Translations under genes and position numbers: made by a program | NCBI GenBank assembly: GCA_020161575.1 | Contig: JAIUNR010000007.1 | Span: forward strand, 124,001 to 188,000 | Source: Pseudomonadota bacterium | Lineage (GTDB): Bacteria > Pseudomonadota > Alphaproteobacteria > Rhizobiales > Beijerinckiaceae | Direction of reading: 5' to 3' | Length of the DNA stretch: 64,000 nt | Shown: positions 1 through 64,000 of the stretch, piece by piece | Position numbering within the stretch: the stretch's first letter is position 1 | How the letters are laid out: each line of letters begins with the position of its first letter | The notes under the pieces: generated by a model | Database searches by the model: none | Told to the model about the DNA's origin: nothing | What the model saw: only the letters and a program-made list of their open reading frames with translations

Positions 1-1449
1 TCGGGGCATGTCTATTTCTCGCTCAAGGACCAGAACGCCAAGATCGACGCCGTGATCTGGAAGGGCGTGTTCTCGCGCATCAAATTCCGCCCGGAGGACG
101 GGCTTGAAGTGATCGCCACCGGGCGGATCACCACCTTCCCCGGCAAATCGAGCTACCAGATCATCGTCGAACAGATGGAGCCCGCCGGTGCGGGCGCGCT
201 GATGGCGCTGCTGGAGGAGCGCCGCCGCAAGCTTCAGGCCGAGGGGCTCTTCGACTCCGACCGCAAGCGCAAGCTGCCCTTCCTGCCGCGCGTCATCGGC
301 ATCGTCACATCGCCGACAGGCGCGGTGATTCGCGACATGATCCATCGCCTCTCGGATCGTTTCCCGCGCGAGGTTCTCGTCTGGCCGGTGCGGGTGCAGG
401 GCGAGGGAAGCGCGGCGGAAGTCGCCGCCGCCATCCGCGGGTTCGACGCGATCGGCGAGGAGGATGATCTTCCCCGCCCCGATGTGCTGGTCGTCGCGCG
501 CGGGGGGGGCTCACTCGAGGATCTGTGGAGTTTCAACGAGGAGATCGTCATCCGCGCCGCGGCGGAATGCTCGATCCCGCTTGTCTCGGCCATCGGGCAC
601 GAGACGGATTGGACCCTTCTCGATCTCGTCGCGGATATCCGGGCGCCGACCCCCACCGCCGCCGCCGAGATGATCGTGCCCGTGCGGGCGGAATTGCTGG
701 CCAACACCCGCGCGGGTGGCGCAAGGCTCGCCGGCGCCATGGCGCGGCTGCAAGAGAGACGGCGGCGCGAACTGCTCCATCTCGCCCGCGCCCTGCCGGC
801 ACCGGAACGCGCGCTTGAAGGGCCGCGCCAGCGGCTCGACAGGGCGTCGCTCAAAGGCGAAGCCGCGTTGCGCGCGGCGCTGGACCGGCGCAAGCTGGCC
901 CTGGCCACGCTCACGCGGCGGCTCGGGGTGCGCCGGCCCGAGGCGCAGCTCGCGCGCATTCGCGAGAGAATGGAAGGGCTTGGCGCGCGCCTGCCCGCGC
1001 TGGCGAAGCGTCGGCATGAACAGGCCCGGCGCGATTTCAGCGAGATGGAGAAGCGCCTTGTCCGCGCTTTCGCGGCGCGGCTCCAGCTCGCAAAACGCGA
1101 TCATGCGCGTCAGGGCGGCGATTATTCCGCGCTGTCCAGGCGCCTCATCCCCGCTTTCCACGCGGCTCTGGAGCGGCGCAAACGCGCGCTCGGCGCGCAG
1201 GGGCAGTTGCTCGCCTCTCTCTCTTATCGCAGCGTTCTCGCGCGCGGCTATGCGCTGGTGCGCGACGGCGAGGGCAAGGTGGTCCGTCAGGCGCGTGATG
1301 TCGGCGCCGGCATGGCGCTATCGATCCGCTTTTCGGATGGCGAGATCGCCGCGGAGGCGCGCGATGGCGCCGCGTCGCCCGCCCGGCCCGCCAGCGCGAA
1401 GCCCTCACGCCCCCGCGATGGCGGCGGCAACCAAGGCTCGCTTTTCTAG
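1..1449 (+). CDS. xseA: Exodeoxyribonuclease VII large subunit (5' end outside window)
   Basis: Large, catalytic subunit of exonuclease VII, which with XseB degrades single-stranded DNA to oligonucleotides in the cytoplasm. The reading frame is open from base 1, where the residues SGHVYFSLKDQNAKID are the end of the N-terminal OB-fold, so the true start lies upstream of the window. The central nuclease domain is clear (GIVTSPTGAVIRD, VVARGGGSLEDLW, SAIGHETD, DLVADIRAPTPTAAAE), followed by an arginine-rich helical region and a typical C-terminal segment SYRSVLARGYALV. A low-complexity basic tail ends GNQGSLF. A run of eight G at 502-509 encodes the RGGGS motif but the frame is intact. Confidence 0.95.
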   Translation, partial: SGHVYFSLKDQNAKIDAVIWKGVFSRIKFRPEDGLEVIATGRITTFPGKSSYQIIVEQMEPAGAGALMALLEERRRKLQAEGLFDSDRKRKLPFLPRVIGIVTSPTGAVIRDMIHRLSDRFPREVLVWPVRVQGEGSAAEVAAAIRGFDAIGEEDDLPRPDVLVVARGGGSLEDLWSFNEEIVIRAAAECSIPLVSAIGHETDWTLLDLVADIRAPTPTAAAEMIVPVRAELLANTRAGGARLAGAMARLQERRRRELLHLARALPAPERALEGPRQRLDRASLKGEAALRAALDRRKLALATLTRRLGVRRPEAQLARIRERMEGLGARLPALAKRRHEQARRDFSEMEKRLVRAFAARLQLAKRDHARQGGDYSALSRRLIPAFHAALERRKRALGAQGQLLASLSYRSVLARGYALVRDGEGKVVRQARDVGAGMALSIRFSDGEIAAEARDGAASPARPASAKPSRPRDGGGNQGSLF

Positions 1450-1537
1450 GCCTGCCCCTGTTTGCGAGAAAACCGCTTTCTTCTTTTCGTTGGCTTGCAT
1501 TATGGGTGAGAGACGAACGACGCGAGGAGGCGTGTCC

Positions 1538-1768
1538 ATGCGACGCCAGACCGGTAATCCGCTCCCCAATCTCGGCACCGAGGCTGTGCTGAGCTATACG
1601 GACAGCGATTATCATATCGTCCGGCACGGCACCTTCGTGCGCTGCGCCGCGACCGGGCAGGCCATTCCCCTGCAGGAGCTGCTCTACTGGAGCGCGGAGC
1701 GGCAGGAAGCCTATGCGGGACCGGAAGCCGTACTCATGCGGCTTCGCACCGAGAGCAAGGCGCGGTAG
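1538..1768 (+). CDS. DUF2093 family protein
   Basis: A 76-residue protein recognisable as DUF2093, a small alphaproteobacterial family of unknown function; the conserved core is DYHIVRHGTFVRCAATGQAIPLQELLYWS. The ATG at 1538 was chosen because GAGGAGG lies about 8 bases upstream. It sits between xseA and lpxK. Its last 58 bases overlap the 3' end of lpxK on the other strand. No signal peptide or membrane segment. In this order the family is usually found beside lpxK, which suggests but does not prove an envelope link. Confidence 0.85.
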   Translation: MRRQTGNPLPNLGTEAVLSYTDSDYHIVRHGTFVRCAATGQAIPLQELLYWSAERQEAYAGPEAVLMRLRTESKAR

Positions 1769-2745
1769 ATCTCGCCCGCCAGCGCCTCTGCGCCCACAAG
1801 CCGCACCGGCAGGATCGTTGACGCTGCCGCCAGCTCCTCAAGCGCCGGATCGCCGGCAAGACGCACGAAATCCTTGCCTGTCGTGACGAGCGTGGCCTGA
1901 TGCGTATGCGCGAGCGCGAGAAGCGCCTGCGCGTCGCGCGCGCCGAAGACGTGATGATCACCAAAGCGCCGGCTTGCGACGATTTCAGCACCGATCTGGG
2001 CGAGGCTCGCCTCGAATTTCTCCGGCAGTGCAATGCCGGAATAGGCCACGACCTTCTTGCCCAGTAATTCCGGCATGTCGGTCGCCGGCGCGATCCTGCC
2101 GGCAAAGACCGGCTTTAGGCGTGAGAGTTCCGCCGAAAGGCCGCTCCGGTCGTCGCCGATGATCAGAAAGGCATCGATGGCGGGCAGCATGCCGGCGAGC
2201 GGCGCGCGCAATGGCCCCGCCGGCACGCTTGCACGATTGCCGAAGCCGAAAGCGGCATCGACCACGCAGAGCGAGAAATCCTTCTGGAGCGCGGGGTTTT
2301 GCAGCGCGTCGTCGAGCAGGATCAGGCTGGCGCCTTGCGCGGTTGCGAGGCGCGCGCCAGCCGCCCTGTCCCGCGCCACGATGGTCGGGGCGACTTGAGC
2401 CAGGAGCAGCGCTTCATCACCGACATCGCCGGCCGCATGATCCGCGGGCTGGACCAAAAGCGGCCCCTTCTCCTGGCCACCATAGCCGCGGGTGATGAAA
2501 ACTGGCTTCTCGCCGCGCGCGATGAAAGCGGTGGCGAGGGCGATGGCGGTCGGCGTCTTGCCGGCGCCGCCCAATGTCGCATTGCCGATCGAGATCACGG
2601 GCACAGGCGCCCGCCAGCCCCTGCGCGCCATGCGTCGCAGGGTCGCCGCGCCATAGAGGGCGCCGAGAGGGGCGAGAAGGCGCGAAAGGAGCCGCCCCGA
2701 AGGGCCGGCATCCCTGCGCCAGAAATCGGGGATCTTGCGGATCAT
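1711..2745 (-). CDS. lpxK: Tetraacyldisaccharide 4'-kinase
   Basis: Phosphorylates the 4' position of the tetraacyl disaccharide to make lipid IVA, at the inner face of the cytoplasmic membrane. The 344-residue length is normal. An N-terminal hydrophobic stretch (about residues 18-36) is followed by the P-loop GNATLGGAGKTPT at residues 54-66, then FITRGYGG and the LLDDALQNP segment. The start overlaps the waaA stop in an ATGA arrangement (2742-2745), so translation is probably coupled. It is the last gene of the minus-strand envelope block DUF4170-DUF374-waaA-lpxK. Confidence 0.95.
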   Translation of the reverse strand: MIRKIPDFWRRDAGPSGRLLSRLLAPLGALYGAATLRRMARRGWRAPVPVISIGNATLGGAGKTPTAIALATAFIARGEKPVFITRGYGGQEKGPLLVQPADHAAGDVGDEALLLAQVAPTIVARDRAAGARLATAQGASLILLDDALQNPALQKDFSLCVVDAAFGFGNRASVPAGPLRAPLAGMLPAIDAFLIIGDDRSGLSAELSRLKPVFAGRIAPATDMPELLGKKVVAYSGIALPEKFEASLAQIGAEIVASRRFGDHHVFGARDAQALLALAHTHQATLVTTGKDFVRLAGDPALEELAAASTILPVRLVGAEALAGEIYRALLSVRSRMSTASGPA

Positions 2746-4046
2746 CGCCCGGAGAATGCGCGATCACCGGGCAAATTGCCAGCCTTGTCGAGCACGGCTT
2801 CGATCCGGCCGAGCGCGCGGGCGAGCGCGCCTTCCGAGGCCGCGATCAGCGTACGGGCATTGATGGCGAGGGTCGCGCGCGCGTCGGCATCTTCAAGCAG
2901 CCGGATCGCCTCTTCGGCGAGCGCGCGGGCATCGGCGACGGATATCGCGGCCTCGGCGGTGTCGAAGGCGGCGAAGACCTCGCGATTCTTGTCGGTTTCC
3001 GGGCCATGAAGAATGGGAATGCCCAGTTTTGCGGGCTCGATCGGGTTATGGCCGCCGATCGGGGCGAGGGTGCCACCGACGAAGGCAAGCGTCGCCAGAG
3101 AATAGAAGAGCCCCATTTCGCCAAGGGTATCCGCGAGATAGGTGGTGGCGCGCCGTTCCGGCAGAGCGCCCTGCGAGCGCCTCGGCATCAGGAGCCCGCC
3201 GGCTGCCGCAGCGGCGGCAATTTCGTCGCCGCGCTCGGGATGGCGTGGCGCGATCACCGTCAGCAGATCGGGGATACGGTCGCGGATGCGTGCCGATGCT
3301 TCGAGCACAGCCTCCTCCTCGCCCGGATGCGTGCTCGCCGCGAGCAGGACAGGGCGTCCCTCCATCGCGCGGATCAGCGTTGCGCGTGCCTCAGCATCGA
3401 TGGGAAGGGCGGGTGCGTCGAATTTCAGATTGCCGGCGGCTTCCGCCTGGGCGCCGAGCTTCACGTAGCGCGCAGCATCTGTCTCGGTCTGGGCGAGGCA
3501 GAAGGCGCAGGCGCCGAGGAGGGCGCGGGCGGTGCCGGGGAAGCGTCGCCAGCCGCGAAAGGCCTTCTCGGACATGCGTCCATTGACGATGCCGAGCGGA
3601 ATGGCGCGACGATGCGTTTCCGCCAGCAGCATCGGCCAGATCTCGCTTTCGCAGAAAATGGCGAGATCGGGCCGCCAATGGTCGAGAAAGCGCGCCACCG
3701 CGCGGGCGAGATCAACCGGAACGAACTGGTGGATGGCGCCGCCCGGCAGCCGTGATGCCGCGAGCGCGGCGGAAGTACGTGTGCCGGTGGTGAGCAAAAC
3801 GGCATGCCCCGCGCCTGAAAGCGTATCGATCAAGGGCAATACCGACATGGTTTCCCCGACGCTCGCGGCGTGGAACCAGATAAGCTGCCCCGCCGGTCTC
3901 GGTAGCGAGGGGCGCCCCTTGCGCTCGCCGATCCGCAGCGGGTCCTCCTTGCCGCGCGCGAGCCTGCGGCGCAGCAGCAGCGACACGAAGGGTCGTGCCG
4001 CGTAACCGGCAAGGCGATAGGCGAGCAAGGGAAGCGGCGGCGCCAT
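2742..4046 (-). CDS. waaA: 3-deoxy-D-manno-octulosonic acid (KDO) transferase
   Basis: Transfers KDO from CMP-KDO onto lipid IVA (GT30 family), the step next to LpxK in lipid A-KDO assembly. 434 residues. The N-terminal membrane-associated helix is followed by IWFHAASVGETMSVLPLI, which holds the family's catalytic glutamate. The C-terminal nucleotide-binding half shows FVGGTLAPIGGHNPIEPA, a hallmark of WaaA. The start is 3 bases below the DUF374 stop and the stop overlaps lpxK by 4 bases, so the genes form one tight operon. Whether one or two KDO are added cannot be read from the sequence. Confidence 0.95.
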   Translation of the reverse strand: MAPPLPLLAYRLAGYAARPFVSLLLRRRLARGKEDPLRIGERKGRPSLPRPAGQLIWFHAASVGETMSVLPLIDTLSGAGHAVLLTTGTRTSAALAASRLPGGAIHQFVPVDLARAVARFLDHWRPDLAIFCESEIWPMLLAETHRRAIPLGIVNGRMSEKAFRGWRRFPGTARALLGACAFCLAQTETDAARYVKLGAQAEAAGNLKFDAPALPIDAEARATLIRAMEGRPVLLAASTHPGEEEAVLEASARIRDRIPDLLTVIAPRHPERGDEIAAAAAAGGLLMPRRSQGALPERRATTYLADTLGEMGLFYSLATLAFVGGTLAPIGGHNPIEPAKLGIPILHGPETDKNREVFAAFDTAEAAISVADARALAEEAIRLLEDADARATLAINARTLIAASEGALARALGRIEAVLDKAGNLPGDRAFSGR

Positions 4047-4049
4047 GGA

Positions 4050-4814
4050 TCAGCCTTCCGCGCCGCGCGCGTTGCGCTGGTTGCGGGCCTCGATCATCGA
4101 GGGGCGGTCGGCGCCAGGGTAGGGGCAGCCCAGATTCTGGTAGCCAAGGGCGTAGATGCGATCGAGTTCCGCTTCGAGTTGCCGGCGCAGGGCTTCGCGG
4201 CGCTCGGCATCCGCTTCGCGCGGGACCGTGATCGCCGTGCCGACGAGGATCGCGACACGTCCAAAGGGAAGCGCCAGGCTCGCGGCATCCCAGCTTTTGA
4301 AATCGATGCGCCGGGAGGCGACCACCGCCATGGGGATGATCGGCCGGCCCGACATCTGCGCGAGCGTGATGATGCCATCCCCCGCGACGCGCGAGACTTT
4401 CGGGACATCCGCCGTCATGGAGACATGCTCGCCCGCTTTCAGCAGGGAGAGAAGGGTGCGCAACGCCTGGATTCCGCCGCGTTTGCGCACCTGATCCGCG
4501 CGCTGGGCGCCCGAGCCGCGGACCACGGACATGCCGAGTTTCTCCGCGGCGATGGCATTGATCTCGCCATCGCCGTGGCGGGAAATCATGACATAGCAAC
4601 GATCGTTCGGACGCCGGTAGAAGGTCTGGATCAGGTGTTGGCCGTGCCAGAACGTGATGATCGCCGGCGCAGCCTGGTCGACGGGGCCATAGATGTCATC
4701 CGGGATATGGACGATGCGGCTGGTGCGCCGCACAAAGGCCAGATAGCCGGCCATGAGGCTGCCGAGCGCGCGCCTGACAAACCCCGATCGGCCGATGGAG
4801 CGGAAAAACGACAC
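4050..4814 (-). CDS. DUF374 lysophospholipid acyltransferase-like protein
   Basis: Member of DUF374, a branch of the lysophospholipid/LPLAT acyltransferase superfamily, probably acylating a lipid or lipid A-related acceptor at the inner membrane. The acyltransferase-like WHGQH (residues 57-61) and SRHGDGEINAIAA, TADVPKVSRVAGDGII and GRPIIPMAVV are the diagnostic segments. The open frame runs upstream through DUF4170 in another frame, so I place the start at the GTG at 4814, 11 bases after the DUF4170 stop, giving 254 residues; the first in-frame ATG lies about 20 residues further in. The operon with waaA and lpxK supports a role in the outer-membrane lipid. Confidence 0.85.
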   Translation of the reverse strand: MSFFRSIGRSGFVRRALGSLMAGYLAFVRRTSRIVHIPDDIYGPVDQAAPAIITFWHGQHLIQTFYRRPNDRCYVMISRHGDGEINAIAAEKLGMSVVRGSGAQRADQVRKRGGIQALRTLLSLLKAGEHVSMTADVPKVSRVAGDGIITLAQMSGRPIIPMAVVASRRIDFKSWDAASLALPFGRVAILVGTAITVPREADAERREALRRQLEAELDRIYALGYQNLGCPYPGADRPSMIEARNQRNARGAEG

Positions 4815-4825
4815 GCTTTCGGCCG

Positions 4826-5062
4826 TTATGCCGCATCCGGGTCGAGCAGGCGGTGCATGTGGACGATGAAATAGCGCATCTGCGCATTGTCCACGGTGGC
4901 CTGCGCGCGGGCCTTCCAGGCGAGGTGCGCGCTCGCGTAATCGGGGAAGATCCCCACGACATCGAGCTTGGAGAGGTCGCGGAAGGTGATGCCTTCGATA
5001 TCTTCGAGTTCGCCACCGAAAACCAGATGGAGAAGCTGTTTCTGCTGGGTCTGAGCTGTCAT
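4826..5062 (-). CDS. DUF4170 family protein
   Basis: Small 78-residue protein of the DUF4170 family; the conserved part is QLLHLVFGGELEDIEG followed by FRDLSKLDVVGIFPDY. Function unknown. No signal peptide or membrane segment, so probably cytoplasmic. The start could instead be the ATG at 5074, four codons earlier; neither has a strong ribosome binding site. It is first in the tight DUF4170-DUF374-waaA-lpxK run, which is its usual genomic position in this order. Confidence 0.85.
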   Translation of the reverse strand: MTAQTQQKQLLHLVFGGELEDIEGITFRDLSKLDVVGIFPDYASAHLAWKARAQATVDNAQMRYFIVHMHRLLDPDAA

Positions 5063-5141
5063 GGGAGGTTCCATCGCGCCGGGCGCGTTTTGCCCCTTCT
5101 GGGGCCGGTTGTTGAGAATCCGATGCGCTCTCGATCCTCAA

Positions 5142-5966
5142 TCATGCCCCGCTAGTCAAGAGAAGCGGGCGGATTTTCTCCGCAAAGCCCGTGGGAAGCG
5201 CGACAAGAGCAGGGTGTTTCTCGCCCGCCAGCGCGAGGTGCGGAATATTTCCCTCGATATCCAGCAGCAGGCCACCCGATTCGGCAAGGATCGCTTGCGC
5301 CGCTGCGATATCCCAATCATGCCCGCCTGGACGGGAAAGCGCGACATCCACCTCCCCAAGCACCGGCGCGATCAGCCGATGCGCGAGAGCCGGGATTGCG
5401 GCCTGCGGGCGCAGCGGATATCCGAGCAGGCGGGAGAGATGTTCGATGCTGCTCTTGGGTCCTGTCGCGGTTGCGATTTGGTTTTCGGGTTTACGGGCGC
5501 CCAGTCGTTTGCGGCCAAGGAACACTCCGCCGCCGCGATAGGCGGAAAGGGTGATTCCTCGCGCCGGAATATGGATCACGCCGGCAACCGACCTTCCGGC
5601 TTCGACAATCCCCACGACCACGCACCACACATCGCCGCCGGAGATGAAGTTGCGCGTACCGTCGATGGGATCGACGACGAAAGCGGTCTCTGTCGCGCCG
5701 CGCCAGCTCTGCGGGCGTTCTTCCGAGTGATAGGCGATGTCGGTGATGGCGGCGAATTCGCGCGCGAGGAAGGCATCCACCGCGAGATCGGCCGAGGTTA
5801 CGGGCGAATGCCCGTCCTTGTATTGCACCTCGGCGCGCGTCTCGCCGCCGGGTACGAAATCCTCCAGCGCGACCGAGCCCGCTGCTTCCACGATGTCGAG
5901 CATCCGCGCATGCAACAGGGCGAGGTCGAGCCGAGTTTCGGGCGGAACCCGCTCCGTTATCGCCAT
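5142..5966 (-). CDS. Inositol-monophosphatase-fold phosphatase, probable 3'(2'),5'-bisphosphate nucleotidase
   Basis: A 274-residue metal-dependent phosphatase of the IMPase/CysQ superfamily. All metal-binding motifs are present: SEER, VVDPIDGTRNFISGG and GGHDWDIAAAQAILAESGG. By its neighbourhood it is the homologue generally annotated as 3'(2'),5'-bisphosphate nucleotidase, which removes PAP from sulfate assimilation, but inositol or histidinol phosphate cannot be excluded from the sequence. Start ATG 5966 was chosen because the longer frame has a low-complexity non-conserved extension; it overlaps the end of the MAPEG gene by 10 bases, suggesting co-transcription. Confidence 0.85.
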   Translation of the reverse strand: MAITERVPPETRLDLALLHARMLDIVEAAGSVALEDFVPGGETRAEVQYKDGHSPVTSADLAVDAFLAREFAAITDIAYHSEERPQSWRGATETAFVVDPIDGTRNFISGGDVWCVVVGIVEAGRSVAGVIHIPARGITLSAYRGGGVFLGRKRLGARKPENQIATATGPKSSIEHLSRLLGYPLRPQAAIPALAHRLIAPVLGEVDVALSRPGGHDWDIAAAQAILAESGGLLLDIEGNIPHLALAGEKHPALVALPTGFAEKIRPLLLTSGA

Positions 5967-6376
5967 GCAAGGACCAGAAGCGAAAGCGCGCCGGTCGCGA
6001 GCGAAAAATAGTTCAGCATCATGCCGGTTATCCGGCCGGGGCTGGCGCCTGCGCTGCCGGTGACGCCGACTGCGTGAAGGACCCGGCCGACCAAGCCACT
6101 CAAACCGATAAGGTGGACCAGCCATTCCTTCGCCCCCAGAAACGGGAGCAGAACGAGGATCGCCAGCAGCAAGGGCGCGTATTCGCTGAAATTGCCATGC
6201 ACCCGGATCGCGCGGCCAAGGTTTTTGTCACCGCCGTCACCAAGGCCGATTTTCAGCTGCCGGCGCAGCATCACCACCCGGATCGACAGGGCCACGCCCA
6301 GAAGGATGAACAGGGCGATGTAGCTTGATGAGATGGCGAGTGCCTGGGCGGCGCCGGCGGCGACGGTGAGATCCAT
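5957..6376 (-). CDS. MAPEG family membrane protein
   Basis: A 139-residue, four-helix membrane protein of the MAPEG family (membrane-associated proteins in eicosanoid and glutathione metabolism). The hallmark is the polar stretch between helices 1 and 2, RAIRVHGNFSEYAPLLLAIL. Bacterial members may bind glutathione or conjugate hydrophobic electrophiles, but the substrate is unknown. It overlaps the downstream phosphatase gene by 10 bases. The divergent neighbour is the MATE exporter, and both could serve detoxification; that is only inference. Confidence 0.85.
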   Translation of the reverse strand: MDLTVAAGAAQALAISSSYIALFILLGVALSIRVVMLRRQLKIGLGDGGDKNLGRAIRVHGNFSEYAPLLLAILVLLPFLGAKEWLVHLIGLSGLVGRVLHAVGVTGSAGASPGRITGMMLNYFSLATGALSLLVLAWR

Positions 6377-6585
6377 TTTACTCCCCCGGATTGCGGCCTT
6401 TTCGCAACGATTGCGATTTTGTGGCCGACATGAGCCGATTTAAGCCCGGCTTCTATAGCGCAAAACCGCGCCGGGGCGATATGGTTGTACATCTTTCGCG
6501 GCGTCATCGCGCTGATTGCCTCAGACCCGAGTTTTATCATGATCGCCTTTTCTTCGGCCGGCTCGCCGGCGGGATGCCCTTCCGC

Positions 6586-7947
6586 ATGAGCACGCCGAGC
6601 AGCCAGCCGCCTGCGCGCTTCACGCAGGGTTCCACCTTTCGTCATGTTGTCGAGATGACCGTGACAGGCGCGATCGGCCTCATCGCGATCTTCTTCGTGG
6701 ATTTTCTCTCGCTCTATTACATCTCCTTGATGGGGAACGATCAGCTCACGGCAGGGGTCGGCTATGCGACCAATGTGCTCTTCCTCGCGATCTCGGTGAA
6801 TATCGGCGCGATGATCGCCGGTACCGCGCTGCTTTCACGCGCCCTCGGCGCTGGAAAAAGGGAGGATGCCCGGCGTATCGTTGCATCGGGGCTTGCCATC
6901 TCCATTGCCCTTGGCGTGCTCGTCTCGATCGCCCTGCTGGCCAGCATCGATGTGATTCTTGAGAAGATCGGCGCAGAAGGCACGCCGCGTGATGTCGCCC
7001 GCCGCTTCCTCTGGATCGTCCTGCCTTCGACCGTCTTCATGTCTGCCGGCATGATGCTCTCGGGCTATCTGCGCGGCGTGGGCGATGCCAAGCGGGCCAT
7101 GTCCGTTACACTGATCGGGGGGATCGTCACGGCTTTCACGGATCCATTGCTGATCTTCACGCTCAAGCTCGGCACCGACGGCGCCGCGATCGCCACCGTG
7201 ATCTCGCGCATTGTCTTCACGCTGGTGGGGCTGAACGGGATCGTGAGGGTTCACAAGCTCGCGGAAATGCCAAGCCTGGCGGGCATTCGAAAAGATTTCC
7301 AACCCTTCTTCGCAATCGCTTTCCCCGCGATCCTCACCAATATCGCCACGCCCATCGGTGTGCTGATCTTCGTGAGCATTCTCGCGCCCTTTGGTGCGGA
7401 GGCGATCGCTGCCTCGGCGATCATCGACCGATTGATCCCCTTGGTTTTTGGGCTCGTCTTCGCGCTTTCGGCTTCTATCGGCGCGATTCTCGGCCAGAAC
7501 CTTGGCGCGAGGCAATTCGGCCGTGTTCGGCAGGCGATGCGCGACGCCCTGAAATTCTCGTTTCTATACACGCTGGCCGCATGGCTGCTGCTCGCGCTCT
7601 TGCGTAACCAGATCGCCGCCGCCTTCGGCATCGGCGGCCTGACGGCGCATTACCTCACCTTTTTCTGCCTGATCGGCGCGGCGGCCTGGATTTTCATCTC
7701 GCTGGTGCTGGTTGCGAACGCGGCCTTCAACAATCTCGGCTTTCCGCTCTATGCCACCGCGTTCAACTGGGGTCGCTCGACAATCGGAACCTTGCCCTTC
7801 GCCTATATCGGCGCGCTCTATTGGGGGGTGGAGGGCGCCCAGACGGGCGTGATCTTCGGCGCGGCGATCTTCGGGCTTTGGGCTGTCCATGTCTGCTTCA
7901 AAGCCATCGACAAGCTGGAGGCACGCGCCACTAGCACGGTCGGGTAA
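6586..7947 (+). CDS. MATE family efflux transporter
   Basis: Inner-membrane multidrug/toxin exporter of the MATE family, with about twelve hydrophobic segments in 453 residues. Two repeated halves are visible, with motifs typical of the family (DFLSLYYISLMGNDQLTAGV near the N terminus, GAILGQNLGARQFGRVRQAM in the second half). Cation-driven antiport is inferred from the family. Start ATG 6586 gives a short cytoplasmic N terminus; an ATG at 6574 would add four residues. The upstream part of the open frame has no hydrophobic or conserved character and was left out. Confidence 0.9.
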   Translation: MSTPSSQPPARFTQGSTFRHVVEMTVTGAIGLIAIFFVDFLSLYYISLMGNDQLTAGVGYATNVLFLAISVNIGAMIAGTALLSRALGAGKREDARRIVASGLAISIALGVLVSIALLASIDVILEKIGAEGTPRDVARRFLWIVLPSTVFMSAGMMLSGYLRGVGDAKRAMSVTLIGGIVTAFTDPLLIFTLKLGTDGAAIATVISRIVFTLVGLNGIVRVHKLAEMPSLAGIRKDFQPFFAIAFPAILTNIATPIGVLIFVSILAPFGAEAIAASAIIDRLIPLVFGLVFALSASIGAILGQNLGARQFGRVRQAMRDALKFSFLYTLAAWLLLALLRNQIAAAFGIGGLTAHYLTFFCLIGAAAWIFISLVLVANAAFNNLGFPLYATAFNWGRSTIGTLPFAYIGALYWGVEGAQTGVIFGAAIFGLWAVHVCFKAIDKLEARATSTVG

Positions 7948-8010
7948 GAGGGCATTGCGCGGTGCCATCCGCGCCGTTACCTTGGCCTGCATCGGGGCGG
8001 AGAGCAGGCG

Positions 8011-8763
8011 ATGATGAACCTTTTCGAGATCATGCAGAATGCGCAGGGCGGCAACGCCTACAACAACCTCGCGCAGCAATTCGGCATCGCGCCGGCCCAG
8101 GCGCAGAAGGCGGTCGAAGCGGTGCTTCCCGCTTTCTCGATGGGGCTCCAGCAACAAGCCCAGACGATGGAGGGATGGAGCAACATCCTTTCCTCCCTGA
8201 GCCAGGCGGGCAAGAGCGCGGAATTCTACGATTCCGACGGTGACGGCATTCCCGACCACCTTGATAACGACGGCCAGAATGCGATGGGCGCGATGTTCGG
8301 CTCGCCCGAACTGCAATCCGCGATGGCGGGGCAGGCGGCGCAATTCGCGGGGCTTCCGGCCAATCTCATGCAGCAGATGCTGCCGGTGATCGCCTCGATG
8401 GTGCTGGGCGGGCTGTTCAAAGGCGCCCAGAATGGCGGCCTTGGCGGAATTCTCGGGCAGATGATGCCGGGAAATGCGCATGGAAATGCAGGCGGGATGG
8501 ATTTCAGCTCGATTCTCGGCGGCATGTTCGGGCAGGCGATGGCGCCACAGAATCCGGCACCGCAGGGCGGCTTTGGAGGCATGTTCGGCAATATTCTCGG
8601 CTCGCTGATGGGCGGTGGGCGCCCCGCGCCGCAAGCGGCCCCGGACCCGGTTGCGAGTGGGCTCGACATGCTCAAGGGCATGTTCGAGAGCGGCCAGCAG
8701 GCTCAATCCGCGCAGATGGATGCATTCCGGCAGGTCTTCGACCAGTTCATGCCCAAGCGCTAG
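8011..8763 (+). CDS. DUF937 domain protein with a calcium-loop-like insert
   Basis: A 250-residue protein. Residues 1-65 fit DUF937 (NLFEIMQNAQGG, a Q/A-rich helical region, AVLPAFSMGLQQQA), with the conserved LPANLMQQMLPVIASMVLGGLF further on. Between them, at residues 73-87, lies YDSDGDGIPDHLDND, an acidic loop like the calcium loops of EF-hands and thrombospondin type 3 repeats. The C-terminal part is Gly/Met/Phe-rich and repetitive. No signal peptide. ATG 8011 follows GGAGAGCAGG. Function unknown; the next gene also carries EF-hand-like DG-x-LT-xx-E elements. Confidence 0.75.
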   Translation: MMNLFEIMQNAQGGNAYNNLAQQFGIAPAQAQKAVEAVLPAFSMGLQQQAQTMEGWSNILSSLSQAGKSAEFYDSDGDGIPDHLDNDGQNAMGAMFGSPELQSAMAGQAAQFAGLPANLMQQMLPVIASMVLGGLFKGAQNGGLGGILGQMMPGNAHGNAGGMDFSSILGGMFGQAMAPQNPAPQGGFGGMFGNILGSLMGGGRPAPQAAPDPVASGLDMLKGMFESGQQAQSAQMDAFRQVFDQFMPKR

Positions 8764-8835
8764 GGTGGTAATCGCGAGCGAGAGCAGGGCCAGATCGCAT
8801 CAGCGGATGTGTGGGCTTTTGATCTCTCGCTCGTT

Positions 8836-8903
8836 CTTGCATGTGTGCAAGTACGCCTTCCTGCAAATAATGCCAGATGCATAAAATGCGACCGATTGCA
8901 TTT
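8836..8903. promoter_or_regulatory. AT-rich promoter region with two inverted repeats
   Basis: The 210 bases between the DUF937 gene and the repeat-protein gene are much richer in A/T than their surroundings. Two perfect inverted repeats are visible: arms CTTGCA/TGCAAG around TGTG (8836-8851) and AAATGC/GCATTT around 8 bases (8884-8903). The first has a TGCA-N4-TGCA core, as in TraR/LuxR-type boxes. A weak -35-like TTGCAT lies at 8896. These could be operators for the downstream gene; no regulator gene is adjacent. Confidence 0.35.
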
Positions 8904-8973
8904 GAATTATAGGTACGGCCTATTTGTAGAACCCCGGAATGCAAGCAGAAAGCTTGAGTTTTAGGGGAATAGA

Positions 8974-10923
8974 ATGGTCCTTTCAGTGACTTCGGCCGCT
9001 GCCCGCGTGCCCAGTGCCGTGATGCCGGCAACCACAGCACCCGTTGATCCCAAGGTGACGGGAAAGCCTGCAAAAGCGCTCACCAAGAAGCCGGTTCCGT
9101 CTCTTCAGGAGATGAATGCCCAGGCGTATCTCCAGCGTCAGCAGATTGGTGCCGGTCTTTACGATCGCTCGCTGACCCTGCGTGAAGGCGCCGCCGCGCT
9201 CCGTCGTCAGGATGCAATCCAGCAATTCGCGATCGAGATCCAGCAAAAGGCCGGTGGCCCGACCGAGAAGGATCTGCGTCAGCTCGCCCGCAAGCTCGAG
9301 CGGGCGGATGCCCAGATCGATCGCCTCTCGCATAACGAAAAGGGCGCCGATCTCGACAGCCTTGAAGGCATTGACGGGCGCGATCTCGATATCGTGCAGG
9401 CCAATCTCGCGGACCGCATCCGCCATGGTCTCAAGGATGGCTCGCTGACGAAGGAAGAAGGCGAGCAGCTCCTCGCGCGCCAGCAGGAACTCGCCGACGT
9501 CGAATCCAAGCTGCGTGCCTCGGACGGCAAGCTGACCGCCGGCGAGCAGAAGCAGTTGCTCGACCAGCTTCGCAAGACCGCCGACGAGATCAATCAGGCC
9601 CGCAACAATGCGACGGGTGTCAATCTGGGAACCTATGATTATGCCCAGAGCGTCACCGATCGCCAGAACGCGCTGGAAAAGCAGCTCCAGGAAGGCCTCA
9701 AGCAAGGCAGCCTGACCGCTCAGGAAGCCGAGATCGTCCGCAAGGAGTTCGAGAAGGTCGCGGAGATGAAGGCAGCCGCCCAGGCCAGCGGCAAGATCGA
9801 CTGGCGCGAGGCGACCCAGCTCTCGAGTGCGATGGATGAAGCCGAGATCAAGCTCTACGATCTTCAGCGCAATACCGCCGGCAAGCAGCTCGCCCATTCC
9901 TATGTCGATGCTTCGGCGGTCGACAAGCGCCAGGCGCAGCAGCTGGAAAGCGTCACGCGCGGGATCGATAACGGGCGCCTCACCAATGAGGAAGCCGAAG
10001 CGCTTCTGCGCGCACAGCAGCGGATCGACAATATCCAGCAGCGCCTGTCCGATGGTGGCCTCACCCGCTCGGAATATCTCAAGCTTCATATCGAGATGAA
10101 CAACTTCTCGCTGGACTTCGCGGATCAATACGGTGACCGCGAACGCTATACCGGGCTGACTCCGCCTCCGGCCGGCGGTACGCCGGGTGGCGGTTCTGCC
10201 GGTGGTACGCCGGGTGGCGGTTCTGCTGGCGGTACGCCGGGCGGTGGTTCTGCTGGCGGTACGCCGGGCGGTGGTTCTGCTGGCGGTACGCCGGGCGGTG
10301 GTTCTGCCGGTGGTACGCCGGGCGGTGGTTCTGCTGGCGGTACGCCGGGCGGTGGTTCTGCTGGCGGTACGCCGGGTGGTGGTTCTGCCGGTGGTACGCC
10401 GGGCGGTGGTTCTGCTGGCGGCACGCCAGGTGGTGGGTCTGCTGGTGGTGTGACAACACCGCCTGTGGCTGGGCCGGTTACACCGCCTGTCGCTGAGCCG
10501 GTTGCGCCGCCGCCGGTGGCCGAGGCGCCGAAGCCTGAAGACAAGCCCGAAGCGCCTGCAGTGAAGCCGGAAGCCCCGGTCTCCGCGGAGGTCGAGAATT
10601 TCACCAAGGCGAAGATCGCCTTTGATGCGATCAAGGACCGCTTCGGCGAATGGATGACGGGTATGATGCGTGAGCGCACCAACTCGGTGCGGGATGCGCA
10701 TGACAAGCTCGTGGATAAGGCGCGAGAGATGCGCGAGGAGCAAGCCGATCGCGATGTTTCGCGCCGCGACCGGCTCCGCGCTGACAAGCGCAGGGAAGAC
10801 CACGGCTCCATGCCTGAATTCGGCGCCGCCCATGCCGAGAAGGCCGCGAAAGTGGCGAGCTACGCCAGCGTCGCGGCAGCCCCGGCCAAGCCGGAGCCCA
10901 GCCTTGGCAAGAAGGTCGCCTGA
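8974..10923 (+). CDS. Large repeat protein: four pseudo-EF-hand helical repeats, ten GGTPGGGSA units, charged tail
   Basis: A 649-residue protein I cannot assign to a known function. Residues 1-50 are Ala/Pro/Lys-rich with no clear signal peptide. Residues about 57-390 hold four repeats of roughly 75-80 residues (starting near 57, 136, 229 and 317). Most consist of two helix-turn-helix halves around a DG-x-LT-xx-E turn, for example LKDGSLTKEEGEQLL and SDGKLTAGEQKQLL. Residues 401-490 are ten identical GGTPGGGSA units, then a Pro/Val/Glu linker (491-545) and a basic, helical tail. The repeats resemble those in small uncharacterised proteobacterial proteins with GxLT-xx-E elements. ATG 8974 follows AGGGGA. 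A terminator follows the stop. Confidence 0.8.
   Translation: MVLSVTSAAARVPSAVMPATTAPVDPKVTGKPAKALTKKPVPSLQEMNAQAYLQRQQIGAGLYDRSLTLREGAAALRRQDAIQQFAIEIQQKAGGPTEKDLRQLARKLERADAQIDRLSHNEKGADLDSLEGIDGRDLDIVQANLADRIRHGLKDGSLTKEEGEQLLARQQELADVESKLRASDGKLTAGEQKQLLDQLRKTADEINQARNNATGVNLGTYDYAQSVTDRQNALEKQLQEGLKQGSLTAQEAEIVRKEFEKVAEMKAAAQASGKIDWREATQLSSAMDEAEIKLYDLQRNTAGKQLAHSYVDASAVDKRQAQQLESVTRGIDNGRLTNEEAEALLRAQQRIDNIQQRLSDGGLTRSEYLKLHIEMNNFSLDFADQYGDRERYTGLTPPPAGGTPGGGSAGGTPGGGSAGGTPGGGSAGGTPGGGSAGGTPGGGSAGGTPGGGSAGGTPGGGSAGGTPGGGSAGGTPGGGSAGGTPGGGSAGGVTTPPVAGPVTPPVAEPVAPPPVAEAPKPEDKPEAPAVKPEAPVSAEVENFTKAKIAFDAIKDRFGEWMTGMMRERTNSVRDAHDKLVDKAREMREEQADRDVSRRDRLRADKRREDHGSMPEFGAAHAEKAAKVASYASVAAAPAKPEPSLGKKVA
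10174..10443 (+). repeat. 27-bp minisatellite, exactly 10 copies, coding for GGTPGGGSA
   Basis: Ten head-to-tail 27-base units with no gaps, in frame within the large repeat protein. All ten encode the same nine residues GGTPGGGSA; every base difference between units is synonymous. Units 3, 4 and 7 are identical, as are 6 and 9. The junction GCC-GGT recurs at units 1/2, 5/6 and 8/9, which suggests that blocks of three to four units were duplicated. Copy number is likely to vary between strains. Confidence 0.95.
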
Positions 10924-10953
10924 CGCGGCTTTTCCACCCAATCAGAAATCAGG

Positions 10954-10985
10954 AGCCGGGCAGCAATGCCCGGCTTCTTCTGTTT
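10954..10985 (+). terminator. Rho-independent terminator after the repeat-protein gene
   Basis: Nine-bp perfect stem AGCCGGGCA (10954-10962) and TGCCCGGCT (10967-10975) with a GCAA tetraloop, followed by the T-rich tail TCTTCTGTTT. It begins 30 bases after the stop codon. Confidence 0.85.
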
Positions 10986-11011
10986 CCGGCGATGCCGTGC
11001 GTATGAGGGTG

Positions 11012-11047
11012 AGCATAAAGAAAAGCCGGACCTTCAAGGCCCGGCTT
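11012..11047 (-). terminator. Terminator for the DUF1127 gene
   Basis: On the minus strand AAGCCGG (11047-11041) pairs with CCGGCTT (11029-11023), extended by an inner CCTT/AAGG pairing, and runs into TTTTCTTTATG. It faces the terminator at 10954-10985, so the two convergent genes each have their own. Confidence 0.75.
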
Positions 11048-11072
11048 CAGTCGATCGCAATGGAAGGCACGT

Positions 11073-11417
11073 TCAGGAATAGACAACCGGCCCGGCGGAG
11101 GGGAGAGTGCCGGGCCGGCTTCTGCCAGCCGCGCCGCGGCCCGAAGGCATTGCGGGTCGGCTCGCGCTATCCTGCCGGGCGCTGGGTTGACGCTCGGCTG
11201 CGATCAAAGACAGAGTCACGGTCGGATCGCTGAGAAGAGACGTGCCGAGCGCAAGCCGGACATCGCGCCGGGTGAGGCCGATATCGTCCAGCGTGTGCTG
11301 ATCCCAATCAGCCAGGCGCATCGCCGAGCGGCGGTGCGCAAGCGCCCGGATGACGCGACGTGTCGCACTTGCGAGCGCAAGCAGCGAAACAGTCAACACG
11401 CCCGGTGCGAAGGCCAT
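11073..11417 (-). CDS. DUF1127 (YjiS-like) domain protein
   Basis: A 114-residue protein with a short hydrophobic N terminus (MAFAPGVLTVSLLALAS) and the DUF1127 core RLADWDQHTLDDIGLTRRDV near residues 33-52. The domain is short, basic and thought to bind RNA or act in regulation in alphaproteobacteria. The last 40 residues are low complexity and overlap a 10-bp inverted repeat (11087-11096 with 11109-11118). ATG 11417 is chosen because GGAGGAG is 8 bases upstream. It is divergent from the LysR gene, a frequent pairing that hints at regulation by it. Confidence 0.8.
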   Translation of the reverse strand: MAFAPGVLTVSLLALASATRRVIRALAHRRSAMRLADWDQHTLDDIGLTRRDVRLALGTSLLSDPTVTLSLIAAERQPSARQDSASRPAMPSGRGAAGRSRPGTLPSAGPVVYS

Positions 11418-11567
11418 TGGAAATCTCCTCCGGGAGAGCGCCAATGCGGTGTCTCCCGATCCGATGGTCGAAAAATAGCGATTTCCCTTGCATTAAGAAA
11501 ACGAATGTTTTTCATCTTCTCATCAAAATCATGCATTGGTTGACCGAAGGGGCACCAAGGAGGGGCG

Positions 11568-12461
11568 ATGCTGCCGGTTCTGGACAATGATCATCTGAGA
11601 ACCTTGATCGCGATCGCCGAATCCGGCTCCTTCACGCGGGCGGCGGATATCGTGAACAAGACGCAGAGCGCGGTCTCGATGCAGATCCGTCGGCTGGAAG
11701 AGCGCCTTGACCGCGAGATCTTCGTGAAAGACGGCCGCACCGCGCGTCTCACCCTGGATGGCGAGCGCCTGCTCGACTACGCCTATCGCATCATGCGCCT
11801 CAATGACGAGGCGATGGCGATGTTCCGCGAGGAGCGCCTCTCCGGCCGGGTGAAGCTTGGTGTGCCGGATGATTATGCGGAGCGTTACCTGCCGCGCATT
11901 CTCGCGCGCTTCACCGCGTCCAATCCGGGGATCGAGGTCGCGGTCATCTGCGAGCCTACCGAATATCTCGTGCCGAACCTGCAATCGTGCGAGATCGACA
12001 TGGCGATCATCACGCATTCCGACAAGCGCGGCGCAGGCGAGGTGATCCGCGAGGAGCGGCTGCTCTGGGTGGCTTCGCAACGCCATTGCACGCATGAGCA
12101 GCGTCCCTTGCCGCTTGCGCTCGGGCGAGACAATTGCAACTGGCGGCGCGCGGCGACCAGCGGGCTGGCGGAAATGGGCGTTCCCTTCCGCATTCTCTAC
12201 ACCAGCTGGAATTCGGCGGCGGTGGGCGCCGTGGTGCTGGCGGGGCTCGCGATCTCGGTCCTGCCGGAAAGCGCGATCCGTCCCGGAATGCGCGTGCTTA
12301 CCGCCGAGGATGGCTTCCCTGATCTGCCGATGGTGAAGATCGCGCTTCTGCGCAACCCCAACGCGCGCGATCACGTCGCCAACGCGCTGGCAAACCACAT
12401 CATCCAGAGTCTCGACAATCTCTCCTACGAGACTCGCGGCATGATGCTGGCGGCGGAGTAA
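11568..12461 (+). CDS. LysR family transcriptional regulator
   Basis: A 297-residue LysR-type regulator: N-terminal winged helix-turn-helix (residues about 5-65, with HLRTLIAIAESGSFTRAADIV and QSAVSMQIRRLEERL) and a substrate-binding domain (about 92-290). The ligand is unknown. The divergent DUF1127 gene shares a 150-bp intergenic region, where AAAAC-GAAT-GTTTT (11498-11511) is a candidate binding site. Its stop codon abuts the gshA stop on the other strand with no gap, and no terminator is visible between them. Confidence 0.9.
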   Translation: MLPVLDNDHLRTLIAIAESGSFTRAADIVNKTQSAVSMQIRRLEERLDREIFVKDGRTARLTLDGERLLDYAYRIMRLNDEAMAMFREERLSGRVKLGVPDDYAERYLPRILARFTASNPGIEVAVICEPTEYLVPNLQSCEIDMAIITHSDKRGAGEVIREERLLWVASQRHCTHEQRPLPLALGRDNCNWRRAATSGLAEMGVPFRILYTSWNSAAVGAVVLAGLAISVLPESAIRPGMRVLTAEDGFPDLPMVKIALLRNPNARDHVANALANHIIQSLDNLSYETRGMMLAAE

Positions 12462-13835
12462 TCAATAGGCCGCCGTTTCGAAAACGGGCTTCATGGAACC
12501 CTGCCACGGACCTTTGAAAAGATCGATCAGCGCTTCGGCCTGCGTCTTTCCGCCCGCGACAAGCGCTTCCAGGGGTTCGAGGAAGTGGCTCTCCGTGCGA
12601 CCGGCGGAATCGAGCCTGTTGCGGCGCTCGAGCCCCGCGCGCGACAGCGCCAAAGTCTCGCGAGCCAGCTCAAGTACCTTGCGGCCGCGGATTTCCGCGT
12701 TGAAGCCAAGGCGCGGCACATCATCGCGCAGCTGCTGGCGTTCACCGGCATTCCAGCCTTTCACCAGATCCCAGGCGGCATCAAGCGCGCCGGCATCGTA
12801 GAGAAGGCCAACCCAGAAGGCGCTTTTCGCGCAGATCATCGGGCGCGGGCCGACATCCGCGCCGCGCATCTCGAGATAGCGCTTGAGCCGGACCTCGGGG
12901 AAAATCGTGCCGAGATGGTTGACCCAATCCGATTGCATGGCCCGCTCGCCGGGAAGGCCGGGCAGCTTGCCCTCCAGCAGGGCGCGGAAGGATTGGCCGG
13001 CGACATTGTGATAGGTATCGCCGCGCTTGACGAAATACATCGGGACATCGAGAGCGTAATCGACATAGCGCTCGAAGCCGAAGCCATCCTCGAAGGCGAA
13101 GGGGAGCATGCCGGCGCGGTGATTGTCGGTATCGCGCCAGATTTCCGAACGCGCGGAGAGGAAGCCGTTGAGCTTGCCCTCGGTAAACGGGGAATTGGCG
13201 AAGAGCGCGGTCGCGACCGGCTGGAGCGCGAGAGAGACGCGCATCTTCTTCACCATATCCGCCTCGGAGGCGAAATCGAGGTTCACCTGCACGGTGGAGG
13301 TGCGGTACATCATGTCGTGTCCGCGTGTGCCGACCTTCGCCATATAAGGGCGCATGATATCCGTGTAACGCGCCTTGGGCATGATCGGCGTTTCTGCATA
13401 GCTCCAGAGCGGCGACATGCCGAGGCCGAGAAAACGGATGCCGAGCGGGTCGGCGATCTGCTTGACCTGCGCGAGATGGGCGCCAAGCTCGACGCAGGTG
13501 TGATGCAGGGTTTCGAGCGGTGCGCCGGAAAGCTCGAACTGCCCACCCGGTTCGAGGCTGATCGCACCGCCGCCGGTGACATCGTAGAGGCCGATCGGGT
13601 TTTCACCCTCCATGATTGGCTCCCAGCCGAGCAGGCCCTGCATACCTTCGAGGAGCTTGCGAATGCCACGCTCTCCGTCATAGGGCACGGGCGAAAGGTC
13701 GGCGGCGTAGAACGGGAATTTCTCGTGTTCGGTGCCAATGCGGAACGATGAGGCTGGTTTGCAGCCCTTCTCGATCCAGCCGACAAGCGCATCGCGCCCC
13801 TCGATGGGCGTCAGATCGACGGTATCGCGCGCCAT
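12462..13835 (-). CDS. gshA: Glutamate-cysteine ligase (GCS2/plant-type)
   Basis: Makes gamma-glutamylcysteine from glutamate, cysteine and ATP, the first step of glutathione synthesis, in the cytoplasm. The 457-residue protein is of the class shared by alphaproteobacteria and plants: SSFRIGTEHEKFPF near the N terminus, then GGAISLEPGGQFELSGAP and MMYRTSTVQVNLDF. ATG 13835 is supported by GAGGA 6 bases upstream; the open frame continues 27 codons higher without conservation. It lies 103 bases downstream of rsmE on the same strand and is probably co-transcribed. Confidence 0.95.
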   Translation of the reverse strand: MARDTVDLTPIEGRDALVGWIEKGCKPASSFRIGTEHEKFPFYAADLSPVPYDGERGIRKLLEGMQGLLGWEPIMEGENPIGLYDVTGGGAISLEPGGQFELSGAPLETLHHTCVELGAHLAQVKQIADPLGIRFLGLGMSPLWSYAETPIMPKARYTDIMRPYMAKVGTRGHDMMYRTSTVQVNLDFASEADMVKKMRVSLALQPVATALFANSPFTEGKLNGFLSARSEIWRDTDNHRAGMLPFAFEDGFGFERYVDYALDVPMYFVKRGDTYHNVAGQSFRALLEGKLPGLPGERAMQSDWVNHLGTIFPEVRLKRYLEMRGADVGPRPMICAKSAFWVGLLYDAGALDAAWDLVKGWNAGERQQLRDDVPRLGFNAEIRGRKVLELARETLALSRAGLERRNRLDSAGRTESHFLEPLEALVAGGKTQAEALIDLFKGPWQGSMKPVFETAAY

Positions 13836-13938
13836 GAAATCCTCGAAAAGCGGAGTGGGAAAAGCGCCGGAGCGCAGGGTTTCGTGGGTTATAGGTATCG
13901 CTATGCGCCTCGGCAATGGCGGGCAGGGCGATTAATTT

Positions 13939-14712
13939 TCACTTGTCCGGGAGGTGGTTTTGCGAGCGCCAATCGCCCAGAACGGCCTGCGCCAGAGCCA
14001 ATGCGGCCACCGCCGCCGTATCCGCCCGCAGGATGCGCGGGCCGAGCGAAAGGCGGCAGAGGGCAGGGTGGTCGAGGATCGACCGGCGCTCTTCCTCGGT
14101 AAAGCCCCCTTCGGGACCGACAAGAACCGTGATGCTTGCCGCGCCGCGCCCCCCGGCGGCCTTCAGCGCGGCAACCGGATCGGCGATATCGGCATCTTCA
14201 TCGGCGAAAACCAGCAATTCTTCCTTGCCGAGCGCGGCGAGGAAGGTATCGAGCCGCTTCTCAGGTTCAATTTCGGGCAGGGTGAGAATGCCGCATTGCT
14301 CGGCGGCCTCAACCGCGTTGGCGAGCAGTTTGTCCGGTTTCAGGTTGCGCTGCTGGGTGCGCTGGGTGATGACCGGCGCGAGCCGGGCGGCACCCATCTC
14401 CACCGCTTTTTGCACCATGTAGTCGAGCCGCCCGACCTTGAGCGGCGCGAAAGCATAGCGGATCACGCCCGGTCTGGTCTGGACGCGCATATGCTGAAGG
14501 AGCTTCAAAACCGCGGTCTTGCGCGTGGGTTTCACGATCTCGGCCAGCCACTCGCCGTCACGGCCGTTGAAAACGAGCAGCTTTGCTCCTTCGTCCATGC
14601 GCAGCACGTTGAGCAGATAGTTCATCTGCCCGGCTTCGAGCGGCACAAGCGCGCCCTCGCCAAGTGGCGGCGAAACGAAAAGGCGATGGGTGGCGAAATC
14701 ATAGCGGGCCAT
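13939..14712 (-). CDS. rsmE: 16S rRNA (uracil1498-N3)-methyltransferase
   Basis: SPOUT-class methyltransferase that modifies U1498 of 16S rRNA. 257 residues: an N-terminal PUA-like part (HRLFVSPPLGEGALVPL, NYLLNVLRMDEGAKLLVFNG), the KAVEMGAARLAPVITQRTQ segment, and the C-terminal knot with LVGPEGGFTEEER and LGPRILRADTAAVAAL, which binds S-adenosylmethionine. Upstream of gshA on the same strand. The 254 bases before its start carry the 110-bp element at 14724-14833. Confidence 0.95.
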   Translation of the reverse strand: MARYDFATHRLFVSPPLGEGALVPLEAGQMNYLLNVLRMDEGAKLLVFNGRDGEWLAEIVKPTRKTAVLKLLQHMRVQTRPGVIRYAFAPLKVGRLDYMVQKAVEMGAARLAPVITQRTQQRNLKPDKLLANAVEAAEQCGILTLPEIEPEKRLDTFLAALGKEELLVFADEDADIADPVAALKAAGGRGAASITVLVGPEGGFTEEERRSILDHPALCRLSLGPRILRADTAAVAALALAQAVLGDWRSQNHLPDK

Positions 14713-14723
14713 GAAAAAAACCC

Positions 14724-14833
14724 TTAGAGCATTTTTCGCTTCCGTGGATACCGGCTGATCGAAAGAAAATACGTCAGAACAAAATGATAGAGCGGATATC
14801 GGCCCGATTTGGCCGGATCGCCATCTGCTCTAA
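14724..14833. repeat. Small intergenic element with 8-bp terminal inverted repeats
   Basis: A 110-base non-coding element bounded by TTAGAGCA (14724-14731) and its perfect inverse TGCTCTAA (14826-14833). The left half carries GTGGATACCGG and AGAACAAAATGATAGAGC; from memory these resemble the dispersed AGAGCATTTT...GTGGATACCGG intergenic repeats of Hyphomicrobiales genomes. Only one copy was noticed in this window. It lies between the divergent rsmE and the secreted-protein gene. Confidence 0.6.
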
Positions 14834-14966
14834 ACCACGAGAATCTCGCGTCAATATGGGCGATATACCAAAAATCGCCTTGATTTTTCAAAATGGATCG
14901 CAATCGATCACAGCCACATCAAAACGACCGCCGGACTTTATCGGCGGCCGAGGGGAAAGAATCGGA

Positions 14967-15395
14967 ATGACCAAGACGGGACTTCGTGTCGCCTTCGCGC
15001 TTCTGGGACTGGGCATGGCCTCCGCACCGACTTTCGCGCTGACGGCAAGCTGCCAGGCCGAACTCGACAAGAACGGCGCCGAGCGTCTTGCTGTCATCCA
15101 ACGCATCAACAACTTCGCCAAGAAGCGCCCGACGGCGAAGGCCGCTTGCGGAACCTTCAACGAGCTGGTCGCGACGGAAGCCAAGATGCTCAAATGGATG
15201 GAAGGCAACAAGGATTGGTGCCAGCTGCCCGACGCCTTCGTCGAGGATTTCCGTAAGGGCACGTCCAATGCGGTCAAGGCACGCAACCAGACCTGCGCCG
15301 CCGCCAAGCGCGAGGCGGAAGGTGGTGGGGGCGGCGCCGCGCCGCGCGGCCCGCGCCCCGGTTCCGGCATTCCGCTGCCCAAAGGCGCGTTGTGA
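14967..15395 (+). CDS. Small secreted protein with four cysteines
   Basis: A 142-residue protein of unknown function with a clear signal peptide (about residues 1-24, h-region VAFALLGLGMA, cleavage near APTFA). The mature part is helical and has cysteines at 29, 61, 85 and 110, which could form two disulfides in the periplasm. It ends in a Gly/Pro-rich tail. ATG 14967 follows AGGGGAAAG. Its stop overlaps the GTG start of ubiA, so the two are translationally coupled. I do not recognise a named family. Confidence 0.75.
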   Translation: MTKTGLRVAFALLGLGMASAPTFALTASCQAELDKNGAERLAVIQRINNFAKKRPTAKAACGTFNELVATEAKMLKWMEGNKDWCQLPDAFVEDFRKGTSNAVKARNQTCAAAKREAEGGGGGAAPRGPRPGSGIPLPKGAL

Positions 15396-16336
15396 GATTT
15401 CCGGGGCTGAGCCCGGCGCCCGGCGCGACGCCGGATGCCGTGCGCCGCTCCTTCGTCGAGCGCCTGCCGGAAGCGATCCGGCCCTATGCCCGCATGGCGC
15501 GGCTCGACCGGCCGATCGGCTGGTGGCTGCTCGTGCTGCCCTGCTGGTGGAGCGCCGCGCTCGCGGCGCGCATGGCAGGGCAGGTTCCCGATGCCGGGCT
15601 CTTTCTCCTGTTCCTGATCGGTGCCGTGGTGATGCGCGGCGCCGGCTCCACCTGGAATGACATCAGCGACAGGGATCTCGACGCTTCCGTCGCCCGCACC
15701 GCGAGCCGTCCCCTGCCTTCGGGGCAGGTCAGCGTGAAGCAGGCGCTTTTGTTTCTGGCGCTTCAGGCGCTGATCGGGCTCGGTGTCCTTCTCACCTTCA
15801 ATCGTTTCGCGATTGTGCTCGGCCTGCTCTCGCTTGCCCCGGTACTGGTCTACCCGTTCATGAAACGCGTCACGCATCACCCGCAGGTCGTTCTGGGCCT
15901 TGCCTTCGCGTGGGGCGCGCTGATGGGGTTCGCGGTGCAGCTCGGCACCGTGCCACTCGCTGGTTTGCTGCTTTATGCCGGCACCATCTTCTGGGTCGTG
16001 GGCTATGACACGATCTACGCGCTGCAGGATATCGAGGATGATGCCATTGTCGGCATCGGCTCCACCGCGCGCGCCTATGGCCGGCATGTCCGGCTATTCA
16101 TCGTGGCCATGTATGGCGCTGCGTCGACGCTGATCGGTGCTGCGATTTCACTGGCCGGCGCGGGGCCCGCCGCATGGCTCGGCCTGTTGGCGTTCGCGAC
16201 GCATCTTGGCTGGCAGGCGCTGATCCTCAGGCGGGAGGACCCGCTTCAGGCGCTGCGCCTTTTCCGCGCCAATCGCGATGCCGGGTTCGTCCTGTTCGCC
16301 GGCCTTATGCTGGATGCGCTGATCGCCGTTATGTGA
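15392..16336 (+). CDS. ubiA: 4-hydroxybenzoate polyprenyltransferase
   Basis: Integral membrane prenyltransferase that attaches the polyprenyl tail to 4-hydroxybenzoate in ubiquinone synthesis. 314 residues with about eight helices. The first prenyl-diphosphate motif is GSTWNDISDRDLDASV, the second is GYDTIYALQDIEDD; RPLPSG follows the first as expected. GTG start at 15392 overlaps the previous stop. The polyprenyl diphosphate substrate would come from the synthase at 62645-63658. Its stop abuts the DUF6101 gene stop directly. Confidence 0.95.
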   Translation: MRFPGLSPAPGATPDAVRRSFVERLPEAIRPYARMARLDRPIGWWLLVLPCWWSAALAARMAGQVPDAGLFLLFLIGAVVMRGAGSTWNDISDRDLDASVARTASRPLPSGQVSVKQALLFLALQALIGLGVLLTFNRFAIVLGLLSLAPVLVYPFMKRVTHHPQVVLGLAFAWGALMGFAVQLGTVPLAGLLLYAGTIFWVVGYDTIYALQDIEDDAIVGIGSTARAYGRHVRLFIVAMYGAASTLIGAAISLAGAGPAAWLGLLAFATHLGWQALILRREDPLQALRLFRANRDAGFVLFAGLMLDALIAVM

Positions 16337-16807
16337 TCAGCCTTCCGTCCGCGCCGTTTTTCCCTGTCCGCCCGCGTAAGCCGGCAATGGCGGCCTGCGC
16401 CGTGCCAGAAAACGCGGTCGGCGGCCGGAAAGCGGTGAACCCTTGCGCCGCGCGAAGGGGCGATCCGGCAGCATCGAGGTGATGGGCGTCATCTCGCCGC
16501 GAATATCGAGAATGAAAAGCGGCAGGTTGAGATCCCGCCCCAACCCGCGCCAGAGCGCGATGACATCATCCGGTTCATGCGCGACATGCAGGGCCGGAGC
16601 CAGCGCGCCGGCTTCGTCCATCGCGCGGATCGCGACACGCGGGACGCCTTCCTCACCGGCCTCGAAAGCGAGAACAAGGCCGCGGATTCCCGTAATTGGC
16701 GCATGGCGCGCGTTCGGATCATTGTCATTCGCGGCTCTTGCCACGAAATCGCCGGGACCGGGCCGCACGCGGCTGCCCGGTCCATCTGCGCGATGGCTCG
16801 TCATCAT
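16337..16807 (-). CDS. DUF6101 family protein
   Basis: A 156-residue protein matching, from memory, the DUF6101 family of Hyphomicrobiales: a beta-rich core (TGIRGLVLAFEAG, HVAHEPDDVIALWRGLGRDL, LPLFILDIRGEM) and a basic tail with GRRPRFLARRRPPLP. Function unknown; no signal peptide. ATG 16807 has CAGGGACAGG upstream; a TTG at 16813 and an ATG at 16804 are alternatives. The stop touches that of ubiA on the other strand. Confidence 0.7.
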   Translation of the reverse strand: MMTSHRADGPGSRVRPGPGDFVARAANDNDPNARHAPITGIRGLVLAFEAGEEGVPRVAIRAMDEAGALAPALHVAHEPDDVIALWRGLGRDLNLPLFILDIRGEMTPITSMLPDRPFARRKGSPLSGRRPRFLARRRPPLPAYAGGQGKTARTEG

Positions 16808-16866
16808 GTTCAACGCCTGTCCCTGCCGGAGATTTCTTTTTGTTCCCCGATCATGAGGAGAGCCTA

Positions 16867-16905
16867 ATGCCCAACCGCCCGGATTCCCCTAAGAAGCTGG
16901 GTTAA
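16867..16905 (+). CDS. Possible 12-residue leader ORF upstream of ispH
   Basis: ATG at 16867 opens a 12-codon frame (MPNRPDSPKKLG, TAA) with an AGGAG sequence 9 bases upstream. It lies in the 229-base gap between divergent DUF6101 and ispH, 131 bases before ispH. It may be a real small peptide or a regulatory leader, or chance. No stem able to couple it to ispH was found. Confidence 0.2.
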   Translation: MPNRPDSPKKLG

Positions 16906-17036
16906 GCAGCGATAACCATCGCCTTTTGGCGCCAAAACGGCATTCGTGCTTCATGAAAGGTAACTTCGTTGCCGCGTCTTGACCCTATCCGCGCGCCGCG
17001 CCACAAACCCGGGGCGCCCTGCTGGAAGATAGCTCG

Positions 17037-18008
17037 ATGACCGACGATACCCGCACCAAGCCTTTGCTCCTTGTCCGCCTTTGCGCGCCGCGCGGCTTCT
17101 GCGCCGGCGTGGTCCGCGCGATCGATGCCGTGGAGGAGGCGCTGCGCAAATACGGGGCGCCGGTCTATGTCCGCCACGAGATCGTCCATAACCGCTATGT
17201 CGTCGAGGGATTGAAGCGCAAGGGCGCGATTTTCGTCGATGAGCTTTCCGAGATCCCGGATACCGGGGCGCCGGTGATCTTTTCCGCGCATGGCGTGCCC
17301 AAATCCGTTCCGGACGAGGCGAAGTCGCGTAACTTCTTCGCGATCGATGCGACCTGCCCGCTGGTCACCAAGGTGCATCGCGAGGCGGAAATCCATTTCA
17401 AGCGCGGCCGCAAGGTCATTCTCGTCGGGCATGAAGGCCACCCGGAAGTCGTCGGCACGATGGGGCAATTGCCTGAAGGCGCGGTGATCCTCGTGGAAGA
17501 TGTCGCCGATGTCGCCCGGCTCAATATAGAGCCCGGCCTACCACTGGCCTTCGTGACGCAGACCACGCTTTCGGTGGACGATACGCAAGCTGTCGTCGCG
17601 GCGCTCAAGGCGCGGTTCCCGGAAATCGCGGCGCCGCACAAGGAGGATATCTGCTACGCGACCACCAACCGGCAGGAAGCGGTGAAGCGGGTTGCGCCCT
17701 CGGTCGATGCCATGATCGTGGTCGGCTCGCCCAATTCGTCGAATTCGCAGCGCCTGCGCGAGGTTGCCGAACGCTCGGGCTGCGCTATCTCGCGGCTCGT
17801 CCTGCGCGCGGAGGATATCGACTGGGCCTTGTTCGGCGATATCTCTTCGCTCGGGATCACCGCCGGCGCCTCGGCGCCGGAAGTGCTGGTGGAAGAGATC
17901 ATCGATGCTTTTGCCGCGCGTTACACGGTTGAGGTCGAGACGGTCTCGACGGCGGATGAGAGTGTCTTCTTCCCGCTGCCGAAGAGCCTGAGGCCGGACG
18001 CTGCTTGA
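17037..18008 (+). CDS. ispH: 4-hydroxy-3-methylbut-2-enyl diphosphate reductase
   Basis: Last enzyme of the MEP pathway: reduces HMBPP to IPP and DMAPP with a [4Fe-4S] cluster in the cytoplasm. 323 residues, with the three cluster cysteines in [21 protein letters not shown] and [13 protein letters not shown], plus the conserved HGVPKSV and [12 protein letters not shown] segments. ATG 17037 follows GGAAGA. It provides precursors for the same isoprenoid route as ispE (61283) and the polyprenyl synthase (62645). The stop abuts that of the EamA gene without a gap. Confidence 0.95.
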
Positions 18009-18887
18009 TTACAGGTTGAGCAGCAAGGCAACGCCGACAACGATCAGCACGAGGCCGAGACCCTCGCGCGGGGCGGGACGCTCCGAGAACATCCGGCCCG
18101 AGATGAGCCGTGCGAGCAGCACTTCGATCAGCGCGAGGGTGCGCACCTGTGCCGCGCTCGCCAGCGAGAAGCCGAGAAACCAGAATTGCGAGGCGAAAGC
18201 GCCCATGAACCCGGCGAAAAGCGAAGGGCGCCATGCGGCGAAGATCGCGATCAGTGCCTTGCGATCCTTGAGCAGGAGATAGCCGGTCAAGGCGGTGGAT
18301 TGCATCGCAAGCCCGATCACGAGGATTGTCGAGGCGCGCATCCCGAAGCTGCCCTCCGGCAGGGCCCGGATGCCGGCGCGGAAACCCACCGCCGAGATGG
18401 CGAAAAGCGCGGCCGCGATTACCCCGAGCATGAGCGCGTGAAGCGACCAGCCGCTGCCGTCTTTGGGCCATGCGGTTAGCATAACGCCCGCCGTGGCGAT
18501 AAGGATCGCGATCGCCATCGGCAAGGTTAGCGTATCCGCGAGAAAGATCAGCCCGAACAGCGCCACGAGCACGGGTTCCGTCTTGGTATAGGCGATGGTG
18601 ACGGTGAAGGATTTGCTCTTCATCGCCGCGAGCATGAAGCCCGTGGCGCCGATCTGCGCCAGCGCCGCCAGCGCCACGACCGGCAGGACAGTGACGGGAA
18701 TGCTCGGCAACGCCTCGCGCGTCAGCAGTGCCATCAGCCCCAGAAACAGGAAGGAAAAGGGAAGCCCGAACAGGAAGCGCACATGCGTCGCGCCGGCCAC
18801 GCCGAGGCGCGCGGTAAGATCGCGCTGGAGCGCGTTGCGCAAGGTCTGGCCGGCGGCGGCAAGGATCGTGAAGAGAGCCCAGAGCAT
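18009..18887 (-). CDS. EamA/DMT family transporter
   Basis: A 292-residue inner-membrane protein with about ten hydrophobic helices in two related halves, as in the EamA (drug/metabolite) transporter family. The substrate cannot be predicted. It is inserted on the minus strand between ispH and thrB, which in related genomes are commonly adjacent and co-oriented; this is from memory. It is divergent from thrB across a region with strong inverted repeats (18913-18966). Confidence 0.85.
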   Translation of the reverse strand: MLWALFTILAAAGQTLRNALQRDLTARLGVAGATHVRFLFGLPFSFLFLGLMALLTREALPSIPVTVLPVVALAALAQIGATGFMLAAMKSKSFTVTIAYTKTEPVLVALFGLIFLADTLTLPMAIAILIATAGVMLTAWPKDGSGWSLHALMLGVIAAALFAISAVGFRAGIRALPEGSFGMRASTILVIGLAMQSTALTGYLLLKDRKALIAIFAAWRPSLFAGFMGAFASQFWFLGFSLASAAQVRTLALIEVLLARLISGRMFSERPAPREGLGLVLIVVGVALLLNL

Positions 18888-18912
18888 ATGATTCGTTCAA
18901 AAGGACCGTCTT

Positions 18913-18966
18913 AATGCGTTTGACGGCGGGAATGGTCGAGGCGTATCACCAAACAAACGCATTTGT
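18913..18966. promoter_or_regulatory. thrB promoter flanked by inverted TGCGTTTG sites
   Basis: AATGCGTTTG (18913-18922) recurs inverted as CAAACGCATT (18954-18963), 31 bases apart. Between them TTGACG (18920-18925), 17 bases, and GTATCA (18943-18948) make a plausible promoter for thrB. The second site is also within a local palindrome ACAAA-CGCA-TTTGT (18953-18966). A repressor bound to both would cover the -35 and the start point. The region also serves the divergent EamA gene. Confidence 0.4.
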
Positions 18967-19005
18967 CACGCAACCGGCGCGGCAGGATTCAGGAAGGCGC
19001 GCGAA

Positions 19006-19971
19006 ATGGCTGTCTATACCGATGTCAGCGCGGAAGATCTGACCGTCTTCCTTCGTGATTACGATCTGGGACCGCTGCTCTCGTTCAAGGGAATCGCGGA
19101 AGGGGTGGAGAATTCCAACTTCCTGATCGAGACCGGGGGCGGGCGCTACATCCTCACGCTTTACGAAAAGCGGGTGAACGAGGCGGAATTGCCGTTCTTC
19201 CTTGGTCTGATGGGGCATCTTGCGGATCGCGGTATCAATTGCCCGCTCCCGGTCAAGGCGCATGACGGGCAGGCCCTGCGCAAGCTCGCGGGCCGCCCGG
19301 CGGCGATCGTCACCTTTCTCGAAGGGGTTTCCTTCCGTCGACCGACCGTCGCGCATTGCGCGGCTTTGGGCGAGACGCTTGCCGGCCTGCACGAAGCGAG
19401 CAAGGGCTTTGCGCTCGGCCGCGAGAACGCGCTCTCGGTTTCGGGCTGGCGCCCGCTGGCGGAAAAAGCCGGCGCACGGGCGGATGAGGTCGCCTCGGGC
19501 CTTGCGACCGCGATCAGCCGCGAGCTTGACGACCTCGAAACACATTGGCCGCGCACGTTGCCCACGGGCATCATCCATGCCGATCTTTTTCCCAACAACA
19601 CGCTCTTCACGGGCGATCAGCTCTCCGGCGTCATCGATTTCTATTTCGCCGCGACCGATGCATACGCCTATGATCTGGCGATCTGTCTCAACGCTTGGTG
19701 CTTCGAGGCGGATTTTTCCTTCAATCTCACCAAGGGGCGCGCGCTGATCGCCGCCTATCGCGCGAAGCGGCCGCTCAATCGCGCTGAAATCGATGCCTTG
19801 CCGATCCTGTGCCGCGGCGCCGCCCTCCGCTTCCTGCTGACACGGCTCGTCGATTGGCTGAATGTTCCGCCCGGCGCGCTGGTGCGTCCGCTTGATCCGA
19901 TGGAATACTGGAAGCGGTTGCGCCTTCACCAGCAGGTCGTCGCGCCGAGCGCCTATGGCCTGATCGACTGA
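19006..19971 (+). CDS. thrB: Homoserine kinase (APH-fold ThrB)
   Basis: Phosphorylates homoserine on the way to threonine; partner of ThrC (26189-27589). 321 residues of the aminoglycoside-phosphotransferase-like class found in alphaproteobacteria, not the GHMP class. Visible motifs: [20 protein letters not shown] (ATP loop), [13 protein letters not shown] (catalytic loop) and SGVIDFYFA (metal-binding Asp). ATG 19006 follows AGGAAGG. rnhA starts 8 bases after its stop. Confidence 0.95.
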
Positions 19972-19979
19972 CGCTTCCC

Positions 19980-20447
19980 ATGAACGTGAAAGAAGGCCGG
20001 TCGACCGGCATTGTCGAGATCTGGACCGATGGCGCATGCTCGGGCAATCCCGGCCCTGGCGGCTGGGGCGCGATCCTGCGCTATGGCGGGCAGGAGCGCG
20101 AGCTTTCCGGCGCCGAACCGGAAACCACCAATAACCGCATGGAGCTTCAGGCCGCGATCGCCGCTCTGGAGGCGCTGACCCGCCCCTGCCGCGTGGTGCT
20201 GACCACCGACAGCCAATATGTCCGGGGCGGCATCACGGGCTGGATCTTCGGCTGGAAGAAGAACGGCTGGAAAACGGCGGACAAGAAGCCGGTGAAAAAC
20301 ATGGATCTCTGGCAGGCGCTCGATAGCGCGATCCAGCGCCATGAGATCGAATGGAAATGGGTAAAGGGCCATGCTGGCCATGCGGAAAACGAGCGCGCGG
20401 ACGAGCTGGCCCGCGCGGCGATCGCAGCGATGAAGGCCCGCGCATGA
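19980..20447 (+). CDS. rnhA: Ribonuclease HI
   Basis: Cleaves the RNA strand of RNA-DNA hybrids. 155 residues with the full DEDD set: D17 in [17 protein letters not shown]55 in [11 protein letters not shown]77 in TTDSQYV and D141 in [15 protein letters not shown] basic handle region ([17 protein letters not shown]) is present. It starts 8 bases after the thrB stop without a visible Shine-Dalgarno sequence, suggesting coupling. A second RNase H (rnhB) is at 51729-52376. Confidence 0.95.
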
Positions 20448-20468
20448 AAAAGGGCGCCTGAGCGCCCT
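20446..20468. terminator. Bidirectional terminator between rnhA and peroxiredoxin
   Basis: Stem AGGGCGC (20451-20457) and GCGCCCT (20462-20468) with loop CTGA. The minus strand gives a TTTTTC tail, so it mainly ends the peroxiredoxin transcript; the plus strand tail TGTTCCTT is weaker. Confidence 0.8.
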
Positions 20469-20486
20469 GTTCCTTCGCCGCCGGGC

Positions 20487-20972
20487 TCAGAGCCGGCAGA
20501 CGAGATATTCCGCCGCCGTCTGCTCGACCTTGCCGGGGCCATCCTCGAAATGGATCTGCGAGACGGTGCCGTTCTCGATCAGCGCCGAGAACCGTTTGCA
20601 GCGAATGCCGAGGCCGATGGCGGTCAGGTCGATGTCGAGCCCGGCGGCTTTCGTGAATTCCGCGATGCCATCGGCGAGGAAGGTGATCTTGCCTTCGCCG
20701 CCGCTCGCCTTCGCCCATTCGCCCATCACGAAATGATCGTTCACCGCGATCACGGCAATGCCATCAATTCCCTTGGCCTTGAAGGCTTCGGCATCCTTCA
20801 CGAAGCCCGGCAGGTGGGTCTTGTGGCAGGTGGGGGTGAAGGCACCCGGCACGCCGACCAGAACGATCTTTTTTCCGGCGAAGAACTCCGAGGTGGTCAC
20901 CGGCTTCATGCCTTCGGCGGTCGGGATACGCAGCGTGGCTTCGGGAAGGCGGCTTCCGGCGGCAATGGTCAT
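20487..20972 (-). CDS. Peroxiredoxin (Prx5 type)
   Basis: A 161-residue thiol peroxidase of the Prx5/AhpE-like group, reducing hydrogen and organic peroxides. The peroxidatic cysteine C49 is in VPGAFTPTCHKTHLPGF; further cysteines at 125 and 159 could act in resolution. Conserved NDHFVMGEWAK follows. No signal peptide, so cytoplasmic. The reductant is not evident, but glutathione (gshA at 12462) or thioredoxin are candidates. Confidence 0.93.
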   Translation of the reverse strand: MTIAAGSRLPEATLRIPTAEGMKPVTTSEFFAGKKIVLVGVPGAFTPTCHKTHLPGFVKDAEAFKAKGIDGIAVIAVNDHFVMGEWAKASGGEGKITFLADGIAEFTKAAGLDIDLTAIGLGIRCKRFSALIENGTVSQIHFEDGPGKVEQTAAEYLVCRL

Positions 20973-21029
20973 GATTGTTCCTCAATTCAAAAGGGGGCGC
21001 GAGGCAGCCCCCCGCAGCATTCGCTGAAT

Positions 21030-21857
21030 TTAGGGCGTCACCTTTGCCGCGTCGAGATCGATCGATTGCTCCAGCGCGTTTTCCCGCGTGCCGTAGGTCA
21101 GGCGCAGGGTGCCGAACCCGACGCCGGCGGGTGGTTTGTCGAGCGCGACGATCACCTTCATGCCATCAGGCGCGGGATCACAGGAGAGGATCTCGGCGAA
21201 GCTCGCGGCTTCGGGAAAGGCGGCGAAGCCTTGCTCCGGCCCGTTCCAGGGCAGCGTGATCGCGAAGCGCGCGGGTTCGATCGCCACGCGCTCGACCTTG
21301 CGCGCGTGCTCGCCGCTGGTCGCGACGCGTGGCACCTGCGCCAGATTTCGCGCCAGTTTCTCGGCGCCTTCCGGCTCGATCATGCGCGCATGGGCCGTAT
21401 CCAGCGTGAATTCTCCGGCAAGCGGAATGCACATCGTGCCGCAGACCGCGAAATCGAGCTTGAGCGCGATCTTCGGTGCAGGCGTGGTCATCGGGGCGGA
21501 AAAGGGCAGGATCACGCTGGTCTTGTAGCCGATCGCCTTGCCGCCCGCGCCGTCATCGAACAGATCCGGGAAAGGGAAGGCGACCTCGGCAGGCCCAATC
21601 CCGTCCGAGCGCGAGAAATCGAAGCTCGGCGGTACGCCCGAATCGCCGGCATTGCGCCAATAGGTCTTGAAACCGGGTTCCAGCAGGATCTCGAGCCCGC
21701 CGGTGATCCGTGTCGCGCCGGTTTCGGGTTTCGACACCAGAAGGCGGACGCGCGCCTCGCGAAAATCCACCCAGTCGGAGCCATAGGCGTCCTTCGCGGC
21801 CGCCATGGCGGGGAAGGCGAGAGCAAAAGCGGCAAGCAGGACTTTGTGAAAGATCAT
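21030..21857 (-). CDS. Secreted protein with DsbD N-terminal-like domain
   Basis: A 275-residue exported protein with a signal peptide (MIFHKVLLAAFALAFPAMAAA). The mature region matches the periplasmic N-terminal domain of DsbD-type disulfide reductases: DWVDFREARVRLLV near the start, GLEILLEPGFKTYWRNAGDSG, and LDFAVCGTMCIPLAGEF with the paired cysteines. The membrane and thioredoxin domains of DsbD are absent, so it is a stand-alone electron acceptor, possibly for periplasmic thiol reduction or copper handling. Start ATG 21857 was preferred to the TTG at 21875. Confidence 0.8.
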   Translation of the reverse strand: MIFHKVLLAAFALAFPAMAAAKDAYGSDWVDFREARVRLLVSKPETGATRITGGLEILLEPGFKTYWRNAGDSGVPPSFDFSRSDGIGPAEVAFPFPDLFDDGAGGKAIGYKTSVILPFSAPMTTPAPKIALKLDFAVCGTMCIPLAGEFTLDTAHARMIEPEGAEKLARNLAQVPRVATSGEHARKVERVAIEPARFAITLPWNGPEQGFAAFPEAASFAEILSCDPAPDGMKVIVALDKPPAGVGFGTLRLTYGTRENALEQSIDLDAAKVTP

Positions 21858-21943
21858 GCGCTGTTTATGGCCCAAAACGCGTTCAAGACCGATGAACGAA
21901 TATGTGAGCGCGCGGACCCATTTGCTCTCGTCGTGCGTTTTTG

Positions 21944-21971
21944 CTTGGCAAGCCTTCCCGAGCTTGCCAAG
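21944..21971 (+). other. Perfect 9-bp inverted repeat in the yqgE leader
   Basis: CTTGGCAAG (21944-21952) and CTTGCCAAG (21963-21971) are exact inverses around 10 bases, ending 26 bases before the yqgE start. It could form an RNA hairpin near the ribosome binding site or be a protein-binding site in the divergent promoter region. There is no T tail, so it is not a terminator. Confidence 0.5.
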
Positions 21972-21997
21972 TTCAGGACATTGATTGCCGAGGCTGC

Positions 21998-22609
21998 ATG
22001 AACATCGAGGATATCCGAAATTCCGGTCTGCCCGGCCAGCTTGATGGTCAGATGCTCATCGCCATGCCGGGCATGGACGATCCGCGTTTCGCGCGTTCGG
22101 TTGTCTATCTTTGCGCCCATTCAGAGGATGGCGCGATGGGCATCATCGTCAACCGCCGCACGCGCAATCTGGCGATGGCGGATCTCCTTGTGCAGATCGG
22201 GGTGATCACCCGCGAGGAAAGCCGGGGCCTGCCGACCCATGTGCTGGAGCTGCCCGTCCTCTATGGCGGCCCGGTTGAAACGAGCCGGGGCTTCGTGCTG
22301 CACTCGACCGATTTCATCGTTGAGAATTCCACCTTGCTGATCGCGGGCAATGTCGGCCTCACGGTAACGATGGATATCCTCAAGGCGCTCTCGCGCGGCG
22401 AGGGGCCGGAAAGCGCCGTGCTGGCGCTGGGCTATGCGAGCTGGAGCGCCGGCCAGCTCGAACGCGAGATGGCCACGAATGTATGGCTCAACGGCATGCC
22501 GGATGATGACATCATCCTCGGGCTTGATCTTGAAAGCAAATATGACCGCGCGCTTGGCCTGATCGGCATCGACCCGACTTTTCTCTCGCAGGAAGCCGGG
22601 CGCGCCTGA
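21998..22609 (+). CDS. YqgE/AlgH family protein
   Basis: A 203-residue cytoplasmic protein of the DUF179 (YqgE/AlgH) family. Characteristic segments are GQMLIAMPGMDDPRFARSVV, DGAMGIIVNRR and YGGPVETSRGFVLHS, then LGYASWSAGQLEREM. The biochemical role is not known. The ATG at 21998 gives the usual family length; the open frame extends 19 codons upstream through the hairpin. It ends 3 bases from the stop of the convergent EAL gene. Confidence 0.9.
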   Translation: MNIEDIRNSGLPGQLDGQMLIAMPGMDDPRFARSVVYLCAHSEDGAMGIIVNRRTRNLAMADLLVQIGVITREESRGLPTHVLELPVLYGGPVETSRGFVLHSTDFIVENSTLLIAGNVGLTVTMDILKALSRGEGPESAVLALGYASWSAGQLEREMATNVWLNGMPDDDIILGLDLESKYDRALGLIGIDPTFLSQEAGRA

Positions 22610-22612
22610 TCC

Positions 22613-25525
22613 TTATGGCGTGATGCCGATCATCCGCCGGGCCTGATCAAGGCTGATGGCGGGGCCGAAGACATAACCCTGTGCGTATTCGCAGCCGAGC
22701 TGGAAAAGCTCCACCGTATCCGCCTCGGACTCGGCGCCCTCCGCGACGATGTTCATCCCGAGGTCATGCGCCAGCCCGACGATGGAGCGCAGGATGAGCG
22801 GGCGCTTGCCGGTATCGTCGTGGCGCACGAAGCTTTGGTCGATTTTGAGCGTGTCGAAGGGAAAGCGCTGGAGATAGGAAAGCGACGAGAAGCCGGTGCC
22901 GAAATCATCGAGCGCGAGGCCGGCACCCAGCTCCTTGATCTTCTCCAGGATCTGCGCGGCATATTCCGGGTTTTCCATCACCATGGTTTCGGTGAGTTCG
23001 AGCTTGAGCGAGCCGGGCTGGACCGGATAACGGATGAGAACGTTCTTCACATCCTGCATCAGGTCGTTGCGCAGCAATTGCCGGCTCGACACATTGACCG
23101 AGGCGAAGATCGGCGGATCAACGACGAGATTCTGCTGCCAGAGCAGCAATTCGCGCGCGGTCGTCTCCAGCACGAACAGACCCAGCTCGACGATGGAGCC
23201 GTTTTCCTCCGCGATCGGGATGAATTCGGAGGGCGGCAGCCGGCCAAGGCGCGGGTGATTCCAGCGGATCAGCGCCTCGAAGCCGGCGATGGAACGGTCC
23301 TCAAGCCGCACGATGGGCTGGAACTGCACTTCCAGCTCCTTCTTCGCGATGGCCTGCTTGAGATCGGCGGCGAGGGAGAGCTTGTCCTGCGGAACGGCCC
23401 GCATCGAGGCGCGATAGACCTCGATCCTGTCGCGCCCCGTGCGCTTGGCATGGATGGAGGCCAGCTCGGCATTGCGGATGAAGGCCTCGCGATCCGCGAT
23501 CGCGGTATCGTCGAGAAAGGCGATGCCCACGGAGCCCGTGAGATAGATCTGCTTCTCGCCATGGGTGATCGGCGTCGAGACCGCGCGGCGCGCGAGATCG
23601 GCCAGGGCGATGATGCGCTGTGGGTCCTGCTCGGAAACCACGACAAGGCCGAAACTGTCCCCCGAAAGGCGCGCCAGCGTATCCCCCGCTTTCACGATAC
23701 GCGAAAGGCGGCGGGCGATGGTCAGCAGCGCCATGTCGCCGGCATTGAAGCTCAGCTGCTCGTTGATCTGTTTGAAACGATCGATATCGAGCACGATCAT
23801 GCTCGGCTTGGGCGCCCGCGCGCCCGAACGCGCCACCACCAGGGCGCTTTCGAGCCGGTCCAGCAGGAGGCGGCGGTTGGGCAGGCCGGTGAGGTGATCG
23901 TGAATGGCGTCATGCAGGAGGCGTTCCTGCGCGAGATGCATCGAGGTGACATCGGTGAAGGTGCCGACGACACGCACCACCTCGCCATCCCGGTTGACCA
24001 CCGGGCGGGCCTTGAGGCGATACCAGACGATGGAACCATCGCGCGCCACAAAACGCAGATCCTGCGCGATGCGTCCGCGCCGCTGCTCGATCAGCGCCGA
24101 GAGAATGGTGCGGTAGCGATCGCGATCGACATGATGGATCACTTCCAGAAGCGCTGCGGCACGTCCGTCGAGATCGCCGCGTTCGAGGCCGAGATGGGTT
24201 TCCATATCGGGCGAGACATGGAGATGATCGTCATTGACATCCCAATCGAAGACGAGATCCCCGCCGCCCACGAAGGCAAGCGCCTTGCGCTCGGCATCCG
24301 GCACCGCGCCGGCGGCTACGGCGCTTGAGGTGAACACGTTCTGCATCACCGTGAAGCCGATCAGCAGCACGATCAACACCAGCCCGCCGAGCAAGGCCGG
24401 CGAGGCGATGTCGTTCATGAGCTGGCCGCTCACCACCAGCCCGACGCCCATCACCCACACCAGCAGGAGCAGCCAGGTCGGCACCAGCATGGTCGCGCGG
24501 TCGTAGCGGTGGAGCGCGAGAAACACGATCAGCACGAAGCCGAGCACCGCAATTGCCGCGATCGAGATCCGCGCGATCCCCGAGGCGACCGCGGCATCGA
24601 AGCTCGCCAGCGCGATCAGCGCGCCGAGCAGGATCAGCCAGCCCAGCGCGATATGCGCATAGCGCGCATGCCAGCGGTTGAGGTTGAGATAGGCGAAGAG
24701 AAAGACCAGCAAGGTTCCGGCAAGAACGGCTTCAGCGCCGGCACGATAGATGTTTTCGATTTCCGGCCGCAATACGAAAAAACGCCCGATGAAACCGAAA
24801 TCGATGCCGAGATAGACCAGAACCGCCCAGGCCAGAGCCGCCGAGGCGGGGAAGATGAGCGCGGCGCGCAGGGCGAGCACGATGGTGAGAAAAATCGCCA
24901 GCAAGGCCGCGATGCCGGTGAGAATGCCGCGGTAGAGCGTCAACGCATTGAGCTTGTCCTTGTAGGATTCAGGCTCCCACAAGGTCAGTTCCGGCAGGCG
25001 CGGTCCGCGCAATTCAGCCACGAAGGTGACCACGGCGCCGGGATCGAGCGTGATGAGAAATATATCAGCTTCGGTTGCATCCTCGCGTTCCGGCTTGAAG
25101 CCATGGCTCGCGGTGAGGGACTCGATGCGCGATGAGGCGAGATCGGGCCAGAAAACGCCCGAGCCCGCGAGCTTGAAGCGCGGCGCAACCAGCAGCCTTT
25201 CGATCTGCTCGTTGGTCTCGTTGGCGAGCGCGAAGGCGACCCAGCGCGGGCGCGAGCCCGGCTCGCGTGCCTGTACCTCGATGCGCCGGACGATGCCGTT
25301 GGCGTCGCGCGCTGTCTGGATCTCGATGCGGTCATCGCGCGATTGCTGGGCCTGGATCGCGGGCAGGAGGTCGATCGCTTCGTTCTGCGGCACAACGCGC
25401 ACGGCTTCGAGCCCGCGTGCGGGAGCGGCAAGCGCGACAAGCAGCACGAGAAGCACGCCGAAAACGTGAAAGGCCGCAAGCCGCAGGCCGGTTCTCAACG
25501 CATATCGGGACGAAGCAACAACCAT
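22613..25525 (-). CDS. 7TM sensor-PAS-GGDEF-EAL protein, predicted c-di-GMP phosphodiesterase
   Basis: A 970-residue inner-membrane signalling protein. Signal peptide (1-38); periplasmic sensing region (about 40-190); seven hydrophobic helices (about 196-398), like 7TMR-DISM sensors; PAS (about 415-528); GGDEF-like domain (535-705); EAL domain (715-970). The GGDEF motif is degraded to SGDSF at 621-625 and the NE-QLSFNAGD stretch is also off consensus, so cyclase activity is unlikely. The EAL domain keeps EALIRW (750-755), ELTE, DDFGTGFSSL and KIDQSFV, so it should hydrolyse c-di-GMP. Start ATG 25525 begins the signal peptide. Confidence 0.9.
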   Translation of the reverse strand: MVVASSRYALRTGLRLAAFHVFGVLLVLLVALAAPARGLEAVRVVPQNEAIDLLPAIQAQQSRDDRIEIQTARDANGIVRRIEVQAREPGSRPRWVAFALANETNEQIERLLVAPRFKLAGSGVFWPDLASSRIESLTASHGFKPEREDATEADIFLITLDPGAVVTFVAELRGPRLPELTLWEPESYKDKLNALTLYRGILTGIAALLAIFLTIVLALRAALIFPASAALAWAVLVYLGIDFGFIGRFFVLRPEIENIYRAGAEAVLAGTLLVFLFAYLNLNRWHARYAHIALGWLILLGALIALASFDAAVASGIARISIAAIAVLGFVLIVFLALHRYDRATMLVPTWLLLLVWVMGVGLVVSGQLMNDIASPALLGGLVLIVLLIGFTVMQNVFTSSAVAAGAVPDAERKALAFVGGGDLVFDWDVNDDHLHVSPDMETHLGLERGDLDGRAAALLEVIHHVDRDRYRTILSALIEQRRGRIAQDLRFVARDGSIVWYRLKARPVVNRDGEVVRVVGTFTDVTSMHLAQERLLHDAIHDHLTGLPNRRLLLDRLESALVVARSGARAPKPSMIVLDIDRFKQINEQLSFNAGDMALLTIARRLSRIVKAGDTLARLSGDSFGLVVVSEQDPQRIIALADLARRAVSTPITHGEKQIYLTGSVGIAFLDDTAIADREAFIRNAELASIHAKRTGRDRIEVYRASMRAVPQDKLSLAADLKQAIAKKELEVQFQPIVRLEDRSIAGFEALIRWNHPRLGRLPPSEFIPIAEENGSIVELGLFVLETTARELLLWQQNLVVDPPIFASVNVSSRQLLRNDLMQDVKNVLIRYPVQPGSLKLELTETMVMENPEYAAQILEKIKELGAGLALDDFGTGFSSLSYLQRFPFDTLKIDQSFVRHDDTGKRPLILRSIVGLAHDLGMNIVAEGAESEADTVELFQLGCEYAQGYVFGPAISLDQARRMIGITP

Positions 25526-25577
25526 GGCACAGCAGTAAACGGCGGAATCGGCGGGAGCAAGCGCGGCGCGCGGTGCT

Positions 25578-26183
25578 TCACAGCGCGTTTGAGGGAGAGA
25601 GGTCTTCCGGGAGCAGCGCGAAGAGCAGATGATCCCTGCGTTGCCCTGCGATCGAGAGATAGCGGCGGGCGTATCCCTCGCGGACAAATCCGGCTTTTTC
25701 GAGAACACGAATCGAAGCTGCGTTCTCCGGCAGGCAGGCAGCCTCGATCCGTTCGAAGCCGAAATGAAGGAAAGCATGCCGGCACAGTGCCGGAACAGCG
25801 CGCGACATCACGCCCTTGCCGGCGTATTGCGCGCCCATCCAATAGCCAAGCGTGGCGCTCATGGCGGCGCGGCGGCGGATATTCGAGAAGGTGATCCCGC
25901 CGAGCAGGGTTTTCCCGCCATCGAAAATATGGAAGGCGAGGGTCTGGTCGGCGCGTCGTTCGCGCTCGATACGACGAAGCCGCTGGCTGAAGGCGGTGAG
26001 CGAAAGATCATTCTCCGGCCAGACCGGCTCCCAGGGCTGGAGAAACCCGCGCGAGCGCTCGCGCAGATCCGCCCAGGCGCGGTAATCGTGCGCTTCTGGT
26101 GGCCGGAGCAGAAGCCCCGGCGCATGGCAGATCAGGTTTGGCGAGGGGGAGGCACCGAGTATGCGGGAGAGGAACTCCTGCAT
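25578..26183 (-). CDS. GNAT family N-acetyltransferase (RimJ/RimL-like)
   Basis: A 201-residue acetyltransferase of the RimJ/RimL type, which usually modify N-terminal amines of ribosomal or other proteins. Seen: LLLRPPEAHDYRAWADLRERS at the N terminus, GYWMGAQYAGKGVMSRAVPAL (acetyl-CoA loop) and ACLPENAASIRVLEKAGFVREG at the C terminus. Starts 5 bases after the thrC stop, so it is the next gene of that operon. The substrate is not predictable. Confidence 0.88.
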   Translation of the reverse strand: MQEFLSRILGASPSPNLICHAPGLLLRPPEAHDYRAWADLRERSRGFLQPWEPVWPENDLSLTAFSQRLRRIERERRADQTLAFHIFDGGKTLLGGITFSNIRRRAAMSATLGYWMGAQYAGKGVMSRAVPALCRHAFLHFGFERIEAACLPENAASIRVLEKAGFVREGYARRYLSIAGQRRDHLLFALLPEDLSPSNAL

Positions 26184-26188
26184 CGGGC

Positions 26189-27589
26189 CTATCTCGCGAC
26201 GCCTGCATGGGCGCGGATGAAGCCCTCAAGCGCGCTTGCCTCGTTGGCGACCGGGCTCATGCGCTCCGGGTCCGTCATGAGCGAGGCCAGGCGCGGCGGG
26301 AGCGGCGCCTCTATCCCGGCGATTTCGCGCATCGCTTCCGGGAATTTCGCGGGCGCAGCGGTTGCGAGCACCGCAAGCGGGATTGCCGGGTCCAGCGCGG
26401 CCTTGCCTGCCGCGACCAGTCCGGTCGCGGTATGCGGATCGGCGGTATAGGCCGCGTTCGCGCGCGTATCGCGGATCGCGGTCGCGACCTCGGTCTCGCT
26501 CGCGCGGAAGGCAAGGAAATCCGCGCGGATGGTGCGCAGGGTCCCTTCCGGCAGGCTGAAAGCGCCCGATTGCTTCAGGTTCGCCATCATGCGGCTTATC
26601 GCCTGCGCGTCACGGCCGGAGGCCTCGAAAAGCAGGCGCTCGAAATTCGAGGAGATCTGGATATCCATGGAGGGCGATGAGGTTGCTTCCACCCCGGCCA
26701 TTTCATAGCGCCCGCTGGCGAGCGTGCGGGCCAGGATATCGTTCGAATTGGTGGCGATCACGAGCTTCGCGATCGGCAGCCCCATGCGCTTGGCGACATA
26801 GCCAGCGAAGATGTCGCCGAAATTGCCGGTCGGCACGACGAAGGCAACTTCGCGATGCGGCGCGCCGAGCGCAACGGCGGCCGCGAAATAATAGGTTACC
26901 TGCGCCACGATCCGCGCCCAGTTTATGGAATTCACGCCAGAAAGCGCCATCGCATCGCGGAAGGGCAGGTTGTTGAACAGGCCCTTCACCAGATTCTGGC
27001 AATCGTCGAAAGTACCGGCGATGGTCAGCGCGTGGATATGCGCTTCCTTCGGTGTCGTCATCATGCGCCGTTGCACATCCGAGACGCGCCCATCCGGGAA
27101 GAGGATGAAGACATCGGCGTTCTTCGAGGCACGGAAGGCCTCGATCGCCGCACCGCCGGTATCGCCAGAAGTCGCGCCGACGATCGTCGCCCGCGTGCCC
27201 TTGCGCGCCAGGGTATAATCCATCAGCCGCGCCAGAAGCTGCATCGCCACGTCCTTGAAGGCGAGCGTGGGGCCGTGGAACAGTTCGAGCACGAAGCGGT
27301 TGGGGCCGATCTGCTGGAGCGGGGTCACGGCGTCATGCGCGAAACCGGCATAGGCCGCTTCCGTCGCCTTTGCGAGCACATCATCCGGGATCGAGCCGCC
27401 CGTGAAGCGGCGGATGATGTCGAAGGCAACCGCGTGGAACGGCTTGCCGGCATAGGCCGCGATCTCTTCCGGTGTGATCTGCGGCCAGCTTTCGGGAAGA
27501 TAGAGACCGCCGTCGCGTGCGAGACCCGCTAGCAAGGCTTCGGAAAAGTCGAGAATGGGGGCTTCGCCCCGTGTGGAAATGTAGCGCAT
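26189..27589 (-). CDS. thrC: Threonine synthase
   Basis: PLP enzyme converting O-phosphohomoserine to threonine; 466 residues, normal for the long bacterial form. N-terminal MRYISTRGEAPILDFSEALLAGLARDGGLY, the PLP lysine in GPTLAFKDVAMQLLARLMDY, the phosphate loop GATSGDTGGAAIEA and VPTGNFGDIFAGY are all present. It lies downstream of the SURF1 gene in the oxidase block, 76 bases away, and before the GNAT gene. Confidence 0.95.
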   Translation of the reverse strand: MRYISTRGEAPILDFSEALLAGLARDGGLYLPESWPQITPEEIAAYAGKPFHAVAFDIIRRFTGGSIPDDVLAKATEAAYAGFAHDAVTPLQQIGPNRFVLELFHGPTLAFKDVAMQLLARLMDYTLARKGTRATIVGATSGDTGGAAIEAFRASKNADVFILFPDGRVSDVQRRMMTTPKEAHIHALTIAGTFDDCQNLVKGLFNNLPFRDAMALSGVNSINWARIVAQVTYYFAAAVALGAPHREVAFVVPTGNFGDIFAGYVAKRMGLPIAKLVIATNSNDILARTLASGRYEMAGVEATSSPSMDIQISSNFERLLFEASGRDAQAISRMMANLKQSGAFSLPEGTLRTIRADFLAFRASETEVATAIRDTRANAAYTADPHTATGLVAAGKAALDPAIPLAVLATAAPAKFPEAMREIAGIEAPLPPRLASLMTDPERMSPVANEASALEGFIRAHAGVAR

Positions 27590-27666
27590 GGCGAAGAACT
27601 AGCGTGTCCGGGCTGGAAGGTCCAAGAATTTGACGGCGGCGGTGTTCATATTGCGGCCAGGCGCGC

Positions 27667-28452
27667 TCACGGCGCCTCGTCGCGCCGTTTTCGCCGTGAG
27701 AACAGGAAAGCGACGAGTACGGCGATATTCGTCGCCGCGAGCCCCCACCAGGTCAGCGCGTAGCTGAAATGGTTGTTGGGGACGTTCTTGAGGAAGGAAA
27801 CGGCGTCTATGCCATGCGGCGGCGCCGTTTCGCGGGCACCTGCCTCGCGATCGATGAAGCGATCATAGGAATAGCCCGCTATTCCGGTCTCCCTTGCACC
27901 GGGAAGTCCATTTGCCAGAGCCATGGCTTCGGTATCGCGCTGGAACCAGATGCCGCGCGCGGGATCGCCTGCCGGCTGGAAAAGCCCGGTTTTCTCGGCC
28001 GGACGCAGGAAGCCGGTGATCGTGACCGGCTCTTCCGGTCTGTCGAAAGCGGGGAGGCGACCATCGGGCGGGGTGGGGAGAAAGCCGCGATTGACATAGA
28101 TGTTCACCAAGACGCAACGCTCGCCCTTGCTATCGCAGCGCCGCGTGATGAAAGGCGTCATCACCAGAACGCCGAAGCCCCCCGCCTGCCGGTCGCCGGG
28201 CTTTGCCTCGGGCCGCGAAGTGCGCACATAGCTCGTCCGCTCGTGCAGGTAGCGTCCCGTGAGGGTCACGCGCGACCACATGGCAGGATCGCTTCGCTCG
28301 AAATTCGCCGGTTCGTCGGCAGCCGCCTTCTCCATCGCCGCCAGGAAGGCGCGTTTCTCGCCCAGCCGCTGCCATTGCCAGACGCCGAGGCCGATCTGCA
28401 CGCCCGTCGCGGCAAGGACCAGCCCGAGGAAAAGGAGCGATTTCAGGCGCAT
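27667..28452 (-). CDS. SURF1 family cytochrome oxidase biogenesis protein
   Basis: A 261-residue membrane protein that helps insert heme a into the aa3 oxidase. One helix near the N terminus (residues about 4-22, followed by GVWQWQRLGEKRAFLAAME) and one near the C terminus (NHFSYALTWWGLAATNIAVLVAFL), with a periplasmic domain between (VTLTGRYLHERTSYV, VNIYVNRGFLP). The start ATG 28452 overlaps the DUF983 stop (ATGA), so it belongs to the oxidase operon. Confidence 0.92.
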   Translation of the reverse strand: MRLKSLLFLGLVLAATGVQIGLGVWQWQRLGEKRAFLAAMEKAAADEPANFERSDPAMWSRVTLTGRYLHERTSYVRTSRPEAKPGDRQAGGFGVLVMTPFITRRCDSKGERCVLVNIYVNRGFLPTPPDGRLPAFDRPEEPVTITGFLRPAEKTGLFQPAGDPARGIWFQRDTEAMALANGLPGARETGIAGYSYDRFIDREAGARETAPPHGIDAVSFLKNVPNNHFSYALTWWGLAATNIAVLVAFLFSRRKRRDEAP

Positions 28453-28850
28453 CAGCGTTCCAGCCGTCCTTGTTCGGCCTTGTTGCGGTATTGCAGCGCG
28501 ATCAGCAGCCCTTTGAGCGGGCGCAGCATCGCGAGGCAGATAATCAGCGTCAGCGGCAGGAAGATCACGAGATGCACCCAGATCGGCGGTTCGTAGGTGA
28601 CCTCGGTCCAGAGCAGCAGCCCGACAATGATGAAGCCGGCGATAAGGATCACGAAAACCGCCGGGCCATCGCCCGAATCCGCGAAACGGTAGTCGAGCCC
28701 GCAATGCCGGCAGGACGGTGCAAGCGTGAGGAAGCCCTCGAAGAGCCGGCCCTCGCCGCAGCGCGGGCAGCGCCCGCCGAGTCCGGCGGAGACCGGGTCG
28801 GCCTGATGCCCGTCATAGGGCAGATTGTCGGGGGGCAGGTTGTCGGGCAT
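28452..28850 (-). CDS. DUF983 membrane protein
   Basis: A 132-residue protein with an N-terminal zinc-ribbon-like set of cysteines (C28, C31, C47, C50 in RCPRCGEGRLF and CRHCGLDY) and two hydrophobic helices (about 65-84 and 92-110). DUF983 proteins sit beside cytochrome oxidase genes in alphaproteobacteria; function not established. Overlaps SURF1 by 4 bases. A terminator lies just upstream (28869-28896), so expression needs read-through or its own promoter. Confidence 0.9.
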   Translation of the reverse strand: MPDNLPPDNLPYDGHQADPVSAGLGGRCPRCGEGRLFEGFLTLAPSCRHCGLDYRFADSGDGPAVFVILIAGFIIVGLLLWTEVTYEPPIWVHLVIFLPLTLIICLAMLRPLKGLLIALQYRNKAEQGRLER

Positions 28851-28868
28851 GGCCTTACCTTCCGGCGC

Positions 28869-28896
28869 AAGAAAAAGGGCGGCTCGCGCCGCCCTT
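28869..28896 (-). terminator. Terminator after ctaE
   Basis: Nine-bp perfect stem AAGGGCGGC (28875-28883) with GCCGCCCTT (28888-28896), TCGC loop, and a TTTTTCTTG tail on the minus strand. It separates ctaE from DUF983/SURF1 and may only be partly effective. Confidence 0.85.
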
Positions 28897-28919
28897 GGTA
28901 GATCGTTGACGGCGCGGGT

Positions 28920-29792
28920 TCAATGCCCGGCTGCGGCCTTGACGGCCGCGCCGAAATTCGAACCCCAGACATAGATGGCCGCGAAGAGGAACAGCCAGAC
29001 CACGTCCACGAAGTGCCAGTACCAGGCGGCGAACTCGAAGCCGAGATGCTGTTTGGGGGTGAAATGCCCCTTATAGGCGCGCATCAGGCAGATCGCGAGG
29101 AAGATCGTGCCCACCAGGACGTGGAAGCCATGGAAGCCCGTCGCCATGAAGAAGGTCGCGCCATAGATATGGCCACCGAAGGTGAAGGCGGCGTGGCTGT
29201 ATTCATAGATCTGAACGCAGGTGAAGAGTGCGCCGAGCGCGATGGTCAGCCACAGGCCCTTCTTGAAGCCGTCACGGTCGCCATGAACGATGGCGTGGTG
29301 CGCCCAGGTCACCGTGGTGCCCGAGGTGAGCAGGATCAGCGTGTTGAAGAGCGGCAGATCCCACGGATCGAACAGGGCAATACCCTTGGGAGGCCAATGG
29401 CCGCCGGTCAGCTCGGTGCGCTGATACTGGATCGCTTCGCCGGCATAGAAGGCGATGTCGAAATAGGCCCAGAACCAGGCGACGAAGAACATCACTTCGG
29501 AGGCGATGAACATGATCATGCCATAGCGATGATGCATCTGCACCACGCGGGTATGATCGCCGCTTTCGGCCTCGCGCACCACATCGGCCCACCAGCCATA
29601 CATCGTGTAGAGCACGCCGATCGTGCCGGCGAAGAAGAGATAGCTGCCGAGCGGCAGGCCGCCGAGGAGCATTTTCTTCATCCACATCACGGCGCCGACC
29701 GCCATGACGAAAGCCGAGAGCGAGCCGACGAACGGCCACGGGCTCAGCGGCAGGATGTGGTAATCATGGTTCTTGGCGTGTGCATCGGCCAT
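28920..29792 (-). CDS. ctaE: Cytochrome c oxidase subunit III
   Basis: Membrane subunit III of the aa3-type oxidase, 290 residues with seven helices. Family segments: [42 protein letters not shown] split across helix III, and [32 protein letters not shown] at the end. It stabilises the catalytic core and proton uptake. Ends the ctaC-D-B-G-E run and is followed by a strong hairpin terminator. Confidence 0.95.
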
Positions 29793-29810
29793 GCGCGGGG
29801 CCCCCTTCTT

Positions 29811-30467
29811 TTATTTCGAGACCGGGCTTTGCGCCCCGGTCAGCTGCCCGGCATCGGCAAGCGGCTTACCCGCGCTTTTGGCCGGAAAAAACGTGTAAGA
29901 CAAGGTGATCGTGTGGATCGAATCCAGAGCTTTTTCTTTTGATATTTCGGGATCGATGAAGAAAACCACCTCTTCCGAGCGGCTTTCGCCCGGTTTGAGA
30001 ACCTGCTCCGTGAAGCAGAAGCAGGCGATCTTGTTGAAATAGCCCCCGGTCTGCTCGGGCGTGACGTTATAGCTCGCAATCCCCGTGCTCGCCTCGCCCT
30101 TCGGATTGTGGAGCGTGTAGCCCACGGTCTTTACCTCGCCGGCGCGGATCGTGATCTCGCTTTGCTCGGGAATGAATTTCCAGCCCAGCCCCGCCGCGAC
30201 ATTCGCATCGAAGCGGATCGTGAAGACGCGATCCGAGATCCGGTCCGGCGCCTTGCTCGCCACCATCGGCGTGCCGCCGAAGCCGGTCGTGCGGCAGAAC
30301 AAATCGTAAAGCGGCACGGCCGCGTAGGAGGCGCCGAGCATGAACAGGAAGCCCGAGAGCGCATAGGTGGCGACCTTGCGGTTCCTGCGCTCGTCGATCA
30401 CCACGGGGGCAGGGCGCGCCGGGAGCGGCGCCTCGTTCATCTCATGCCGGGCGGGATCGCTGGTCAT
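29811..30467 (-). CDS. ctaG: Cytochrome c oxidase assembly protein CtaG/Cox11
   Basis: Copper chaperone that delivers Cu to the CuB site of subunit I. 218 residues: cytoplasmic N terminus, one transmembrane helix (VATYALSGFLFMLGASYAAVP), and a periplasmic domain with the copper-binding pair in KIACFCFTEQ. Neighbours on both sides are oxidase genes, 18 and 6 bases away. Confidence 0.95.
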   Translation of the reverse strand: MTSDPARHEMNEAPLPARPAPVVIDERRNRKVATYALSGFLFMLGASYAAVPLYDLFCRTTGFGGTPMVASKAPDRISDRVFTIRFDANVAAGLGWKFIPEQSEITIRAGEVKTVGYTLHNPKGEASTGIASYNVTPEQTGGYFNKIACFCFTEQVLKPGESRSEEVVFFIDPEISKEKALDSIHTITLSYTFFPAKSAGKPLADAGQLTGAQSPVSK

Positions 30468-30473
30468 TGCGTC

Positions 30474-30647
30474 TCACAAGGGCCGGTTGAGGATCGCGGA
30501 GCCCATCTTGAACACCGTGATCACGTAGAACAGCAGGCAGAGGCCCGCGATAGCGAGCGCGATGGCGCGGTTGCGCTTCGCTTGCCGCGCCTTCTCCTCC
30601 TCGGTGAGGCGGATGCCATCACCCTTGCCTTCGGCGGGAGAATTCAT
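30474..30647 (-). CDS. Small single-helix protein in the oxidase operon (CoxF-like)
   Basis: A 57-residue protein with a basic amphipathic N terminus ([19 protein letters not shown]) and one transmembrane helix ([21 protein letters not shown]). It lies between ctaB and ctaG and its start overlaps the ctaB stop by 4 bases. Such small proteins are regular members of the alphaproteobacterial oxidase operon and are often labelled CoxF or hypothetical; a role in assembly is likely but unproven. Confidence 0.8.
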
Positions 30648-31600
30648 GACAGCGCCCCCCGCATGGCGGACAGAGCCGGCGCAAGGCGTCCGGCACACCA
30701 TTCAACCAGAAGCGCCGCGAAGAGCGCGAAAAGATAGGCGATCGAGCCACCGAACATCCGCCAGCACGCACGGCGTAGGCCGTCCTCGGTGCGCGCCAGG
30801 AAGATGCGCAGGGCCCAAAGCAGCATTGCACAAGAACCCAGCAGTGCCACAGCACCGTAGAACCAGCCTCCGAAACCCATCGAGAAAGGCGCAAGGCCGA
30901 AGGGCAGCAGGATCAGCGTGTAGAGGAGAATCTGGAGACGTGTGGCCTTCTCGCCGGCGACATTGGGCAACATGGGAATGCCCGCGCGGCCGTAATCGTC
31001 GGATTTGACGAGGGCGAGAGCCCAGAAATGCGGCGGGGTCCAGAGGAAGATGATCGCGAAAAGGATCACGGGTTCGAGCGTGACCGAGCCTGTCACCGCG
31101 GCCCAGCCGACGACGGGGGGGAGCGCGCCTGCTGCCCCGCCGATCACGATGTTCTGCGCCGTCGAGCGCTTGAGCCACATCGTGTAGATGACGACATAGA
31201 AGAAGATCGTGAAGGCGAGCAGCCCCGCAGCCACCCAGTTGGTCGTCAGCCCGAGCACCATCACCGACAGGAAGGAAAGCAGAAGGCCGAAGCCGAATGC
31301 CTCCTCCCGGCTCACACGACCGGCAGGGATGGGACGGTTCACCGTCCGCTTCATCACGGCGTCGATATCGGCGTCATACCACATATTGAGCGCGCCAGAG
31401 GCACCGGCACCGACCGCGATCGCGAGGATGGCGATCGCGCCCATGACCGGATGAATCGATCCCGGCGCCAGCACGAGCCCGACCAGGGCCGTGAAGACAA
31501 CGAGGCTCATCACGCGCGGCTTGAGCAGCGCGAGGAAATCCTCGGGATCGGCGTTGGAGATCAGCGTCTCGCGCCGGATATCGGCACCAAGTTCACTCAA
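30644..31600 (-). CDS. ctaB: Protoheme IX farnesyltransferase (heme O synthase)
   Basis: Adds a farnesyl chain to heme B, making heme O, the precursor of heme A in the aa3 oxidase. 318 residues, UbiA superfamily, with about nine helices and the motifs [15 protein letters not shown] and [10 protein letters not shown] place the start at a TTG (31600), giving an N terminus [20 protein letters not shown] before [13 protein letters not shown] lies 8 bases upstream and no ATG is available in that stretch. The open frame runs further up into ctaD, but that part is not conserved. Confidence 0.92.
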
Positions 31601-31714
31601 CAGCAGAACCTCAGGGCTGTGCCGCAAGGGGCACGCGTTTCGGGGGTGTCTGGCGATGCCGGCGAACCGGCGGGCGCCTTCGGGAAAGGGCGTGCCGCCC
31701 CTTGCCGAAAGCGC

Positions 31715-31736
31715 CGGGGAGGCGGTTGCCTCCCCG
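31715..31736 (-). other. Hairpin between ctaD and ctaB
   Basis: Perfect 9-bp stem CGGGGAGGC (31715-31723) with GCCTCCCCG (31728-31736) and a GGTT loop, ten bases after the ctaD stop. There is no T tail on either strand, so it is more likely a 3'-end stabiliser or partial attenuator than a full terminator. Confidence 0.6.
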
Positions 31737-31745
31737 ACAGATGGT

Positions 31746-33359
31746 TCAGTGACCGCCGCCGGTGATGCGCGGCAGCGTCTCGAACTGATGGAAGGGCGGC
31801 GGCGAGGACAATGTCCATTCGAGCGTCGTCGCGCCTTCGCCCCAGGGGTTCTCGCCGGCCTTCTGCTTCTTCGTGAAGGCAACGAAGATCCCGTAGAAGA
31901 AGATCAGCAGGCCGAAGGCGAAGATATAGGAGCCCCAGGAGGAAACGAGGTTCCAGCCGGCATAGGCATCCGGGTAATCGACATAGCGGCGCGGCATGCC
32001 GGCGAGGCCGAGGAAGTGCTGCGGGAAGAACAGCACATTCGCGCCCACGAAGGCGAAGGCGAAATGCAGGTTGCCGATCCAGTCCGGCACGACATAGCCG
32101 GTCATTTTCGGGAACCAGTAATACCAGCCCGCGAAGATCGCGAAGACGGCGCCGAGCGAGAGCACGTAGTGGAAATGCGCCACGACGTAGTAGGTGTCGT
32201 GCAGCACACGGTCCGCGCCCGCATTGGCCAGCACCACGCCCGTCACGCCGCCGAGCGTGAACAGGAAGATGAAGCCGATCGCCCAGATCATCGGCGTGCG
32301 GAACTGGATCGAGCCGCCCCACATCGTCGCGATCCAGGAGAAGATCTTCACGCCCGTCGGAACCGCGATCACCATCGTCGCCGCAACGAAATACTGCTGC
32401 GCGCCAAGGCTGATGCCGGTCGTGTACATGTGGTGCGCCCACACGATGAAGCCGACGAAGCCGATGGCGACCATGGCATAGGCCATGCCGAGATAGCCGA
32501 AGACCGGCTTGCGCGAGAAGGTCGAGATGATGTGGCTGACAATGCCGAAGGCCGGCAGGATCAGGATATACACTTCCGGGTGACCGAAGAACCAGAACAG
32601 ATGCTGGAACAGGATCGGGTCGCCGCCGCCTTCAGGCGCGAAGAAGGTCGTGCCGAAATTGCGGTCCGTCAGCAGCATGGTGATGCCGCCGGCGAGTACC
32701 GGAAGCGAGAGCACCAGCAGGAAGGCGGTCACGAGCACGGACCAGGCGAAGAGCGGCATCTTGTGCAGCGTCATGCCCGGAGCACGCATGTTGAAGATGG
32801 TGGTGATGAAGTTGATCGCACCGAGGATCGACGAGGCGCCCGCGATATGCAGCGCGAGGATCGCGAAATCCATCGCCGGACCGGGCTGGCCCGAGGTCGA
32901 GAGCGGCGGGTAGATCGTCCAGCCACCGCCGACGCCGTTCGCGCCGGGCGGGCCTTCAACGAACATCGAGATCAGCAGCAGGCCGAAAGCGGCCGGAAGC
33001 AGCCAGAAGGAGATGTTGTTCATGCGCGGGAAGGCCATGTCCGGCGCGCCGATCATGATCGGCACGAACCAGTTGGCGAAACCGCCGATCAGCGCCGGCA
33101 TGACCATGAAGAAGATCATGATAAGGCCGTGGCCGGTCACGAACACGTTGAACGTGTGCGGATTGGTGAAGAACTGGAGGCCCGGTTCCTGCAATTCGAG
33201 GCGCATCGCGACGGAAAGCGCGCCGCCGATCAGGCCCGCCATGATCGCGAAGATCAGGTAGAGGGTGCCGATATCCTTGTGGTTCGTCGAATAGACATAG
33301 CGCTTCCAGCCTGTCGGCAGGTCGTGCGAATGGTCATCAGCGGCGTGTGCGTGAGCCAT
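31746..33359 (-). CDS. ctaD: Cytochrome c oxidase subunit I
   Basis: Catalytic subunit of the aa3-type oxidase, carrying heme a and the heme a3/CuB centre; reduces O2 and pumps protons. 537 residues, twelve helices. Ligand motifs are intact: [28 protein letters not shown] (CuB His and cross-linked Tyr), [10 protein letters not shown] and [18 protein letters not shown] 33359 is preferred over a TTG two codons earlier because AAGGAG is 9 bases upstream. Subunit II precedes it by 37 bases. Confidence 0.97.
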
Positions 33360-33396
33360 TTTCAATCAACTCCTTGGCGAGTTCGTTTCGCGCGCC

Positions 33397-34308
33397 TCAG
33401 CGCGCGGGAATCACGGTTTCGGCGGTGCGAACGGGCGCCTCGGTCGAGGCGAATTTCTTCTTCGCGTCGGCGAGCCAGGCCTTGTACTTGTCCTCCGAGA
33501 CGACGCGGATCGCGAGCGGCATGAAGGCGTGGTCCTTGCCGCACAATTCCTGGCACTGGCCGTAATAGACACCTTCGCGCGTGGCCTTGAACCAGGTCTG
33601 GTTCATGCGGCCCGGCACGGCGTCGATCTTGACGCCGAAGCTCTGCACGGCGAAGGCGTGGATCACATCCGCTGCGGTCACGTTGACGGCGACGACCTTG
33701 TTCACCGGGACCACGACCTCGTTGTCGACGGCGAGCAGGCGGGGGAAGTCGGCATCGGTCGCCTTGGCGGCGGCAATCGCCTTCTTGCGATCTTCCTCGG
33801 CGAGCATGCGCGCCTCGAACTCGAAGCCGCCGCCGGCTTCCTTGGGGTATTCAAAGCGCCAGTACCAGGCATGGCCGGTCACCTTCAGGGTGAGGTCCGC
33901 CTTGGGAATGACAACCTGCTCCTTGAGGAGTTTGAACGAGGGAATCGCGATCGCGACCAGGATCAGGATCGGCAGCAGCGTCCAGGCGACCTCAAGGCCG
34001 ACATGGTGCGTGGTCTGCGAGGGCACCTTGTTCGCCTTCGCGTTGAACTTCCCGGCAACCAGCGCGAGCAACAGCAGCACGAACAGCGTGATGATCGTGA
34101 TAATCGGCATCAGCAGCGCGTTGTGGAACCAGTGGATGTTTTCCGCCACCGGCGTCGCGGCGCCCTGAAGGCCGAGCTGCCAGGGATCTGCCTTGCCGTA
34201 AGAGGCGAGGGCAGCGCCCGAGAAGCAAAGCGCGGTCGCGGCTCCCGCCGCTGAAACGGTGGCAGCCTTTTCAAGGCGCTTCGCGAAGTTGATCAAAGTC
34301 AAAGCCAT
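33397..34308 (-). CDS. ctaC: Cytochrome c oxidase subunit II
   Basis: Electron-entry subunit with the binuclear CuA centre in the periplasm. 303 residues: signal-like N terminus (through ALASYGKADP), two helices (about 64-87 and 106-125), then the cupredoxin domain with TGHAWYWRFEYP and the CuA ligands in GQCQELCGKDHAFMPL. Start ATG 34308 is chosen because GGGAG is about 10 bases upstream; a GTG at 34320 would add four residues. First gene of the oxidase operon. Confidence 0.95.
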   Translation of the reverse strand: MALTLINFAKRLEKAATVSAAGAATALCFSGAALASYGKADPWQLGLQGAATPVAENIHWFHNALLMPIITIITLFVLLLLALVAGKFNAKANKVPSQTTHHVGLEVAWTLLPILILVAIAIPSFKLLKEQVVIPKADLTLKVTGHAWYWRFEYPKEAGGGFEFEARMLAEEDRKKAIAAAKATDADFPRLLAVDNEVVVPVNKVVAVNVTAADVIHAFAVQSFGVKIDAVPGRMNQTWFKATREGVYYGQCQELCGKDHAFMPLAIRVVSEDKYKAWLADAKKKFASTEAPVRTAETVIPAR

Positions 34309-34671
34309 GGCTGATGCCACTCCCTAAGGCAAACCTGTTCCGGGTCGAATGCCCAAGCAATCGTTCCACTTGCGTTGCGCAAGGTCCGCGCCCCGACCGG
34401 GCGGACGCGGGGACCGGACAACACATATCGATAAAATCGAATGTGAGAGCCGTTCCATTCTGTACAACCACTAAGGCAGCACAAGCGCAAGCGCTTTGAA
34501 CCCACTGCCCCACATAGGACACAATTTCCTTAAGGCAAAGCCATCAAATCGGCCATAGTGGCATCAATCTGCGTACACGGAGCAAGCAAGCCGTTTCTCG
34601 GGTTTCCTTGACACGGTTCGCGGCTCTGTTAGGCCATGGTCCGGGAACAAACTGCCGGGAGTGCTGGCAAA
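34309..34671. other. Intergenic region upstream of the oxidase operon and ialB-like gene
   Basis: About 360 bases without a supported gene between the divergent ctaC and IalB-like genes. It should hold the promoter of the oxidase operon, but no convincing -35/-10 pair was found on the minus strand. A small inverted repeat AAGCGC-AA-GCGCTT lies at 34483-34496 and CCTTAAGG near 34528-34535. The plus-strand promoter for the IalB-like gene is listed separately. Confidence 0.5.
34608..34635 (+). promoter_or_regulatory. Candidate promoter of the IalB-like gene
   Basis: TTGACA at 34608-34613, 16 bases, then TAGGCC at 34630-34635. The -10 is weak but the spacing and TAGG start match the gcv promoter at 35873. 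If used, transcription begins near 34642, which would favour the GTG at 34672 as start codon. Confidence 0.35.
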
Positions 34672-35229
34672 GTGCATGGCTTTTCGAAAACGGGCACGCT
34701 GATTCGCGCGGTTGCCCTTGTTCTCCTGGGCTCGCTTTTCGGGGCGCCCGCCACGGCGCAGGGGACCTTGCGCGGCTCTTACGGCGATTGGCAACATCGC
34801 TGCGATGCCTCGCCTTCGGGCGGGGGCGAGCAGTGCATCCTGATCCAGAATGTTCTCGATCAATCCGATCTCAATCTCGCAGTGGTGATTCTGCGGGTGG
34901 AGGACCAGCAGGCGAGTGCGGAAGCACGCAAGAAAGACCCTGCCGCGCAGCCTGTGCGCCGGCCGGTCCTGCGTGTGATCGCGCCGCTGGGAATCCTGTT
35001 GCCGCGCCGGCTTGGCCTCAAAATCGATGACAAGGAAGTCGGGACGACCGAATTTGTCCGGTGCCTCGAGAGTGGTTGTGTGGCCGAGGTGGATATGGAT
35101 GCCGGGCTGATCGAGGCGTTCCGCCGCGGCAAGACGGCTTTGTTCGCCGTATTCCTCACCCCGGAGGAAGGGCGTGGCCTGCCGGTGACCCTTGCCGGGT
35201 TTGATCAGGGTTTCGCGCTGTTGCAATAA
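34672..35229 (+). CDS. Invasion-associated locus B (IalB) family protein
   Basis: A periplasmic protein of the IalB family: after a signal peptide (h-region AVALVLLGSLFGAP, ATAQ cleavage) come GSYGDWQHRCD, the QCILIQNV segment, and the C-terminal FVRCLESGCVAEVDMD with paired cysteines. The family is named for a Bartonella gene but is common in non-pathogens, so no virulence is implied. Start: GTG 34672 (GGGAG 10 bases upstream, ideal signal peptide); an ATG at 34636 would add 12 residues. 185 residues from the GTG. Confidence 0.82.
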   Translation: MHGFSKTGTLIRAVALVLLGSLFGAPATAQGTLRGSYGDWQHRCDASPSGGGEQCILIQNVLDQSDLNLAVVILRVEDQQASAEARKKDPAAQPVRRPVLRVIAPLGILLPRRLGLKIDDKEVGTTEFVRCLESGCVAEVDMDAGLIEAFRRGKTALFAVFLTPEEGRGLPVTLAGFDQGFALLQ

Positions 35230-35294
35230 CGGTTATCGGAAGGGAAAGTCCCTGGTGACAGGCCCTTGGTGACGTGAAGAGAAAGACCCGTATC

Positions 35295-35876
35295 ATGCCG
35301 CGTATCGTCGTTTTCGCCGCCCTTGCCTTCGCGCTTTCCGCCTGCATGGGCACTACGACCAGCCAGACGGAAAAAGACTTCACCGAGCGCTTGCTTTTCG
35401 GCGGCAACAAATTGCCGCCACAGCCCGAGGCGCCGCCGCGCGAGTATGGCTGCCCCACGCTCGAAATTCTCGACGGCGCCGGCACCTACCGCGTGGGCGA
35501 CCAGAGCGCGAGCGGTCTCTCGCATCAGGCGGCGATCCTCGATATCGCCCGCGAGTGCAAGCCCGAAGGCAATGTCATGCGCATCAAGATCGGTGTGCAG
35601 GGGCGCTTCACCCTTGGCGCGGGCGGCAAGCCCGGTACTTATTCCATTCCGGTCCGTGTCGCCGTGCGCTCGAAGGGGCAGGTGCTTCAGTCACGCATGG
35701 TTCCGACCTCGATCAGCGTATCGGGCGAGAACGACACGGTGCCTTTCGTTGTCGTCGACGAGAACCTGACCGTCGCGATCACGGCGGATGATCCCGCTGA
35801 ACTCTACACGATCCTTGTCGGGCTCGATCCACAGGGCGCGCGTCAGCCGGCCGGCAAGAAAAAACAGCGTCGTTGA
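35295..35876 (+). CDS. Putative outer-membrane lipoprotein
   Basis: A 193-residue lipoprotein: signal sequence MPRIVVFAALAFALSAC with the lipobox ending at C17. The mature part is beta-rich (GQFTLG-like strands, YSIPVRVAVRSKGQV, MVPTSISVSGENDTVPFVV) and ends in a basic tail. No family recognised with confidence; similar lipoproteins are common in this order. ATG 35295 follows GAAGAGAAAG; a GTG at 35274 would add seven residues. The -35 of the gcv promoter overlaps its stop codon. Confidence 0.75.
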   Translation: MPRIVVFAALAFALSACMGTTTSQTEKDFTERLLFGGNKLPPQPEAPPREYGCPTLEILDGAGTYRVGDQSASGLSHQAAILDIARECKPEGNVMRIKIGVQGRFTLGAGGKPGTYSIPVRVAVRSKGQVLQSRMVPTSISVSGENDTVPFVVVDENLTVAITADDPAELYTILVGLDPQGARQPAGKKKQRR

Positions 35877-35900
35877 CAGCGTTCTGAAATAGGATAGGGA
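35873..35900 (+). promoter_or_regulatory. Candidate promoter of the gcv operon
   Basis: A perfect TTGACA at 35873-35878, 16 bases, then TAGGGA at 35895-35900. The predicted start near 35907 is just upstream of the riboswitch. The -35 overlaps the stop codon of the lipoprotein gene. Confidence 0.55.
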
Positions 35901-35917
35901 CTTCTTAAGGCCATCTC

Positions 35918-36104
35918 CCGCGCGGGAGAGAACGGCTGCCATCGTGCAGCCGTCGCCGAAGGCGCAACCGCCCCGGAAACGCTCAGGCAAAAGGACCGCG
36001 CGAGAAAAGCCGCTCTGGAAAGCGATGGCTTTGGCCATCCACCGACGGAGTAAGCACGCCGCACCGCGGCTGCGAAATCTCTCAGGTTCCGTGACAGAGG
36101 GGGC
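35918..36104 (+). promoter_or_regulatory. Tandem glycine riboswitch
   Basis: Two glycine aptamers in series upstream of gcvT. The first begins at GCGGGAGAGA (35922) and includes GCCGAAGGCGCAA, AAACGCTCAGGCAAAAGGACC and closes near CTCTGGAAAG (about 36020). The second runs through CCACCGACGGAGTAAGC and AAATCTCTCAGGTTCCGTGACAGAGGGG, split by the variable stem, to about 36104. These are the conserved cores of the family. Glycine binding is expected to switch on the downstream glycine cleavage genes. The gcvT start is 62 bases further on. Confidence 0.93.
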
Positions 36105-36166
36105 AGCGCGCTCGATTTTCGGGCGGGCCAACCCTGTTGACGGAGGCGGCGCAAGCCGGAAGAGAG

Positions 36167-37312
36167 ATGGCGACATCCGAAACCGAAGACCTGAAATTCA
36201 CCCCCCTCAATGAATGGCACATCGCGCATGGCGCGAAGATGGTGCCCTTCGCCGGCTACAACATGCCGGTGCAATACAAGGAGGGTATCCTCCAGGAGCA
36301 TCTGTGGACGCGGGCGAATGCCGGTCTCTTCGATGTCTCGCATATGGGGCAGTGCTTCATCATCTCCGACGCCTGGGAGAAGACCGCCCGCGCCATCGAG
36401 GCGCTGGTTCCCGCCGATATCCTCAATCTCAAGCCCGGCCAGCAGCGTTACTCGCAGCTCCTCGCGCCGGATGGCGGCATTCTCGACGATCTGATGATCA
36501 CCCGCTCGGCCTATCCCGGCTGGGACGGTACGGCCTATGTCGTCGTCAATGCCGGCTGCAAGGATGCCGATTACAAGCATATCGCGGCGCATCTTCCCGC
36601 CGGCGTCACGCTCAAGATCGACGACAATCTCGCCCTGATCGCGCTTCAGGGGCCGAAGGCGTCGGAAGTGCTCGGCGCCATCGTGCCGGAAGCGAAGACG
36701 CTTGCCTTCATGACCTACCATTCCGCGACGCTCGACGGGGTGCATCTGCATATCTCCCGCTCGGGCTATACCGGCGAGGACGGTTACGAGATTTCGCTCG
36801 AGGCGCGTCACGTGGCTTCTTTCTGCGACCGCCTGCTCGCTAATCCGCTGGTCAAGCCGGTGGGGTTGGGCGCACGCGATTCGCTGCGCCTCGAAGCGGG
36901 GCTCTGCCTTTACGGCCATGATATCGACACGACGACCTCGCCCATCGAAGCGGATCTCAAATGGTCGATCCAGAAGCGCCGCCGCGAGGAGGGGGGCTTC
37001 CCCGGCGCGGCGCGTATCCAGAAAGAGCTGAAGGAAGGCCCCTCGCGCCTGCGCGTGGGCATCCAGCCGGAAGGGCGCCAGCCGGCGCGCGAGGGCACCG
37101 AGATTTTCGCGGTGGAAAATGGCCAGTCCCGGAAGATCGGCGTGATCACCTCCGGCGGTTTCGGACCGACCGCCAACGCGCCGGTCGCGATGGGCTATGT
37201 CGAGGCCGCTTTCGCCAAGGCGGATACGCCGGTGACCCTGCTCGTGCGTGGCAAGGAATTGCCCGCGAAGGTCGCCGCGATGCCTTTCGCGCCGCACCGC
37301 TACTATCGCTGA
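36167..37312 (+). CDS. gcvT: Glycine cleavage system T protein (aminomethyltransferase)
   Basis: Takes the aminomethyl group from lipoylated GcvH, releases ammonia and transfers methylene to tetrahydrofolate. 381 residues. Family segments: [47 protein letters not shown] and [22 protein letters not shown] 36167 has GGAAGAGAG directly upstream; the frame above it lies in the leader and is not conserved. First gene of the riboswitch-controlled operon. Confidence 0.96.
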
Positions 37313-37346
37313 AATCCGAACAACCAACCTTTCGAGGGAGAAGAGC

Positions 37347-37712
37347 ATGACGACCTATTTCACCAAGGATCACGAATATGTCCGCGTCGAAGGCGATGTC
37401 GCCACCGTGGGCATCACCGATTACGCGCAGAGCCAGCTCGGCGACGTGGTGTTCGTGGAACTTCCGGGTGTCGGCAAAAGCTACAAGCAGGGCGCCGAAG
37501 CCGCCGTGGTCGAGAGCGTGAAGGCTGCCTCTGACGTTTATGCCCCCATCTCCGGCGAGGTCGTCGAGGTGAATGCCGCGCTCGCGGATACGCCGGCGAT
37601 GATCAACGAAGATGCGGAAGGCAAGGGCTGGTTCATGAAGATCAAGATCGCCGACAAGGGCGAGCTTGCCGGTCTCATGGATGCGGCGGCCTACAAGGCG
37701 CATACCGCGTAA
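37347..37712 (+). CDS. gcvH: Glycine cleavage system H protein
   Basis: Lipoyl carrier of the glycine cleavage complex, 121 residues. The lipoylated lysine is K59 in [14 protein letters not shown]; the start [25 protein letters not shown] is split over typical strands. ATG 37347 follows GAGGGAGAAGAG. Starts 34 bases after gcvT, with gcvPA 69 bases further. Confidence 0.97.
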
Positions 37713-37781
37713 GGCCAGCCTTCCAAGCATTCGGCCGCGCCTCCGCGGCCTTTCCCTTTCAATCGCAACAGGAATCCTCCG

Positions 37782-39122
37782 ATGCGTTATCTTCCGCTGA
37801 CGGATCAAGACCGCAAGGCGATGCTGGCGAAGGTCGGCGTGGCCGATATCGATGCGCTCTTTGCCGATATTCCCGCCGACAAGCGCCTCAAGGGGCTTGT
37901 CGATCTGCCGCGTCACAAGGGCGAGGCCGAGGTCGAGCGCATTCTCGGTCGCATGGCCGCGAAGAACGTGCCGGCCTCCTCCGTGCCGTTCTTCGTCGGC
38001 GCCGGCGCCTACAAGCACCATGTGCCGGCGACGGTGGATCACCTGATCCAGCGCTCGGAATTCCTCACCAGCTACACGCCCTATCAGCCGGAAATCGCGC
38101 AGGGCACGCTGCAATATCTCTTCGAGTTCCAGACGCAGGTTTCGCTGCTCACCGGCATGGAAGTCGCCAATGCCTCGCTCTATGACGGCTCGACCGGCAC
38201 GGGCGAAGCGGTGCTGATGGCGCATCGCGTCACGCGCCGCAACAAGGCGGTGCTCTCGGGCGGGCTGCATCCGCAATACGCGGAAGTCGTGAAGACGCTC
38301 TCGCATATGGCGAGCGACACGGTGGTCAGCGCGCCGGCCAAGCCGCTCGGCGACGAGGATCTCGCCGCGCTGATCGACGACCAGACCTCCTGTGTCGTTG
38401 TCCAGAACCCGGATGTCTTCGGCAATGTCCGCGATCTCCGCCCGCTGGCGAAGGCCTGTGAGGCCAAGGGCGCGCTGCTCATCGCGGTGTTCACGGAAGT
38501 GGTTTCGCTCGGTCTTCTCGAAAGCCCCGGCGCGATGGGCGCCGATATCGTGGTGGGCGAGGGGCAGTCGGTTGGCGTCGGTCTCAATTTCGGCGGACCC
38601 TATGTCGGGCTTTTCGCGGCGAAATCGAAGTACCTGCGCCAGATGCCGGGGCGCCTGTGCGGCGAGACGGTGGATGCCGAGGGCAAGCGCGGCTTCGTGC
38701 TCACGCTTTCGACCCGCGAGCAGCATATCCGCCGCGACAAGGCGACCTCCAACATCTGCACCAATTCGGGCCTCTGCGTGCTTGCCTTCACCATCCACAT
38801 GACGCTGCTGGGCGAGGCGGGGCTCACGCGCCTTGCGCGCATCAACCACGCCAATGCGGTGAAACTGGCGGACATGCTCGCGGGCGTGAAGGGCGTCGAG
38901 GTTCTCACCAAGAGCTTCTTCAACGAATTCACGATCCGCGTGCCGGGCAAGGCGGCGGATGTGATCGAGAAGCTCGCGGCCAAGGGCGTGCTGGGCGGCG
39001 TGCCCTATTCGCGCCTCGCGCCGAAAGCGGGCCTCGACGATCTCATCCTCGTCGCCAATACCGAAGTGAACACCGATGAAGACCGCGCCGCGTTCGTGGC
39101 GGCCCTGAAGGAGGTCGTGTGA
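37782..39122 (+). CDS. gcvPA: Glycine dehydrogenase (decarboxylating) subunit 1
   Basis: N-terminal-type half of the split P protein, which decarboxylates glycine with PLP and loads GcvH. 446 residues: [14 protein letters not shown] at the start, [19 protein letters not shown], then [20 protein letters not shown] and [18 protein letters not shown]. It does not carry the PLP lysine, which is in GcvPB. The stop shares a base with the gcvPB start (TGATG), so the two subunits are made together. Confidence 0.96.
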
Positions 39123-40690
39123 TGCTGAACAATCAGGGACGTCCCACCGCCGCCGGCGAGGCCACGGCTTCCGCCCACCCCACCTTCACCGGCAACAAGG
39201 CGCTGCAGGTGGAAGAGGCTTTGCTGTTCGAGATCGGCCGCGCCGAGGTCACGGGCGTCGATCTCGACGAGCCGGAAGCGGTCAAGAGCCGCCTCGGCGG
39301 GCTCGAGCGCAAGGGCGCGATCGGGCTTGTCGGCCTTTCCGAGCCCGAGACGATGCGCCATTTCGTGCGCCTCTCCCAGAAGAACTACGGCATCGATACC
39401 GGGCTCTTCCCGCTCGGTTCGTGCACGATGAAGCACAACCCGCGCCTCAACGAGAAAATGGCGCGGCTGCCGGGCTTCGGCGATATCCATCCGCTCCAGC
39501 CGCAATCGACGGTGCAGGGCGGGCTGGAGCTGATCTCCGAACTCGCGCGCTATCTCATGGTGCTCACCGGCACCTCCGCCGTCACCATGTCGCCGAAGGC
39601 CGGCGCGCATGGCGAACTCGCGGGCATGATGGCGATCAAGGCCGCGATCGAGGCCAAGGGCGAGGGCGCGAAGCGTAACGTGGTGCTCGTGCCGGAATCG
39701 GCGCATGGCACCAACCCCGCGACCGCCGCTTTGATCGGCTTTGTCGTGAAATCCGTCCCGGCACGGGATGACGGCACCGTGCATGTCGAGGATGTCAAGG
39801 CCCTGCTCGGGCCGGATGTCGCGGCGATCATGCTGACCAACCCCAATACTTGCGGCATTTTCGAGCCGCAGGTGGTGGAGATCGCCAAGGCGATGCATGA
39901 TGCCGGTGCGTATTTCTATTGCGACGGCGCGAATTTCAACGCCATCGTCGGCAAGGCCAAGCCGGGCGATCTCGGCATCGACGCGATGCATATCAACCTG
40001 CACAAGACCTTCTCCACCCCGCATGGCGGTGGTGGGCCGGGTGCCGGCCCGGTGGTCCTGTCGGAGCGCCTCGCGCCCTTCGCGCCGCTGCCCTTCATCC
40101 GCAAGGAAGGCGAGAAGCTCGTGATGGTCGAGGATGCTTCGGATGCCGGTTCTGCGCAGCCCTTCGGGCGCGTCACGGCCTTCCACGGGCAGATGGGCAT
40201 GTTCACTCGCGCGCTTGCCTATATGCTCAGCCATGGTGCTGATGGCATGAAGCAGGCCTCGGAAGATGCCGTGCTCTCGGCCAACTATATCCGCGCCGGG
40301 CTCTCTGATCTGATGTCCATCCCGTTCCCCGATCATCCCTCGATGCACGAGGCTTTGTTCGATGACGAATGGCTGAAGGATACCGGCGTCACCACGCTCG
40401 ATTTCGCCAAGGCGATGATCGACGAGGGATATCATCCGATGACGATGTATTTCCCGCTCGTCGTCCATGGCGCGATGCTGATCGAGCCGACCGAAAGCGA
40501 AAGCCGCGCCTCGCTGGACCTTTTCATCATGGCCCTGCGCGATCTCGCCATGGCCGCGAAAAAGGGCGATACGGCGCGGTTCTCGGGCGCGCCCTATCAT
40601 GCGCCGCGCCGCCGGCTCGACGAAACCCGCGCCGCTCGTACGCCGATCCTGAAATGGACGCCGCCGGCGCCGGCTCAGGCCGCGGAGTGA
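39122..40690 (+). CDS. gcvPB: Glycine dehydrogenase (decarboxylating) subunit 2
   Basis: C-terminal-type half of the split P protein, 522 residues. The PLP lysine is in HINLHKTFSTPHGGGGPGAG; other marks are YPLGSCTMK-like FPLGSCTMKHNPRLNE and SAHGTNPATA. Start ATG 39122 shares its A with the gcvPA stop and has GGAGG 8 bases upstream. The N terminus is slightly longer than in compact homologues. A strong terminator follows the stop by 6 bases and closes the operon. Confidence 0.96.
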   Translation: MLNNQGRPTAAGEATASAHPTFTGNKALQVEEALLFEIGRAEVTGVDLDEPEAVKSRLGGLERKGAIGLVGLSEPETMRHFVRLSQKNYGIDTGLFPLGSCTMKHNPRLNEKMARLPGFGDIHPLQPQSTVQGGLELISELARYLMVLTGTSAVTMSPKAGAHGELAGMMAIKAAIEAKGEGAKRNVVLVPESAHGTNPATAALIGFVVKSVPARDDGTVHVEDVKALLGPDVAAIMLTNPNTCGIFEPQVVEIAKAMHDAGAYFYCDGANFNAIVGKAKPGDLGIDAMHINLHKTFSTPHGGGGPGAGPVVLSERLAPFAPLPFIRKEGEKLVMVEDASDAGSAQPFGRVTAFHGQMGMFTRALAYMLSHGADGMKQASEDAVLSANYIRAGLSDLMSIPFPDHPSMHEALFDDEWLKDTGVTTLDFAKAMIDEGYHPMTMYFPLVVHGAMLIEPTESESRASLDLFIMALRDLAMAAKKGDTARFSGAPYHAPRRRLDETRAARTPILKWTPPAPAQAAE

Positions 40691-40696
40691 AACAAG

Positions 40697-40726
40697 AAGG
40701 CCGGGTCATCCCCGGCCTTTTTCTTA
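40697..40726 (+). terminator. Terminator of the gcv operon
   Basis: Nine-bp perfect stem AAGGCCGGG (40697-40705) with CCCGGCCTT (40711-40719), loop TCATC, then TTTTTCTTA. Its tail overlaps the 3' end of the convergent hydrolase gene. Confidence 0.92.
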
Positions 40727-41527
40727 TCGCATGCTGTTGAAAATCCCCATCACCTTCCGAATCGCCTCCTCGCGGGCCTGCGGGTGGGTGCCGATCGTGA
40801 CCGTGCCGGAGCCATCCTTTGAGTAGGCCGCCTTGCGGGTCCGGATTGGAAGGTTTGGGTAGTCGAAGTCATGGTGTGCGCCTTCATAGCCGATGAAGCG
40901 TACACCAACCAGCGCCTGACAGGGCTCGGCGGGGGTCCAGTCGTCTGCCAGACCATGCAGGATCGTCACGGGGATTCGAGCTCGAAACCCTTCCTCGACC
41001 ATCACCTTGCAGCCGGGATAGAAGGCGACGGCCTGCCGGAAATCCACGCCCTTGGGTGCGCGGATTGACCGGCTCGCCGAGAGGACCGAGGTGCCGCCAT
41101 TGGACCATCCAAGAAGGCCGATGCGCCCGCGATCCACATCGCCCCGTGCAGCAAGCCATTCGGCGGTAGCAAAAGCGTCATAGGCGCGATCCTTCGAGCG
41201 CACGTCGCGGTCGCGGATGTTGCATTGCGATCCAAGCCCCCGCGATACGAAACTCTCGGGAAAAACAACGATGAAACCGGCAGCCTGGAGGCGCACGGCC
41301 CAGTCGGCGTGGCGCGCATTGATAACGCCCTGGGCATTGCCAAGACCACCGCAACCATGCAGCGCGACCACCGCCGGGAACGGGCCGGCTCCAGCAGGCT
41401 TGAACAGCCGCGCCTTCAGCTTCACACCATTGCGCCCAGGAATCTCGACCCATTCCTGCGCGCGCGCGGAGGTCCAAGCCCAAAGCCCGCAGGCAAGTAT
41501 GATGATAATCCGGAGCATAAATGACAT
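40724..41527 (-). CDS. Secreted dienelactone hydrolase family protein
   Basis: A 267-residue alpha/beta hydrolase with an N-terminal signal peptide (IIIILACGLWAWTSARAQ). The likely triad is S142 in LLGWSNGGTS, D196 in LADDWTP and H218 or H219 in EGAHHDFDYP. Classical dienelactone hydrolases use cysteine; the serine here is the common variant in exported homologues. HGCGGLGN forms the oxyanion region. The natural ester substrate is unknown. Stands alone on the minus strand between two terminators. Confidence 0.85.
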   Translation of the reverse strand: MSFMLRIIIILACGLWAWTSARAQEWVEIPGRNGVKLKARLFKPAGAGPFPAVVALHGCGGLGNAQGVINARHADWAVRLQAAGFIVVFPESFVSRGLGSQCNIRDRDVRSKDRAYDAFATAEWLAARGDVDRGRIGLLGWSNGGTSVLSASRSIRAPKGVDFRQAVAFYPGCKVMVEEGFRARIPVTILHGLADDWTPAEPCQALVGVRFIGYEGAHHDFDYPNLPIRTRKAAYSKDGSGTVTIGTHPQAREEAIRKVMGIFNSMR

Positions 41528-41573
41528 CGGCCTATCCTTTCGGGCTGATCATGCCGCAGACAGAAAACCAGAC

Positions 41574-41602
41574 AATAAAAAAGGCCGCTCGAAAGCGACC
41601 TT
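41574..41602 (-). terminator. Terminator of the F0 operon
   Basis: On the minus strand AAGGTCGCT and AGCGGCCTT pair over 9 bp (one G-U) around a TTCG tetraloop (41602-41581), followed by TTTTTTATTG. It begins 23 bases after the atpF stop. Confidence 0.9.
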
Positions 41603-41624
41603 ATGATGTGCCTGGCATTTCTGC

Positions 41625-42098
41625 TCAGTTGAGCTTGGATTTCACTTCCGCCAATCCGGCGGCGAAGGAATCCTCCGCCTTGCCAGCCCCAAGGATCGAG
41701 GCGGCAGCCTTGGTCGCGAGATCGACGGCGGCCGCGCGGACTTCGGCGGTCGCCTGCGCTTCGGCCTGACCGATCTTCATCTCGGCCTGAGCGGTGCGGC
41801 GCTTCACGAAATCCTCGAGCTTCGCCTTGGCCTCGGCTTCGAGGCGGGCGGCCTCTTCCTTGGCGGCGGCGACGATATCGGCCGCTTCCTTGTCGGCAGC
41901 CTTACGCTTGGCCTCATAGGTCTTCAGCAGCGCGGCGGCTTCGTTGCGAAGGCGCTCGGCCTCGTTAAGCTGCGCCGCGATCTTCTCGCCACGCGAATCG
42001 AGCGCGGCCAGGATTTTGCGATGCACGCCGAAATAGGCGAGAATGCCGAGAAAGATGAAGAAGGAGGCGGCAACCCAGAATTCTGCGGTCATGATCAT
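41625..42098 (-). CDS. atpF: ATP synthase F0 subunit b
   Basis: Peripheral-stalk subunit: one N-terminal transmembrane helix (EFWVAASFFIFLGILAYFGV) and a long charged helix (residues about 30-157) that contacts F1. 157 residues. ATG 42098 follows AAGGA; a second ATG two codons later is possible. It lies 6 bases after the b' gene. The F1 genes are not in this window, as is usual for alphaproteobacteria. Confidence 0.95.
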   Translation of the reverse strand: MIMTAEFWVAASFFIFLGILAYFGVHRKILAALDSRGEKIAAQLNEAERLRNEAAALLKTYEAKRKAADKEAADIVAAAKEEAARLEAEAKAKLEDFVKRRTAQAEMKIGQAEAQATAEVRAAAVDLATKAAASILGAGKAEDSFAAGLAEVKSKLN

Positions 42099-42104
42099 GC
42101 TTCC

Positions 42105-42662
42105 TTATTCGCCACGCGCGGCGCCGACGGCTTTGGTGATCGCAGCAGCTGTGGGTTTCTTGCCCGTGAGGGTCTCGACCATGGCTTCCACGGCTTCGCG
42201 GGCGATATCCTCGACATTCGCCATCGCCTTGGCCTTGGTTTCGGCAATCGCCGATTCCGCCGCGATCATCTTCGCGGCGAGATCGCTCTCGACCGTCTTG
42301 CGTTTGGCGTCGATTTCCTTGCCGCTCTTTGTGCGGGCTTCCTGCGCGATGGCCTGCGCATTCGCCTTGGCTTTCGCCAGCGAGGTTTCAAGCTCGCTCG
42401 CGGAAGTTTCGGCCGCCTTCTGGGCGTCGCTCGCCGCGCCAAGCGCGCGTTCGATCTTCTCCTGGCGCTCTTCCAGAATGGAGCCGATGCGCGGCAGGGC
42501 CACGCGGCTCATCAGGAGATAGAGCGTGCCGAACGTGATCGCGAGCCAGAAGAGCTGGCCGGCGAAGGTGCTCGTATCGAAGGGCGGGAACATGGTTCCC
42601 TCCGCCGCGAGAACCGGCGCCGAGGTCGCGGCGAGAATCGCGGACGTGACAAGAAAGCGCAT
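42105..42662 (-). CDS. atpG: ATP synthase F0 subunit b'
   Basis: Second, divergent b-type stalk subunit, as in photosynthetic bacteria and other alphaproteobacteria. 185 residues: an N-terminal signal-like segment (FLVTSAILAATSAPVLAAEG), FPPFDTSTFAGQLFWLAITF membrane helix, then a long Ala/Glu/Lys-rich coiled helix. Pairs with subunit b to form a heterodimeric stalk. Separated from atpE by tandem hairpins. Confidence 0.93.
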   Translation of the reverse strand: MRFLVTSAILAATSAPVLAAEGTMFPPFDTSTFAGQLFWLAITFGTLYLLMSRVALPRIGSILEERQEKIERALGAASDAQKAAETSASELETSLAKAKANAQAIAQEARTKSGKEIDAKRKTVESDLAAKMIAAESAIAETKAKAMANVEDIAREAVEAMVETLTGKKPTAAAITKAVGAARGE

Positions 42663-42683
42663 TGAACGCTCCTTCGGAATGAA

Positions 42684-42733
42684 ACGGAAAAGCCTGCTTC
42701 ACAGCAGGCTGGGGATGGCGCAACCGCCACCCC
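42684..42733 (-). terminator. Tandem hairpins between atpE and atpF' (attenuator-like)
   Basis: In transcription order, a bulged stem GGGG-A-TGGCG with CGCCA-CCCC (42733-42711), then a perfect 8-bp stem AGCCTGCT with AGCAGGCT (42710-42691) followed by TTTTCCGTTTC. Since b' and b genes lie downstream, this must be partial; it could set the high c-to-b ratio or protect the atpE mRNA. Confidence 0.7.
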
Positions 42734-42770
42734 GTTATTCGGTTCGCGACCCCCTTGAAGGGAGCGCGGC

Positions 42771-43013
42771 TTACTTCACGACGAAGAGCAGGATGAGCGC
42801 AACGACGAACGCGAAGATGCCGAGACCTTCGGCAAGCGCGGCGCCGATGAAGGCGCGGCCGAACTGGCCATCGGCAGCCGACGGGTTGCGCAGGGCACCC
42901 GAGAGGAAGTTGCCGAAAATGTTGCCCACGCCCATCGCGGCGAGACCCATGCCGAGACAGGCAAGGCCGGCACCGAGGTACTTGGCGAGGGCGGCAGCAG
43001 CAGCGAGTTCCAT
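42771..43013 (-). CDS. atpE: ATP synthase F0 subunit c
   Basis: Proteolipid that forms the rotor ring; 80 residues in two helices joined by the polar loop ALRNPSAADG. The proton-carrying carboxylate is E62 in GAALAEGLGIF; there is no sodium-type motif. ATG 43013 is used because AAGGAG lies 6 bases upstream, while the ATG at 43019 directly abuts that sequence. Between atpB and the tandem hairpins. Confidence 0.95.
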   Translation of the reverse strand: MELAAAAALAKYLGAGLACLGMGLAAMGVGNIFGNFLSGALRNPSAADGQFGRAFIGAALAEGLGIFAFVVALILLFVVK

Positions 43014-43071
43014 TGTCATCTCCTTGGTGGAACGGTGTAAAGGTGGGATCAGGCTTGGGATGCGGCTCGTG

Positions 43072-43830
43072 TCAGTGACCCGGATGCAGCGCATCGTTGA
43101 GGTAGACGCAGGTCAGGATCGTGAAGACATAGGCCTGCAGGAAGGCAACCAGGAATTCCAGCGCGGTCAGCGCCACGGCGGTAATCAGCGGGAAGGGGGC
43201 GAAAACGCTCGCGGCGCCCGCGCCGAGCAGGCCGACGGTGAAGGCGCCGAACAGCTTCAGCGCGACGTGGCCGGCCAGCATGTTGCCGAACAGACGCAGC
43301 GCGAGCGAAATGGGGCGCGAGATGAACGAGATGACCTCGATCATCACGATGAAGGGGAGCAGCAGCGCCGGAAGACCCGACGGCACGAAGAGATGAAGGA
43401 AATGCGTGCCGTGGTTGATCACGCCCGCCACGATCACGGTGAGGATCACCAGCACGGCGAAGGCGGCGGTGACGATGATGTGGCTCGTGACCGTGAACGA
43501 ACCCGGCAGCAGGCCGAGCATGTTGGCCGCGAGAACGAACATGAACAGCGAGAAGACCAGCGGGAAGAAGCGCATGCCTTCCTTGCCGGTTACGCCGGTG
43601 AGAATGTTCGCGACGAATTCATAGGACATTTCCGCAAGCGATTGCAGGCGTCCCGGCACCATGGCGCGGCTCGACGTGCCAAAAATCGTGATGAAGCTCA
43701 CCACGGAAACGGCGATCACCATCCAGAGCGAGGAATTGGTGAAGGAAAGATCGAAGCCGAAAAGCTTGAACTCAGCAATCTTGCTGATTTCAAACTGGTG
43801 CATCGGGTCGATTGCGTTTCCAGCAGCCAC
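43072..43830 (-). CDS. atpB: ATP synthase F0 subunit a
   Basis: Stator membrane subunit forming the proton half-channels; 252 residues with five to six helices. The essential arginine is in RPISLALRLFGNMLAGH, and FLQAYVFTILTCVYLNDA is the last helix. The GTG at 43830 gives the N terminus VAAGNAIDPMHQFEI, which matches the family, with GAAGGAAGAAG upstream; the upstream frame is basic and unconserved. Next gene is atpE. Confidence 0.95.
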   Translation of the reverse strand: MAAGNAIDPMHQFEISKIAEFKLFGFDLSFTNSSLWMVIAVSVVSFITIFGTSSRAMVPGRLQSLAEMSYEFVANILTGVTGKEGMRFFPLVFSLFMFVLAANMLGLLPGSFTVTSHIIVTAAFAVLVILTVIVAGVINHGTHFLHLFVPSGLPALLLPFIVMIEVISFISRPISLALRLFGNMLAGHVALKLFGAFTVGLLGAGAASVFAPFPLITAVALTALEFLVAFLQAYVFTILTCVYLNDALHPGH

Positions 43831-43870
43831 GTTCTTCTTCCTTCGTGTGGCGCGCCGCGAGGCGCGTCGT

Positions 43871-44218
43871 TCAGCGATCCTTTCCGGTTTGACCACCCGA
43901 GGTGCGGGCCGCCATCCGGTAGATGTTCCAGAACCCCGCCGCCATGCCCATCATCATGAAGATGATGAGAAAAAGCGGGGAGACCCCCAACTGGCCATCG
44001 AGAAAATAACCGATGGCGCACCCGACGATCACACCGGCGATCAGTTCGGAACCGGCACGCAGCCCCTTTCCGATCGCGTTGTCGTTCCCCTTTGCATTGC
44101 GGGAACCGCCTTGGGCTTTCTCCCGCGAGGCAACCTCGCCGAGATCGGCTTTGAGCGCGTCGAGCCGGGCGCGAAGGTCATCCGCCGCGTTCGGATCCGT
44201 CTTGCCCTTGTCGAGCAT
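43871..44218 (-). CDS. atpI: ATP synthase accessory protein AtpI/AtpQ-like
   Basis: A 115-residue protein with a charged N terminus (coil with ADDLRARLDALKADLGEVA) and two transmembrane helices containing GLRAGSELIAGVIVGCAIGYFLD and PLFLIIFMMMGMAAGFWN. AtpI-like proteins assist c-ring assembly or Mg2+ uptake. Start ATG 44218 is chosen for GGAAGA 4 bases upstream; ATG 44239 would add seven residues. First gene of the F0 operon, behind the promoter at 44335-44363. Confidence 0.85.
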   Translation of the reverse strand: MLDKGKTDPNAADDLRARLDALKADLGEVASREKAQGGSRNAKGNDNAIGKGLRAGSELIAGVIVGCAIGYFLDGQLGVSPLFLIIFMMMGMAAGFWNIYRMAARTSGGQTGKDR

Positions 44219-44334
44219 CGGGTCTTCCGGTTTTCGCATCGCGCGTGACCAACCTGTCCGGGGTGCTCCGCACCTCTTGCGAGGCACGAGGCGAAACCTG
44301 ACTGCCCGAATGGGCCGCCTGAGCTTCGTGCCGC

Positions 44335-44378
44335 TGTTAATCAGGCGTGAATGCCAGTGTCAAGGCAAGTTCTTGCCT
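44335..44378 (-). promoter_or_regulatory. F0 operon promoter with adjoining palindrome
   Basis: On the minus strand TTGACA (44363-44358), 17 bases, TTAACA (44340-44335): a near-consensus sigma-70 promoter about 115 bases above atpI. Just upstream, touching the -35, AGGCAAG and CTTGCCT (44363-44378) form a perfect 7+2+7 inverted repeat, a likely operator. Confidence 0.6.
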
Positions 44379-44436
44379 CAATTTCATACCGATGGGGGAA
44401 AGCAGCGTTTGCGACACCAAACGGGCGGCGATTCAC

Positions 44437-47400
44437 CTAAACCGCTTCGGCCAGTTTCTCCGCCGCCGCGAGATCGACCGAGACCAGTTTCGAAACACCG
44501 CGCTCGATCATGGTCACGCCGTAGAGCCTGTCCATCCTGGCCATGGAAATCGGGTTATGGGTGATCATCATGAAGCGGGTTTCGGTTTCGCGCGCCATGT
44601 CGGCAAGGAGATCACACAGCCTTTCGACGTTTGAATCGTCGAGCGGCGCATCCACCTCGTCGAGCACGCAGATCGGCGCGGGATTGGTCAGGAACACGGC
44701 GAAAATCAGCGCCGTCGCGGTCAGGGCCTGTTCGCCGCCCGAGAGAAGGGAGAGCAGTTGCGGGCGTTTGCCCGGCGGCTTGGCGAGAATCTCAAGCCCG
44801 GCTTCGAGCGGATCTTCCGCCTCGACGAGCTGAAGCTCCGCCTCGCCGCCGCCGAAAAGGCGGGTGAAAAGCCGCGAGAAATGGCCGTTGACCACATCGA
44901 AAGCCGCGCGCAGCCGTGTGCGCCCCTCCGCGTTGAGCGTATCGATGGCGCGGCGGAACTTGCGGATCGCCTCCGTGATATCGGCGCGTTCCTCTGCCAG
45001 CTTGCCGCGCGCGCCTTCGACCTCGCCCAGTTCGAGATCGGCGCGCAGATTGACCGCGCCCAGCCGTTCGCGATCGGCCTTGAGGCTCGCGAGGCGTGTT
45101 TCGATCGCCGCGGGTTCGCGCGGAAGCGTTGGCGACAAGGCGGCGAGCCGTTCACCCAGCACCGCCAGCGGCGCTTCGAGCCGCTCCTCGAGGGCGCGGG
45201 CGATTTCGACGCGGCGCGCCTGCGTGTTTTCCATCTGGACGGCGAAACGCGCGGAGGCTTCCCGCGCATCGGATAGTGCGACAAAAGCAGCGCGGGCCAC
45301 TTCATCGGCCTTGCGCAAGGTGCTTTCCCCCGTCGCCAGCGCATCGGAGGCCGCGCGATTTTCCGCTTCCATCTGTTCGATTTCGGCAATCACCCGGCGT
45401 CGCGCGGCGGCAAGTTCATCCGGCAAGGTCTCAAGCCTGGCGGCCTCCATCGCCAGCTTCTCGATCCGCTCGGCCTGTTCCGCGCTGGCGCGGCGCGCGC
45501 GCGCCGTCCGTTCCTGCCAGGCCGCGCGTTCGGCGAGAATGGCACCGCGCCTTTCGATGGCGGCGTCGATGCGGGCGCGGCGCTGGCGCTCTGCCGAAAG
45601 CGCCATGGTCTCGGCGGCGCGTGCGCCGGAGAGGGCGGCCGCAAGACCTGCCAGCATTGAGTTCTCGTCCGCGACGAGGGGCAGTGCGTCGAGCGCGACG
45701 CGGGCTTCTGCGACGATATCCGCCGCTTCCTGATGATCCGCCTGAAGCGTTGTGGCGCGGGTGCGCAAGGTTTCGAACCGGAGCCGGGCTTCCTGCGTGC
45801 GTCGCAACTCGCGCTGAAGCTCGCTATTGGCGTTGTCGCGCGCAAGGGCGGCGCGGCGCGCGGCCTCCCGGCATGCCGATTCGCGTTCCTGCGCCTTGCG
45901 CAGGGTGGCCAGCGTGGCATCGAGCGTGGCGCGGATCGCATCGCGTTTTTCCTTCGCCTGCGCCGCGTTGGCTTCGATCTCGGCGAGGCGGTTGCGCTCG
46001 GCGAGGCGGCGGGCGGCGGCGCTCGGCGCATCGGCGCGCCCGGTGAACCCGTCCCAGCGCCAGAGATCGCCCTCGCGCGTGACGAGGCGCTGGCCGGGGC
46101 GAAGCTGCGCGCGCAGGCGCTCGCCCTGGTCGCGCGTGACGAGCCCGATCTGCCCCAGACGGGGATGTAGTCGTGCCGGCGCGTTGACGAAACCGAGAAC
46201 GGGCTGGGCGCCTTCGGGTAGGGGCGGGAGCGAATCCGCCGCAAGAGCCGTCTCCGCCCAGAAGCGCGCGGCACCGGCTTCGGCGGCGGCTTCAAGATCC
46301 TCCCCGAGCGCGGCGGCAAGCGCGGTCTCATAGCCGGGCTCAACCGTGATGAGATCGACGATCGGGGTCCACAGGCCCGGCTCGGCATGATCGACCAGCT
46401 TGCGGATGGTACGGGCCTCGGTTTCGAGCCGCTGGAGAAGGCGTTCCGCCTCCGCGAGTTTCGGGCGGATGCCCTGTTCCTCGGCGCGGGCGGCATGGCT
46501 TGCTTTTTCCGCGTTCTCGCTGACCGCGAGCGCGGCTTCATATTCGGTGAGCCGCTTGGTAGCCTCCACCTCCAGCAAAGGGATCTGCGCGATGGTATCC
46601 TCGCTAGCGGCAAGCGCATCGCGCTCGCGGATCGCCTCGGCCATCATGCGTGCGAGGCGTTCAAGGCGCGTTTCAGCTTCCTTGAGCCGGGTTTCCGCGG
46701 CACGCCGCGCGGCCTGTTTCTCGGCGAGGGCCGCCTGTGCGGCGGCAAGTTCGCTCTCGGCGTGGCGGCGCGCGGATTCAGCCTCCGCAAGCGCGGCCCT
46801 GTCCGCGCCGATGCCGTTCTCGTCATCGAGAACACGCGCGGCAAGCGCCGCCTCCTCGGTCTCGAGCCGGATCGTCGCGGCATCGGCATCGGCGAGGGTC
46901 GCTTGTGCAGCTTCCGCATCGCGCGCGGCTTCCTGCCGGCGCTGCGCGATTTCCGCCAGGCGCGTTTGCGCGAGGCGCAATTCGCTATCGATGGTTTCCC
47001 GCTCGGCTGTTTTCTTCTGAAGCGCGGTGGCCTTTTCGCCGGCGAGGCGACGATGCCCCTCAAGCTCGTGCTCGGCCACGGCACGTGCGCGCTCAGTCTC
47101 GCCTTGGAGGGCTGTCGCCAGCGCGATGGCGCGGATCGAGGCTTCGTGTTCCGCCTGTGCCGCGCGGGCCTCTTCCTCGGCCTTGTGATGGCCCGAGGCC
47201 ACAAGCAGCAATTCGAGATCGCGGATTTCCGCCTGAAGCACCCGGTAGCGCTCGGCGCCACGCGCCTGCTTCCTCAGGTCGCCGATCTGCCTGTCGAGCT
47301 GGCCGAGAATGTCCTCCGCGCGCACAAGGTTCTCCTCGGCCTGTTTCAGCCGGAGTTCCGCCTCGTGACGGCGGGCGTGAAGACCCGCGACACCCGCCGC

Positions 47401-47898
47401 ATCCTCGAGGATACGGCGGCGGTGCTGCGGCTTGGCGGCAATGATCTCGCCGATCTGCCCTTGCCGGACCATCGAGGGCGAACGGGCGCCCGATGCGGCA
47501 TCCGCGAAGAGGATCTGGACATCGCGCGCGCGCACCTCGCGCCCGTTCATCCGGTAGGTGGAGCCTTGCTCGCGGGTGATCTTGCGGGAAATCTCGACAT
47601 GGTCCGCCCCCGCGAGGTGCGGTGGCAAATCACCCGCCGGGGCGGTGACACGGATGGTGACTTCGGCATGGTTGCGCTCGGGCCGCGTGCCGGAGCCGGA
47701 AAAAATCACGTCGTCCATGCCGCCGCCGCGCAGGGATTTGGACGAGGTTTCCCCCATCACCCAGCGCATCGCCTCGACGAGGTTGGACTTGCCGCAGCCA
47801 TTGGGCCCGACAATACCCGTGAGTCCGGGCGCGATCGCGATATCCGTCGGATCGACGAAGGTCTTGAAACCGGCGAGGCGCAACCGCTCGAATTTCAC
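44437..47898 (-). CDS. smc: Chromosome segregation protein SMC
   Basis: Condensin ATPase that organises the chromosome with ScpA/ScpB. 1153 residues: N-terminal head with Walker A GPNGCGKSN at 31-39, long coiled coils, hinge domain at roughly residues 495-640 (TALAADSLPPLPEGAQPVLG, PGQRLVTREGDLWRWDGF), second coiled coil, and the C-terminal head with LLSGGEQALTATALIFAVF and the Walker B VLDEVDAPLDDSNV. Length is normal. Lies 46 bases downstream of the DsbA-like gene. Confidence 0.97.
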   Translation of the reverse strand: MKFERLRLAGFKTFVDPTDIAIAPGLTGIVGPNGCGKSNLVEAMRWVMGETSSKSLRGGGMDDVIFSGSGTRPERNHAEVTIRVTAPAGDLPPHLAGADHVEISRKITREQGSTYRMNGREVRARDVQILFADAASGARSPSMVRQGQIGEIIAAKPQHRRRILEDAAGVAGLHARRHEAELRLKQAEENLVRAEDILGQLDRQIGDLRKQARGAERYRVLQAEIRDLELLLVASGHHKAEEEARAAQAEHEASIRAIALATALQGETERARAVAEHELEGHRRLAGEKATALQKKTAERETIDSELRLAQTRLAEIAQRRQEAARDAEAAQATLADADAATIRLETEEAALAARVLDDENGIGADRAALAEAESARRHAESELAAAQAALAEKQAARRAAETRLKEAETRLERLARMMAEAIRERDALAASEDTIAQIPLLEVEATKRLTEYEAALAVSENAEKASHAARAEEQGIRPKLAEAERLLQRLETEARTIRKLVDHAEPGLWTPIVDLITVEPGYETALAAALGEDLEAAAEAGAARFWAETALAADSLPPLPEGAQPVLGFVNAPARLHPRLGQIGLVTRDQGERLRAQLRPGQRLVTREGDLWRWDGFTGRADAPSAAARRLAERNRLAEIEANAAQAKEKRDAIRATLDATLATLRKAQERESACREAARRAALARDNANSELQRELRRTQEARLRFETLRTRATTLQADHQEAADIVAEARVALDALPLVADENSMLAGLAAALSGARAAETMALSAERQRRARIDAAIERRGAILAERAAWQERTARARRASAEQAERIEKLAMEAARLETLPDELAAARRRVIAEIEQMEAENRAASDALATGESTLRKADEVARAAFVALSDAREASARFAVQMENTQARRVEIARALEERLEAPLAVLGERLAALSPTLPREPAAIETRLASLKADRERLGAVNLRADLELGEVEGARGKLAEERADITEAIRKFRRAIDTLNAEGRTRLRAAFDVVNGHFSRLFTRLFGGGEAELQLVEAEDPLEAGLEILAKPPGKRPQLLSLLSGGEQALTATALIFAVFLTNPAPICVLDEVDAPLDDSNVERLCDLLADMARETETRFMMITHNPISMARMDRLYGVTMIERGVSKLVSVDLAAAEKLAEAV

Positions 47899-47944
47899 CC
47901 GTTCCCACCTATCCCGGCCGGCCTTGTCTCGCGCCGGCCCGTTC

Positions 47945-48622
47945 TCACTTCTTCAGCAGGGGTTCGATCACCTTGTCGAATTCCGAAATCGGCTGGTTGC
48001 CGATCAGGCGCTGGCCATTGATGAAGAAGGTCGGCGTCGAGTTGACCGAGAAGCTCTCGACCCCGCGCTTCTTCACTTCGTTCAGGCCGTCATACATCGC
48101 CTTGTCTTTCAAGCAGGCCTCGAAGCTTTCCTGTGTGAAACCAGCTTGGCGCGCCATGACGAGCAGCGCATCGAGCGGCTTTTCCGTGGTCGCCCAATCG
48201 AGCTGGGTCTGGAAGAAAGCCGTCACGAGCGGGAAATAGCGCTCATTCGTCGAGCAGCGCGTGATCATCGAGGCTGCGGTCGAGAGCGGATCGAGCGGAA
48301 ACTCGCGGAAAACGAGCCGCACCTTGCCGGTATCGATATATTTTTCCTTCAGCTTCGGCAGCGTCTCGGTGTGGAAATTGGCGCAATGCCCGCAAGTCAG
48401 CGAAGCATATTCCACGATCGTGACCGGGGCATCGTCCTTGCCGAGAACCTTGTCGCCCAGCGGGCCGGGCTTCATCAGCTCGGCGACATTCACTTTATCG
48501 CCTTCGGCCCCGCCTTCCGCCTTCTTCGCCTCGCCGCAGGCCGCAAGCCCCGTCACCATTGCGCCCGCCAGGAGCAGGGTCGCCAGACGGCGGCTGGGCA
48601 AGTCTAGCAGGCGGTAGGACAT
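47945..48622 (-). CDS. DsbA family thioredoxin-fold lipoprotein
   Basis: A 225-residue periplasmic thiol-disulfide protein anchored as a lipoprotein: signal with lipobox LAAC at residue 29. The thioredoxin fold has the active site C77-GHC in EYASLTCGHCANFHTETL (two halves) and the cis-proline region VNSTPTFFINGQRLIG. Such DsbA-like proteins, often upstream of smc in alphaproteobacteria, oxidise or isomerise envelope proteins. ATG 48622 follows TTGGAGAT. Confidence 0.92.
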   Translation of the reverse strand: MSYRLLDLPSRRLATLLLAGAMVTGLAACGEAKKAEGGAEGDKVNVAELMKPGPLGDKVLGKDDAPVTIVEYASLTCGHCANFHTETLPKLKEKYIDTGKVRLVFREFPLDPLSTAASMITRCSTNERYFPLVTAFFQTQLDWATTEKPLDALLVMARQAGFTQESFEACLKDKAMYDGLNEVKKRGVESFSVNSTPTFFINGQRLIGNQPISEFDKVIEPLLKK

Positions 48623-48745
48623 GGGCGATCTCCAATTCTCTGGGGCTTTCCGGCGCGATCCCTCGCGCAATGCCGGGCCGAGTAATGCCAGTTTGCCCGC
48701 GCGCGCAAGCAAAACAAGCGGCATTTCACCGCGATGTGACTTTCT

Positions 48746-49303
48746 TCACCCTTTCGCCGCAATTGCCGCGCCGAAGCGTGCGAGCGCCGCGCGGAGCTCT
48801 TCATCCGCGATATCCACCATGCCCGCCTCGATACGCGCGAGCAGCGCCGCGTCCGGCACCCGCATGACCGGCTTGGGCGCAGAACTCGCTTTAGGCCCTT
48901 GCACGATACGGATCGCCCCGATGCACCCGAAGCCGAGGCGGCGGTTGACCGCTTCGATGATACCCGCTTCCGCCATCTGGACTTCGAGCGCGAAGGCGCC
49001 CGGGCAGGCGATCACCAGCGTCGCGCGCGTGGTCCTGTCGTCGCGGTTGCGGGAGGGGGAGGGCGCAGCCTTGGCCGGAGCAGCGACTTCGCCCGGACGA
49101 CGGGGCCAGCGGATCTCGACCGGGTGCGTCCAATCCGCCAGGCGCGCGCCGACAATCTCGCGCCATTGCGTCATCACCGCGCTGGTGGCGAAGCCACGCT
49201 GGTTAAGCGCGGGCGCAAGAATGCCGGGCACGAGCGTCGCGAGTGATGCCGCGTCGCGCCGTTTATCCGCGCTTCTGGTGGCGGCTGCTTTCTCTCGCGC
49301 CAT
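48746..49303 (-). CDS. DUF721/DciA family protein
   Basis: A 185-residue protein of the DUF721 family, to which the replicative helicase loader DciA belongs. The N terminus is basic; the conserved domain runs from AVMTQWREIVGARLADWTHPVEI through TLVIACPGAFALEVQMAEAGIIEAVNRR, which I split here by function: KH-like DnaB-interacting fold. Start ATG 49303 because the upstream frame overlaps mutY on the other strand. Divergent from mutY across 118 bases. Confidence 0.8.
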   Translation of the reverse strand: MAREKAAATRSADKRRDAASLATLVPGILAPALNQRGFATSAVMTQWREIVGARLADWTHPVEIRWPRRPGEVAAPAKAAPSPSRNRDDRTTRATLVIACPGAFALEVQMAEAGIIEAVNRRLGFGCIGAIRIVQGPKASSAPKPVMRVPDAALLARIEAGMVDIADEELRAALARFGAAIAAKG

Positions 49304-49421
49304 GGTGCCGATCGCTTCTTGTTCCCGTCGCCCCGTCGGAAAATGGACTTTTCCAGGCCCTGGCATTCGCGCGGCAAGTTCCGTCCTTGGCGCGCGCGGG
49401 TCTTCCTGCCAGAAACGGGGT

Positions 49422-50492
49422 ATGGATATCACGCCAAGGATAGGAAAACCCGGCCCCGGTTCCAAGCCGAAAATCACGGCCGATCTGCTGCGCTGGTACG
49501 ATTCTCACGCGCGTGACCTGCCCTGGCGGGCCAAGCCCGGCGTGATCGCCGATCCTTACCGGGTCTGGCTTTCGGAGATCATGCTCCAGCAGACAACCGT
49601 GGAGAGCGTGAAGCCCTATTTCGCCAAGTTCCTCGCGCGCTGGCCGGATGTGACCGCGCTGGCGGCGGCGGAGGAAAGCGCCGTCCTGACCGAATGGGCA
49701 GGGCTCGGCTATTATGCCCGTGCGCGCAATCTCATCGCTGCCGCGCGCAAACTCGCGGAGGCGCATGGCGGGCGCTTTCCCGATACCGAGGAGGGGCTGA
49801 GGGCTCTGCCGGGCGTCGGTGCCTATACGGCGGCGGCGATCGCCGCGATCGCGTTCAACCGGCGGGCAATCGTCATCGACGGGAATATCGAGCGGGTCGT
49901 AACGCGGCTCTTTTCGATCACAACCCCGCTTCCGGGAGCGAAATCAGATATACGCGCGGCTTTGGATCCGCTGGTCCCGGAGGATCGGCCTGGCGATTTC
50001 GCGCAGGCGTTGATGGATCTCGGCGCCACTCTCTGCACGCCCCGCGCGCCCGATTGCCTGATCTGCCCGATCCGTGGCGGGTGCTCCGCCGCGAAAGCCG
50101 GCAATCCGGGTGATTTTCCGGTAAAAGCGAAAAAGAAGGCCAAGCCGGTGAAACACGGCGTGGCCTGGCTGGCTTTCGACGCCGCCGGACGCCTTCTTCT
50201 GCGCACCCGCGCACCCAAAGGACTGCTCGCCAACATGGCGGAGGTGCCCAATGGCGGCTGGGCGGAAGGCGGTGCACCGCCTTCTCACGCGCCCTTCGCG
50301 GCGTCATGGACGCCCTTGGCCGTGCCCGTGATCCATGTCTTCACGCATTTCGAATTGCGGCTCGCGGTGCATGTCGCCCGGCTCGCATCGAATCCGCCCG
50401 CGCCTGCGGGCATGCGCTGGGTCTCGCCCGCCGATCTCGACAAGGAACCGCTGCCGACGCTTTTCAGGAAGGTGATCGCAGTGGGGGCTTGA
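49422..50492 (+). CDS. mutY: A/G-specific adenine glycosylase
   Basis: Removes adenine mispaired with 8-oxoguanine. 356 residues: catalytic E52 in VWLSEIMLQQTTVESV, helix-hairpin-helix LPGVGAYTAAAIAAIAF, catalytic D153 in VIDGNIERVVTRL, and the [4Fe-4S] cysteines C205, C212, C215, C221 (CTPRAPDCLICPIRGGC). The C-terminal NUDIX-like domain that recognises 8-oxoG follows. ATG 49422 is used. The stop abuts the ccrM stop with no gap. Confidence 0.96.
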   Translation: MDITPRIGKPGPGSKPKITADLLRWYDSHARDLPWRAKPGVIADPYRVWLSEIMLQQTTVESVKPYFAKFLARWPDVTALAAAEESAVLTEWAGLGYYARARNLIAAARKLAEAHGGRFPDTEEGLRALPGVGAYTAAAIAAIAFNRRAIVIDGNIERVVTRLFSITTPLPGAKSDIRAALDPLVPEDRPGDFAQALMDLGATLCTPRAPDCLICPIRGGCSAAKAGNPGDFPVKAKKKAKPVKHGVAWLAFDAAGRLLLRTRAPKGLLANMAEVPNGGWAEGGAPPSHAPFAASWTPLAVPVIHVFTHFELRLAVHVARLASNPPAPAGMRWVSPADLDKEPLPTLFRKVIAVGA

Positions 50493-51689
<1,197 letters not shown>

Positions 51690-51716
51690 CTATGGCGGCG
51701 CGAAGTGAAGGTCAGG

Positions 51717-51732
51717 TTTACGAGGGATTCAC
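51717..51732 (-). promoter_or_regulatory. GANTC site overlapping a CtrA-like box upstream of ccrM
   Basis: GATTC (51726-51730) is a CcrM target. On the minus strand the same bases read TGAA-N7-TAAAC, close to the CtrA box TTAA-N7-TTAAC (two mismatches). In Caulobacter ccrM is activated by CtrA and limited by GANTC methylation; the same logic is plausible here. Confidence 0.4.
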
Positions 51733-52376
51733 GCTGATTGTCCCTTTTTGGGATGGGGCGTTTCACCTGCCTTTTCACGGACCTCCCGGCACGGTGCGAA
51801 GCTCAGGCGATGCAGCGGCGTCAGCCCCAGCCGGGGCAGTGCGGCGCGATGCGCGGGTGTAGGATAGCCGGCGCTGCGGGCAAATCCGTAGCCGGGATAG
51901 CGTGCTTCCGCCGCTTCCATCATCTCGTCGCGCATCACCTTGGCGATGATCGAGGCGGCGGCGATGGCCGCGACACGGCTGTCCCCCTTCACGATCGCCT
52001 CGGCCGGGCAGGGCAGGCCGGGCGGGATATGACGGCCATCGGCCAGCACGAAATCGGGCAGGAGGGGCAGGGCGGCGATCGCGCGCCGCATCGCCTCGAG
52101 GCTTGCGCGGTGAATGTTCAGCGCATCGATCTGCGGTGCGGGGAGAAATGCGATGCCGATCGCCGCCGCTTCCAGCAGGCGCGCGGCCTGTACCCGGCGC
52201 TGCCTGGACGCCATCGCTTTGGAATCGGCGATGCCATCGCAATCGAACCCCTCCGGCAGGATCACCGCGCAGGCAACCACAGGACCGGCAAGAGGCCCGC
52301 GCCCGACCTCGTCCACACCGGCAAGGCGATGATAGCCTTCTGCGCGGCGCATCCGCGCGATGTCGTCGGGGATCAT
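51729..52376 (-). CDS. rnhB: Ribonuclease HII
   Basis: Incises at ribonucleotides in DNA. 215 residues with the DEDD site: AGVDEVGRGPLAGPVVACAV near residue 19, SKAMASRQRR, ADGRHIPP and KGDSRVAAIAAASIIAKV. It is 72 bases upstream of ccrM, so the ccrM promoter lies in its 3' end. Divergent from the small membrane protein gene at 52482. Confidence 0.95.
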   Translation of the reverse strand: MIPDDIARMRRAEGYHRLAGVDEVGRGPLAGPVVACAVILPEGFDCDGIADSKAMASRQRRVQAARLLEAAAIGIAFLPAPQIDALNIHRASLEAMRRAIAALPLLPDFVLADGRHIPPGLPCPAEAIVKGDSRVAAIAAASIIAKVMRDEMMEAAEARYPGYGFARSAGYPTPAHRAALPRLGLTPLHRLSFAPCREVREKAGETPHPKKGQSA

Positions 52377-52481
52377 GGAGTGGCTTGCCTTCTGGGTTCC
52401 TGTCGCCTTTGGTGATAGGAGCGGAGCCGCTGCCGATGCAAGATCGCCGACCGCGCGATTACGTCAAGGGAAGGGACGCGC

Positions 52482-52982
52482 ATGGAGGGAAACAAGGCAA
52501 ACGGCCCCGCCAGCTTCGATGAAGCTGCCATCGCGGCCCGTTTCATCGCTATGCCTGAAGATGTCGCCGGCCATATCGCCTATGCCCTCCATAGACGGGC
52601 TCTGTTTGATTTTCGCGCTGGAATCGAGCGCCATCACGGGCGGGGCGCGAATGCGGACGAAGAGACCGCCTTCCTCGTCGGCGAAACGGGCGAGGGGCGG
52701 ATCGCGGCCTATCGGGCGGCGGCGAATGCAATGCTGGAAGCGCCGAGAAAGCAGGCCAGCGTGGCGGTTGCCCAGGGCTCGCCGGAGCCGGATCAGCCGC
52801 GCGCGAACAGGCCACGCGCCGCGCGCCGTTTGAGCTGGTTCGGGCTCTGGGGCGCGCCGATCCTGGTCGATCCCGATGCCGGGCCGATAAACTGGCGCGG
52901 GCTTTTCCTCCGGCTTTTCATTCTCCTGCTGGCGGTGATCTTCACGGCATTGCTTTTGCGGATCCTCGTGGTTCAGGCCTGA
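52482..52982 (+). CDS. Hypothetical protein with C-terminal membrane anchor
   Basis: A 166-residue protein I do not recognise. The N-terminal half is helical and charged (FDEAAIAARFIAMPEDVAGH, GETGEGRIAAYRAAANAMLE); a Pro/Arg-rich linker follows (about 93-118); residues 140-166 form a single transmembrane helix near the C terminus (FLRLFILLLAVIFTALLLRI). No signal peptide, so a tail-anchored inner-membrane protein is likely. ATG 52482 follows AAGGGAAGGGA. Its stop is 3 bases from the stop of the convergent radical SAM gene. Confidence 0.65.
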   Translation: MEGNKANGPASFDEAAIAARFIAMPEDVAGHIAYALHRRALFDFRAGIERHHGRGANADEETAFLVGETGEGRIAAYRAAANAMLEAPRKQASVAVAQGSPEPDQPRANRPRAARRLSWFGLWGAPILVDPDAGPINWRGLFLRLFILLLAVIFTALLLRILVVQA

Positions 52983-52985
52983 GAT

Positions 52986-54107
52986 TCAGAACAGGCTCAA
53001 TTGCTGCCCCGGCAGCACGGGCGGGCGGAAGAGGTCTGTCCGAAGTCTTCCCATGCCCCGCTTCGAAAGGCCGTTCCGCTCCAGGGCGAGGCGGAAGCGC
53101 TTCTGGATCATCTCGGCATAGGGCCCGGTTCCCCTGAAACGCTCGTGGAATTCCGCGCGGTAATCCGCGCCGCCCCGTGTCGATTGCACCAGGCTCATCA
53201 CGTGCCGCATCTTGCCGGGAAAATGCGTCAGCAGCCATTCGCGGAAGAGGTCGCGCAATTCAAGCGGCAGGCGCAGCAGGATCGAATGGGCTTCCTTCGC
53301 GCCAGCCTGTGCCACTGCTTCGAGCAGGGCCTCGATCTCGTGATCGTTGATCGCCGGGATGATCGGCGACATCAGCACCGCCGTTGGAATGCCTGCTTCA
53401 CTGAGCTGGCGTACGGCATCGAGGCGGCGCGCGGGAATGGTTGCGCGCGGTTCCATCTTGCGGGCGAGCGCAGGATCGAGCGTGGTGATGGACAGCGCCA
53501 CGCGCGCGAGGCCTTTCTCCGCCATGGGTGCGAGGAGGTCGATATCCCGCGTCACCAGCGCGCCCTTGGTGATGATCGTCACGGGATGATCATGCGCGTA
53601 GAGCACTTCGAGGATCTGCCGCGTGATGCGATAGCGCCGCTCTATCGGCTGATAGGGGTCGGTATTGGAGCCGAGCGCGATCTCGCGCGGCTGGTAGCCC
53701 GGTTTCGCGATCTCCCGCGTGAGCAATTCTGCGGCATTGGGCTTGGCGAATAGCCGCGATTCGAAATCCAGGCCGGGCGAGAGACCGAGATAGGCGTGGC
53801 TTGGCCGCGCGTAGCAATAGGTGCAGCCATGCTCGCAGCCGCGATAGGGGTTGATCGAGCGGTCGAACGGAATATCCGGCGACTCATTCTTCGTGATGAT
53901 GGTCACCGCGCGCTCGAAGGTCGTCTCGGTGCGGAAAGGGGGCAATTCGTCGGGCTCGCCCCAGCCGTCGTCGAAGGTTTCGCGCAGTTGGCGTTCGTAA
54001 CGGCCGCTGAGGTTGGTAACCGCGCCGCGACCATGCCGATGCGCTTCCGCCAGCGCGGAGGTCACGCGCGATTCGAGGGAGGTGTCGGGGCGGCGGGGTA
54101 TTTTCAT
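52986..54107 (-). CDS. PA0069 family radical SAM protein
   Basis: A 373-residue radical SAM enzyme of the PA0069/Rv2578c family, distantly related to spore photoproduct lyase. Cluster cysteines C91, C95, C98 in PYRGCEHGCTYCYARPSHAY; preceded by GRGAVTNLSGRYE. Substrate unknown; a DNA-damage role is suggested by a perfect SOS box at its promoter. Start ATG 54107 is chosen because the -10 element lies 7 bases upstream, predicting a leaderless mRNA. An ATG at 54140 with AGAAGG upstream is the alternative and would put the box inside the gene. Confidence 0.88.
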   Translation of the reverse strand: MKIPRRPDTSLESRVTSALAEAHRHGRGAVTNLSGRYERQLRETFDDGWGEPDELPPFRTETTFERAVTIITKNESPDIPFDRSINPYRGCEHGCTYCYARPSHAYLGLSPGLDFESRLFAKPNAAELLTREIAKPGYQPREIALGSNTDPYQPIERRYRITRQILEVLYAHDHPVTIITKGALVTRDIDLLAPMAEKGLARVALSITTLDPALARKMEPRATIPARRLDAVRQLSEAGIPTAVLMSPIIPAINDHEIEALLEAVAQAGAKEAHSILLRLPLELRDLFREWLLTHFPGKMRHVMSLVQSTRGGADYRAEFHERFRGTGPYAEMIQKRFRLALERNGLSKRGMGRLRTDLFRPPVLPGQQLSLF

Positions 54108-54143
54108 AAGAACAAAAATAGAACATCTAGGCCGTTTCATCAA
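54108..54143 (-). promoter_or_regulatory. LexA-type SOS box over a promoter
   Basis: On the minus strand GTTC-TATTTTT-GTTC (54124-54110) is a perfect match to the alphaproteobacterial LexA box GTTC-N7-GTTC. TTGATG (54143-54138), a 17-base spacer and TATTTT (54120-54115) make a promoter whose -10 sits in the N7 of the box. LexA would block it directly. The start point should fall at or next to the ATG at 54107. Confidence 0.75.
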
Positions 54144-54261
54144 GCAGCCTTCTGGTTTTTTCAAGCTGTCAGACAAAGTGAGCGCGGAAGGCTAGCCCCT
54201 TGCCAAGTTGATTATTGCGATGCAACATAAGCCCTGGTTCATTCATCAGGGCCCGGCACGC

Positions 54262-54795
54262 ATGCTGGTTGCAATCGTCGACACGAGAAACGATGCCCGC
54301 GCCCTCGCGGCCACCCTCTCACCGCTGGTGCGCGGAGTTGTCGAAGGGCTGGTCGGGACCGCGATCATCGTGACCTATCGCAAGGATGCGGAAATTGGCG
54401 ATATCGCCGATCACGCTGGTTGCCGGGTCATCATGGCCGATAACTGGGGTGAGGGCTTCGCACGCGCCGTGATCGGCGCAAACCATGCCGGATTCCTCGT
54501 GCTCGATGCAGGGATCCAGCTTCCGCAGGGGTTCTGGCCCGATCTTGCGGATGCCCTGCCTGCGCTGGGTAATCGCCCGGCGGCGACCATGCCGTCACCC
54601 CGTCTTGGACTACTGGCGCGACTCATGCAGCGCATGAGCGTGTTCCGTGGGCAAGTGAGCCGTGAATCGGGGCTTCTGCTCCCGCCTAGCCGGGCGCGCG
54701 AGATCGCACTTGCGAAGGCAGATCCTTTCGCGATTCGCTACGGGCGGGCGCTCGAGCGGATCGAGACCCCCGTGACCCGCCTGGCGGCGGCCTGA
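54262..54795 (+). CDS. Small glycosyltransferase family 2-like protein
   Basis: A 177-residue protein resembling the N-terminal part of GT-A (family 2) glycosyltransferases: MLVAIVDTRNDARALAATL, SPLVRGVVEGLV, ADHAGCRVIMADNWGEG and FLVLDAG, in which the usual DxD motif is not clear. No membrane segment. It may be a degenerate member with no catalysis. Start ATG 54262 matches the family N terminus; an ATG at 54220 adds 14 residues. Stop abuts that of the cytochrome c gene. Confidence 0.6.
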   Translation: MLVAIVDTRNDARALAATLSPLVRGVVEGLVGTAIIVTYRKDAEIGDIADHAGCRVIMADNWGEGFARAVIGANHAGFLVLDAGIQLPQGFWPDLADALPALGNRPAATMPSPRLGLLARLMQRMSVFRGQVSRESGLLLPPSRAREIALAKADPFAIRYGRALERIETPVTRLAAA

Positions 54796-55104
54796 TCAGC
54801 GCGGCAGGCTGGCGTAGTAATCGGCGATGTCGACGATGTCGCTGTCGGTCATGGCGCGGCTCATCACGCGCATTTCCTTGTGGGGGCGGCGCCCTTTCTG
54901 GAAATCCTGCATCTGCTTGACGAGATAGGCATAATTCTGTCCCGCGAGATGAGGGACATCCTTGTCCTTCGCAATGCCGTCCGCGCCATGGCAGGCGATG
55001 CATTCCGAGATGAGGTCCCGCCGTGGCTGCTGTGCCGCAGCGGGAAGAGCGGCGCAGGCAATCCCGGCAACGGCAAGGGCGCGCGCGATCATCACAATTG
55101 CCAT
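54796..55104 (-). CDS. Small c-type cytochrome
   Basis: A 102-residue periplasmic monoheme cytochrome c: signal peptide (IARALAVAGIACAALPAAAQ), heme site CIACHG, and a distal methionine in MRVMSRAMTDSDIVDIADYY. Likely an electron carrier of the class found with alcohol dehydrogenases or oxidases, but no such partner is adjacent. ATG 55104 is chosen; it lies just below the metallopeptidase stop (55106), so the two are probably co-transcribed. Confidence 0.88.
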   Translation of the reverse strand: MAIVMIARALAVAGIACAALPAAAQQPRRDLISECIACHGADGIAKDKDVPHLAGQNYAYLVKQMQDFQKGRRPHKEMRVMSRAMTDSDIVDIADYYASLPR

Positions 55105-55105
55105 C

Positions 55106-55996
55106 TCAGAGCGTCCGCGCATCGAAGGTGTTGCAGGATTGAATCTGCCCGCTCTGGAGGCCGCGTGTCAGCCATCGCGCGCGCTGTTCCGAGGTGCCAT
55201 GGGTGAAGCTGTCCGGCACGACATAGCCCTGCGATTGCTTCTGAAGCTTGTCGTCGCCGATCGCGGCGGCGGCGTTGAGCGCTTCCTCGATGTCGCCGCG
55301 CTCCAGAATCCGCCAGCGCTGATTGGCGTGATGCGCCCAGACGCCGGCGAGGCAATCCGCCATCAGTTCCACGCGCACGGAAAGCGCGTTGGCCTCCTTG
55401 CGAGAAAGCTGCTGCTGCGCGCGCTGCACTTTCGGCAGGATTCCGAGCAGGTTCTCGATATGGTGGCCCATTTCATGCGCGATCACATAGGCATAGGCGA
55501 AGTCGCCGCCCGCGCGCATCTTGGTCTGCATCTCCGAGAAGAAGCTCATATCGAGATAGATGCGGTTGTCCGGCGGGCAATAGAACGGACCCATCGCGTT
55601 CTGCGCCGTGCCGCAGGCGGAATTGGTCACGCGGCGATAAAGCACCACCGGCGCGGGCTTGAAGGGAACGCCGCGTTGCTGCGGCAGGATTTCCTTCCAC
55701 ACATCCTGGTTCGTTTTCAGCACCTTGTCGACGAAGACCGCGAGCTGTTGCTCCTCGGCGCTCTGGTGAACCGGACCGCTCTGCTGGCGTGTCACCTGAC
55801 CGCCGCGCCCCGCCCCGGAGACCATTTCCGCACCGCCGATCAGGAGACGCGGATCGACGCCGAGCGCCCAGCCGACAAGCGTGAGAACCGCGATCGTGCC
55901 GATGCCCAAGCCGCCGCGTCCGCCGGGAAAGCCGCCACCGCTTTCGCCACGCCGATCCTCGATATTGCCGGAACTGCCGATATCGTCGAGCCGCAT
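55106..55996 (-). CDS. Neutral zinc metallopeptidase (YpfJ family)
   Basis: A 296-residue membrane-anchored putative metalloprotease. N-terminal part is Gly-rich and includes a helix (LGIGTIAVLTLVGWALGV, about 30-47); the catalytic HEMGHH (H174, E175, H178) is within AYVIAHEMGHHIENLLG, and a glutamate ligand candidate is in VRVELMADCLAGVWAH. Cysteines at 128 and 140 may form a disulfide. Substrate unknown. Followed directly by the cytochrome gene. Confidence 0.88.
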   Translation of the reverse strand: MRLDDIGSSGNIEDRRGESGGGFPGGRGGLGIGTIAVLTLVGWALGVDPRLLIGGAEMVSGAGRGGQVTRQQSGPVHQSAEEQQLAVFVDKVLKTNQDVWKEILPQQRGVPFKPAPVVLYRRVTNSACGTAQNAMGPFYCPPDNRIYLDMSFFSEMQTKMRAGGDFAYAYVIAHEMGHHIENLLGILPKVQRAQQQLSRKEANALSVRVELMADCLAGVWAHHANQRWRILERGDIEEALNAAAAIGDDKLQKQSQGYVVPDSFTHGTSEQRARWLTRGLQSGQIQSCNTFDARTL

Positions 55997-56089
55997 TCCA
56001 TCCTCCCGGAGCCGCCACGCCTGAAGCGGGCTCGGTTCAAAACCATTTCGCCTAGATAAAAGCTGAATGACGCGAAGACCAGACCCCGC

Positions 56090-56896
56090 TCATGCGGAAG
56101 GCGCGTCCAATTTCGCTTTCAGCGCCCTCAGGTCGCGCCAGGCGAGTGATTTCTGCGCCGGCTGGCGCAGGAGATAGGCGGGATGCAGCGTCGCCAGAGC
56201 GGGGATTTTGGCGTCACCCCGGTCGAATTCGAACCAGCGACCACGCAGACGCAGGATTCCGTCTTTCTGGCTGAGCAGGTTCTGCGTCGCGGGCGCGCCC
56301 ATGGTGAGAAGGAAGTCGGGACGGGCCAGCTCGATCTGGCGTCGGATGAAGGGCAGGCAGATCGCGATTTCCTGAGGGGTCGGCGTGCGGTTTCCCGGCG
56401 GGCGCCAGGGTACGATATTGGCGATATAGACCGCGCTTCGATCCACCCCGATGGCAGCGAGCATCCGGTCAAGCAATTGTCCCGCCCGGCCGACGAAGGG
56501 GCGGCCTATCTCGTCTTCGTCCCGTCCCGGTGCTTCGCCGATGATCATCACACGGGCGCCGGGGGTGCCATCCGCGAAGACAAGACGCGAGGCGGTGGCC
56601 TTCAACGCGCAACCGTCGAAGGTTTCCAGCAGATTGCGCAAAGTGTCGAGATCGGGCGCCGAGCGCGCAAGTTCACGCGCGGTCCGGGCCGCGTCGTCGG
56701 GCGGCGCGGGGGCGGCAAGGGGAGACGGGGCCCCAGGACGGCGCTCCGTGCGTTCGCCGCCCTGTGCCTCCACTGCGGGGGCGGGGGGCGCGGCGGGCAC
56801 GAGCCGGTTCACCGGCTCGTCGCCGATGGGAATATCCACGCCCGAGGCAACGAAGAATTCGAGCAGCCGGTAGGGGGCGAGCGATTGTGTGTTCAT
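56090..56896 (-). CDS. Uracil-DNA glycosylase (family 4/5-like)
   Basis: A 268-residue DNA repair enzyme of the UDG superfamily. Motif A is GEAPGRDEDEIGRPFVG (120-136), the second motif HPAYLLRQPA (238-247). Family 4 enzymes hold a [4Fe-4S] cluster with four cysteines; only C96 and C180 are present here, so the cluster may be lacking or altered. A Pro/Ala-rich linker (34-70) separates a short N-terminal part. Probably removes uracil from DNA. Confidence 0.85.
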   Translation of the reverse strand: MNTQSLAPYRLLEFFVASGVDIPIGDEPVNRLVPAAPPAPAVEAQGGERTERRPGAPSPLAAPAPPDDAARTARELARSAPDLDTLRNLLETFDGCALKATASRLVFADGTPGARVMIIGEAPGRDEDEIGRPFVGRAGQLLDRMLAAIGVDRSAVYIANIVPWRPPGNRTPTPQEIAICLPFIRRQIELARPDFLLTMGAPATQNLLSQKDGILRLRGRWFEFDRGDAKIPALATLHPAYLLRQPAQKSLAWRDLRALKAKLDAPSA

Positions 56897-57054
56897 CTGC
56901 GCCTCCTTTCCTGCCCTGACGGGGCCGCGCGCGCCGCGTTCGAGAATGCTTCAAGCTTGCATTTTGCCGTGGCGATGGCCAAGACTGCGCCAACCTGACC
57001 GGACGCTCCGCCGCTCCTAGAGTAGCGATGGAGGGGATCGCGAACAAGCCGCGA

Positions 57055-57083
57055 TTGAAATCGGTTCACATATGAACTATTGA
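57055..57083 (+). promoter_or_regulatory. ETF-QO promoter with a palindrome in the spacer
   Basis: TTGAAA (57055-57060), 17 bases, TATTGA (57078-57083). The spacer contains GTTCA-CATA-TGAAC (57064-57077), a 5+4+5 inverted repeat well placed for a repressor. The gene starts 40 bases further on. Confidence 0.55.
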
Positions 57084-57122
57084 TCTGTCCCGATATCGCG
57101 GGGCGAAGGGAAGAGGAAAGCC

Positions 57123-58817
57123 GTGGCGCGCAACGAATTGGATCTGCCCGAACGCGACCAGATGGAATATGATGTCGTGATCGTCGGCGGTGGTCCGGCC
57201 GGCCTTTCGACCGCGATCCGCCTCAAGCAGATCGCGGCGGAAAAGGGCACCGAGATTTCCGTGGTCCTCGTCGAGAAAGGCTCGGAGATCGGCGCGCATA
57301 TTCTCTCCGGCGCCGTGATCGATCCCATCGGCCTCGACAAGCTGATCCCGGATTGGCGGCAGGATGCGGATTGTCCGCTGAAAACCCCCGTGATCGACGA
57401 TCGCTTCTATTTCCTCGGCCCGGCGGGCGCGTTGCGCCTGCCGAATTTCGCCATGCCGAAGCTGATGAATAATCACGGCAATTATGTCGTCTCGCTTGGC
57501 AATCTCTGCCGTTGGCTGGCGGCGAAGGCCGAGGCGATGGGCGTGGAGATCTATCCCGGTTTCGCCGCGCAGGAGGTCCTGCATGACGAGAAGGGCGCGG
57601 TCATCGGCATCGCGACCGGCGATATGGGCATCTCGCGCGAAGGCGGGATAAAGGACGGCTTCACGCGCGGCATGGCGCTGCTGGGCAAATACACGATCTT
57701 CGCCGAGGGAGTACGTGGCCATCTCTCGAAGCAGATGATCGCGAAGTTCGACCTTGGAAAAGGCCGGGATCACCCGAAATTCGGCATCGGCATCAAGGAA
57801 CTCTGGCAGATCGACCCGAAGAGGCACAAGCCGGGGCTGGTGCAGCATTCCTTCGGCTGGCCGCTGAAATCCAAGGATGGCGACGGCGGCTCCTTCCTCT
57901 ATCATTTCGAGGAAAATCTCGTCTCCATCGGCTTTGTGGTTCATCTCAACTACAAGAATCCGACGCTCTCGCCCTTCGACGAGTTCCAGCGCTTCAAGCA
58001 TCACCCGCTGATCCGCGAGACGCTGGAGGGCGGCAAACGCCTCTCCTATGGCGCCCGCGCCATCACGGAAGGCGGGTATCAGAGCGTTCCGAAGCTGACC
58101 TTCCCCGGCGGGGCGCTGGTTGGCTGCGCGGCCGGTTTCGTCAATGTGCCGCGCATCAAGGGCAGCCATAACGCGATGCTGTCAGGCATGCAGGCGGCGG
58201 ATCATATCGCCGCCGCGTTGGCCGAAGGGCGCGCGCATGACGAGTTGGCCGGCTACGAGGCGGGCTGGCGGCAAAGCGAGATCGGCAAGGATCTTTGGAA
58301 GGTCCGCAACGCCAAGCCGCTCTGGTCGAAGCTCGGGACATGGCTGGGCATCCCGCTCGGTGGGTTTGACATGTGGATGAACGAGCTGTTTGGCTTCTCG
58401 CTGTTCGGCACGCTCAACCATGGCAGAAAGGATGCGGATTGCCTCAAGCCGCTCGCCGAAGTCGAGCCGATTGCCTATCCCAAGCCCGATGGCGTGATTT
58501 CCTTCGACAAGCTCTCCTCGGTTTTCCTGTCCGGGACCAATCACGAGGAAGACCAGCCTGTCCACCTCACGCTGAAGGATCCGACGGTTCCCGTGCGCGA
58601 GAACCTGCCGGTCTATGGCGAGCCGGCGCGGCTCTATTGCCCGGCGGGAGTTTACGAGATCGTCTATGGCGACGAAGCCGCCAAGAAGGATCCGCGTTTC
58701 GTGATCAACGCGCAGAACTGCGTCCACTGCAAGACCTGCGATATCAAGGACCCCGCGCAGAACATCACCTGGGTCGCGCCGGAAGGCGGCGGCGGACCGA
58801 CCTATCCGAATATGTAA
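57123..58817 (+). CDS. Electron transfer flavoprotein-ubiquinone oxidoreductase
   Basis: Passes electrons from ETF, reduced by acyl-CoA and related dehydrogenases, to ubiquinone in the inner membrane. 564 residues: FAD-binding VVIVGGGPAGLSTAIRL, GSEIGAHILSGAVIDP, the ubiquinone region, and C-terminal [4Fe-4S] cysteines in LYCPAGVYEI and NAQNCVHCKTCDIKDP. GTG start at 57123 with GAAGAGGAAAG upstream. No ETF or acyl-CoA dehydrogenase genes are in the window. Confidence 0.95.
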   Translation: MARNELDLPERDQMEYDVVIVGGGPAGLSTAIRLKQIAAEKGTEISVVLVEKGSEIGAHILSGAVIDPIGLDKLIPDWRQDADCPLKTPVIDDRFYFLGPAGALRLPNFAMPKLMNNHGNYVVSLGNLCRWLAAKAEAMGVEIYPGFAAQEVLHDEKGAVIGIATGDMGISREGGIKDGFTRGMALLGKYTIFAEGVRGHLSKQMIAKFDLGKGRDHPKFGIGIKELWQIDPKRHKPGLVQHSFGWPLKSKDGDGGSFLYHFEENLVSIGFVVHLNYKNPTLSPFDEFQRFKHHPLIRETLEGGKRLSYGARAITEGGYQSVPKLTFPGGALVGCAAGFVNVPRIKGSHNAMLSGMQAADHIAAALAEGRAHDELAGYEAGWRQSEIGKDLWKVRNAKPLWSKLGTWLGIPLGGFDMWMNELFGFSLFGTLNHGRKDADCLKPLAEVEPIAYPKPDGVISFDKLSSVFLSGTNHEEDQPVHLTLKDPTVPVRENLPVYGEPARLYCPAGVYEIVYGDEAAKKDPRFVINAQNCVHCKTCDIKDPAQNITWVAPEGGGGPTYPNM

Positions 58818-58846
58818 AAGGGGAGCTTCAGGCTCCCCTCCTTCTT
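58816..58846. terminator. Bidirectional terminator between ETF-QO and thioredoxin-like genes
   Basis: Stem GGGGAGC (58820-58826) with GCTCCCC (58832-58838). The plus tail is TCCTTCTTT, the minus tail TTTTACAT, so it can end both convergent transcripts. Confidence 0.85.
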
Positions 58847-58856
58847 TGCCTCGCGC

Positions 58857-59270
58857 TCAGTTGATGGCGCCGGCGACGAAATTCTGGATGCGATCCTTCT
58901 CGGTGGCACCGCCGAGGCGCGCGACTTCCTTGCCGCCCTTGAACACCAGAATGATGGATTGCGACCCGATATTGTGGGTCTTCTTGAACTCGGTCTCCTT
59001 GTCGAAATCGACCGTGAAGGCCTTGAGCTTGCCGAATTCAGGCGTTTTCGACAATTCGCCGAACACCACCTGCTGCTTCTTGCATACGGGGCACCAATCG
59101 GCATGGACATGCACCAGAACCGGCTTGGCTTCCTTCAGCGCAGCGTCGAAGCCGGCCTTGGTATAGGCCGTAAAACCCGGCGCGAGCGCGTGGGACGGCA
59201 ACGCAAGCATCGCCCCGCCCATCGCGAGGGAGACCAGCACGGCGCGGCGGGAAAAGCGGAATTTCGTCAT
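58857..59270 (-). CDS. Exported thioredoxin-like protein
   Basis: A 137-residue thioredoxin-fold protein with a twin-arginine-like start (FRFSRRAVLVSLAMGGAML) and signal cleavage near residue 30. The redox site is C60-PVC in VHADWCPVCKKQ; the cis-proline position is occupied by SQSIILVF, which lacks the usual proline. Likely a periplasmic thiol reductant or oxidant. ATG 59270 has GGGAGGATG upstream. Divergent from the TPR gene. Confidence 0.85.
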   Translation of the reverse strand: MTKFRFSRRAVLVSLAMGGAMLALPSHALAPGFTAYTKAGFDAALKEAKPVLVHVHADWCPVCKKQQVVFGELSKTPEFGKLKAFTVDFDKETEFKKTHNIGSQSIILVFKGGKEVARLGGATEKDRIQNFVAGAIN

Positions 59271-59515
59271 CAAAGGAACATCCTCCCGAATATGTGGCGG
59301 CTCAGGGCCGAACGCGCGTAAATTGCTTGGCGTGTTGGGAGAAGTCACATCACGTCCCCTCTCGCGGGTATCACATTCACGTGGGGCTCCGCGTGAAGAG
59401 GAGGGAAAGAGGGTAAGGGCGCGCCCGATTTGCCTTTCTGTTGTACCTTTTCAGTGCTAACCGGATTCGCAAATCCCAGCGTGGCGACACGCATGAAAGG
59501 AATTGGCCAACCGAC

Positions 59516-61270
59516 ATGGATCGCTTTTCCTCCCTCTTCGGCGCAGCCCTGATTGCCCTGCTGATCGGCGTGCCGGCCCTTGCCCAGGCGGCACCGACGG
59601 CTCCGCGCCGGGATCTTGACGGCTCGTCGGGCATGTTTCTTGCCGGCGTGGTGGCCAATTCATCGCGCGATACACGCAGCGCGGCGGATTACTTCCGCGA
59701 GGCGCTGAAGGCGGACCCGCAGAACCCGGGGTTGCTCGACCAATCCTTCCTGTCCGAGCTGCTGGACGGCAACATGGCCGAGGCGTTCAAGCTGGCGGAA
59801 CGTTCCCTGCGTCGTGACCGTTCCAACGCCATGGCGCATGTGGCGCTCGGCGTGCGCGCCCTCAAGGCGAAGGAATATGGCCGTGCCAAGCTTGCTCTTG
59901 AGCGAGCCGGCGGCAATGTCCGCGAGCCGGACCTGACCATGGCGCTGCTGCGCGCCTGGGCGATGGCGGGCGCGGGCGAGGTTTCCGCGGCGCTGGCATC
60001 GATCGACAAGTTCACCGGGACCGAGCAGAAAACCTATCGCGATTTCTTCTCGGGTCTTATTGCGGATATCGCCAAGCGCCCGGCCGAGGCCGAGAAGCGC
60101 CTTGCCGCCGCCTATAATGCCGACCCTGCCGTGATGCGCGCCGCCGATGCCTATGCGCGGCTGCTGGCGCGTCGCGGCAAATGGGACGAGGCCAGGGAAG
60201 TGGTCACGCAATGGCGCAACCGCAATCCGGGCCAGCCCTATCTCGACCGCCTTGCCGATGCCATCGAACGCCGGGAGGCGCTGCCGCCGATGGCGGACAG
60301 CATGGCCGCGGGTGCCGCGGAAGTGTTTTATGGGCTCGCGGCTGCGGGCATTGCCGGGCGTGACCCCTCGCTCGCGCTGATCTACATCCAGTTCGCGCAT
60401 TATCTCTCGCCGCAGGACGAGGTGATCTCCACCACGCTGGCGGAATTTTTCGAGCAATTGCAGCAGCATCAGCGCGCGGCGACGATCTATTCGGAAATCC
60501 CTGTCTCCTCGCCGCTGGCGAACCGCGCCGCGATAGGCCGGGCGGCGGCGCTTGAACGCATGGAAAAATCCGATGAGGCGATTGGCGTGCTCAGGGCGCT
60601 TCTGGCCGCCCATCCCGGCGATCTCGAGGCGGCGGACACGCTCGGCGCGATCCTGCGCACCAAGAAGCGCTGGGTCGAGTCCATCGAAGTCTATGACGAC
60701 GTGCTCAAGGCCATCCCTTCTTACAGCTACAAGCATTGGGTTCTCTTTTTCGGCCGCGCGGTTGGCTATGAGCGCTCCAAGCAATGGCCGAAGGCCGAGA
60801 AGGATTTCCTCGCCGCGCTCGATCTCCTGCCGGCCAAGGCGAAAACCCCGCGCGAGCGGGCCGAACGGGCACAGGTTCTCAACTATCTCGCCTATTCCTG
60901 GGTCGATATGCGCATGAATATCGACAAGAGTTTCGAGATGCTGCGCGAGGCGGTCTCGCTGAGCCCCGGCGATGGCGCGATCGTCGATTCGCTGGGCTGG
61001 GCCTATTACCGCCTCGGGCGCTACGAGGAAGCGGTGAAGGAGCTGGAACGCGCCGTTCTGCTGCGGGCCGGCGATGCGACCATCAACGACCATCTGGGCG
61101 ATGCCTATTGGAAGGTCGGGCGCCAGCGCGAGGCGCGGTTCAAATGGTCGCAGGCGCTCGATCTCAACCCCGAGCCCGAGGAGATCGACAAGATCCGCCG
61201 CAAGCTCGAACTGGGGCTTGAGGAAGCACCCGCCGCCAATGCCGCCGCGCCCAAAACCAACGGGGGCTGA
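59516..61270 (+). CDS. Exported TPR-repeat protein
   Basis: A 584-residue protein with a signal peptide (SLFGAALIALLIGVPALAQA) and tetratricopeptide repeats over most of its length, clearest near residues 40-75, 370-440 and 480-560 (DSLGWAYYRLGRYEEAVKEL, LGDAYWKVGRQREARFKW). Such proteins scaffold envelope complexes; the family is a conserved alphaproteobacterial one without a defined function. ATG 59516; Shine-Dalgarno weak (AAGGA 16 bases upstream). ispE follows 12 bases after its stop. Confidence 0.85.
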   Translation: MDRFSSLFGAALIALLIGVPALAQAAPTAPRRDLDGSSGMFLAGVVANSSRDTRSAADYFREALKADPQNPGLLDQSFLSELLDGNMAEAFKLAERSLRRDRSNAMAHVALGVRALKAKEYGRAKLALERAGGNVREPDLTMALLRAWAMAGAGEVSAALASIDKFTGTEQKTYRDFFSGLIADIAKRPAEAEKRLAAAYNADPAVMRAADAYARLLARRGKWDEAREVVTQWRNRNPGQPYLDRLADAIERREALPPMADSMAAGAAEVFYGLAAAGIAGRDPSLALIYIQFAHYLSPQDEVISTTLAEFFEQLQQHQRAATIYSEIPVSSPLANRAAIGRAAALERMEKSDEAIGVLRALLAAHPGDLEAADTLGAILRTKKRWVESIEVYDDVLKAIPSYSYKHWVLFFGRAVGYERSKQWPKAEKDFLAALDLLPAKAKTPRERAERAQVLNYLAYSWVDMRMNIDKSFEMLREAVSLSPGDGAIVDSLGWAYYRLGRYEEAVKELERAVLLRAGDATINDHLGDAYWKVGRQREARFKWSQALDLNPEPEEIDKIRRKLELGLEEAPAANAAAPKTNGG

Positions 61271-61282
61271 GCCGGACTGGCC

Positions 61283-62119
61283 ATGCTGAGCGAGACGGCG
61301 CCGGCCAAGATCAACCTCTTCCTGCATGTCCTCGGGCGGCGGGAAGACGGTTATCACCTGCTTGAAAGTCTTGTTGGATTCGCTGATCTCGGCGACCAGC
61401 TCACGCTCACGCCTGGGCAAGGGCTGTCGCTCGCCATCGAAGGCGAATTTGCGGAAGGCTTGCGCGATGAGGCGGATAATCTCGTTCTCAGGGCGGCGCG
61501 CGCTTTCGCCGCGCATGTTCCGCACACGCGGCTCGGCCATTTCCGGCTGACGAAAAACCTGCCGCTTGCTTCGGGGATCGGGGGGGGGTCGAGCGATGCC
61601 GCCGCCGCGCTTCGCCTGCTGGCGCGCGCCAACGGGCTGACGGTGGATGATCCGCGCATCATGGCTTGCGCGCGCGTGCTGGGCGCGGATGTTCCCGTCT
61701 GCCTCGATCCTGTGCCCCGGCTGATGCGCGGTATTGGCCATGAACTCGGCCCCGCTTTGCGCGCGACGATGAGGCCCGCCTTACTGGTCAATCCCGGCGC
61801 GATGGTGCCGACCGGCCCGGTCTTCGCCGCGCTCGGGCTTGAGCCGGGGGAAAGGCGGCGCGATACGGGGGGCGAGCGCAATGATCTCCAGCCAGCCGCT
61901 GTCGCGCTCGCGCCGGTGATCGGCATGGTGCTCGAAAAGCTGGCGGCGCAGCCGGGCGTCGAGGTCTCGCGCATGTCCGGTTCTGGCGCGACCTGTTTCG
62001 CGCTCTTTGACGCCGTCGCCACGCGCGATGCGGCGGCGCGCGCACTTGCATCGGATGCGTGCGCGATGAAAACACCTCGCTGGTGGATCGCGCCGTGCCG
62101 GATTAATCTTCCGGCATGA
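61283..62119 (+). CDS. ispE: 4-diphosphocytidyl-2-C-methyl-D-erythritol kinase
   Basis: GHMP kinase of the MEP isoprenoid pathway. 278 residues: APAKINLFLHVLGRREDGYH at the N terminus, the ATP loop LPLASGIGGGSSDAAAALR, and MSGSGATCFALF near the C terminus. The ATP loop is encoded across a run of nine G (around 61580-61588), intact here. Part of a run TPR-ispE-dinB; acts upstream of IspH (17037) in the same pathway. Confidence 0.95.
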   Translation: MLSETAPAKINLFLHVLGRREDGYHLLESLVGFADLGDQLTLTPGQGLSLAIEGEFAEGLRDEADNLVLRAARAFAAHVPHTRLGHFRLTKNLPLASGIGGGSSDAAAALRLLARANGLTVDDPRIMACARVLGADVPVCLDPVPRLMRGIGHELGPALRATMRPALLVNPGAMVPTGPVFAALGLEPGERRRDTGGERNDLQPAAVALAPVIGMVLEKLAAQPGVEVSRMSGSGATCFALFDAVATRDAAARALASDACAMKTPRWWIAPCRINLPA

Positions 62120-62637
62120 GACAGGAACAGCTCGTCAATCCGCCCTTCGCCGCCACCATGGCGCGTTACAACCAATGGCAGAACCGCTCGCTTGTCGCGG
62201 CGGCGTCATCGCTCACGGATCAGGCGCGGCAGGCGCCGCGTGGCGCCTTTTTCGGCTCGATCGCCGCGACCTTCAATCACCTCTACTGGGGGGATGCGAT
62301 GTGGATGCATCGCTTCTCCGGCAGCGAGAAGCCAGCCGGTAGCATCAAGGATTCCACTGGCCTCTTCGCGGAATGGGCGGTGTTCAAACAGGCGAGGGCC
62401 GATCTCGACGCGGCGATCCTGACCTTTGCGGACAGCGTTTCCGAAGAATGGCTGGCGGGTGAGTTGACCTGGCTCTCAAGCGCCGCGCAGCGTCAGTTCA
62501 GCCGGCCACGCGCCCTGCTGGTGATGCATTTCTTCAACCACCAGACGCATCATCGCGGGCAGATCCACGCCATGCTGACCGCAGCCGGCGCCCGCCCCGA
62601 CGATACCGACCTGATGCTCGCGCCCTGGCTGGAATAA
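62116..62637 (+). CDS. DinB family protein
   Basis: A 173-residue four-helix-bundle protein of the DinB/YfiT type, with the likely metal-binding histidines in TFNHLYWGDAMW and HFFNHQTHHRGQIH. These are putative metal-dependent enzymes, often thiol transferases; substrate unknown. The start overlaps the ispE stop by 4 bases (ATGA). It ends 7 bases from the stop of the convergent polyprenyl synthase. Confidence 0.88.
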   Translation: MRQEQLVNPPFAATMARYNQWQNRSLVAAASSLTDQARQAPRGAFFGSIAATFNHLYWGDAMWMHRFSGSEKPAGSIKDSTGLFAEWAVFKQARADLDAAILTFADSVSEEWLAGELTWLSSAAQRQFSRPRALLVMHFFNHQTHHRGQIHAMLTAAGARPDDTDLMLAPWLE

Positions 62638-62644
62638 GCGCGCG

Positions 62645-63658
62645 TCAATGCGCGCGGCTGATGCAGAAATCGACCACCTCGTCGAGCGCTTCACGCATCG
62701 CCGAGGGCGGGAAGAGGGCCAGCGCATCCTTTGCCATGGCGCCGTAATGGCGGGCGCGCTCCACCGTATCCTCAAGCGCGCGGTGCTTCCTGAGCAAATC
62801 GATGGCGCGCAGAAGGCGGGTATCGTCATTCGCGCCGCTCTCGATCGAATCGCGCCAGAAGGCGCGCTCTTCGTCCGAGCCACGGCGGAAGGCGAGAACC
62901 AGCGGCAGGGTGATCTTTCCCTCGCGGAAATCGTCACCGACATTCTTGCCGAGTTTCGCGGCGGTGCCGCCGTAATCGAGCGCGTCGTCGATCAGCTGGA
63001 AAGCGATGCCGAGATTGAGCCCATAGGAGCGGCAGGCCTTCTGCGCCGTCTCGTCCGCGCCGGAAACGATCGGGCCCACCTCTGCAGCAGCGGCGAACAG
63101 CGCCGCCGTCTTCGCGCGGATCACCGCGAGATATTCATCTTCGGTCGTTGCCGTGTTCTTCGCGGCGGCCAGCTGCATGACCTCGCCTTCGGCGATCACG
63201 GCGGCGGCGGTGGAGAGAACATCAAGGCAGGGGAGGGAGCCGACCTCGACCATCATCTTGAAGGCCTGCCCGAGCAGGAAATCTCCGACGAGCACGCTCG
63301 CCTCGTTGCCCCAGACCTTGCGGGCCGAGGGCTTGCCGCGCCTCAGATCGCTTTCGTCCACCACATCGTCGTGGAGGAGGGTCGCGGTATGCATGAACTC
63401 GACCGAGGCGGCGAGCTTGATATGCCCCGCACCTTCATAATTGTTGAGGATCGCGGTCGCGAGGGTGAGCATGGGGCGCAGGCGCTTGCCGCCCGACGAA
63501 ATGAGGTGCTGCGCGACTTCCGGGATCATTGTCACATCCGAGCCGGTGCGCGAGAGGATGGTCTCGTTCACCCGTGACATGTCCTCGCGCACAAGCGCGA
63601 CGAGCCGCTCAATATCGCCGCCGGCGGATTTTTCGCCGAAAGAAACAACAACACCCAC
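62645..63658 (-). CDS. ispB: Polyprenyl (octa/decaprenyl) diphosphate synthase
   Basis: Trans-prenyltransferase that makes the long ubiquinone side chain. 337 residues: SSGGKRLRPMLTLATA, first Asp-rich motif LLHDDVVDESDLRRG, and second LIDDALDYGG, with GDDFREGKITLPLV. Chain length (8-10 units) cannot be read with certainty; decaprenyl is common in this order. GTG start at 63658 follows GCGGAG. The product would feed UbiA (15392). Divergent from the methyltransferase gene. Confidence 0.92.
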   Translation of the reverse strand: MGVVVSFGEKSAGGDIERLVALVREDMSRVNETILSRTGSDVTMIPEVAQHLISSGGKRLRPMLTLATAILNNYEGAGHIKLAASVEFMHTATLLHDDVVDESDLRRGKPSARKVWGNEASVLVGDFLLGQAFKMMVEVGSLPCLDVLSTAAAVIAEGEVMQLAAAKNTATTEDEYLAVIRAKTAALFAAAAEVGPIVSGADETAQKACRSYGLNLGIAFQLIDDALDYGGTAAKLGKNVGDDFREGKITLPLVLAFRRGSDEERAFWRDSIESGANDDTRLLRAIDLLRKHRALEDTVERARHYGAMAKDALALFPPSAMREALDEVVDFCISRAH

Positions 63659-63769
63659 GATTTTACTCCGCGGTCGCCTGGGCCTTCCACTCGCCGCTAC
63701 GCTTGCACCCGACAGCCGCGAAATGCAACTTGGGAGTCGTGTCCACCATTGCGATCAAGGAGAAAAGGG

Positions 63770-64000
63770 TTGGAACAAGCCCCCGCCCGCGCGCTCGAAC
63801 CCCATGTGGTGGAAGACCGCCTTTTCGACGGCGCGCTGCGCCTGTGGCAACCGGAGAAAGGGCATCGTGCCGGCACGGATGCGGTGCTCCTCGCGGCGAT
63901 GCTTCCCGATGATGTGATGGAGATCGTGGATCTCGGCGCTGCGAGCGGCGTTGTCGGCCTTCGCGCCGCCCAGATGAACCCCGCCGCCCGCGTGACGCTG
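63770..64000 (+). CDS. tRNA1(Val) A37 N6-methyltransferase-like protein (3' end outside window)
   Basis: The first 77 codons of a Rossmann-fold methyltransferase. HVVEDRLFDGALRLWQPEKG and HRAGTDAVLLAAMLP are typical of the TrmN6/YfiC family, and DLGAASGVVGLRAAQMNP is the start of the S-adenosylmethionine motif. TTG start at 63770 with AAGGAG 7 bases upstream. Divergent from ispB, 111 bases apart. The NPPY motif lies beyond the window, so target base is inferred only. Confidence 0.8.
   Translation, partial: MEQAPARALEPHVVEDRLFDGALRLWQPEKGHRAGTDAVLLAAMLPDDVMEIVDLGAASGVVGLRAAQMNPAARVTL

Follow-up and report, generated by a model that had tools for sequence, protein, structure and literature searches.

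A four-unit helical protein of Rhabdaerophilum and its kin, and its small relatives across Pseudomonadota

The gene at 8974..10923 (+ strand, stop included) encodes a helical protein of 649 amino acids; coordinates refer to the window, the whole 64,000-nucleotide stretch analysed, which lies on contig 7 of a 3.19 Mb genome. The protein has a body of four tandem units, a disordered linker and a long C-terminal helix, lacks an export signal and is related to a wider family of mostly small proteins; all of these features are computed. It may serve as an intracellular multivalent scaffold or adaptor, a preferred but tentative reading in which location, clustering and binding are what we infer.

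Gene and conservation

The open reading frame described in an earlier note on this DNA is present, with an ATG start and 649 codons before the stop. The antisense strand of 8974-10923 is also open (652 codons). The forward frame is taken as the coding one because 12 orthologues share 52-64% core identity with the window protein and because substitutions are commonest at the third codon position in 12/12 core comparisons (third position 170-188, first 89-126, second 72-104, over 341-342 codons). The gene is thus genuine and conserved as a protein. Among its 13 sequences, 93 columns are invariant in the core, one in the linker (P398) and one in the last 98 residues (K647). No paralogue of the core, unit or tail is found in the same genome at E<=10.

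The protein was initially described as unassigned, and it has no whole-length match to a characterised family: no Pfam, NCBIfam or PHROG model, enzyme families included, reaches its cut-off (best PHROG E 0.013), and the best match among PDB sequences has E 0.098. A fold search of the PDB gives 163 matches up to E 10, the best at E 0.11; none is found at E 0.001, so no scaffold homologue backs a scaffold role. BFVD gives no fold match at E<=0.001. A phage tape-measure protein was considered and rejected, as the TMP_N Pfam match is weak (17.2 bits, cut-off 27). A phage origin was likewise set aside; the TMP_N and PHROG matches are weak, and the core matches no phage or plasmid record at E<=0.01.

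Four three-helix units

Four tandem units occupy residues 50-391, as delimited by unit HMMs and an AlphaFold2 core model, which agrees with the earlier count. Two details of the earlier description do not hold. Firstly, the unit was given as 75-80 residues; the measured period is 91, 89 and 89 residues, with the first capped turn of units 1-4 at residues 68, 159, 248 and 337. Secondly, each unit was said to consist of two helix pairs; three helices are predicted per unit, joined by two capped turns. Unit 1 covers residues 50-137 (9121..9384), unit 2 residues 138-228 (9385..9657), unit 3 residues 229-317 (9658..9924) and unit 4 residues 318-391 (9925..10146), all on the + strand; the motif YDLQRN in unit 3 is invariant in the alignment.

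Unit HMMs were built from 13 sequences each; about 8,000 shuffled units served as the null, with a best score of <=13.6 bits. Over 12 directed comparisons, the HMMs score 10.2-37.2 bits against the window protein's other units and beat the best shuffled unit in nine (18.5-37.2 bits). The three comparisons under the shuffle maximum (10.2, 12.2 and 12.7 bits) are all between unit 1 and unit 3 or 4. Genus units share 22-32% identity with unit 2.

The AlphaFold2 core model, for which the alignment input included the 12 orthologues, has a mean pLDDT of 86.1 and a pTM of 0.82; the repeat is visible in it as three helices per unit, twelve in all. Two of the five core models are poor (pLDDT 62.5 and 61.7). 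In the full-length model, which is weaker (pLDDT 60.0, pTM 0.33), the twelve helices are retained.

Turns as helix caps

The DG-x-LT-xx-E turns were previously read as pseudo-EF-hands. In the core model and alignment, a conserved Thr, Asp or Asn directly precedes a predicted helix in 8/8 turns. This residue is Thr except in one turn, where it is Asp or Asn, and another, where it is Thr or Asp. The residue three positions later is Glu in 13/13 sequences in six turns, Glu or Asp in 13/13 in one, and Asp or Glu in 12/13 in the last. In a capping box, as a passage of PMC11101637 defines it, the N-cap is Asp or Thr and N3 is Glu. As modelled, the turns are capping boxes, serving to cap helices and not to bind calcium. 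The hydrophobic residue and the glycine ahead of the cap presumably correspond to a hydrophobic staple and a Schellman turn.

Positions 9-12 of an EF-hand loop carry the same helix cap, which explains the likeness. Like EF-hands and pseudo-EF-hands, the four-unit protein has D/N5, G6, hydrophobic 8 and E12 in the second loop half, followed by the exiting helix; this common part is a general capping pattern. Unlike in EF-hand proteins, no aligned turn has acidic residues at both position 1 and position 3: at each of the eight turns (window columns), position 1 or position 3 holds D, N or E in 0/13 sequences. Calcium binding by the four-unit protein is therefore unlikely, as far as the alignment can tell. 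No EF-hand profile is among the three Pfam families matching the window protein at E<=1, nor is an EF-hand model among the 25 listed of 27 Pfam families that match 37 relatives at E<=0.1. With all eight turns carrying the capping box, the EF-hand interpretation is abandoned.

A calcium sensor with degenerate EF-hands, possibly acting together with the neighbouring DUF937 protein and its calcium-site-like loop DSDGDGIPDHLD, is accordingly the least probable of the explanations considered and very improbable in itself. A majority of sequences retains D/N/E at loop position 5 and Gly at position 6 in 7/8 turns, and position 12 in 8/8; the last turn of one orthologue (L013, from the genome that also holds L025) has D3, D5, D9 and E12. 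The retained positions are, however, accounted for by helix capping, and the four-unit gene is separable from DUF937 (see below), which adds to the missing acidic pairs and the lack of a listed EF-hand model.

A unit family beyond the genus

The suggested relation to small proteobacterial proteins with one such unit is borne out. The unit profile matches 27/398 genomes in a phylum sample, three of them from the genus, leaving 24/395 outside it; it matches 23/397 genomes in an order sample (four from the genus) and 12/385 in a class sample (two from the genus), and the three samples overlap. From part of the matches outside the genus, 47 loci were taken, or 46 after removal of one duplicate. 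The genus unit profile matches 50 ORFs in the 47 loci and 0/703 reversed and 0/703 shuffled ORFs. A 37-unit alignment of the outside relatives pairs with the genus unit profile in hhalign at 99.2% (E 1.1e-19); for the whole core against the one-unit family the value is 98.3%, and the pairing falls on unit 2. By these profile comparisons, the four-unit protein is placed in an unnamed family of GxLTxxE three-helix units.

The best ORF holds one unit in 40/46 outside loci and two to four units in 6/46. The one-unit relatives are exported-looking proteins of about 103-162 amino acids, depending on the start chosen. Like the four-unit protein they have a unit with two GxLTxxE turns; they differ in their signal-like start and in a length that leaves no room for such a linker or long tail. 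No Pfam or NCBIfam name was found for them. The multi-unit relatives share the tandem arrangement (four units in L037, of 474 amino acids; three in L053, L080 and L084; two in L050 and L083) and differ, too, in having a signal-like start. The earlier note took four units in series, joined to a flexible array and a basic domain, to be undescribed; no family matches the whole protein above cut-off, but four units in series also occur in the exported-looking L037, a protein of another family. The expansion in L037 looks independent and recent because hardly any differences separate its units 2, 3 and 4, unlike the genus units.

Several database matches to family members are weak or attributed to chance. 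NCBIfam YmfL matches 10/37 members weakly (best E 9e-5; in the two cases where bits are given, 15-17 against a cut-off of 90). L037 exceeds the cut-off of Pfam CCDC-167 (34.8 against 27 bits), which is taken as a chance match of the coiled-coil type. The one-unit profile has 35 matches among PDB sequences up to E 5, homeodomains leading, which are also taken as chance; the best, at E 0.0065, is made up of two repeats scoring 10.4 bits apiece. The N-terminal part of L037 (L037:769-2193) has a weak cyanovirin-like match (E 0.22).

The family also matches two Nostoc plasmids. Four plasmid records are matched by one member; at three of these sites the annotation reads hypothetical protein, and the fourth carries no feature. 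Several of the one-unit proteins from the same order (L049, L067-L070, L072, L075 and L076) have in common a C-terminal LPR or LPRxG[RKN] segment. A literature search of partial coverage returned no title about a GxLTxxE three-helix unit family.

Export signal

Export was assessed with a simple rule of our own, not SignalP, which requires a positive n-region, an uncharged hydrophobic stretch and a small-x-small site; 74/653 control ORFs pass it. A signal-like start is found in 45/46 loci outside the genus, compared with 0/13 genus proteins from any in-frame start. The sole outside miss, L076, starts with a hydrophobic stretch but lacks a positive n-region. The window protein fails the rule from all 7 of its in-frame starts, in keeping with the earlier observation that it lacks a signal peptide. 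By plain hydrophobicity of the first ten residues it scores 1.72, near the lowest outside value of 1.75. Residues 1-49 (8974..9120, + strand) are mostly disordered in the model, with pLDDT <50 for residues 1-37; across the genus, Ser, Ala, Asn and Gln abound in the N-termini.

An unrecognised export route is possible because 45/46 of the related loci outside the genus look exported. The main rival to an intracellular scaffold is thus a surface or secreted protein that leaves by a non-Sec route, such as the flagellar export apparatus, with its disordered N-terminus as the signal and its repeats at work outside the cell, which is presumably also where the repeats of the relatives act. The disordered, Ser/Ala/Asn/Gln-rich N-termini are consistent with this, and FlhA is found in 12/13 carriers of the gene. 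FlhA does not clearly track the gene, however: it is present in 4/4 non-carriers and missing from one of the carriers, G016, whose genome (320 contigs) is estimated to be 100% complete. The neighbours MATE, DUF937, LysR and GCS2 are not flagellar either, and non-Sec export is considered unlikely. A second FlhA-like match occurs in G002 (G002:C18:584380-586350) and in G012 (G012:C27:11-1741).

Linker and C-terminal region

Residues 392-536 are predicted to be disordered (pLDDT <50 in the full-length model). Within this linker, a 27-base tandem array of 10.2 copies (10174..10449, + strand) codes for GGTPGGGSA, which confirms the spacer array proposed earlier. Orthologue linkers range from 70 to 247 amino acids and differ in composition; judged on these sequences, the array is a variable linker.

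Residues 537-607 (10582..10794, + strand) are predicted to form a single long helix in the full-length model, with a partly conserved (I/V)xDRFxExMTxxM. The tail had been described as charged and basic; residues 552-649 are charged but hardly basic, with 22 K/R against 18 D/E. The C-terminal tripeptide K-[VIA]-[AV] (10912..10920, + strand), with K647 invariant and a final A or V, is kept in 13/13 sequences despite the variable stretch before it. It could be a protease tag or a PDZ ligand.

Distribution and neighbourhood

The four-unit gene is found in 13/17 genomes of the same genus (Rhabdaerophilum and kin) and in 0/44 further relatives. Among the non-carriers, G004, G008 and G012 are near-complete and G011 is 78% complete. 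The gene is dispensable, as it is missing from the three near-complete genomes; it was also not found in G011.

The order MATE, DUF937, four-unit gene, an ORF that we take to be DUF1127-type, LysR and GCS2 is kept in 12/13 carriers. In G004, G008 and G012 the neighbour block is intact without the gene; in G007 the block also lacks it, and the four-unit gene lies on another contig. Four neighbouring proteins of 16 genomes were used for a midpoint-rooted tree. Its deep nodes are weak (49-77); G004 and G008 come out as a sister pair beside G007 (support values 100 and 95), and G012 as basal to four carriers (support 100). Were the gene ancestral, this tree and the empty sites would require that it had been lost at least twice and moved once.

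The DUF937 gene (8011..8763, + strand; PF06078, E 9.4e-18) had been suggested as a partner in a new system. It adjoins the four-unit gene in those 12 carriers but belongs to a different family with a much wider distribution (45/61 relatives, compared with 13/61 for the four-unit gene), remains present at the three sites where that gene is missing, and in G007 lies apart from it. The DUF937 gene is therefore independent of the four-unit gene and is judged not to be part of a system. Residues 74-85 of its product, DSDGDGIPDHLD, form a calcium-type Asp loop, with small changes in several orthologues; the protein also has a weak TSP_3 match. In the passages of PMC13411936 covered here, DUF937 occurs once, as PA3796 in a protein list.

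Possible function

As an intracellular scaffold, the protein would act as follows. The four three-helix units would make up a body of twelve helices, several faces of which could bind partners. The disordered linker, variable in length, would tether this body to the long C-terminal helix, which probably self-associates or binds the membrane or a partner. The body would thereby be held and clustered at a cell site. A broader claim is more doubtful than the scaffold role itself: that the GxLTxxE unit is an undescribed domain family, and that four units in series, intracellular and confined to one genus, are a new helical-repeat scaffold organising a cell site by means of tether and C-terminal helix.

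Spy and CpxP are small helical periplasmic proteins with LTxxQ motifs. The unit family could on this analogy be chaperone-like, with small periplasmic chaperones outside the genus and a cytoplasmic chaperone or stress protein within it. The relatives are small, helical, exported-looking and Arg/Lys-rich, with LTxxE turns, and the patchy presence of the gene would fit an accessory stress gene; but the likeness to Spy/CpxP comes from general background, and no such family is among the Pfam matches listed. A chaperone would be less probable than non-Sec export, though not as remote as a calcium sensor.

The scaffold reading aside, the unit profile unites a domain family spread over Pseudomonadota, along with the two Nostoc plasmids, for which no curated model was found. 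The shift from single units that look exported to a signal-free body of four is a case of an exported domain possibly re-used inside the cell. The turns illustrate how helix capping can be mistaken for a calcium-binding loop.

Flanking elements

A leader hairpin with stem CAAGC/GCTTG and loop AGAAA (8942..8956, + strand) lies upstream of a Shine-Dalgarno-like AGGGGA (8963..8968, + strand). It was aligned over 12 upstream sequences (the window and 11 orthologues; L018 was excluded for an insertion). The hairpin has five pairs and a GC-AGRAN-GC centre, with 91.7% of cells paired; its covariation score is above that of 500/500 shuffles, and the helix is also predicted independently. Two of the five pairs are changed on both sides, which 163/500 shuffles equal; 52/500 equal the pair types. 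Because of these shuffles, and because sliding by one column gives 0.315 against 0.348, the evidence for the hairpin is rated as moderate. The exact 14-base leader motif occurs once in the genome; the hairpin was rejected as a regulon mark, with four more sites at one mismatch against three for a reversed-pattern control.

Further upstream, at 8880-8910, 13 aligned sequences retain a TAAAAT-like block and, after it, a T-rich one, perhaps the promoter; a sigma-70 scan around the gene found nothing. After the gene, a hairpin resembling an intrinsic terminator (10951..10978, + strand) is one of seven such sites in 7900-11600, where 2.5 are expected. Elsewhere in the window, a tandem glycine riboswitch with two aptamers (71.1 and 46.0 bits) is located at 35913-36107.
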